Source: a virus
DNA length: 26,132 bases
Virus record (IMG/VR): IMGVR_UViG_3300023178_000231
Location: 1-26,132 of that record
Strand: one strand, 5' to 3'
Below, one piece after another: positions 1 to 26,132 of this stretch (position 1 is its first letter; each line of letters opens with the position of its first letter). Under the pieces are notes generated by a model, which worked only from the letters and a program-made list of their open reading frames with translations, did not search any database and was not told the DNA's origin. The position numbers and the translations under genes are program-made.

Positions 1-1
1 T

Positions 2-328
2 GGAGACGAAGCTCGAACATATTTTGATGAAGCAGTACGCGGTGTTATCATTCTTATCATCTTTGTATTTGATCCACTTGCAATCATGCTTCTTATCGTA
101 TCGACAGGTATGTTTAAACGAGATCGTGAACAAATGAATCCACTCGTAGATGAAGAACAAATTATGCGAATGGATGTGAAAGAAGAACCCATTGATTGGG
201 ACCGAGCACCAACAAGACAACCACCGAGCTCTGTCGATGACGCTGCAACAGCGATGGCAGAAAGCGCTAATAATAATGAGAAGAAAAGGCGAGGTTTAAC
301 GACTGTACTAAAACGAAGACCCATTTAA
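2..328 (+). CDS. Membrane protein, C-terminal part (partial)
   Basis: The reading frame is open from the first bases of the window, so the true start lies upstream and only about 108 residues are visible. A hydrophobic segment (GVIILIIFVFDPLAIMLLIV, roughly residues 14-33 of the visible part) looks like a transmembrane helix. It is followed by a charged, probably cytoplasmic tail ending in a basic stretch (KKRRG, then KRRPI). An internal ATG at 86 lies inside the hydrophobic segment and has no good ribosome binding site, so I do not take it as the start. The stop is one base before the ATG of the cell-wall hydrolase gene, which suggests one transcript. Function unknown; a role in the envelope or lysis is possible from the neighbour but not shown. 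Confidence 0.6.
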   Translation, partial: GDEARTYFDEAVRGVIILIIFVFDPLAIMLLIVSTGMFKRDREQMNPLVDEEQIMRMDVKEEPIDWDRAPTRQPPSSVDDAATAMAESANNNEKKRRGLTTVLKRRPI

Positions 329-329
329 T

Positions 330-842
330 ATGAAATACTTGATCTCAGCGTTAATTAGTGCCATGGCGTATTACGCCTTCGCAGAAGACACTTCAGTGAA
401 TTCACCATTGATACCAGATGAAGAATATTGCCTGGCTTTGAATGTTTACCACGAAGCTCGTAGTGAAAATCTGGCAGGCAAATACGCCGTTTCTGACGTT
501 GTACTCAATCGGGTACAAGATAGACGTTATCCCGATACGGTATGTGATGTCGTAAAACAAGCTGTGTTGAGCAAATGGCATCTCGAGCAAGGTCGCGAAG
601 TACCTATTAGGAATAAGTGTCAGTTTAGTTGGTATTGTGATGGTAAGTCTGATACACCACGAGATATTGATGCTTGGTACGAATCACGATTGATTGCCCA
701 ACAAATTCTATCAAAAGATTTATATCGTGGAATTACTGAAGGCGCTACTCATTACCATGCTGATTACGTTGATCCTAGTTGGCGTCATCGATTCTCAATG
801 GTCGGTCATATAGGCTCGCATATTTTCTACCGAGCAGATTGA
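330..842 (+). CDS. Exported cell-wall hydrolase, SleB/Hydrolase_2 family (probable endolysin)
   Basis: The 170-residue protein starts with a signal peptide (MKYLISALISAMAYYAFA, cleavage likely before EDTS). A single SleB-like hydrolase domain follows from about residue 30. The NVYHEARSE segment around Glu42 fits the family's conserved catalytic glutamate motif. Further family-typical stretches are VVLNRV, CQFSWYCDG and the late ATHYHADYV segment. Such enzymes cut peptidoglycan as lytic transglycosylases or amidases, and in phages they usually serve as endolysins. The signal peptide implies Sec export to the periplasm rather than release through a holin. Cysteines in the mature part could form disulfides there. 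It sits directly after a membrane-protein gene. Family assignment is firm; the exact bond cleaved is not known. Confidence 0.85.
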   Translation: MKYLISALISAMAYYAFAEDTSVNSPLIPDEEYCLALNVYHEARSENLAGKYAVSDVVLNRVQDRRYPDTVCDVVKQAVLSKWHLEQGREVPIRNKCQFSWYCDGKSDTPRDIDAWYESRLIAQQILSKDLYRGITEGATHYHADYVDPSWRHRFSMVGHIGSHIFYRAD

Positions 843-847
843 TAAAT

Positions 848-870
848 ATCTCTATTATGATAATGGAGAT
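848..870 (+). promoter_or_regulatory. Hairpin overlapping the ribosome binding site of the RuvC-like gene
   Basis: The two arms ATCTC-T-ATTA and TAAT-G-GAGAT pair over ten positions (one a T-G wobble) around a TGA loop. The right arm contains the GGAG Shine-Dalgarno of the GTG-started gene at 876, so folding of the mRNA would hide the site. The left flank, GATAAATA at 841-848, is one base off the T4-type late promoter octamer. I do not claim it as a promoter. Confidence 0.45.
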
Positions 871-875
871 GAAAT

Positions 876-1439
876 GTGGCTATCGTTGGAATCGATTACA
901 GTATGACAAGCCCAGCCGTATGTGTACATGATGGTGAAGAATGGAGTATTGACAATTGTACCTTTCACTTCTTTATTCGAAAGAAAGAAGTAAGCTCACC
1001 TCAATTCATAGGCTATGAATATCCTGAGTGGAATTGTGATCAACAGAGATACGAAAACCTTTCAGCATGGACACTCGATGTCATGTTTAATAGTGGGTCA
1101 ATGACCGCGTTTATTGAAGGATACGCCTTTGGTGCTGTTGGTCGAGTGTTTAACATTGCAGAGAATGGTGGATACCTCAAGCAAAGAATGTGGTTATGTG
1201 GAATTGATTTTGAAGTTTATGCGCCGACTACGATTAAAAAGTTTGCGACTGGTAAAGGTAACGCAAGTAAAATTGATATGTACGAGTCATTCATTACTGA
1301 AACAGGGGTTGACATTTTCGAGAAACTTGATATAATAGGCTCGAAGAATTGGAATCCCGTCAGTGATATTATTGACGCGTATTACATAGCTAAACACGGC
1401 TTTTTTGAAATGAGAAAAATGAATGATACTAATCTTTAA
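876..1439 (+). CDS. RuvC-like Holliday junction resolvase/nuclease
   Basis: The 187-residue protein has the RuvC/RNase H-fold pattern of acidic residues. These are Asp7 in VGIDYSMTSPA at the first strand, Glu81 in AFIEGYAF, and Asp164/Asp167 in SDIIDAYYIA near the C-terminus. The PTTIKKFATGKGNASK segment before the last acidic pair is typical of this family. The likely role is resolving branched DNA during recombination-dependent replication or before packaging, the job done by endonuclease VII in T4 itself. The start is a GTG with GGAG seven bases upstream; that GGAG lies in a hairpin. The gene overlaps the next one by 17 bases, which suggests coupled translation. Exact substrate not known. 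Confidence 0.75.
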   Translation: MAIVGIDYSMTSPAVCVHDGEEWSIDNCTFHFFIRKKEVSSPQFIGYEYPEWNCDQQRYENLSAWTLDVMFNSGSMTAFIEGYAFGAVGRVFNIAENGGYLKQRMWLCGIDFEVYAPTTIKKFATGKGNASKIDMYESFITETGVDIFEKLDIIGSKNWNPVSDIIDAYYIAKHGFFEMRKMNDTNL

Positions 1440-2103
1440 TGGCCCGCCCGGATCGGGCAAAGATGAAGCTGCGGCTTTCTTTGCCCGTACTTTTAATTTT
1501 GAACACGTCAGTTTTAAGAAGCAACTTTTTCTTGAAACGATTAAGCATTATAATGTAGATGAAGATTGGTTCATGAAAGGATACAACAATCGATCTCTGA
1601 AAGAACGTAAAGAAATCGAGTTAGGTGGTAAGTCTCGTCGAGAGGCAATGATCCATGTATCCGAAGATAACATTAAACCAAAGTATGGTAAAGACTATTT
1701 TGGTAGAAAGGTCGCTGAGCAAATCGACGGCAATAAAAATTACGCTATCTCTGATGGCGGATTCGTCGAAGAGCTCAAGCCTATTATTGATAAGGTAGGA
1801 ATTGGAAGTATAGTTATCGTTCAACTGACTCGAGCCGGTTGTAGCTTTTCTGGCGACTCAAGGCGTTACTTCAACGGGCGCTTTGATGAAGGCAAAGAAA
1901 TGATTATCAATTTCGAAACGGAGATTGAAGATGACTTTATTTTAGATATGCCCGCAGATATTCTTACGTATCGTATACATAATAATGGTACAATCACAGA
2001 TTTCTATCAATCTTTGATTAGTGTTGAGTTTCGTTTGAAGTGGCTTGACGGATTTTCAAAAGCTTTATTTAACCACCCAGTGAGAGGAAGTAAAATATTA
2101 TGA
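1423..2103 (+). CDS. P-loop kinase, deoxynucleoside monophosphate kinase-like
   Basis: The 226-residue protein opens with a strand and a clear Walker A loop, GPPGSGKD (residues 7-14). A conserved basic region follows (KSRREAMIHVSED, then KYGKDYFGRKVAEQI), which resembles phage deoxynucleoside monophosphate kinases such as T4 gp1. These enzymes phosphorylate dNMPs to feed phage DNA synthesis. It overlaps the RuvC-like gene by 17 bases upstream and the next gene by the ATGA arrangement, so it lies in a DNA-metabolism operon. The C-terminal half is divergent and I see no clear lid motif. A general nucleotide-binding protein is the alternative. Confidence 0.65.
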   Translation: MILIFNGPPGSGKDEAAAFFARTFNFEHVSFKKQLFLETIKHYNVDEDWFMKGYNNRSLKERKEIELGGKSRREAMIHVSEDNIKPKYGKDYFGRKVAEQIDGNKNYAISDGGFVEELKPIIDKVGIGSIVIVQLTRAGCSFSGDSRRYFNGRFDEGKEMIINFETEIEDDFILDMPADILTYRIHNNGTITDFYQSLISVEFRLKWLDGFSKALFNHPVRGSKIL

Positions 2104-2369
2104 CTTATGATGAAATCAAAAGCGTTCTTAAAGAAAAGGTATGCATTGTCGATTTCACTAAAATGAACGGTGAAAATCGATTGATGAAGTGTACTCTTAT
2201 CGAAGACCAACTACCACCTGCGCCTGTATCAGACGGCGATGGAACATTTACCCCTGCCGCTACGACTACTGCTGTGAATGAGCAAGTCTTAGCTGTGTGG
2301 GACCTACAAAACAACGGTTGGAGATCTTTCCGAGTTGACCGTGTAAATTCAATTATCCCTGTGGAGTAA
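2100..2369 (+). CDS. Small SH3-like protein, WYL_2/DUF2693-like
   Basis: An 89-residue protein that starts in an ATGA overlap with the upstream kinase gene. The C-terminal motif VWDLQNNGWRSFRVDRV and the earlier LMKCTL strand resemble the WYL_2 (formerly DUF2693) small beta-barrel family found in T4-like marine phages. Between them lies a low-complexity linker rich in Pro, Ala and Thr (residues about 55-60). The fold is related to Sm/SH3 barrels, so binding of nucleic acid or protein is possible. No biochemical role is known to me. Family assignment is from memory. Confidence 0.55.
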   Translation: MTYDEIKSVLKEKVCIVDFTKMNGENRLMKCTLIEDQLPPAPVSDGDGTFTPAATTTAVNEQVLAVWDLQNNGWRSFRVDRVNSIIPVE

Positions 2370-2372
2370 AAC

Positions 2373-3326
2373 ATGAGTGTGATTTACAGAGGCGAGGTTA
2401 TCGAAACCGAGCTTTCTAAAAATTCAAATGGTGGAACTGAAATGATGAGGCAGCGTCTTCTCGACAATGCCAATCCAGACTATTTGAAAGATGTTGCTAT
2501 TCATTTATCTCGTACTCGCGAGATGTATGAGGACGTTCCAAATATTCTTTGGTGCCACGATCTTGCAGAAGATCCCGAGAATCGTATTCTCGCCGATGGC
2601 GGCTGGCAAAAGTTTGATCGAATTATTTTCGTATCGGCTTGGCAACGAGATCAGTTTATCCTTCGCTATGGCATTCCGTATTCTCATTGTGCAGTCATTT
2701 GTAATGCTGTCGAAAAAGAATACAAGCCTCGCGAAAAAGAGCAAGATAAGATTCGCTTTATCTACCACACGACACCACATCGAGGTCTCGAGTTGTTAGT
2801 GCCTATTTTTGAAGCTCTTTGTACTGAGTTCGATAACTTGCATTTAGATGTTTACTCGTCGTTTAGCATTTACGGGTGGGAATCTCGTGATGAACCTTAT
2901 AAGGATACTTTCGCAGCAATCGAAGCTCATCCTAATATGACTTATCATGGTGCCGTTCCAAATGAAGAAGTACTCGAGGCGCTTGATAAAGCTCACGTGT
3001 TCCTTTATCCTAATGTATGGCGCGAGACGTCCTGTATTGCACTGATAGAAGCAATTAAGAGTCAGGTAATTTGTATCCATCCGAACTATGGTGCACTTCC
3101 AGAGACTTCTGCTAACGCTACAATTACGTATGACTTTAAGGATAACCTCAATGATCATGCAAACTATGCTTACTCTGTAGCAAAGCAATTAGTGCAAGTA
3201 ATGAACAACGATCCAAATTACTTTAACGGATTTACGTACTCAGATCGTTTTAACTTAGCTCGAAATAGTATTCAATCATTTAAGACGATGTGGGATGCCA
3301 CGCTCGCGAATGTATTGAACAGATAA
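2373..3326 (+). CDS. Glycosyltransferase family 4-like (GT-B fold)
   Basis: The 317-residue protein looks like a compact GT-B glycosyltransferase. The N-terminal half has the VSAWQRDQF segment typical of acceptor-side domains. The C-terminal half has the nucleotide-sugar region HRGLELL (136-142) and an EX7E motif with Glu218 and Glu226 in RETSCIALIEA. These residues bind the donor sugar in GT4 enzymes. It is shorter than most bacterial GT4 proteins, as is common in phages. The substrate could be modified phage DNA, a virion protein or host surface glycan; the sequence does not decide. It follows the WYL_2-like gene by three bases and looks cotranscribed. Confidence 0.75.
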   Translation: MSVIYRGEVIETELSKNSNGGTEMMRQRLLDNANPDYLKDVAIHLSRTREMYEDVPNILWCHDLAEDPENRILADGGWQKFDRIIFVSAWQRDQFILRYGIPYSHCAVICNAVEKEYKPREKEQDKIRFIYHTTPHRGLELLVPIFEALCTEFDNLHLDVYSSFSIYGWESRDEPYKDTFAAIEAHPNMTYHGAVPNEEVLEALDKAHVFLYPNVWRETSCIALIEAIKSQVICIHPNYGALPETSANATITYDFKDNLNDHANYAYSVAKQLVQVMNNDPNYFNGFTYSDRFNLARNSIQSFKTMWDATLANVLNR

Positions 3327-3338
3327 AGAGAATCATGA

Positions 3339-3686
3339 ATGAGCAACGAAAATGTTATTCAGTTCCCCAAGCTTCGACTCGATGGGCCGCCACAATCAAT
3401 GGAGGAAGTCCAGCAGCAATTGCGTGCTTATAAAGAAAGCTTTGCGAGTGATGTAGCAGACTTACTTTGGCAACATGTTATTAACGAGCTTGGGCGGGCT
3501 GGATGTAACTTCGACGAAGATATAGAAAAGTATTTTCCGTCGATGGTTCTCATTCTCGAAGCAATCAGATCCCTACACCTACAAACCAGCGGTATCGACC
3601 ATCCTCTTCAGCAATTTGCTGTCGAAAATATCACAATTGAAGATATGGAACAAAAAATGGTTGACATTGACGATGAAATAGATTAG
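3339..3686 (+). CDS. Conserved phage protein of unknown function (VIQFP N-terminus)
   Basis: A 115-residue acidic, mostly helical protein starting MSNENVIQFPK. The ATG at 3339 is preferred over an out-of-frame ATG at 3335. The VIQFP start and the acidic tail (VDIDDEID) resemble a small protein family I recall from marine T4-like phages, usually near replication genes. It has no membrane segment and no recognisable catalytic motif. It lies between the glycosyltransferase and RNase H genes. Function unknown. Confidence 0.65.
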   Translation: MSNENVIQFPKLRLDGPPQSMEEVQQQLRAYKESFASDVADLLWQHVINELGRAGCNFDEDIEKYFPSMVLILEAIRSLHLQTSGIDHPLQQFAVENITIEDMEQKMVDIDDEID

Positions 3687-3720
3687 AATAGGGCTTCAGA
3701 TTAAACAATGGTAATAAATT

Positions 3721-4575
3721 ATGGCTATCTTAGTAGATTACAACCAGGTGATGCTGGCGTCCCTCTTCGCCAGTATCGGTAACCACCACAACGTAGATCT
3801 TGACGAAAATCTCATTCGTCACATGTTCCTCAACTCACTTAGACTCAATCGTAAAAAGTTTACCGAAGAGTATGGTGAGATCATTATTTGTGCCGACAAT
3901 AAAAATGTATGGCGGCGAGATTACTACCCTTATTACAAAGCTAATCGTAAAAAGAATCGAGACGCTTCTGATCTCGATTGGAATGCTTTGTTCGAGTGCT
4001 TACATAAAATTAAGGCTGAGCTCGTCGAGTTCTTTCCCTATAAAGTAATCGACATTGAACGCTGTGAAGCTGACGACATTATTGGCACTATCATCCACGA
4101 AGAAGGAACTGAGCTCAATACCGGTTCAGAAAAATTCCTTGTCCTATCAGGCGACAAAGATTACATTCAGCTACATCGCTACGCTAATGTCGACCAATAC
4201 GATCCTGTCCGTAAACGGTGGATAAGAAACGACAATCCAGATAAATACTTATCTGAACACATTTTTAAGGGCGATGTCGGTGACGGCGTTCCAAACATTT
4301 TGTCAGCAGACAATTGTTTGGCCGTTGGTGAAAGACAAAAGCCAATGACCCAAAAGCGAATGAGCTTACTTAAAAATGGTGAAATGGATGAAGAAACACG
4401 ATTGCGGTATAATCGTAATAAGAAAATGATCGACCTTGCTGAGATTCCCGATGAGTATAAAACTCAAATCCTCGAGGAATACAGCAAAGAAGAACCAGTA
4501 GGTCGTGAGCTCTTGTTTAATTTCTTCATTAAGAAAAAGTTGAAGCATTTAATTACTGATATACAGGATTTTTAA
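3721..4575 (+). CDS. rnh: RNase H / 5'-3' exonuclease (T4 Rnh-like)
   Basis: The 284-residue protein belongs to the FEN/5'-3' exonuclease family and is close in length to T4 RNase H (305). Visible metal-binding acidic residues are Asp6 (ILVDYNQ), Asp59 (ICADNKNVWRRDYYPYYK, which includes the conserved Arg/Lys helical region), Glu116/Asp118/Asp119 (CEADDI), Asp145/Asp147 (LSGDKDY) and Asp185/Asp188 (KGDVGDGVPN). The last motif is the helix-hairpin-helix-type DNA-binding site. The enzyme removes RNA primers and flaps during lagging-strand synthesis. No strong Shine-Dalgarno precedes the ATG. The downstream gene starts two bases after the stop. High confidence. Confidence 0.93.
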   Translation: MAILVDYNQVMLASLFASIGNHHNVDLDENLIRHMFLNSLRLNRKKFTEEYGEIIICADNKNVWRRDYYPYYKANRKKNRDASDLDWNALFECLHKIKAELVEFFPYKVIDIERCEADDIIGTIIHEEGTELNTGSEKFLVLSGDKDYIQLHRYANVDQYDPVRKRWIRNDNPDKYLSEHIFKGDVGDGVPNILSADNCLAVGERQKPMTQKRMSLLKNGEMDEETRLRYNRNKKMIDLAEIPDEYKTQILEEYSKEEPVGRELLFNFFIKKKLKHLITDIQDF

Positions 4576-4577
4576 CT

Positions 4578-5018
4578 ATGGCTGTACGATTATCGCTTTC
4601 AGAGATTTTGAATAAAGTTTCTGAATTGAAGAAGAAGAGTGAAAAAATTGATTGGCTGAGGCAGAATGATTGCGGGCCACTACGTTCAATTTTACGCTTG
4701 ACTTATGACAAGGAAAATGTTGAGTTTCTTTTGCCAAACAGTCCACCGCCTTGGAAAAAGAATAACATGGAACTTGGTACAGAAGGGTTGTTGTACAAAG
4801 AAACAAGGAGGCTTCGTATTTTCGTTAAGGGTGGAGGTTATGACGATCTCAACCAAGTGAAGCGAGAAACTTTGTTCATTAGTCTTCTCGAAGACGTGAA
4901 TGATAATGACGCTGAGCTCTTAGCGAATAACGTAATTTCTCAAACACCTATCAAAGGGTTGACTGAGAAAACATTGCTCGAAGCTTTTCCTGACATTTAT
5001 AGGAGTAAAATAGGATAA
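4578..5018 (+). CDS. Conserved phage protein, DUF6433-like
   Basis: A 146-residue soluble protein starting two bases after the RNase H stop. The start (LSLSEILNKVSELKKKSEKI, about residues 5-24) is helical and charged. A conserved-looking middle follows (LLPNSPPPWKKN), then a C-terminal helical region ending AFPDIYRSKIG. I recall similar proteins in cyanophages and other marine T4-likes, listed as a phage domain of unknown function (DUF6433); that name needs a search. Coupling to RNase H suggests a replication or recombination role, but no catalytic motif is seen. Confidence 0.6.
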   Translation: MAVRLSLSEILNKVSELKKKSEKIDWLRQNDCGPLRSILRLTYDKENVEFLLPNSPPPWKKNNMELGTEGLLYKETRRLRIFVKGGGYDDLNQVKRETLFISLLEDVNDNDAELLANNVISQTPIKGLTEKTLLEAFPDIYRSKIG

Positions 5019-5022
5019 AATC

Positions 5023-5190
5023 ATGGCTAAGCGTTTCAAGAATTTTCGCGAGGGTTCTTACGATAACGAATGGGGCGATAAAAACGAAGATCGCCGCAGG
5101 GAAAAAACCAAGAATCGAGATAAGAAAATGAAGCGTCGAAGACGTCGCGATGAAAAAGTTTTCAATTTTAAAGAATTTAATGATCAATAA
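5023..5190 (+). CDS. Small highly basic protein
   Basis: A 55-residue protein four bases after the preceding gene. It is strongly charged: an Arg/Lys-rich middle (DRRREKTKNRDKKMKRRRRR) between an acidic-aromatic first part and a C-terminal FNFKEFNDQ. There is no hydrophobic segment. The composition suggests binding to nucleic acid or to an acidic partner. It lies at the end of the replication gene run, three bases before an early promoter. No family is recognised. Confidence 0.6.
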   Translation: MAKRFKNFREGSYDNEWGDKNEDRRREKTKNRDKKMKRRRRRDEKVFNFKEFNDQ

Positions 5191-5193
5191 TAG

Positions 5194-5222
5194 TTGACAT
5201 TTACTTTCGACTGTGTTAGAAT
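5194..5222 (+). promoter_or_regulatory. Early sigma70-type promoter for the HAD gene
   Basis: The -35 is TTGACA (5194-5199), the spacer is 17 bp and the -10 is TAGAAT (5217-5222), with an extended TGT just before it. Downstream the sequence AGCACAGTAAATTG matches the conserved initial region shared by the other early promoters of this window. It lies directly after the stop of the small basic gene. Confidence 0.85.
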
Positions 5223-5252
5223 AGCACAGTAAATTGAGTTATTGGTGATGAT

Positions 5253-5837
5253 ATGACAAGTATAGCTGACAAGGTAATCCTTGTCGATTGTGATGGTGTT
5301 CTTCTCGATTGGGAATATGCTTTTGACCAGTGGATGAAGCGACACGGTTATCACAAAGAATTCGATCAGGTCTACGACATGTCTGTTTCATATAGTATGA
5401 AGCGAAAAGACATTAAGAGATTGATCCGAATGTTCAACGAAAGTGCTACCATACGAAAGCTACCTCCACTCCGAGATGCAATCAAGTACGTTCGTAAAAT
5501 TCATGAAGAAAAGGGAATCGTGTTTCACGCTATCACTTCTCTGAGTAACGATGAATACGCTCAACACTTGCGTACCAAAAACCTTTGTGAGTTGTTTGGC
5601 CCAACCACATTTGAGCGGTACGTTTACTTAGACACTGGTGCTGATAAAGATCAGGCATTGGCTGAATATAAAGATAGTGGCTGTTTGTGGATAGAAGATA
5701 AGATTGCCAACGCCGAAGTTGGGCTTGAGCTTGGTCTTCGTCCACTCCTCATGCGGCACGGTTTTAACGATAGTTATAGTAACGATGATATCCCTCTCAT
5801 TGACGATTGGGCTGACTTGTACTACAATTACGTATAA
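5253..5837 (+). CDS. HAD-superfamily phosphatase, 5'(3')-deoxyribonucleotidase-like
   Basis: The 194-residue protein shows all four HAD motifs. Motif I is DCDGVLLDW with Asp12 and Asp14, motif II is AITS (around Thr95/Ser96), motif III is Lys132 in GADKDQAL, and motif IV is WIEDK with Glu148/Asp149. The size and lack of a large cap fit the 5' nucleotidase/deoxyribonucleotidase-like HAD proteins seen in phages. The likely reaction is dephosphorylation of a nucleotide; the substrate is not shown. It is the only gene between an early promoter (5194) and a late promoter (5833) that overlaps its stop, so it is probably expressed alone and early. Confidence 0.75.
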   Translation: MTSIADKVILVDCDGVLLDWEYAFDQWMKRHGYHKEFDQVYDMSVSYSMKRKDIKRLIRMFNESATIRKLPPLRDAIKYVRKIHEEKGIVFHAITSLSNDEYAQHLRTKNLCELFGPTTFERYVYLDTGADKDQALAEYKDSGCLWIEDKIANAEVGLELGLRPLLMRHGFNDSYSNDDIPLIDDWADLYYNYV

Positions 5838-5840
5838 ATA
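5833..5840 (+). promoter_or_regulatory. T4-type late promoter octamer TATAAATA
   Basis: An exact TATAAATA, the T4 late promoter consensus recognised by gp55-type sigma factors with a sliding clamp. It overlaps the stop of the HAD gene and lies 21 bases before the ATG of the next gene. The genes that follow (a probable structural protein and the PAAR spike tip) fit late expression. No -35 is expected for this class. Confidence 0.7.
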
Positions 5841-5860
5841 AACCTATACGTGGAGAAACA

Positions 5861-6112
5861 ATGCCAATTTATACATTTCGTGACAAAGAAACACAACAAA
5901 CCTTCGATAAGGTAATGCCTTACTCGCAGAAGGTTGAATTCCTCGAAGCAAATCCCCACCTCGAATCTATTATAACTTCAGCACCAAGTATAGGTGATTC
6001 GGTGCGTCTCGGGCTCAAAAAGCCCGATGATTCTTTTCGTGATGTCCTTAAAAACATTAAATCCCATCATCCGGGATCTAGAACAACAAAAAGCACAATT
6101 AATGACTTCTAA
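5861..6112 (+). CDS. Small phage protein with FmdB-like start but no cysteines
   Basis: An 83-residue protein beginning MPIYTFRDKETQQTF, which resembles the start of FmdB-type zinc ribbons (MPIYEY...). The zinc-binding cysteines of that family are absent. The rest (ANPHLES, GDSVRLGLKKPDDSFRDVL) looks like a family I recall beside phoH in marine T4-like phages. It is first in the run downstream of the late promoter at 5833 and lies nine bases before phoH. The RBS is GGAG, seven bases before the ATG. Function unknown; a degenerate zinc-ribbon fold is an inference. Confidence 0.65.
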   Translation: MPIYTFRDKETQQTFDKVMPYSQKVEFLEANPHLESIITSAPSIGDSVRLGLKKPDDSFRDVLKNIKSHHPGSRTTKSTINDF

Positions 6113-6121
6113 GGAGGTTTC

Positions 6122-6874
6122 ATGGCCAAACATAGTCGCCGCATGTCCCGCAAGGAAAAGCGTAGACAGGAAAGGGATCTGAATCATGTAGTGAACAACA
6201 AGTTCTCTATGAGAAGGATTGAGCCAATAACAACAACACAGGAGGATTTATTCGACAGCTATCGTAGTGATCAAAACATCGCAGCAATTGGAACAGCAGG
6301 CACAGGTAAAACAATGTGTGCAATGTATCTCGGCTTGCTCGATGTATTAAGTAATCCACAATATGAAAAATTGATCATCGTACGATCAGCAGTACAAACA
6401 CGCGAACAGGGCTTCATGCCAGGTTCCAGAACTCAAAAAGAAGCAGTCTTCACAGTTCCCTACGCCGACATTACTAACGATCTTTTTCAGCGAGGAGATG
6501 CATGGGAAATTCTCAAACAAAAACGTATGGTTGAATTCATGACATCGTCATTTGTTCGTGGACTTACATTTGATAACTCGATTATCGTAGTTGACGAATG
6601 CCAATCAATGACATATCATGAGCTTGACAGTATTATCACTCGTGTAGGCGAGTCTTCTAAAATCATTTTCTGCGGCGACACATTCCAAGATGATTTAGCA
6701 GGATCTCGTAATCGTAATGATGTTTCAGGTTTAACTGACTTCTTGAGAGTGGTAGAGAGAATTCCATCGTTTGATATTATCAACTTCGGTGTGGATGACA
6801 TCGTAAGATCAGGCCTTGTTAAAGAATATATACTAGCTAAGGAGAGGTGCAGTAACTATCTAAAGGCAGCATAG
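6122..6874 (+). CDS. phoH: PhoH-like P-loop ATPase
   Basis: The 250-residue protein is the phage type of PhoH. A basic N-terminal tail is followed by the Walker A loop GTAGTGKT (57-64), a sensor-like IIVRSAVQTREQGFMPG region (84-101), Walker B IIVVDEC (154-160) and the arginine/sensor segment KIIFCGDTFQDDL. PhoH proteins are widespread in marine phages. They are related to helicase-like ATPases; an RNA-linked role is suspected but not settled. The RBS is strong (AAGGAGG, six bases before the ATG). The gene lies in the block headed by the late promoter at 5833. Confidence 0.92.
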   Translation: MAKHSRRMSRKEKRRQERDLNHVVNNKFSMRRIEPITTTQEDLFDSYRSDQNIAAIGTAGTGKTMCAMYLGLLDVLSNPQYEKLIIVRSAVQTREQGFMPGSRTQKEAVFTVPYADITNDLFQRGDAWEILKQKRMVEFMTSSFVRGLTFDNSIIVVDECQSMTYHELDSIITRVGESSKIIFCGDTFQDDLAGSRNRNDVSGLTDFLRVVERIPSFDIINFGVDDIVRSGLVKEYILAKERCSNYLKAA

Positions 6875-6887
6875 CTGATGAAACAAA

Positions 6888-8639
6888 ATGAGTAATACTT
6901 CCATAGATTATGAAATAACGAATAAGAATGTGCATTATGTCGAAAGGGCGACGTTTCCAATCAAGCCCGATTTTGAATTTCCGGCAATCTATGGAAATGA
7001 AGATTATGAGCATGATGTTGAGTTCAATAGCGCGATGTTGCTTGCAAACTCTGTGGGTGGGTCCACTGCTTCTGCTAACGCATTTAACTTTGTTGTACAG
7101 AGCAGTGGTCCACCACTTAATCCCGACGCAGATATTAGAATTGACATAAGTCCAGGCGTGGGTGGTGGCTATGAAACAGCCGTTACCGATGTTGTTGCGT
7201 ATTGGGATGATTTTACTAATACAGATTTTGTCAATGGAGTCGCCAACACCTTTAGTGGTGCGGCAGGATTCTATGGTACAATTACTGTATATAATCACAA
7301 GATTCGATGGGAAAATGTGCAGTGGGCGAATTGGACTCAGCCATTTGATCTAGGATTTTTTAATGTTGGGCGTGGAAATCCGGGCAATAACTTTTGGGCG
7401 AATTATAACGCAAATACTTATCCAGAGCAAATCGTTGTCTATGCAGCGTATGGTGTAGCAAACAACACGTTTAACGCGTCATATCCTACGACTGAGCCAA
7501 ATACTGCACCTTACTTTGTACCGCCTCAGGCGAATAATACTGGGGGCTCAGCTAACACGTCATCTGGACCAGAAATTCTATATCCAGCTGGGCCAATCCT
7601 AGAGATGCAAATCATCAATGGATTTCCAGACCCGGCTTGGCAAAGTTATCTTCCAAATAATCATCCAGAGTCAGAAAGAATACTTGATTATGAATGGGAT
7701 TTTCCAACGAATCCGGCAAATACAGCGGATCAATCAACGTTTAATACGTATTATGATATTGCTCCCATTCCAGTGTGGCTCACTTCAACACCAAATCCGG
7801 CATGGTCGTTTAGTTTAGTCGATGGTCCAAGAAAAGATAGTAATGGAAACGCGATTACTGGTGAAGACGCTCTTCTCGAACTTTACGCGTATCGATACGC
7901 ATACAATTCAGATACATTTGATCCGGTTACTATAGGCGCTGTACATGATGATGGAAATACGTATAATTGGTACTTCGGTCCAAAAGTAATTATAGTTGAT
8001 CCCGGCAAAAATTATTCTGTCGGTGACACTTTTGACGTTGTCGTCGCCGATACTCAAAGGCAATCCCTCGGCTTACCTGCTGATATTAAAGCGAGAGCCG
8101 TAGTAACAAAAATCGATGCGCCAAGTGCTAATAGCGAAATTACAAATATCAGTGTTACTTCTTCACCATCGTGGGTTGATGTTTCTGTCGTAAACAATAA
8201 TACTATACGTGTTGTAAAAAATCAAGAAAAGATTTGGCCAGAAGAAAGATTCCTTTTTACTGGATACACCGGAGGGGAATTTACACCGAGTAATAAATAT
8301 CAGGCAAACATTGCTTTTGACGACGCAGCAACTTGGTATGCAAATGCTCCAGCCGAAGACGGAGTCTTTTTAGAAGAATGGCTTGTTCCATTTGAGCATA
8401 GGCCCGGCGGAGTACCAGAAAAGTCAACAGATTTGCCAGGTGTTGCAAACGATCTTGGACAATTTACTTTCCAATTTACGGTCGGTAATACAAATCCAAA
8501 TGCGTTTGATTATCCACCTCGGGTGTATGAAAAAACGTATGACCAATATTTCTATTGGTCAACTCGGCCTGGGCTCGAAGAAGTAGTTCAGAATGTAATA
8601 CCACCACAACCTACATCGAATACGGAGTATTCAACATGA
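6888..8639 (+). CDS. Probable virion structural protein (tail or baseplate), 583 residues
   Basis: A long protein rich in Asn, Thr, Gly, Pro and aromatic residues, with few Lys and almost no Cys, the composition of secreted or virion beta-structures. There is no signal peptide. A segment near residue 370 (VIIVDPGKNYSVGDTFDVVV) resembles the short beta repeats seen in phage fibre and spike proteins. Its stop overlaps the start of the PAAR spike-tip gene (ATGA), so the two are probably made together and late. A tail-spike-associated or baseplate-decorating role is inferred from this context. I do not recognise a named family. The RBS is weak. Confidence 0.6.
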   Translation: MSNTSIDYEITNKNVHYVERATFPIKPDFEFPAIYGNEDYEHDVEFNSAMLLANSVGGSTASANAFNFVVQSSGPPLNPDADIRIDISPGVGGGYETAVTDVVAYWDDFTNTDFVNGVANTFSGAAGFYGTITVYNHKIRWENVQWANWTQPFDLGFFNVGRGNPGNNFWANYNANTYPEQIVVYAAYGVANNTFNASYPTTEPNTAPYFVPPQANNTGGSANTSSGPEILYPAGPILEMQIINGFPDPAWQSYLPNNHPESERILDYEWDFPTNPANTADQSTFNTYYDIAPIPVWLTSTPNPAWSFSLVDGPRKDSNGNAITGEDALLELYAYRYAYNSDTFDPVTIGAVHDDGNTYNWYFGPKVIIVDPGKNYSVGDTFDVVVADTQRQSLGLPADIKARAVVTKIDAPSANSEITNISVTSSPSWVDVSVVNNNTIRVVKNQEKIWPEERFLFTGYTGGEFTPSNKYQANIAFDDAATWYANAPAEDGVFLEEWLVPFEHRPGGVPEKSTDLPGVANDLGQFTFQFTVGNTNPNAFDYPPRVYEKTYDQYFYWSTRPGLEEVVQNVIPPQPTSNTEYST

Positions 8640-8965
8640 CGATACCAGCAGCACGGGAAGGTGATTTAGTAGCAACAGGTACGCCAGCAGATCATGGTTG
8701 TACGCTTACTACTACGATTGAGTTTGGAATTCCAGAAGTTAAAATCAATAACATCAATGCTGCAGTATTTACATCACCGTTGAGATTTCATAAAATTAAG
8801 GTTGGATCGAGTTGTGCTCCGCATCCAGGCCAAATCGTTAATGAAGGATCGTCAAAAGTTTTTATTGCAGGTTTGCCCGCGGCACGTATCGGCGACGAGG
8901 TTGATACACCTGGAGGATCGGGCAGAGTTATTATGGGATCACCTACCGTTTTAATCGGAGGATAA
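8636..8965 (+). CDS. PAAR-repeat tail-spike tip protein (T4 gp5.4-like)
   Basis: A 109-residue protein with two PAAR motifs, PAAREGD at residues 4-10 and PAARIGDEV at 81-89, and Gly-rich beta strands between them. His20, Cys22, Cys60 and His63 are candidate zinc ligands at the tip. PAAR proteins cap the gp5-type puncturing needle of contractile tails and sharpen it for outer-membrane crossing. The start is taken at 8636, inside the stop of the upstream structural gene. An upstream in-frame start at 8555 (a GTG or TTG-type extension) is less likely because PAAR proteins begin close to the first motif. Confidence 0.9.
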   Translation: MTIPAAREGDLVATGTPADHGCTLTTTIEFGIPEVKINNINAAVFTSPLRFHKIKVGSSCAPHPGQIVNEGSSKVFIAGLPAARIGDEVDTPGGSGRVIMGSPTVLIGG

Positions 8966-9211
8966 ATGACGCCACAACAAATCGCAGACTATAAAATGAG
9001 ATGGATGAAAGACACTGCGGTCGAGGTACCTATCCACTCTGATCTTGAATCAGTTTGCAAAAACTGGTGCAAAGAAAATCTCAATCAGTGGGAATGGAAA
9101 CTCACTGAATGGACTAACATTTATGAACACACGTTTTACTTTGAAAACGATCTCTTTGCAAAAGAGTTTAACAAATGGGTAGCGTGGTATTATTTGGAGA
9201 ATGAACTATGA
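8966..9211 (+). CDS. Small phage protein of unknown function, Trp-rich
   Basis: An 81-residue protein whose ATG directly follows the stop of the PAAR gene. It is rich in Trp, Glu and Lys (KNWCKENLNQWEWKLTEW, then FNKWVAWYYLENEL). It appears soluble and mixed alpha/beta. Its stop overlaps the start of the next gene by four bases. I recall similar small proteins in marine T4-like genomes but cannot name a family. Position after the spike tip does not prove a structural role. Confidence 0.6.
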   Translation: MTPQQIADYKMRWMKDTAVEVPIHSDLESVCKNWCKENLNQWEWKLTEWTNIYEHTFYFENDLFAKEFNKWVAWYYLENEL

Positions 9212-9471
9212 TTGATATAATTACTTTGAAATTAACTTCTGGTGAAGAAGTGATTGGCCGATATATGGGCAAAGGAGCTCACGGAATCACTATGAAAAAG
9301 CCCGTCTGTCTGGCTCCAGGCAAAGAAGGATTCGGTATGATTCCGTGGATGATGAGTGCTGACGCCGAAGAAGTTTCGATTGCTGAAGGCTCGATTATTG
9401 CAATGTCAGATACTATCGAAGAGATTGCAAAGAAGTATATTGAAGTCACGTCTGGTCTCGCACTGGTTTGA
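9208..9471 (+). CDS. Small Sm-like/SH3-like protein
   Basis: An 87-residue protein starting in an ATGA overlap with the preceding gene. The first 30 residues (ITLKLTSGEEVIGRYMG) look like the beginning of an Sm/LSm-type barrel, in which a strand, SG-E-V and a second strand recur. The rest ends with EIAKKYIEVTSGLALV. Phages often carry such small barrels of unknown role. The TGA stop (9469-9471) lies inside the -35 box of the next early promoter. Confidence 0.55.
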   Translation: MIDIITLKLTSGEEVIGRYMGKGAHGITMKKPVCLAPGKEGFGMIPWMMSADAEEVSIAEGSIIAMSDTIEEIAKKYIEVTSGLALV

Positions 9472-9496
9472 CATTTGCTTTAAGATGTGTTATAAT
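9468..9496 (+). promoter_or_regulatory. Early sigma70-type promoter for the exonuclease gene
   Basis: The -35 is TTGACA (9468-9473), the spacer 17 bp, and the -10 is a perfect TATAAT (9491-9496) with an extended TGT. The following GGCACA matches the other early promoters, but the later part diverges. The stop codon of the upstream gene is embedded in the -35. Confidence 0.87.
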
Positions 9497-9524
9497 GGCA
9501 CATTGATACCACAAAGGTTATATT

Positions 9525-10214
9525 ATGTTTACCCACGTTGATCATGGGCTCGAAATGCCCGAGCTCTCACGCAAAACTACTGAGTCTGGTCGTCGGTACT
9601 TTACACCAGACGGCGAAGCTTATCCTTCAATTACGACAGTCCTTGGCATCTTAGGCAAGAAAGCTTTGATGGAATGGCGCAAGCGTGTAGGTGAAGAAGA
9701 AGCAAATCGTATATCTCGCCAAGCATCATCGCGTGGTACAGCAGTTCACAAACTTTGTGAAGACTACCTCAATAACGTCGAAGATTGGAAAGGCAAACAA
9801 CAGCCCGCCAACATTTTCATGTTTAACACTATCAAGCCCGTACTCGAAGAAAAAATAAATAATATATGGTTTCAGGAAGTGTATCTTTATAGTGATAAAT
9901 TGCGAACTGCTGGCCAGGTTGATTGTATCGCAGAGTTCGAAGGTGAACTCTCTGTAATTGACTTTAAAACCTCCCGGCGTGTAAAGACCGAAGAAGGTAT
10001 CTTAAGCTATTTTCTTCAAGTGTCTTTTTATGCAGCAGCCTTTTATGAGATGACTGGTATTCCTATTAAGCAAGGTGTCATTCTCATTGCGGTAGATGAT
10101 TCTGAACCACAGGTGTTCAAGTTTAATACGTACGATTATCTTGAACATGTAATGAAAGTGCGAAAGAAATATAGGGCGATGTATGAAACAGACGAAGAGA
10201 TACATAATCATTGA
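9525..10214 (+). CDS. PD-(D/E)XK exonuclease, RecB/Cas4/MGME1-like
   Basis: The 229-residue protein has the full motif set of the RecB-like nuclease family. His75 lies in SRGTAVHKLCEDYL, Glu118 before the core, Asp133 in AGQVDCIAEF, Asp146 and Lys148 in VIDFKTS, and a QVSFYAAAFYE helix with Gln165 and Tyr169. The Gly-Thr-x-x-His start and compact size resemble mitochondrial MGME1 and Cas4-type single-strand exonucleases. It probably processes single-stranded DNA ends during replication, recombination or host DNA breakdown. It has its own early promoter at 9468 and a start codon 28 bases after the -10, with AAAGG upstream. Confidence 0.8.
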   Translation: MFTHVDHGLEMPELSRKTTESGRRYFTPDGEAYPSITTVLGILGKKALMEWRKRVGEEEANRISRQASSRGTAVHKLCEDYLNNVEDWKGKQQPANIFMFNTIKPVLEEKINNIWFQEVYLYSDKLRTAGQVDCIAEFEGELSVIDFKTSRRVKTEEGILSYFLQVSFYAAAFYEMTGIPIKQGVILIAVDDSEPQVFKFNTYDYLEHVMKVRKKYRAMYETDEEIHNH

Positions 10215-10548
10215 TCGGAATCGAGGCGTTTTTCTGGGAACATACTCAGATGAAGACGTAGACGAGCTATCGTATCGTGCCGGTGATGGTAAGAAATACG
10301 CTCTCTTTGCTGCACACAATCCATTCCTCATTACTCGTGCCTGCTCATTCAAATCGAGAGGTATGGCTCAAGCGTTTATCGAAGATGTATTCCATCATCG
10401 CCGATGGGAGCAACTCGAGCCACAACCCATCGAGACTGAAGACGAGTATCCAGACGTTATAGATCTCATTAAAGCAGGCTATGGCGATCATTGCCACGAC
10501 ATGCTCGAAGGCCTTTTCGAAGCCGACGAAAACCCCACAATTCACTGA
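10183..10548 (+). CDS. Conserved phage protein of unknown function
   Basis: A 121-residue soluble protein that overlaps the end of the exonuclease gene by 32 bases. It starts MKQTKRYIIIDRNRGVFLGT and ends in an acidic region with HCHD (around residue 104) and EADENPTIH. The overlap suggests translational coupling with the exonuclease. No catalytic motif or membrane segment is seen. The gene is followed by the stem-loop/promoter cassette at 10558-10713. Confidence 0.6.
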   Translation: MKQTKRYIIIDRNRGVFLGTYSDEDVDELSYRAGDGKKYALFAAHNPFLITRACSFKSRGMAQAFIEDVFHHRRWEQLEPQPIETEDEYPDVIDLIKAGYGDHCHDMLEGLFEADENPTIH

Positions 10549-10557
10549 TTTCATTCC

Positions 10558-10597
10558 TTAGATCATACGGTTATATCCATATAACAAAATGATCTAA
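10558..10597 (+). repeat. Nested stem-loop, copy 1 of repeated intergenic element
   Basis: The outer stem TTAGATCA/TGATCTAA (8 bp) and inner stem GTTATAT/ATATAAC (7 bp, loop CC) are separated by a 4x4 internal loop, and an A-tract follows. The 18118-18157 copy is nearly identical, differing at two positions. It starts nine bases after the upstream stop. There is no U-tract on the plus strand, so it is not a usual intrinsic terminator. Confidence 0.75.
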
Positions 10598-10617
10598 AAA
10601 AATAATCCCTTCAAAAA

Positions 10618-10652
10618 CAACCACTTATGATAGCCATATGCATAAGTGGTTG
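10618..10652 (+). repeat. 12-bp perfect stem-loop upstream of an early promoter
   Basis: CAACCACTTATG and CATAAGTGGTTG pair perfectly around an 11-base loop. The flank and left arm align with the terminator stem at 17671-17740, and the differences in one arm are matched in the other. The plus-strand 3' side (ATTCTATT) is only weakly T-rich; on the minus strand a TTTTT follows. It could act as a weak terminator or a transcript-end protector. Confidence 0.6.
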
Positions 10653-10684
10653 ATTCTATTGACAAAAATAATTTCACAAAACGG

Positions 10685-10713
10685 TGTACAAGTTCGCTTT
10701 GATTTGGTAGAAT
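10685..10713 (+). promoter_or_regulatory. Early sigma70-type promoter upstream of 10744
   Basis: The -35 is TGTACA (10685-10690, two positions off TTGACA), the spacer 17 bp, and the -10 TAGAAT (10708-10713) with an extended TGG. The GGTACTGTAAATTGG that follows is shared with the promoters at 17774, 18199 and (nearly) 21397. The start codon lies about 30 bases downstream. Confidence 0.75.
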
Positions 10714-10743
10714 GGTACTGTAAATTGGTAAAGGGTATTGATT

Positions 10744-11016
10744 ATGCTGAAATATGAGAACACTGCTGAGATTGGTAACGTCATCAAGGCTTACGATTTT
10801 GAGCCTCTTGAAGGTCGTCCTGATCACTTCATCGTTGGTCGAGTCATCAAGAAAGGTGATGTAATCCACCCTGAACACGGTGTTTCTATGTTCAAAGGCT
10901 TCCACATTGAAATTACTGGTGCCGATAGCGATGATGATTCACGTATCGGTGACATCGGTTATGTTCCCTTTGAAACCACTTTTGATTATGATGGACGAAT
11001 TGAGGTATTAGCATGA
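10744..11016 (+). CDS. Small acidic phage protein of unknown function
   Basis: A 90-residue protein starting MLKYENTAEIGNVIKAYDFE. The ATG at 10744 is chosen over the in-frame TTG at 10738 because AAGGG at 10731-10735 is then eight bases upstream. The central FIVGRVIKKGDVIHPEHG and later YVPFETTFDYDGRIEVL suggest a beta-rich barrel. It is the first gene of a four-gene early operon behind the repeated promoter cassette. Codons are biased toward GTT, GGT and ATC, as in highly expressed genes. Function unknown. Confidence 0.65.
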   Translation: MLKYENTAEIGNVIKAYDFEPLEGRPDHFIVGRVIKKGDVIHPEHGVSMFKGFHIEITGADSDDDSRIGDIGYVPFETTFDYDGRIEVLA

Positions 11017-11168
11017 GCTTAAAAGAATATTTCGCGTGGCTTGACTCTGTACGAGAATCTGGAGTCATCAACATGTTTGCTGCCCCTAAAGCTTTGCAGG
11101 AAAACTTCGGTTTGTCAAAAGAAGAAGCAATGGAAATTTTCGTTGCTTGGACGGAGACTTATAAATGA
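11013..11168 (+). CDS. Small protein, 51 residues
   Basis: A 51-residue protein starting in an ATGA overlap with the gene before it and ending in an ATGA-type overlap with the next. It begins MSLKEYFAWLDSVRESG and ends EIFVAWTETYK. It looks like a small three-helix protein; a helix-turn-helix-like segment (PKALQENFGLSKEEAMEIF) is visible but too short to assign. Overlaps on both sides support it as a real gene. Function unknown. Confidence 0.7.
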   Translation: MSLKEYFAWLDSVRESGVINMFAAPKALQENFGLSKEEAMEIFVAWTETYK

Positions 11169-11383
11169 GTAATTACGATTGGCTAGAAGATCGTATTGAT
11201 ATTACTGGCGTCAAGCATTATAGTTTTGGCGAAAAGGATTTTATAACTATTAGTCATCAACCGTCGGAACGCCACCCTACTCGTCTGCAGCTGTTCAATC
11301 AGCTGAAAAAGACACTCGAGTTCCGTAATGAACTCAACCAAGTAATTCAGAACCTTGAAGACCTTTTAGACGGAGAAAAGTAA
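11165..11383 (+). CDS. Small protein of unknown function with C-terminal coiled coil
   Basis: A 72-residue protein. The first part (YDWLEDRIDITGVKHYSF) is mixed. The second half (RLQLFNQLKKTLEFRNELNQ and on to the end) is a helix with heptad-like leucines. It overlaps its neighbours by four bases upstream and one base downstream, within the 10744-11562 early operon. Function unknown. Confidence 0.6.
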   Translation: MSNYDWLEDRIDITGVKHYSFGEKDFITISHQPSERHPTRLQLFNQLKKTLEFRNELNQVIQNLEDLLDGEK

Positions 11384-11562
11384 TGGTAATAGAAAAGATC
11401 CAAGATAAGATGGCAGCAATACGTGTCGCCGAAAGTTGTATCAATTCGGTGTTGGCTGTAAATCCCGAAGCTGTTGATCTCAAAGTGTTCGTTACTTTAA
11501 ACGAGCTCAAAATGGATTTGCTCGACGCTTTAGACGAGCAAGAATTAAATGAAATTAAATGA
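11383..11562 (+). CDS. Small helical protein, 59 residues
   Basis: A 59-residue protein starting MVIEKIQDKMAAIRVAESC, with its ATG in a TAATG overlap with the previous stop. It appears helical throughout (ELKMDLLDALDEQELNEIK at the end). An exact 10-base tandem repeat (ATTAAATGAA twice, 11543-11562) forms its last codons and stop. The early promoter of the DUF932 gene starts ten bases after the stop. Function unknown. Confidence 0.65.
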   Translation: MVIEKIQDKMAAIRVAESCINSVLAVNPEAVDLKVFVTLNELKMDLLDALDEQELNEIK

Positions 11563-11571
11563 AAAAAATGG

Positions 11572-11600
11572 TTGACATTTACTTTCATTTGGTATAGAAT
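11572..11600 (+). promoter_or_regulatory. Early sigma70-type promoter for the DUF932 gene
   Basis: The -35 is TTGACA (11572-11577), the spacer 17 bp, the -10 TAGAAT (11595-11600). It is followed by GGCACAGTAAGTTTAG, matching the early promoter family. The spacer resembles the 5194 promoter (CATTTACTTTC in both). An AAGGAAA ribosome site lies before the ATG at 11637. Confidence 0.88.
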
Positions 11601-11636
11601 GGCACAGTAAGTTTAGTTAATAAGGAAATATTTGTT

Positions 11637-12593
11637 ATGGCACATAATCTTGAAATTGTTAACGGCGAAGCTCAAATGGCATACCGTCTTTCTTCTGGCG
11701 TACCTTGGCATGGCATGGGTGTACCAGTAAATGACGACATGACTCCACGTGAGATGATGGTCGCCGCAGGACTTGACTGGGAAGTTGAAAAAGTTGACAC
11801 GTTTATTCGCTATAAAGGTGACAACCAAAAGACTGGTCAGCAGGCATTGGTACGCTCAACCGACAGTAAGATTCTTACTATGGTCGGCGAAGGCTGGAAT
11901 CCTTGCCAAAACGAAGAAGCTTTTGAGTTCTTCTCTGAGTTTGTCGCTAACGGCGATATGGTAATGGATACCGCGGGCTCCTTGCAGGACGGTCGTCTTG
12001 TATGGGCTGCAGCCGATGTTAAAGATGGCTTCTCGCTCTTCGGCGGTGACGAAGTGAAAGGTTACCTTCTCTTCTCGAATCCACACCAGTATGGCAAGAG
12101 CATTGACGTCAAGTTTGTTATGACTCGAGTGGTATGTAACAACACTTTGACGATGGCACTTACCGAGAAAGGTATGCCCGCAGTCCGCTTGTCACACCGC
12201 AGTGAGTTTGATGCTGAAAAGGTTAAGCAGCTGCTTGGTATCTCACACACTCGTGTTGAGCAGTTCAAGCAAGCCGCTGAGCTTCTCGGCTCAAAGCGTT
12301 ACACTAACGACTCTTTCCAAACGTTCCTTGCTAAGGTGTTTGGTGAGTCCACCAAGCGTGACAAGACACTGAGCCGAACGGCTGAACGAGCACTTGAGGT
12401 TGTAGACACTCAGCCTGGTGCAGAGTTCCGACCTGGAACGTGGTGGAATGCTTACAATGCAGTGACTTACCTCACTGACCACGAGCTTGGTCGAAATGCC
12501 GACAATCGAGCCACCTCGGCTTGGTTCGGTCACAACGCCAAGCGTAAGCTTGACGCCCTTAACGTAGCAGTTGAAATGGCAGAGGCAGCGTAA
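11637..12593 (+). CDS. DUF932 phage/plasmid-like protein
   Basis: The 318-residue protein fits the DUF932 (TIGR03299, phage/plasmid-like) family: PWHGMGVPV near the N-terminus, then VGEGWNPCQNEEAFEFF, a central KFVMTRVVCNNTLTMAL and a C-terminal ATSAWFGHNAKRK. The family is common on phages and plasmids, and its role is not settled; some members are linked to DNA replication or to plasmid-borne defence. Codon use (GGT, GTA, CTT, AAG) points to strong expression, matching the strong early promoter at 11572. The next gene and a terminator complete the unit. Confidence 0.85.
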   Translation: MAHNLEIVNGEAQMAYRLSSGVPWHGMGVPVNDDMTPREMMVAAGLDWEVEKVDTFIRYKGDNQKTGQQALVRSTDSKILTMVGEGWNPCQNEEAFEFFSEFVANGDMVMDTAGSLQDGRLVWAAADVKDGFSLFGGDEVKGYLLFSNPHQYGKSIDVKFVMTRVVCNNTLTMALTEKGMPAVRLSHRSEFDAEKVKQLLGISHTRVEQFKQAAELLGSKRYTNDSFQTFLAKVFGESTKRDKTLSRTAERALEVVDTQPGAEFRPGTWWNAYNAVTYLTDHELGRNADNRATSAWFGHNAKRKLDALNVAVEMAEAA

Positions 12594-12618
12594 GCTGCCT
12601 TCTCTACCGGAGATTATT

Positions 12619-12936
12619 ATGCAAAAAGTTAATGTTGAAAAGCGTGTAAGTAAACAATACGTTGGTAGTGTTTATCCCGAGTGTGCTGCCGATATGCTTG
12701 AACTCGAAGAGCTCAAAGCCGCGGTGAAAGTAATGAACACCGACCTGAAAAATATTGGCGCGAAGTGTGATTGGGGTCATCCCATCCGGTATCGAGTCAA
12801 TGTAAAGGGCCGTGAAGCAATCCAAAAGGAAATAAATTTACGGACTGGTAACTGCGTTTCTTACGATTCTTTTGGTGACATCGTTGGCGGAATTGCTAAC
12901 GCTAAGCGGCTTGACGTTTACATTCATCGCCGCTAA
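12619..12936 (+). CDS. Small phage protein of unknown function
   Basis: A 105-residue protein, ATG at 12619 preceded by GGAG (12609-12612) at good spacing. An upstream in-frame start at 12571 would overlap the DUF932 gene and has no such site. The sequence (VYPECAADMLELEELKAAVK, then HPIRYRVNVKGREAIQKE) is mixed and soluble. It is the last gene of the DUF932 unit; a terminator follows 28 bases after the stop. Function unknown. Confidence 0.65.
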   Translation: MQKVNVEKRVSKQYVGSVYPECAADMLELEELKAAVKVMNTDLKNIGAKCDWGHPIRYRVNVKGREAIQKEINLRTGNCVSYDSFGDIVGGIANAKRLDVYIHRR

Positions 12937-12963
12937 TAAATACGTTACTAAAACAATAACTTG

Positions 12964-12987
12964 GGAGGCTCCGGCCTCCTTTTTTTT
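12964..12987 (+). terminator. Rho-independent terminator after the DUF932 unit
   Basis: A GC-rich stem GGAGGC/GCCTCC with a TCCG tetraloop (12964-12979) is followed by eight T residues (12980-12987). It separates the early DUF932 unit from the late exported-protein module. The best terminator in the window. Confidence 0.93.
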
Positions 12988-13009
12988 ATATTCCAAAAAG
13001 TAATTAATT

Positions 13010-13042
13010 CCGTCAAATAATTGACAGGTAACCGTCAAATAA
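13010..13042 (+). repeat. Direct repeat CCGTCAAATAA with inverted TTGAC between
   Basis: CCGTCAAATAA occurs at 13010-13020 and 13032-13042. A TTGAC at 13021-13025 between them is the reverse complement of the GTCAA inside each copy, giving GTCAA/TTGAC/GTCAA. It lies between the terminator at 12964 and the late promoter at 13073, and could be a regulator site. The TTGACA has no matching -10. Confidence 0.4.
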
Positions 13043-13072
13043 AGTGAATCGATGATGGTGGGATTCTTGATA

Positions 13073-13080
13073 TATAAATA
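13073..13080 (+). promoter_or_regulatory. T4-type late promoter octamer TATAAATA
   Basis: An exact TATAAATA 31 bases before the ATG of the first exported-protein gene. No sigma70 pair is present here. It is the second exact copy seen between genes, and the module behind it ends at the terminator at 17671-17740. Confidence 0.75.
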
Positions 13081-13111
13081 ACAGTGGTTAAATAATGGAT
13101 GTGAGAATAAA

Positions 13112-13699
13112 ATGAAACTGAATCTATTTTTGTTTACACTTTTGTTGATTGGTTTTTGCTCGAGCCCGTATGCTCAAGAAGAAGAGCCATTGCCAATCGA
13201 TGATGTGATAAGAACTGAATCTACAACAAACAGTACGATAACGACAAACGGGAATACGACAACGACATTGAAGTCACCACCCGCGAGTGCGATATCGCCA
13301 ACAATCAATACGTCAAATTCTGATTTATGTACGTTTGGCGTGGCTGGTGCAATTCAAACTCAGATTCTTGGTGTATCAACAGGTACCCAATTTACTGATG
13401 AAAATTGTGAAAGGCTAAAGAATGCTAAAACTCTTTATGATATGGGTATGAAGGTAGCAGCAGTATCGCTTATGTGCCAAGATAAAAGAGTGTTTGATGC
13501 GATGATGAATGCTGGTACACCATGTCCTTATGATGGATTGATTGGCCAAGAAGCAAGAGCTGCTTGGAAAGTAAACGCAGGAGAAGCTCCTCTTGAAGAA
13601 GGTGAAAAAGAGGAGAAGAAGGAGATGGACGTTGATCAAAAGACACTCATGGCCGCTGGCGGGGTTGCTTCTTTGTTGCTCTTGCTTGTCTTACTCTGA
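13112..13699 (+). CDS. Exported protein with Thr-rich linker and C-terminal hydrophobic tail
   Basis: A 195-residue protein. A signal peptide (MKLNLFLFTLLLIGFCSSPYA, cut before QEEE) leads into a Thr/Asn-rich linker (about 36-53) and KSPPASAISPTI. A cysteine-rich domain follows with Cys73, Cys99, Cys122 and Cys138 (the even number fits periplasmic disulfides). An acidic stretch (158-175) and a C-terminal hydrophobic segment (AAGGVASLLLLLVLL) end the protein. The layout suggests membrane anchoring at the C-terminus. I recall related proteins with the linker and NAKTLYDMGMK region in marine T4-likes, function unknown. First gene of the late module; overlaps the next in another frame. Confidence 0.75.
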   Translation: MKLNLFLFTLLLIGFCSSPYAQEEEPLPIDDVIRTESTTNSTITTNGNTTTTLKSPPASAISPTINTSNSDLCTFGVAGAIQTQILGVSTGTQFTDENCERLKNAKTLYDMGMKVAAVSLMCQDKRVFDAMMNAGTPCPYDGLIGQEARAAWKVNAGEAPLEEGEKEEKKEMDVDQKTLMAAGGVASLLLLLVLL

Positions 13700-14525
13700 G
13701 CAGGCTTCATCTCAGGTAGTATACGGAATTACGCAAAACGCAGCCAATCCTGGCATGAATTGGGTAATGACTAACGTATTGCCACAACAAGCAGGATTGA
13801 CTGTAGGTACTGTGATCTATCGATATACCGCAGTCAAAAATCCAGAAGATGATATGCTTGTACACGTACAAAATGAGGATGCTGAGAACGAAGGCCAATA
13901 TATCTTTAGAGAAACAGATGATTGGTCCGGTTTGCCCGGCAATTCGATACGAAAAGTTGTTTCGGTTGGTGGCATTCCTATCAATCGTTGGGGCGATGGT
14001 TCGATTGAAGTAGAAGGAGAAGGCAAGGTTGAAGATCCTACTGTTCTTTACACGTATCAGTATGATCCATGCTTCGATCCTCAGACTGATCCCAATTGCC
14101 CAGGCTATAAGCAGCCGTACGTAGAAGTAGAAGAACCTGAGCCTTACGATCCATTGTCAGAAGATTTTGTGCAGGACGAAATCGATAGAGAAATGACTTT
14201 AAGAGACGAAGATCAGGACGAAAAAGATCGCAAAAAAGTACAAACGAAAAAAGAGATTAAAGAAAATTTAGAAAAGATTTTGGGCACCGGCAATAATACT
14301 GATATTGCTACAGCCTCAAATCTACTTCATTCACAATTGACCATGCTCGACTATATGCCTACGAGTTATTATGAAACGATACCCGGAGGTGAGTACGTTG
14401 ACACGGTTCAATTAAAAGATTCCGAATTACCAGACAATGCTTCTGGTAGACGGGCCCAATTTGCGCAAGAACTACTTCATGAGAAAATCGTTGATTCACA
14501 ATATGAAAAGACAACAGAAAAGTAA
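13632..14525 (+). CDS. Exported protein with conserved beta domain and charged coiled coil
   Basis: From a TTG at 13632 the product is 297 residues with a clear signal peptide (IKRHSWPLAGLLLCCSCLSY, then SEQASS). GGAG at 13621-13624 is seven bases upstream. A TTG at 13593 with GGAGAAG upstream would add 13 very basic residues and cannot be excluded; neither is an ATG. The mature part has VVYGITQNAANPG, then the conserved-looking ETDDWSGLPGN and a CFDPQTDPNC pair. A charged stretch (EDQDEKDRKKVQTKKEIKEN) and a C-terminal helical part follow. I recall this domain order from cyanophages. It overlaps the previous gene by 68 bases. Function unknown. Confidence 0.7.
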   Translation: MIKRHSWPLAGLLLCCSCLSYSEQASSQVVYGITQNAANPGMNWVMTNVLPQQAGLTVGTVIYRYTAVKNPEDDMLVHVQNEDAENEGQYIFRETDDWSGLPGNSIRKVVSVGGIPINRWGDGSIEVEGEGKVEDPTVLYTYQYDPCFDPQTDPNCPGYKQPYVEVEEPEPYDPLSEDFVQDEIDREMTLRDEDQDEKDRKKVQTKKEIKENLEKILGTGNNTDIATASNLLHSQLTMLDYMPTSYYETIPGGEYVDTVQLKDSELPDNASGRRAQFAQELLHEKIVDSQYEKTTEK

Positions 14526-14543
14526 TAAAAAAAGGAGAACTTT

Positions 14544-15044
14544 ATGTTCAATAAAATCAGCGTAGCTATCTTAGCAGCTTTCACAGCAACAGCTGCTTTG
14601 GCAGAAGACGTTCAAATTACCGGTACCGTTGAGTCTAAGTGTCTCGTGGTAACTGACACCGTAGGTATCTACGGAAACCCTACACCGAACCTGCTTACGA
14701 CTGACGGAACAAACGGTGGCGTTAAGCCAGTTATTCGATATGATGTAATTATCGCTGACTACTACAAGGCAAGAATCACACACCCCATTTCGTTTTCTGA
14801 GAGTCCAACTCTGAGTGACGTAGTTACATGGGATGGTTCGACATCAGTTGCAGATTCTACTGATGCTAGCATGGCAGCTTATGACACTGACAAAATCGAG
14901 TACGACAACGTGACAGAAGTTGATCTGTCGATTGCCGGAAGCACTTGGTTCCAAGTTGAATCAGAAGCAGATTATGGATACGACAAGGCGTTCCCTGCTG
15001 GAACATATCGTACAATTGTACAAGCTGAGTGTATCGCTATTTAA
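14544..15044 (+). CDS. Exported pilin-like (spore coat U/fimbrial-type?) protein
   Basis: A 166-residue protein with a signal peptide (MFNKISVAILAAFTATAALA) cut before EDVQITG. The mature part is all-beta in appearance, with one cysteine near the start (Cys33) and one near the end (Cys163), which could pair. The VGIYGNPTPNLLTTDG segment loosely resembles the spore coat U/chaperone-usher pilin pattern, but I cannot confirm it. The RBS is strong (AGGAG). Acidic, few basic residues. It could be a virion or envelope protein; the pilin link is tentative. Confidence 0.7.
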   Translation: MFNKISVAILAAFTATAALAEDVQITGTVESKCLVVTDTVGIYGNPTPNLLTTDGTNGGVKPVIRYDVIIADYYKARITHPISFSESPTLSDVVTWDGSTSVADSTDASMAAYDTDKIEYDNVTEVDLSIAGSTWFQVESEADYGYDKAFPAGTYRTIVQAECIAI

Positions 15045-15056
15045 TATATAATACAG

Positions 15057-15434
15057 ATGAGAAGTTTTTTTGGTATTACGCTGTTGGTCTTGCTCTGTGG
15101 GTCTGTAAAGGCCCACGAGTTTACACCAACATATCCAAAATTAAAGCAATCGTTTGTACCGGGCGTTTTAGTCGCTGAGATGACTCTCTTTAACGGTAGA
15201 ACAGATGTTGAATATTTTGGATTAAACGTGTTTGATGGTGACTGGCAACCTCTACCTTTTGCTTCTGAGTCTGATGTTATAAGGCTGAAGTATTTAGATA
15301 GAAAAAAGTTGAACGTATATATTCGCGAAAAAGATAGAAATCGAGCGGTGTATATTTGTTCTAAGTCTAAATTAATTGGTGAGGGAAGTGGACTCACTAT
15401 GGTTGCAACGAGAATATGTTCTAAAATAAAATGA
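15057..15434 (+). CDS. Exported Ig-like (chaperone-like?) protein
   Basis: A 125-residue protein with signal peptide MRSFFGITLLVLLCGSVKA, cut before HEFT. The mature part is a beta-rich domain (VLVAEMTLFNGRTDVEYFGL, then FDGDWQPLPF and VYIREKDRNRAVYIC). Cys101 and Cys121 can pair. The N-terminal Ig-like pattern recalls the first domain of pilus chaperones, and the preceding gene looks pilin-like. This pairing is suggestive only. Conserved in marine T4-likes as I recall. RBS weak. It overlaps the next gene by four bases. Confidence 0.68.
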   Translation: MRSFFGITLLVLLCGSVKAHEFTPTYPKLKQSFVPGVLVAEMTLFNGRTDVEYFGLNVFDGDWQPLPFASESDVIRLKYLDRKKLNVYIREKDRNRAVYICSKSKLIGEGSGLTMVATRICSKIK

Positions 15435-15883
15435 CACGCATGAAATTTATATTATTCATTACATTATATTTCGTAATTGGTTTTTGGGCAGGCGCTGCTT
15501 ATGGTCAATCGAGTTCGATTAATATGGCCATTCCGCAAACGTCTCCCAACTTCCAAACTGATCGCATAAGAGCTGGTGATTTGGAATGCTCAATGGCGAT
15601 TGGTTCCTCTACTAACGTAGAATTTGGTGTTGTGGGAATTATGAATCAAGAAGATCCGCTGTACAATCTTTCGCAGCAAGATCCTTCTTTTCGTTATAAC
15701 AATGATCAATTTATACGTGATGTAGGTGTATACGGGAGAATCACAATTCCTCTTGGTGCACCAAAAGAAAGGCTCAATTGTAATGTTCTATATCAATTAG
15801 AGTTGGAAAAAAAGAGATTGGAAGTTATGAGACTTCAAGCCGAGATCGATAATCTGAGGGCGTTGAAGTTCGAGGAAAACTGA
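15431..15883 (+). CDS. Exported protein with C-terminal coiled coil
   Basis: A 150-residue protein beginning MTRMKFILFITLYFVIGFWA, a signal peptide cut near AYG/QSSS. The mature beta-like part carries Cys53 (LECSMAIG) and Cys117 (RLNCNVLY), then a short helix (QLELEKKRLEVMRLQAEIDN) that reads as a coiled coil. DVGVYGRITIPLGAPKERL is a likely conserved core. It starts in an ATGA overlap with the Ig-like gene. The coiled-coil end suggests oligomerisation. I recall the same fold order from cyanophages, unassigned. Confidence 0.68.
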   Translation: MTRMKFILFITLYFVIGFWAGAAYGQSSSINMAIPQTSPNFQTDRIRAGDLECSMAIGSSTNVEFGVVGIMNQEDPLYNLSQQDPSFRYNNDQFIRDVGVYGRITIPLGAPKERLNCNVLYQLELEKKRLEVMRLQAEIDNLRALKFEEN

Positions 15884-15898
15884 TAAGGGATTAACATC

Positions 15899-16369
15899 AT
15901 GGTTGAGATTGCAGCCGCGTTAAGCATGGCTGGGTCTGCATACAACATGATAAAAAATGGAATTGAAAAAGGGCAGGAAATCAATGACCTGTACCAAGGA
16001 TTTTCGAGATTTTTTGACGCGAAGGAAGAATTAGCAGAAGCAGCAATTGCAAATAGTAACCCGAGCTTAACGCAAAAATTATTTTCGGGTAAAAGTGTCG
16101 AAGCCCAGGCCTTAGAGGTTACTGCGGCTAGACATAAAATGATAGCTCTCGAAAAAGAGCTACGGGAGTTTCTGATCTACACCGGTCAGATGCCTTTCTA
16201 TGAGGATATGATGCGCGAGCGTAGAAAGATACGCCAGCAACGCCTCGAATTAGCAAAGAAAAAAGCAGAAAGTAGGCGATTTTGGACTGATGTAAGTTTA
16301 GTTGCCGGCTTTTTAGTATTTGCCGCTTGTGTCATCGGCGGTATGATTGCACTCATTGCAGGTGCATAA
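15899..16369 (+). CDS. Membrane-anchored helical protein
   Basis: A 156-residue protein with a short N-terminal helix (MVEIAAALSMAGSAYNMI), a charged helical body and a basic stretch (RRKIRQQRLELAKKKAESRR). A C-terminal transmembrane segment follows (VSLVAGFLVFAACVIGGMIA). It is not a signal-peptide protein, so it is probably a tail-anchored inner-membrane protein with a cytoplasmic body. AAGGGA lies nine bases before the ATG. Similar proteins occur with the preceding genes in marine T4-likes, as I recall. Confidence 0.65.
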   Translation: MVEIAAALSMAGSAYNMIKNGIEKGQEINDLYQGFSRFFDAKEELAEAAIANSNPSLTQKLFSGKSVEAQALEVTAARHKMIALEKELREFLIYTGQMPFYEDMMRERRKIRQQRLELAKKKAESRRFWTDVSLVAGFLVFAACVIGGMIALIAGA

Positions 16370-16370
16370 A

Positions 16371-16496
16371 ATGAAAATAGAAATCAATTCAATAGGTGAA
16401 AGACTATACACAGTTTACGATGAACGAGGAAACATTATTATAAGAACAACCAGCCTTAAGGCTGCAAAGGAAGCACAACAATGGCAAAAGACTTAG
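16371..16496 (+). CDS. Very small protein, 41 residues
   Basis: A 41-residue reading frame one base after the preceding stop, overlapping the next gene by 16 bases. It begins MKIEINSIGERLYTVYDERG and ends AKEAQQWQKT, a beta hairpin plus helix in appearance. Coupled spacing on both sides argues that it is real. No family known. Confidence 0.5.
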   Translation: MKIEINSIGERLYTVYDERGNIIIRTTSLKAAKEAQQWQKT

Positions 16497-17020
16497 GTGA
16501 AATGACTGAAAACTTCGAAGACGAAGTTGAAAACCTGAAGAACACTAAGATGAAATTGTTTGGCATTACTATGACTCCCACTACAATAGCTGGGGCTTTC
16601 GCAGTACTGAGTTCTATTCTTGCTGCGTTATATGGTGGATTTGAAACGTACAAAGCTTTTCAGGAAATGAGTGAAAAGTTAGAAGTGATGGATATTGAAG
16701 CAGTTGAAGCTCGTAACTTAGCAATTGAAACGAAGCTTAACGACGCTATCGACTACACAAGAGACATCAAAAATAGCTTAAGAGATGATATTATAAGAGT
16801 CGAACGTGTTGCCGAAAATGCAAGTAACAGAGTGAAGACTGTACAAGATGATATTGATCAAAGAATGAGGGAATTATCTGACTTAAGTAGGGAATCGGAA
16901 AAGGATGTCCGCGATACAATGCGAGAAACAGAGGATCGCATTGACGGTAAAATGGAGAAGTTAGATGAAGACCTTAGAGAAACGCTACAGAAAGCATTGG
17001 ATAATCCTTTGGGCAATTAG
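16481..17020 (+). CDS. Transmembrane protein with long periplasmic or cytoplasmic coiled coil
   Basis: A 179-residue protein. An N-terminal charged part (about 1-25) is followed by a transmembrane segment (TPTTIAGAFAVLSSILAALY, about 32-51). A long charged helix follows, with heptad-like spacing through RVERVAENASNRVKTVQDDI and later RDTMRETEDRIDGKMEKLDE. I recall this architecture in cyanophages next to the tail-anchored gene upstream. The role could be a scaffold linking membrane and a partner, or a holin-like protein. AAGGAAG lies before the ATG. Overlaps its neighbours on both sides. Confidence 0.65.
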   Translation: MAKDLGEMTENFEDEVENLKNTKMKLFGITMTPTTIAGAFAVLSSILAALYGGFETYKAFQEMSEKLEVMDIEAVEARNLAIETKLNDAIDYTRDIKNSLRDDIIRVERVAENASNRVKTVQDDIDQRMRELSDLSRESEKDVRDTMRETEDRIDGKMEKLDEDLRETLQKALDNPLGN

Positions 17021-17375
17021 CCTATGTTTTTTTACTACGCCAGTATACGCTGAGTTTAGACACTTTAACGATTGGACCAAAACAGAAAAGTCTCTTTTCC
17101 TCACGTATACTGCCGCATCATACATAGACCATAGACAAACTCGTGTAGGACTCCGCAATGGATACACCGAGGGTAACAAACTCATCTATGGTACCAACCC
17201 ACATCGAGATAAGTCGATCATCATAAATACAATAATCATTGCCGGTGTATACACTTTGATAGGAAAGCACGAGCCCGGTCAATTTGATACTGTTTTACTT
17301 GGTGGTAACATTGCAAGATGGGGAGCAGTAATTCATAACGATTCTATTGGAGTAAGTTGGAAGGTAGCATTTTAA
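16965..17375 (+). CDS. Exported or membrane protein, DUF5658-like
   Basis: A 136-residue protein overlapping the previous gene by 56 bases. GGAG at 16954-16957 is seven bases before the ATG and supports this start. A signal peptide or anchor (HWIILWAISLCFFTTPVYA) precedes EFRHF. The following TKTEKSLFLTYTAASYIDHR, NGYTEGNKLIYGTNPHRD and a hydrophobic stretch (IINTIIIAGVYTLIG) resemble small membrane proteins with an Asp-Gln-Thr and Glu-x-Asn-Pro pattern (DUF5658-like). That match is weak. Function unknown. Confidence 0.6.
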   Translation: MKTLEKRYRKHWIILWAISLCFFTTPVYAEFRHFNDWTKTEKSLFLTYTAASYIDHRQTRVGLRNGYTEGNKLIYGTNPHRDKSIIINTIIIAGVYTLIGKHEPGQFDTVLLGGNIARWGAVIHNDSIGVSWKVAF

Positions 17376-17376
17376 T

Positions 17377-17631
17377 ATGGAATTGTGGTATGCGATGAAG
17401 CCTATGATAGGCCAATACATTAATGAGTTGAGATTTAAAAATCATATCGAAGGCGAGAACGTATGGATAGACGGAGTTCTCGCTACATCACTGACTCAAG
17501 AAGTAAGCGATGGTGCCGCTGTCAAAATTGGTAATTGTATTTGGACCGTTCATGACTGGAGCAAATACGAGGAAAAGGATGATCCGGATACGGAACCCTG
17601 CCCGCACTGCGGAGGTACGGGCCGCTTATAA
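17377..17631 (+). CDS. Small protein ending in a CPHCGGTG zinc knuckle half-site
   Basis: An 84-residue protein. The first 65 residues (YINELRFKNHIEGENVW, then GNCIWTVHDWSKY) are of unknown type. The end, Cys75-Pro-His-Cys78-Gly-Gly-Thr-Gly-Arg-Leu, matches one half of the DnaJ-type CxxCxGxG zinc motif. A single half-site suggests that a dimer or partner completes the zinc site. It is the last gene of the late module; a terminator follows. Function unknown. Confidence 0.6.
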   Translation: MELWYAMKPMIGQYINELRFKNHIEGENVWIDGVLATSLTQEVSDGAAVKIGNCIWTVHDWSKYEEKDDPDTEPCPHCGGTGRL

Positions 17632-17663
17632 CTAAAAGTTCTATCCATATTACAAAAAAGTCT
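17632..17663 (+). repeat. Degenerate copy of the intergenic stem-loop element
   Basis: TCTATCCATATTACAAAAAAGTC aligns by eye with the stem-loop region at 10571-10597 and with 21329-21352 (shared ACAAAAAAGTCTAAAAAA). The outer stem pairing seen in the better copies is not intact here. It begins right after the stop of the CPHCGGTG gene. Confidence 0.4.
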
Positions 17664-17670
17664 AAAAAAT

Positions 17671-17740
17671 AAACCCTTATAAAACAATAGCTTATGTAGG
17701 TTATCTTCTAAGTTATTGATTTGTAAGGGTTTTTATTTTT
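17671..17740 (+). terminator. Rho-independent terminator after the exported-protein module
   Basis: A long two-part stem pairs AAACCCTTA with TAAGGGTTT (17671-17679/17724-17732) and CAATAGCTTA with TAAGTTATTG (17685-17694/17709-17718, one G-U pair), followed by TTATTTTT. It closes the late module. The upper stem is related to the hairpin at 10618-10652. Confidence 0.8.
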
Positions 17741-17750
17741 GCAAAAAGGG

Positions 17751-17779
17751 TTTACTTTTTCGTTTCGATTTGGTAGAAT
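17751..17779 (+). promoter_or_regulatory. Early sigma70-type promoter upstream of 17810
   Basis: The -35 is TTTACT (17751-17756), the spacer 17 bp, the -10 TAGAAT (17774-17779) with an extended TGG. GGTACTGTAATTTGG follows, and the downstream GGTATTGATTATG matches the leader of the 10744 gene exactly. Confidence 0.75.
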
Positions 17780-17809
17780 GGTACTGTAATTTGGAATAAG
17801 GTATTGATT

Positions 17810-18121
17810 ATGACTAAGTTTGATAAATCACAATTTAAGTGGGATGGCATGTACCTGATGTACTGGGGTCGTCACACTCAATCGATTAACATGGAAGATC
17901 ATAATCCTGACTGCCACCCTTCTTGGGTAGGTAAGCCTAAGCCCTCTTTTATTGCTCGCTTCAAGTATGGTAGCAAGCCTTGGAAATCTTGGGTCAATTG
18001 TATTGTCGATAACTACCCTTCTGTTGAAAGCTACCTCGACGAGGCTCGAAAAACTTCTCCTCTCGAAGCAGTTCAAAAGGTTGGGTACTCTGGTCGCGGC
18101 CGTTATAGAAGGGCCGCTTAG
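17810..18121 (+). CDS. Small phage protein of unknown function
   Basis: A 103-residue protein; ATG at 17810 chosen over the in-frame TTG at 17804 because the same leader (GTATTGATTATG) precedes the ATG of the 10744 gene. The sequence is Trp- and His-rich (WDGMYLMYWGRHTQS, then PSWVGKPKPSF, KPWKSWVNC) with a basic end (GRGRYRRAA). It sits alone on its promoter. Its TAG stop (18119-18121) is inside the left arm of the next stem-loop. Function unknown. Confidence 0.65.
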   Translation: MTKFDKSQFKWDGMYLMYWGRHTQSINMEDHNPDCHPSWVGKPKPSFIARFKYGSKPWKSWVNCIVDNYPSVESYLDEARKTSPLEAVQKVGYSGRGRYRRAA

Positions 18122-18157
18122 ATCAAACGGTTATAACCATATAACAAAATGATCTAA
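18118..18157 (+). repeat. Nested stem-loop, copy 2 of repeated intergenic element
   Basis: TTAGATCA/TGATCTAA outer stem and GTTATA/TATAAC inner stem (loop ACCA), followed by an A-tract. It matches 10558-10597 except at two positions. The stop codon of the 17810 gene overlaps the left arm. Promoter at 18176 follows 18 bases later. Confidence 0.75.
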
Positions 18158-18175
18158 AAAAAGTGAAAAAAACGG

Positions 18176-18204
18176 TTGACATTTACGGTTTGATTTGGTA
18201 GAAT
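18176..18204 (+). promoter_or_regulatory. Early sigma70-type promoter with structured leader
   Basis: The -35 is TTGACA (18176-18181), the spacer 17 bp, the -10 TAGAAT (18199-18204) with an extended TGG. GGTACTGTAAATTGG follows. The leader to the ATG at 18292 is about 80 bases, much longer than at the other promoters. Confidence 0.88.
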
Positions 18205-18228
18205 GGTACTGTAAATTGGTAAAAGGGG

Positions 18229-18257
18229 TTGACTGGAGTCCACTTGGACTAGCTCAA
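18229..18257 (+). promoter_or_regulatory. Hairpin in the leader of the 18292 gene
   Basis: TTGACT/AG-C-TCAA and AGTCC/GGACT pair with a small bulge around an ACTT loop. Flanking AAAAGGGG (18221-18228) can further pair with CCCCTCTTTT (18273-18282), just before the GGAG of the 18292 gene. This could modulate translation or act as an attenuator. No known riboswitch class is recognised. Confidence 0.45.
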
Positions 18258-18291
18258 TCGAGACTGAACAGCCCCCTCTTTTGGAGATATT

Positions 18292-18801
18292 ATGAAAGCG
18301 ATTATTCAGACTCAACACATGGAAAACTACGGTGCCCACGATTGGGACGGTTATGGCGAGTGCCCGCAGTACTGGAAGCCGAAAGGTGGAAACACCTACA
18401 TTTTCAACTGCACCATCGAAGAGAACATGGACCCTAAGTGGTGGGCTCGTGTTGAAGCTGCTTGCACTACCAAGTCTGAGTACTTCGAAGAGTACTCAGT
18501 TGGTGAGACTGTCGTCGATGATGTCGACTTCCGTGTTTCTGATCACTGTGCTGAGTGGGATGCTCCCTACTATGGCACTGTTTTGGAAGATCGCGTTCAA
18601 TTCAAACGCACCACCAACAACACCGAGTATGGATACATGCGCAAGGAAATTGCCAAGGAGTTCACCGCTTACGATAAGCTCGACAACGGTGAGGAAGTGA
18701 GCTACGGCGTAGCTTACGAAATGATTAACGGGGACGTTATTCCCTTTGCCGAGCTTCGAGCTTGGTTGGACAAGTATGCACCAGAGGAGGTAGCAGCATG
18801 A
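18292..18801 (+). CDS. Conserved phage protein of unknown function
   Basis: A 169-residue protein starting MKAIIQTQHMENYGAHDWDG. It is Trp-, Tyr- and Glu-rich, soluble, with a YGTVLEDRVQFKRTT strand region and a helical C-terminus (FAELRAWLDKYAPEEV). The ATG has GGAG five bases upstream. Codons (ACC, AAC, GGT, GAG) suggest strong expression. First gene of a long early operon that reads to about 21211. The long structured leader upstream suggests special control. Function unknown. Confidence 0.65.
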   Translation: MKAIIQTQHMENYGAHDWDGYGECPQYWKPKGGNTYIFNCTIEENMDPKWWARVEAACTTKSEYFEEYSVGETVVDDVDFRVSDHCAEWDAPYYGTVLEDRVQFKRTTNNTEYGYMRKEIAKEFTAYDKLDNGEEVSYGVAYEMINGDVIPFAELRAWLDKYAPEEVAA

Positions 18802-19151
18802 ATTTTAGATTGATTGGACGTGGTACGAGTAACATGACTTCTTTGCAAGGCCATGTTTCTGCAACTTACCAAGAATTGGTTGATGCTTTTGGTGAGCCTC
18901 ATTACGACACACCAAGTGGTGACGGTAAAGTTAATACCGAGTGGGAACTCGAGTTCTTTGATACGAACTTCAGCACTTACGTTGTTGCGACAGTCTATGA
19001 TTGGAAAGATTTCGACGGTGGTCGTCGTTCTCGCGATGGCAATCCTTACGAGTGGCACGTTGGTGGTCATAATATCAATGCTGTTGCGGCAGTGCAGTCT
19101 GTACTTGAGCAAACAGCAATTCAAAAAGAATTTGACGAGGACTTTGCATGA
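18798..19151 (+). CDS. Conserved phage protein with FGEP-type domain
   Basis: A 117-residue protein. The start at 18798 (MNFRLIGRGTSN) is in an ATGA overlap with the previous stop; an upstream in-frame start at 18762 lies inside that gene and is rejected. The ELVDAFGEPHYD segment followed by EWELEF, VATVYDWKDF and YEWHVGG is a small domain I recall in many phages (an FGEP...YDW...WHVGG pattern). No enzyme motif. Function unknown. Confidence 0.65.
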   Translation: MNFRLIGRGTSNMTSLQGHVSATYQELVDAFGEPHYDTPSGDGKVNTEWELEFFDTNFSTYVVATVYDWKDFDGGRRSRDGNPYEWHVGGHNINAVAAVQSVLEQTAIQKEFDEDFA

Positions 19152-19384
19152 GACTTTCGAAAGATCCGGTGATAGAGATGTACATTCATTATTGCTTGTC
19201 AGTAATGATTCTCTGCGCCTTGTTCATGGGCATCCTATACGCCATGGTGAGTGCGTCATCGATGCCCGACGTTCACTTTAGTAACTCGACTAAAGAGTGC
19301 GTTCGTGTAATCAACTATGATGAAAGGTTTGATTACAATTGCAGCAATTACCCAGATAAGTATAATCACGTTTGGGTACAATAA
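19148..19384 (+). CDS. Small membrane protein with periplasmic Cys pair
   Basis: A 78-residue protein in an ATGA overlap. One transmembrane segment (YCLSVMILCALFMGILYAMV, about 15-34) is followed by a short domain with ECVRVINYDERFDYNCSNYP, two cysteines that could pair in the periplasm, ending HVWVQ. The C-terminal domain recalls a small T4-like family (ECVxV...C...HVWV). Function unknown; possibly superinfection-related, but nothing in the sequence shows this. Confidence 0.6.
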   Translation: MRLSKDPVIEMYIHYCLSVMILCALFMGILYAMVSASSMPDVHFSNSTKECVRVINYDERFDYNCSNYPDKYNHVWVQ

Positions 19385-19403
19385 AAAAATGAGATGGGGG
19401 AAT

Positions 19404-19589
19404 ATGAAAAGAGTACGTGAGTATATGCAAGATTGCGATTGGCGCAGATTTGGTCGGATTGCACTGGTCTTTTTGCCGGTAATCGCATGGGATGTGTTTT
19501 ATACTTTGCTGTGTAAACTCAAGTCGGTCTGCGATTATGTCGACGAAGAAGGAGGCAATATCGTTGACGAATTCGTGAACGGAGATTAA
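19404..19589 (+). CDS. Small membrane protein, 61 residues
   Basis: MKRVREYMQDCDWRRFGRIA starts a basic N-terminus followed by a transmembrane segment (IALVFLPVIAWDVFYTLLC) and an acidic end (YVDEEGG...). The ATG at 19404 follows GGGGG closely; an in-frame ATG at 19389 without a ribosome site is the alternative. An earlier in-frame start (19317) is inside the previous gene. Function unknown. Confidence 0.5.
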   Translation: MKRVREYMQDCDWRRFGRIALVFLPVIAWDVFYTLLCKLKSVCDYVDEEGGNIVDEFVNGD

Positions 19590-19590
19590 A

Positions 19591-19779
19591 ATGGAACTGA
19601 ACAAAGCTGAAATTCTACAAACGATCGAAAAGTTGAGAGAAGATGCTCAAGATATTAAGTTTCGACTCGAATACGCTGAGGGACAAGCATACTATCAAGA
19701 GCTTGATAGCCTTGCTGAAATCAATACGCGAATTAAGCAACTTCAAACTCGTTTAGAGGAGAAAGCAATTGACTATTGA
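19591..19779 (+). CDS. Small coiled-coil protein
   Basis: A 62-residue protein starting MELNKAEILQTIEKLREDAQ, almost entirely helical with heptad-like Leu/Ile spacing, ending KQLQTRLEEKAIDY. GGAG lies six bases before the ATG. It starts right after the previous stop. Likely an oligomeric small protein; no function assigned. Confidence 0.6.
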   Translation: MELNKAEILQTIEKLREDAQDIKFRLEYAEGQAYYQELDSLAEINTRIKQLQTRLEEKAIDY

Positions 19780-20095
19780 AGTGTTGAAAGAAATCACTCA
19801 ATGGGATGAGCCCACGATGACCGCTAACAACGGGACTTACTGGGTTAATAGTGCTGGCCACCTTGTAGCATTTCAGTCGCCTAACGGTCCTCGCACTGTG
19901 TTCAAAAATCCACTGAAAGGATTTTCAAAAACACGGCGCAAGTTTGAGAAGCTCGGTACCATTGACGAAAGCTATCCTTCTGACACGATTTCAGTGACAG
20001 GCTCGAACGGTGAAACGTACTATATTACTGACGGAGTATGTAGCTGCCCGGGATTTAAGTTCCGAGGTCATTGCAGACACACTAAGGACCTTTAA
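19769..20095 (+). CDS. SWIM-type zinc-finger protein
   Basis: A 108-residue protein with a TTG start at 19769; GGAG at 19758-19761 is seven bases upstream and the overlap with the previous gene is 11 bases. The C-terminus carries Cys91-x-Cys93 and Cys102-x-His104 (CSCPGFKFRGHCRH), the SWIM zinc-finger pattern. The N-terminal part (GTYWVNSAGHLVAFQSPNG) is beta-rich. SWIM domains bind DNA or proteins. No enzyme domain is attached. Function unknown, but the motif is clear. Confidence 0.75.
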   Translation: MTIEVLKEITQWDEPTMTANNGTYWVNSAGHLVAFQSPNGPRTVFKNPLKGFSKTRRKFEKLGTIDESYPSDTISVTGSNGETYYITDGVCSCPGFKFRGHCRHTKDL

Positions 20096-20104
20096 GGAGT
20101 CATC

Positions 20105-20446
20105 ATGAACCCATTCCGAACCATTGGACTATGGATCTACGATCTGTACAATTTCTTTTTTAGTTTGAAAATTAATCCACTGCGACACATTCCTAATCCG
20201 TTTACGCAGTTCATTCTCATGTTCTACCTTTCAGTAATGTGGACAGCTATTTTTACGTTTTGGGCTGGCTATAGTATCTACTGGGGAATATATAGCGTGG
20301 GTGGACATTTGCTCGTTGTCGGTGGATTTTTTATTACTGCACTAGTATTCCAGGACGCAGAAAAAAACGGTCATCTCTATACGAAAAAAATGACTAAGAA
20401 AGCTCCACCTAACAAGTGTATTTGGGATTTGGAGAACGAAGGCTAA
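20105..20446 (+). CDS. Membrane protein, two transmembrane segments
   Basis: A 113-residue protein. Two hydrophobic segments (FILMFYLSVMWTAIFTFWAG, then YSVGGHLLVVGGFFITALVF) and a basic C-terminus (KKMTKKAPPNKCIWDLENEG). GGAG lies before the ATG. A small inner-membrane protein in an early operon; no known family. Its stop is joined to the next gene by a TAATG overlap. Confidence 0.6.
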   Translation: MNPFRTIGLWIYDLYNFFFSLKINPLRHIPNPFTQFILMFYLSVMWTAIFTFWAGYSIYWGIYSVGGHLLVVGGFFITALVFQDAEKNGHLYTKKMTKKAPPNKCIWDLENEG

Positions 20447-20595
20447 TGGACGTAGGTGTTATAGGTTTGCTATGTATCTTTTTAACTCCGATGGTATTTG
20501 GTGGAATCACCATGTACTATTCGCAAAAAGAAATTGACCAAGAAACCGTTGATCGCTGGAAGCGACAGGGATACGATATTGACAGCGATGGATAA
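20446..20595 (+). CDS. Small membrane protein, 49 residues
   Basis: A 49-residue protein starting in a TAATG overlap. One transmembrane segment (VGVIGLLCIFLTPMVFGGIT, about 3-22) is followed by a cytoplasmic tail ending QGYDIDSDG. It overlaps the next gene by eight bases. Spacing at both ends supports it as real. Function unknown. Confidence 0.6.
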   Translation: MDVGVIGLLCIFLTPMVFGGITMYYSQKEIDQETVDRWKRQGYDIDSDG

Positions 20596-20968
20596 TATTG
20601 ACGAAGTAAAAGAGCAATACAAAGACAGTCAAATGTCGAAGGCTGGGAAACTGGCCATGCAGCTCAATGCTGAAAAGCGTCGACTTCGAGAGGAAATGGA
20701 AGAACTTCAGATGCAGGTCGAAGATCTGTCTCCTGTTACTTCCACGGGTAAGAGTGACGAATACGTAAAGTGGGCTGCAACAATAGCTGCAGTAGCTGGT
20801 GTTTTCTTGCAAAGTGCCGGCTTCATTAACGAAGGAAAAATTTCTTACGCCCTTAGCTCAATTGCTTGGGTATACGTTGGAGCCTCTTGGAATGATAAAG
20901 CCATCATGATTGGAAGCTCTATTACTGGCACCGCAGTACTAATGAACCTTGCTACATTATTGATTTAG
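20588..20968 (+). CDS. Coiled-coil and membrane protein, 126 residues
   Basis: The ATG at 20588 overlaps the previous gene; an upstream in-frame start at 20498 would lie inside it. A charged helix (EKRRLREEMEELQMQVEDLS) is followed by two hydrophobic segments (WAATIAAVAGVFLQSAGFI, and a second that includes GTAVLMNLATLLI). This is a small membrane protein with a cytoplasmic coiled coil. Function unknown. Confidence 0.6.
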   Translation: MDNIDEVKEQYKDSQMSKAGKLAMQLNAEKRRLREEMEELQMQVEDLSPVTSTGKSDEYVKWAATIAAVAGVFLQSAGFINEGKISYALSSIAWVYVGASWNDKAIMIGSSITGTAVLMNLATLLI

Positions 20969-20977
20969 GAGAATGAT

Positions 20978-21211
20978 ATGAGTATTACAACGATTGAACT
21001 TGAGCCAGAACAAACTGATGCTATCGTTATTCAAGAAATGGAGTATCACATTCAGTCTTTGCGAGAAAATTTCCGTCAGAGGCAAAATGGAGAAATTCAA
21101 TTCGGCATTTTTCATAACGAAATTGAAACAGATCTCGTTAAACTCGAAGAGCATATCAATGCCTTTAACATGGTGAGATCTTATTTTACTGCAGAATCTA
21201 CACAATTCTGA
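20978..21211 (+). CDS. Small helical protein, 77 residues
   Basis: Starts MSITTIELEPEQTDAIVIQE; GGAG lies before the ATG. Mostly helical and acidic, with a Gln/Arg-rich middle (RENFRQRQNGEIQFGIF). Similar small proteins occur in T4-like genomes, but I cannot name a family. Last full gene before the small membrane gene at 21242. Confidence 0.6.
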   Translation: MSITTIELEPEQTDAIVIQEMEYHIQSLRENFRQRQNGEIQFGIFHNEIETDLVKLEEHINAFNMVRSYFTAESTQF

Positions 21212-21241
21212 GTCTTCACGAGATCACTTCTAGGAGCCTTT

Positions 21242-21412
21242 ATGCTTGAAGCAATATACATCTACGGATTGGCGGCATATCTCGTCTTAGAAGTGATTCT
21301 GGTGACCGTTTTCCTTATAACTTTTTGGTCTATGGATAGAACAAAAAAGTCTAAAAAAAGTTTGCAAAAACGGTTTACAAAGACTCAAAACAATGGTAGA
21401 ATGGTACAGTAA
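21242..21412 (+). CDS. Small membrane protein whose tail is encoded by the promoter cassette
   Basis: A 56-residue protein with a good GGAG five bases before the ATG. A transmembrane segment (IYGLAAYLVLEVILVTVFLI, about 7-26) is followed by a strongly basic tail (DRTKKSKKSLQKRFTKTQNN). The tail is encoded by the stem-loop (21320-21350), the A-rich region and the early promoter at 21374-21402; the stop is just downstream of the -10. It was probably created or extended when the cassette arrived. Function unknown. Confidence 0.6.
   Translation: MLEAIYIYGLAAYLVLEVILVTVFLITFWSMDRTKKSKKSLQKRFTKTQNNGRMVQ
21320..21350 (+). repeat. Stem-loop, variant copy of the intergenic element
   Basis: ACTTTTTG pairs with CAAAAAAGT, and TCTAT with ATAGA around GG, with one mismatch and one extra A. 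The 3' part (ACAAAAAAGTCTAAAAAA) is shared with 17652-17669. It lies inside the 3' end of the small membrane gene. Confidence 0.55.
21374..21402 (+). promoter_or_regulatory. Early sigma70-type promoter upstream of 21440
   Basis: The -35 is TTTACA (21374-21379), the spacer 17 bp, the -10 TAGAAT (21397-21402) with an extended TGG. GGTACAGTAAATTGG follows, as in the other cassettes. It lies in the coding sequence of the small membrane gene. Confidence 0.8.
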
Positions 21413-21439
21413 ATTGGTAAACCCACTAAGGAAATGATT

Positions 21440-21706
21440 ATGCTTATTGACCAAAATGTTTCAGCCTTCATCCGTAATGCTTCTATGGATGAGATTAATA
21501 CCATGATTGCACTCATACGAGATCGTCAGCGTTCTCTTCAAGTTGAAATTGGTAGCTCTTTCCGTGTTGGTGATTCGGTCTACTTCAACGACAAGCGTGG
21601 CGCCAAAGTCACTGGAATCATCTCTAAGGTTAATCGTAAAACCATTAAGGTAACCACACCAAACGGCCAGTGGAGTGTCTCTCCAAGCCTTCTCAACGCC
21701 GCTTAA
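21440..21706 (+). CDS. Small protein with SH3/KOW-like barrel
   Basis: An 88-residue protein. The ATG at 21440 is preferred to an in-frame ATG at 21434 because AAGGA at 21428-21432 is then seven bases upstream. The N-terminus is a helix (MDEINTMIALIRDRQRSLQ). The rest (FRVGDSVYFNDKRGAKVTGI, then KTIKVTTPNGQW) reads as a small KOW/SH3-like barrel, possibly nucleic-acid binding. No family named. Behind a cassette promoter, so early. Confidence 0.6.
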   Translation: MLIDQNVSAFIRNASMDEINTMIALIRDRQRSLQVEIGSSFRVGDSVYFNDKRGAKVTGIISKVNRKTIKVTTPNGQWSVSPSLLNAA

Positions 21707-21716
21707 GGAGTGAAGT

Positions 21717-21941
21717 ATGGGACAACCGGAGACTCAATTCGTTTTTGACAACACTGAATCTCTTGCAACAAACTTTCATCGTTGGAATGATCTCGATCGA
21801 CAGGAACGAGATTCTTACAACGAGCCTCAGCTTGACCGTTTAGCCGCGGTCAAGCTTTTTTCAGAAATTTTTGGTGTCAGCGCTGTCGATATTCAAGACT
21901 CGATGGAAGTTGAGCGCCGAAGATATGAGTACAAACCATGA
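21717..21941 (+). CDS. Small acidic protein, 74 residues
   Basis: Starts MGQPETQFVFDNTESLATNF with AAGGAG upstream. Soluble, helical, charged (DLDRQERDSYNEPQLDRLA). It ends in an ATGA overlap with the next gene. No family recognised. Confidence 0.55.
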   Translation: MGQPETQFVFDNTESLATNFHRWNDLDRQERDSYNEPQLDRLAAVKLFSEIFGVSAVDIQDSMEVERRRYEYKP

Positions 21942-22519
21942 ATATTTTTCCAATCGAAGAAAATAAAGAAACGGAATATCCCTGCCCGGTTGAGTCTGCT
22001 CGATCGCAGTGCGATAAGCACGTCCCTAAAATGACAGTCGAGTCTGGCCAAATGCTTTCGACTGTTCATCGCATGCTCGATGGTACTCTCGAGCGTAGGC
22101 CATCAAAGTCTGGTAAGACGATGGTCAAGTATTGGCGCCATCCTGACGATCAGCTCGAGACTACACTCTATAAAGCTGTTCACATGTACCACCCCTGTAC
22201 TGTGTGGACTGCTGAGTCTTCTGCAAATTACATGTGGCACTACGAACACTTTATTGCACTCTGCGAAGAATTCAAGTTTCGCTACGGTAAAGTGCATAAG
22301 TCGGATGTACAGCTTCGTTATCCGCTCAGCCTACTTCCCAAAAATATTCCAGAAGGCGGGCCCACACCTTTCAAACTTGCTATGACTTCAAATCCGGAAT
22401 GTATGTTCCCCGAAGATCCAGTCAAGTCATATCGAATGTTTTACCAAACGAAGCAAGATCGCTTCAAAATGGTATGGACTAAGCGAGATAAGCCGGAGTG
22501 GTTTCAACTCGCCAGTTGA
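21938..22519 (+). CDS. Conserved phage protein (CDKHVxKM family), unknown function
   Basis: A 193-residue protein. The N-terminal NIFPIEE... and SQCDKHVPKMTVESGQML, then HRMLDG, LYKAVHMYHPCTVW and EHFIALCEEF are hallmarks of a family I recall in phages and some bacteria, without a known enzyme role. Some database entries link it to pyrimidine-dimer glycosylases, but the T4 DenV motifs are not seen here. Its TGA stop lies inside the -35 of the next promoter. Family recognised, function not. Confidence 0.7.
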   Translation: MNIFPIEENKETEYPCPVESARSQCDKHVPKMTVESGQMLSTVHRMLDGTLERRPSKSGKTMVKYWRHPDDQLETTLYKAVHMYHPCTVWTAESSANYMWHYEHFIALCEEFKFRYGKVHKSDVQLRYPLSLLPKNIPEGGPTPFKLAMTSNPECMFPEDPVKSYRMFYQTKQDRFKMVWTKRDKPEWFQLAS

Positions 22520-22544
22520 CATGGGCTGAAATCTGTGTTATATT
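22516..22544 (+). promoter_or_regulatory. Early sigma70-type promoter upstream of 22583
   Basis: The -35 is TTGACA (22516-22521), the spacer 17 bp, the -10 TATATT (22539-22544) with an extended TGT. Downstream it lacks the GGYACWGTAAATT sequence of the other early promoters. The stop of the upstream gene is embedded in the -35. Confidence 0.78.
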
Positions 22545-22582
22545 ATATAGATCAAAATAACCGCAAAAAGGAGCAAACGCCG

Positions 22583-22819
22583 ATGGCAAGATCTGTCACC
22601 AACCTTCTTCTTGAGTATGTTGACGAGGGGATTATCGATAAAGATCATTTGATCGAGTCGTGCCTCAACTACATGTCCGAAGACGACGTGATCGATATGG
22701 CTTTGACCAACGAACTCATCAGTGACTATCACTTGCAAAACGATGAAGATTTCGAAAAGCAATTCAGTGATCTCGATGAGAATGATCGAATTCTACAAAA
22801 GCATGGCTATGGCGGATAA
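22583..22819 (+). CDS. Small acidic protein, 78 residues
   Basis: ATG at 22583 (MARSVTNLLLEYVDEGIIDK) with AAGGAG upstream. An in-frame start at 22535 would overlap the -10 and lie upstream of the expected transcript start, so it is rejected. The protein is very acidic (YHLQNDEDFEKQFSDLDEND). Possibly a DNA mimic or a partner-binding protein by composition, but no family is known. Confidence 0.62.
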   Translation: MARSVTNLLLEYVDEGIIDKDHLIESCLNYMSEDDVIDMALTNELISDYHLQNDEDFEKQFSDLDENDRILQKHGYGG

Positions 22820-22822
22820 ATC

Positions 22823-23032
22823 ATGGTTTCTATGAGTACAATGCAATTCTTTGTTTGTGGTATGGTATTCACCATTTTTGGCTATTACTGGGGCTATCAA
22901 CAAAACATTATCAACGTGGTTCAAAAAACAATTGATCACCTAATCGACGATGGATTCATTAGAACTCGAACAGTCGATGGTGAGGTTGAAATGCTTAAGC
23001 ATTGGGAGGACGACAATGAGCGCAATGGGTAG
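22823..23032 (+). CDS. Small membrane protein, 69 residues
   Basis: Starts MVSMSTMQFFVCGMVFTIFG, an N-terminal transmembrane segment, followed by a charged cytoplasmic part (TIDHLIDDGFIRTRTVDGEV). Any of the first three ATGs (22823 onward) could be used; the ribosome site is not strong. The tail pattern DGFIRT...VEML recalls small T4-like marine proteins. It overlaps the next gene by 17 bases. Function unknown. Confidence 0.58.
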   Translation: MVSMSTMQFFVCGMVFTIFGYYWGYQQNIINVVQKTIDHLIDDGFIRTRTVDGEVEMLKHWEDDNERNG

Positions 23033-23210
23033 ATACGTATATGAAATGGAAGAAGATGCTCGCGAAATGAGCTTTGACGCTTTCGTTTTGAAGTATGGCA
23101 GGTACAACAAAGATGTTTGGGAACAAATCCATAATGATTCGCCGGGTTGTTGGGACAAATATATACCAGAGTACGATGAGTACGACTATGAGTCTGTGGC
23201 AGACGACTAA
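23016..23210 (+). CDS. Small acidic protein, 64 residues
   Basis: ATG at 23016 with GGGAGGA a few bases upstream; an earlier in-frame start at 22950 lies inside the previous gene and has no site. The product begins MSAMGRYVYEMEEDAREMSF and ends DYESVADD, with a Trp/Tyr-rich middle. Acidic, soluble. Overlaps the next gene. Function unknown. Confidence 0.58.
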   Translation: MSAMGRYVYEMEEDAREMSFDAFVLKYGRYNKDVWEQIHNDSPGCWDKYIPEYDEYDYESVADD

Positions 23211-23367
23211 AAGCGTTTTGGCCGCGTTCTTTGGTGTACAAAGCTCTGAGAATCGAGAAAGAGATTTTGCCCAAGGTGACCCAACATCTTTTATTGTTGT
23301 TGGTTTGATTTTGACAATCGTATTCATGGTCACGTTGTTTTCAATCGTTAACTATATGGTATTATAA
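23188..23367 (+). CDS. Small membrane protein, 59 residues
   Basis: Starts MSLWQTTKSVLAAFFGVQSS; an in-frame ATG at 23176 adds four residues and cannot be excluded. A charged part with RDFAQGDPTSF leads into a transmembrane segment (IVVGLILTIVFMVTLFSIVN). The FAQGDPTSF pattern is one I recall from marine T4-likes. It ends directly before the IscU start codon. Function unknown. Confidence 0.6.
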   Translation: MSLWQTTKSVLAAFFGVQSSENRERDFAQGDPTSFIVVGLILTIVFMVTLFSIVNYMVL

Positions 23368-23745
23368 ATGGCTTACTCAGACAAGGTATTAGATCACTAT
23401 GAAAATCCCAGAAATGTCGGACGTCTTCCCGAAGATGACGAAAGTGTCGGAACAGGCATGGTCGGTGCTCCAGCGTGTGGAGACGTCATGCGGTTGCAAA
23501 TCCGAGTATCGGATGACGGAATTATTGAAGACGCTAAATTCAAAACTTACGGATGCGGCAGTGCTATTGCTTCTTCATCATTACTCACAGAGTGGGTTAG
23601 AGGAAAGTCCCTTGACGAAGCAGGAGAAATCAGCAATCGAGAAATTGCTGAAGAATTATGCCTCCCGCCTGTAAAGATTCATTGCTCGGTATTGGCTGAA
23701 GATGCAATCAAGGCAGCAATTAAGGATTACCAAGAAAAGCAATGA
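23368..23745 (+). CDS. iscU: IscU-like Fe-S cluster scaffold protein
   Basis: A 125-residue protein almost identical in layout to bacterial IscU (E. coli IscU is 128). It starts MAYSDKVLDHYENPRNVG and has every key residue: Cys37 and Asp39 in GAPACGD, Cys63 in KTYGCGSA, LPPVK at 99-103 (the HscA/HscB-binding motif), and His105/Cys106 in KIHCS. IscU builds [2Fe-2S] clusters with IscS and hands them to apoproteins. No iscS, iscA, hscA or hscB is visible here, so it would depend on host partners. The gene is coupled to its neighbours (a TAA-ATG junction before, an ATGA overlap after), which argues against assembly error. The ribosome site is weak. It was probably acquired from a proteobacterium. 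Confidence 0.93.
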   Translation: MAYSDKVLDHYENPRNVGRLPEDDESVGTGMVGAPACGDVMRLQIRVSDDGIIEDAKFKTYGCGSAIASSSLLTEWVRGKSLDEAGEISNREIAEELCLPPVKIHCSVLAEDAIKAAIKDYQEKQ

Positions 23746-23939
23746 GTAAATATATTGCTACTATTAAAGAAGATCCAAAAACTGGAGAACTGATTCTACC
23801 CATACCCGATGAACTGTTAGCTGAAGTAGGTTGGAGTGAGGGTGATGAATTAGTTTGGGAAGAAACTTTAATATGTGAAGAATCCGGCGAATATCCTGGA
23901 TATACTTTACGAAAGAAGCATGACGATGACGTTATTTAA
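23742..23939 (+). CDS. AbrB/SpoVT-like small DNA-binding protein
   Basis: A 65-residue protein starting in an ATGA overlap with iscU. The pattern TGELILPIPDELLAEVGWSE and GDELVWEE is that of the swapped-hairpin AbrB/MazE-type barrel, including the Leu-Pro-Ile-Pro and GW-x-x-GD positions. Such proteins dimerise and bind DNA. Phages often carry single-domain versions of unknown target. It could autoregulate this operon, but no operator is identified. Confidence 0.7.
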   Translation: MSKYIATIKEDPKTGELILPIPDELLAEVGWSEGDELVWEETLICEESGEYPGYTLRKKHDDDVI

Positions 23940-24108
23940 AAAATGGTGGAGAATCTGGGCTCAATCGCTCGGAGAAAAGGTAGGTGAAACAGATCGTCAG
24001 GCTAACGCCGTTGCAGTGGTAAGAACCTTTTGGTGGGTTCTTCATGTATTCACTTGCTTCATGATTATTTTACATAATGGGAGAAATCTAGGATGGTGGC
24101 CAACATAG
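23926..24108 (+). CDS. Small membrane protein, 60 residues
   Basis: The ATG at 23926 (MTLFKKWWRIWAQSLGEKVG) or an in-frame ATG at 23920 two codons earlier are both possible; it overlaps the AbrB-like gene. A Trp-rich N-terminus is followed by a transmembrane segment (VVRTFWWVLHVFTCFMIILH) and GWWPT at the end. The KWW...LGEK...ADR-like pattern recalls phage membrane proteins. Overlaps the next gene by 16 bases. Function unknown. Confidence 0.58.
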   Translation: MTLFKKWWRIWAQSLGEKVGETDRQANAVAVVRTFWWVLHVFTCFMIILHNGRNLGWWPT

Positions 24109-24515
24109 AAATCAAGCACGCACCTATTCTTAACGTTGAAAAGACCGCAGCCCTATACACAGAAAAAGATGGTGTCAATGTGAGATATGTTTGCACGACA
24201 GACCTCGAGCAATCAGATCGACCATACGATATTTTCTATAGGGATACGCCACACCCAGAATTTGGTAATCGTTATTTTGGTCTTACTTTAAAAGATGATC
24301 ATGTTCTTATCACTGATGCTGATGTTATTGAAACGATGGAATTCGGTATGATCGAAGATAGAGATAAAAATCTTTGGTATAGTCAATCCCATCATGATTG
24401 CTTGTTTATCGATGGAAGCATGATCGACGGTGGCCGTAAGTATTTTCGATCAAAGGGCCGGGTCTGGATATATAAGATTAGGAACGGCGAGTTCCTATGC
24501 ACAGAAGAGGAATAA
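24093..24515 (+). CDS. Conserved phage protein of unknown function
   Basis: A 140-residue protein, ATG at 24093 with GGGAGAAA upstream. RYVCTTDLEQSDRPYDIFYR and then TPHPEFGNRYFGL look like a conserved phage core I recall from cyanophages, and the end includes SMIDGGRKYFRSKGRVW. It appears a soluble beta-rich domain with no known catalytic motif. Function unknown. Confidence 0.62.
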   Translation: MVANIEIKHAPILNVEKTAALYTEKDGVNVRYVCTTDLEQSDRPYDIFYRDTPHPEFGNRYFGLTLKDDHVLITDADVIETMEFGMIEDRDKNLWYSQSHHDCLFIDGSMIDGGRKYFRSKGRVWIYKIRNGEFLCTEEE

Positions 24516-24518
24516 GAT

Positions 24519-24893
24519 ATGAAACGGATTTACGTTCTTGCTCTCAGTCTTATTTTGTTATCAGGTTGTAGCTCTCTCCAAAAATTCATGCCGAGTAATT
24601 TTGACAATGCCGAGTTTATGCAATTGGCTGAGTTGAAAACAGCGGCAGGCTGGAGTGCTACATGCCATCCGGGTGAACTGAAGCGAATGGCTTACATTAG
24701 CCGCACACTCAAAACTTATAGCGCTAATACTCTTAACGCTAACATCACAAATATCTATGATGGAATCAATTCTCTTGTCGAAGAGCTATATGCTAGAGAA
24801 AATCCTAGTGAAGGTTATTGCAAAATCAAAAGGCAGAACATCGTCTTAGCGATCGATTCTGCACTCGACACTTTCGGAGGACGTGTTAAATGA
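24519..24893 (+). CDS. Lipoprotein of unknown function
   Basis: A 124-residue protein with a lipoprotein signal (MKRIYVLALSLILLSGC, lipobox LSGC, Cys17). The mature helical domain carries two more cysteines (in SATCHPG and EGYCKIK). It is far longer than Rz1-type spanin lipoproteins, so a lysis role is not implied. Early operon context suggests a membrane role during takeover, for example exclusion, but nothing shows it. GAGGA precedes the ATG. Confidence 0.7.
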   Translation: MKRIYVLALSLILLSGCSSLQKFMPSNFDNAEFMQLAELKTAAGWSATCHPGELKRMAYISRTLKTYSANTLNANITNIYDGINSLVEELYARENPSEGYCKIKRQNIVLAIDSALDTFGGRVK

Positions 24894-25105
24894 CACTCAT
24901 TGAGTACATCAATCAAGCAGAATCTCGCGTAAGAGAATATAAAGAAATGGTAGACTCTGGGCATATTACGCCATCAGAGTTCCATGAACTTGTCGAAGAT
25001 TTTACTGACTTGACTCGAATCGAAGGAGATCTCGAGCTTGAAGAAAATAAAATTCTGGTACAAAAAACTTTTAATGTGATACAATCAATCATTAGCGCAG
25101 TTTAA
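24890..25105 (+). CDS. Small helical protein, 71 residues
   Basis: In an ATGA overlap with the lipoprotein. Starts MTLIEYINQAESRVREYKEM, helical and acidic (LVEDFTDLTRIEGDLELEEN), ending in a hydrophobic helix (FNVIQSIISAV). Good GGAGG upstream. Function unknown; the coupling suggests partnership with the lipoprotein. Confidence 0.6.
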   Translation: MTLIEYINQAESRVREYKEMVDSGHITPSEFHELVEDFTDLTRIEGDLELEENKILVQKTFNVIQSIISAV

Positions 25106-25121
25106 CTAAGGAGTTTATATT

Positions 25122-25394
25122 ATGTCTGATGTGATTATTCCAAGCAGCCCTGCAGATCGTAAGCGTATCAAAGGTGCAATGGAAGAAATTAGTAACTCGT
25201 TCACTCGAATCCAAGCCGAAAGGGATTTTCAAAAGGACGCCCTGCAGTCTCTTGAAGAAGATGTAGGTATCCCTAAGAAGTATCTTCGTAAGCTTGCTCG
25301 AGTATACCATCAACAAAACATGACTCAGCTCATGAATGAGATGGAAACGATTGATACACTTCTTGACGCAGTTGAAGTACGACAGGAAGCGTAA
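25122..25394 (+). CDS. dsbA: DsbA-like double-stranded DNA-binding protein
   Basis: A 90-residue protein close in length and pattern to T4 DsbA (89), a small helical dsDNA-binding protein that helps late transcription. The LEEDVGIPKKYLRKLARVYH segment matches the T4 pattern ELGVDGKMFNRLLALYH in position and character. GGAG precedes the ATG. It overlaps the next gene by one base. In T4, dsbA lies next to rnh and gene 33; here it is about 20 kb away from rnh. Assignment from pattern memory, fairly likely. Confidence 0.65.
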   Translation: MSDVIIPSSPADRKRIKGAMEEISNSFTRIQAERDFQKDALQSLEEDVGIPKKYLRKLARVYHQQNMTQLMNEMETIDTLLDAVEVRQEA

Positions 25395-25585
25395 TGGCCG
25401 GTAAAGGAAGCAAGCCCAGACCAATCGAAGTAGACCGTAAAACTTACGAGGATAATTGGGATCGTATTTTCGGCGGAGTAGAAAAGTTTGCTCAGAATAA
25501 AACCGAGTTCGATCAAATCCAAAAGCAAAAGTCTATGACAGATTTGAATTGGGACGGCGACGAAAAGCCAGCAATTGAAGAATAA
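25394..25585 (+). CDS. Small conserved phage protein (GKGSKPRP family)
   Basis: A 63-residue protein starting MAGKGSKPRPIEVDRKTYED with NWDRIFGG next. This KGSKPRP...NWDxIF pattern is frequent in phages of many types; its role is unknown to me. It starts in a TAATG overlap with the DsbA-like gene and ends before a terminator. Confidence 0.7.
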   Translation: MAGKGSKPRPIEVDRKTYEDNWDRIFGGVEKFAQNKTEFDQIQKQKSMTDLNWDGDEKPAIEE

Positions 25586-25596
25586 ATAAAATTTGA

Positions 25597-25636
25597 GTCA
25601 GTAGATTCATGGCGGTATCATGTACTGATGTTTTTT
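25597..25636 (+). terminator. Rho-independent terminator
   Basis: TCAGTA/TACTGA (25599-25604/25623-25628) and an inner CATG/CATG stem form a bulged hairpin, followed by TGTTTTTT (25629-25636). It starts 12 bases after the last gene of the IscU-DsbA operon and closes that early transcript. Confidence 0.7.
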
Positions 25637-25655
25637 AATAAGCATGAGGTACATT

Positions 25656-26132
25656 ATGAACAAAATCGCCGTGGGTCTACTGTTTTCTTTTCTCGTTGCC
25701 TGTGGTGGAGGTGGATCAGAAACCGCCGAAGACACCACAGTTGTAACCCCACCTCCACCTAGTAATCCCGCCGCAGGAACCGTGCTCGAAGAATCGTGTA
25801 ACGGTACTACTCTTATTCAAACAATCGCTGATGGTAACGGTGGATCGACTACAGAAGAAACACCAAACTCCGAAGCGTGTGGCTATGAGGCACCTCCCGT
25901 ATTTGGTACTCCACTTGGAGATCCTTATTGTGCAAACAGCACAGAACAACAATTTTTAGACCTACTCAATACGATACAAAATCTTAGTGACTTTGATAAG
26001 GTACAGGATTTTGCTGACGGTGAAGGTGGTTCTTATACAGAGGTGGTAGAGACTGATTCAGCAGATTGTGGCTGGGAACCACCACCCGAAGAAGGCACAC
26101 CGCTCGGTGATTCATATTGCGCAGGTACATTG
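25656..26132 (+). CDS. Repeat-containing lipoprotein (partial, runs off the window)
   Basis: An open frame to the last base, 159 codons seen. A lipoprotein signal (MNKIAVGLLFSFLVAC, Cys16) precedes a Gly-rich stretch and a Pro-rich linker. Two related repeats follow: IADGNGGSTTEE...ACGYEAPPVFGTPLGDPYC and FADGEGGSYTEV...DCGWEPPPEEGTPLGDSYC. The repeat, with paired cysteines, recalls modules I remember from phage tail or fibre proteins. Here it is on a lipid-anchored protein. GAGGT precedes the ATG. Likely a cell-surface or periplasmic protein; function unknown. Confidence 0.75.
   Translation, partial: MNKIAVGLLFSFLVACGGGGSETAEDTTVVTPPPPSNPAAGTVLEESCNGTTLIQTIADGNGGSTTEETPNSEACGYEAPPVFGTPLGDPYCANSTEQQFLDLLNTIQNLSDFDKVQDFADGEGGSYTEVVETDSADCGWEPPPEEGTPLGDSYCAGTL

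Follow-up and report, generated by a model that had tools for sequence, protein, structure and literature searches.

What might a phage make late in infection out of a row of exported, cysteine-paired proteins, none of which falls into a named family? The question is raised by a 26 kb IMG/VR record (IMGVR_UViG_3300023178_000231; its 26,132 nt were analysed as a whole and are called the window here), which comes from a T4-related phage; its other products include PhoH, an exonuclease resembling T4 RNase H, a SleB-type cell wall hydrolase, and a PAAR-like and a DUF932 protein. An initial annotation had marked out a self-contained late module of ten genes (P1–P9 and P6b) between two terminators, headed by a T4-type late promoter and by five consecutive signal-peptide proteins with 4, 2, 2, 2 and 2 mature cysteines. 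The open reading frames, both hairpins, the promoter and the cysteine counts were all confirmed, while the extent of the module had to be redrawn.

All features lie on the plus strand. An intrinsic terminator (12963–12988; GC stem GGGAGGC-TCCG-GCCTCC-T8 at 12963–12980) closes the upstream unit, and a motif search places the late promoter, TATAAATA, at 13073–13080. P1 (13112–13699) comprises a signal peptide, a T/S/N-rich linker, a four-cysteine domain and a C-terminal hydrophobic helix, which from its sequence would serve as an inner-membrane anchor. P2 (13632–14525), an exported protein with a C-terminal helix and a beta-rich part that bears the cysteine pair of a CFDPQxDPxCPGY motif, starts at a probable TTG codon (13632) behind AAGGAG, 68 nt inside P1; the two genes overlap in 176/176 distinct loci analysed, by a median of 68 nt. 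Next come P3 (14544–15044), a predicted pilin-like Ig-fold subunit with a donor-strand-like N-terminus (EDVQITGTVESKC), P4 (15057–15434), with a predicted single-domain PapD-like fold and a cysteine pair on its last two strands, and P5 (15431–15883), an exported cysteine-pair protein ending in a coiled-coil-like helix. These are followed by the tail-anchored membrane protein P6 (15899–16369), which some relatives carry as an insertion after P5 and before P7; the 41-aa P6b (16371–16496); P7 (16481–17020), in which an N-terminal TM helix precedes a long periplasmic coiled coil with the end ALDNPL; the small exported or membrane protein P8 (~16965–17375), which overlaps the end of P7 and occurs at 18 loci; and P9 (17377–17631), a CPHCGGTG protein present at 2 loci. 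A long, AT-rich terminator hairpin (17665–17740; −27.1 kcal/mol, z −6.7) closes the operon.

Loci related to this one were collected with P1, P2, P3, P4, P5 or P6 as anchors and then searched with profile HMMs of P1–P5 and P7. Each scan took the best 80 matches, and the counts concern relatives of ~30% identity and above. At least 390 related loci, at least 202 of them distinct, were obtained; since the counts for P1, P3, P4 and P5 are lower bounds, the true number is larger. Among the matches listed, 148 of the 202 distinct loci carry exactly P1-P2-P3-P4-P5-P7 on one strand, and a further 8 have P7 twice. Missing cassette genes always lie beyond a contig end, except at four loci of cultured phages. 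Flanking genes vary in place and strand from locus to locus, so that the cassette itself is the unit: P1–P5 plus P7 as the sixth core gene, in constant order and strand, with P6/P6b, P8 and P9 as lineage-specific accessories. A late operon previously without function or name has been kept whole at no fewer than 150 distinct loci of marine viruses, its carriers being many uncultured marine viruses of bacteria. The complete six-gene cassette is absent from every sequenced cultured phage; the prediction that the genes travel together, which holds among uncultured relatives, gives way in isolates to sub-modules (P1, P1 with P7, or P3-P4-P5).

Evidence for joint, late expression came from the promoter. 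TATAAATA occurs twice on the plus strand of the window and not once on the minus strand, and the copy at 13073 is one of the two. Among the matches listed it stands within 150 nt upstream of P1 in 80 of 176 distinct loci, compared to a background of 1.9% in random stretches, and before the other cassette genes in 0–3% of loci. This enrichment before P1 and scarcity elsewhere points to one late operon of the T4 type.

P1–P5 are five consecutive exported-type proteins with cleavable-type signal peptides, which were assigned by reading the sequences, without a predictor. Their mature cysteines (P1 C73/99/122/138, P2 C160/169, P3 C33/163, P4 C101/121, P5 C53/117) are each kept in 100% of 40 diverse homologues in 40-member alignments, a pattern that, judged from these alignments, is far beyond chance; P7 has none. 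The homologue alignments show no conserved lipobox in P1–P5 and no cysteine kept near the signal-peptide ends, a cysteine near the P2 signal region being found in only 20–25% of homologues. The data support a single late transcription unit whose six genes are inherited together: P1–P5 are exported and keep their paired cysteines without exception, and P7 combines a TM helix with a coiled coil. Of the late envelope complex that the initial annotation had suggested, the synteny (at least 202 distinct loci), the late promoter and the invariant cysteines stand; a secretion or surface structure is left without a known exit channel.

Pfam and PHROG scans placed no cassette protein in a named family. 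Direct matches linked P1 to phrog_20531 (E 5e-17) and P5 to phrog_37374 (E 5e-6), and the Vibrio phage relatives of P3, P4 and P5 correspond to PHROG 25895, 25455 and 37374; all four of these PHROGs are without assigned function. Sequence profile searches of the PDB with P1–P5 and with the Vibrio P3 and P4 gave no match, and tests of P3 against P2, P3 against P4 and P2 against P5 found no homology.

Structure provided the first handle on the operon. As the initial annotation had proposed, Foldseek was run on predicted structures, here of P3 and P4, and pilins and PapD-like chaperones, respectively, ranked first. The AF2 model of P3 (pLDDT 90) retrieved CfaB and then the pilin domain of PapG (E 8e-4, TM ~0.4), with CS17, FimF, CsuA/B and Caf1 at lower ranks, where non-pilin Ig-like folds rank too. 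Independently of structure, hhalign of the P3 profile against 18 E. coli K-12 pilins gave E 2.2e-5 at the donor-strand/first-cysteine segment, the alignment falling at DVQITGTVESKC (compare FimG, DVTITVNGKVVAKPC). Distant pilin-like families from Vibrio and jumbo phages reached E 5.5e-5 and 3.7e-6 in alignments that included the signal peptide. Control profiles from elsewhere in the cassette gave E 6e-4 (P5) to 0.04, so the P3–pilin profile match is moderate evidence. The cysteine layout differs: 90% of pilins have a disulfide joining strands A and B (PMC5625045), whereas P3 has one cysteine in strand A and the other (C163) in the final strand. The Vibrio relatives share this layout, and such a placement in the first and last strands might block strand exchange. 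P3 may have an incomplete Ig fold with an N-terminal donor strand: pilins lead the Foldseek list, at a TM of only ~0.4, and the N-terminal profile match falls on that segment. The best structural matches of P3 are thus chaperone–usher pilins, and they are weak.

P4 was modelled as an Ig-type sandwich (pLDDT 92). Three chaperones, SafB, FaeE and PapD, head its PDB matches; FimC, DraB, Caf1M and SfaE come next, interspersed with PapD-like domains of the MSP type (E 3e-4 to 2e-3, TMq 0.5–0.64). The model thus predicts the PapD-like N-domain fold of periplasmic chaperones, in a protein of 125 aa (signal peptide included) that forms one beta-sandwich domain rather than the two of those chaperones. 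C101 and C121 fall in the last two predicted strands (99–105 and 119–123). In FGL chaperones the defining disulfide joins strands F1 and G1 (PMC4133393), and the P4 pair, if bonded, would occupy that position. The P4 profile gave no significant match to E. coli K-12 chaperones by hhalign (E 0.047), and two bacterial-genome scans with P4 profiles, resting on short peptide patterns, returned no cellular relative. In BFVD the P4 model matches a protein of the right length from the jumbo phage Eowyn. PapD-like folds serve other jobs too, MSP and CEP192 being in the P4 Foldseek list.

The models support a fold resemblance of both proteins; binding, polymerisation and a part in lysis are inferred. 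We regard a pilin- and PapD-like nature of P3 and P4 as probable. Alternatively, both could be unrelated small Ig-like periplasmic proteins with a generic resemblance to pilins and chaperones; general Ig and PapD folds do appear in the Foldseek lists, the TM of P3 is ~0.4, and the P5 control comes to E 6e-4 against pilins. We consider this unlikely, because two neighbouring genes point independently to both partners of one pathway, a pilin-like N-terminus recurs in three divergent phage families, and the F1–G1 cysteine pair is conserved.

The resemblance invites comparison with known systems. P4 shares the PapD-like N-domain fold and the cysteine pair on the last two strands with FGL chaperones (Caf1M, SafB, DraB), P3 shares the alternating hydrophobic N-terminus before the first cysteine with chaperone–usher pilins (CfaB, Caf1, FimG), and the two genes are adjacent, as are subunit and chaperone genes in those systems. 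Unlike them, the cassette is phage-borne, has no usher, a one-domain chaperone and P3 cysteines in the first and last strands, and adds P1, P2, P5 and P7 as partners. None of 26 long cassette contigs, which are fragments or of uncertain completeness, carries an usher (PF00577) above cut-off, the E. coli control being positive; one sub-threshold match, in contig G026 (12.4 bits, with internal stops), is attributed to chance. CsgG (PF03783) is likewise absent from all 26. The usher and curli hypotheses both failed on these results, which make exit through a known pilus channel unlikely. Pelagiphage curli (type VIII) are also a multi-gene envelope module of conserved order in marine phages, although the folds differ and the cassette contigs have no CsgG. 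With phage spanins and lysis cassettes the cassette shares periplasmic and membrane-anchored late proteins, overlapping genes and, in some isolates, lysis genes nearby; it differs in its six genes, in its pilin- and chaperone-like folds and in the lack of a conserved lipoprotein partner, no outer-membrane lipoprotein being found among P1–P5. The cassette is therefore not a chaperone–usher system, not a phage curli module and, by the lipoprotein test, not a two-component spanin. In function it may resemble the opening stage of the chaperone–usher pathway.

We postulate, tentatively and at slightly less than an even chance, that the cassette encodes an usher-less periplasmic complex of pilin- and chaperone-like proteins, produced late and probably serving lysis or the remodelling of the envelope. 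P4 would cap or fold P3 by strand donation, and P3 would form short donor-strand-linked oligomers, which, as the cassette encodes no usher, would not leave the periplasm. In the Dr system, chaperone and pilin alone build linear periplasmic oligomers by donor-strand linkage, without an usher (PMC5625045). P1, by its C-terminal membrane helix, and P7, by its TM helix and coiled coil, would anchor the complex in the inner membrane; P2 and P5 are putative connectors. At the close of infection, the most likely job would be to remodel or weaken the envelope or to time its rupture. Usher-less assembly in the periplasm, taken by itself, is about an even call.

The same two proteins would be used differently in a surface fibre or adhesin that paralleled pelagiphage curli with pilin-type subunits: P3 would polymerise, leave by some outer-membrane route and aggregate cells or block superinfecting phages. 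Pelagiphages do carry a curli module that their hosts lack (PMC7029224, PMC9599517), P3 and P4 resemble a pilus subunit and its chaperone, and the ribosome-binding sites of P3 and P2 are stronger than those of P4 and P5 (mean longest match for P3 4.7, compared to 3.5 for P4 or P5), as expected for P3 as major subunit. Given that usher and CsgG are absent from the 26 contigs, that late expression comes late for superinfection exclusion and that the P3 cysteine layout is unlike that of pilins, we think such a fibre improbable.

Relatives in cultured phages divide the cassette. The initial annotation had mentioned relatives in marine cyanophages; tblastn against 50,697 phage records did not find them. 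P1 matched mainly pelagiphages and, besides these, a single roseophage and a small number of uncultured phages; P2 and P3 gave zero matches. A P3-like, P4-like and P5-like triple in the same order is present in the T5-like Vibrio phages Morian, Thalassa and Ceto and in 58–83 kb Vibrio phages, and full-length hhalign of cassette against Vibrio homologues gave E 3.7e-11 for P3 and 1.6e-9 for P4. P3-like, P4-like and P5-like proteins occur in 179, 179 and 194 records, the last including Klebsiella, Erwinia, Raoultella and Stenotrophomonas phages. The jumbo phages 2.275.O, D479 and Eowyn have P4-like, P5-like and pilin-like proteins in a different order, and in both Vibrio and jumbo phages P5 would, from these comparisons, join the pilin/chaperone pair as its third partner. 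Pelagiphages carry P1 alone or P1 with P7, as in HTVC115P; Mosig has P1 beside a weakly P7-like neighbour. As Vibrio phages hold P3-P4-P5 and pelagiphages the other half, the marine cassette may combine two sub-modules. A 611-aa Mosig protein was rejected on testing as a P2 relative, and HTVC115P gp53 shares only a weak C-terminal motif.

Gene neighbourhoods bear on the role. Near the triple, Morian has a T-holin and an endolysin and 1.205.O a holin-like gene, an M15 peptidase and a lipoprotein; GTA_holin_3TM adjoins P1 in Mosig, and rIIA/rIIB lie nearby in D479. With lysis genes near one or other half in these four isolates, an envelope or lysis role is favoured, by gene neighbourhood only, among the options first listed (secretion, surface structure, lysis, virion cargo), and a lysis-related role in particular is possible, though somewhat doubtful. 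The same neighbourhoods would suit a new spanin-type apparatus, bridging inner and outer membrane and fusing or rupturing the latter, as would P1 and P7 as putative inner-membrane anchors with periplasmic parts and the P1/P2 overlap, which recalls nested spanin genes. Yet P1–P5 have no conserved lipobox and 1.205.O has its own, separate TM protein/lipoprotein pair after the endolysin, making this reading distinctly unlikely.

Least probable of all, we believe, are late-assembled virion components or cargo. A T4-type late promoter would be in keeping with them, and the Vibrio triple adjoins large upstream genes, with tail genes downstream in BP15; the signal peptides and invariant paired cysteines of five proteins, however, point to the periplasm as their site, whereas virions assemble in the cytoplasm, and on a 146 kb contig ~36 kb separate the cassette from the baseplate/tail cluster. 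In BP15 it is tail genes, not lysis genes, that the triple precedes, which runs counter to a lysis role.

We found no literature report of phage-encoded pilin/PapD systems and no virion proteomics for the Vibrio phages. A wider and rather unlikely extension of the usher-less complex is that phages turned chaperone–usher donor-strand chemistry into a periplasmic machine that acts on the envelope when infection ends and is common among marine T4-like phages and Vibrio phages. The P3-P4-P5 core is present in ~180 sequenced phages, among them the Thalassa/Ceto type, which grows on Vibrio harveyi BAA-1116, and its function is therefore testable at the bench in cultured Vibrio phages. Among the accessory genes, P6 has a relative near the endolysin gene of the Limnohabitans phage DC31.

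P2 begins within the end of P1, the first gene of the late cassette, and the two genes share positions 13632-13699. Such an overlap is retained in 176 of 176 distinct loci, with a median of 68 nt; the DNA that encodes the membrane helix of P1 in one frame therefore encodes the signal peptide of P2 in another.

Among cultured Vibrio phages carrying the pilin-like, PapD-like and Cys-pair exported triple (P3-P4-P5-like), the end of P5 is overlapped by a small lipoprotein-like gene (..SGCTxNxxIDTDYASQ..; L006:6269-6472, L417:5601-5786 and L418:5658-5834); this gene may join the triple as its fourth partner. In the jumbo Vibrio phage D479, the lysis-inhibition genes rIIA and rIIB precede a P4-P5-pilin-like triple (L419:82-5190). 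The pelagiphage Mosig encodes, immediately downstream of P1, a 611-aa exported protein (L003:2080-3915) with a beta-rich N-terminal part and a long acidic region, for which no family match was found.

Members of the tail-anchored family of the accessory protein P6 (15899-16369) are also found in Mosig, in roseophages and in the Limnohabitans phage DC31; in DC31, an L-alanyl-D-glutamate peptidase gene lies three genes after the P6 relative. The family is possibly a lysis-associated membrane protein. Located 12 kb upstream of the cassette, a SleB-type cell wall hydrolase with a signal peptide (330-842; PF07486, E 1.7e-21) is probably the endolysin.

Elsewhere in the window, a second T4-type late promoter, TATAAATA, at 5833 sits just upstream of the ORF at 5861-6112. 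A PAAR-motif gene (8597-8965; phrog_281) comes after a 583-aa ORF (6888-8639) that has no family match. The phage also encodes an Fe-S scaffold domain, the NifU N-domain (23368-23745; E 9e-54).
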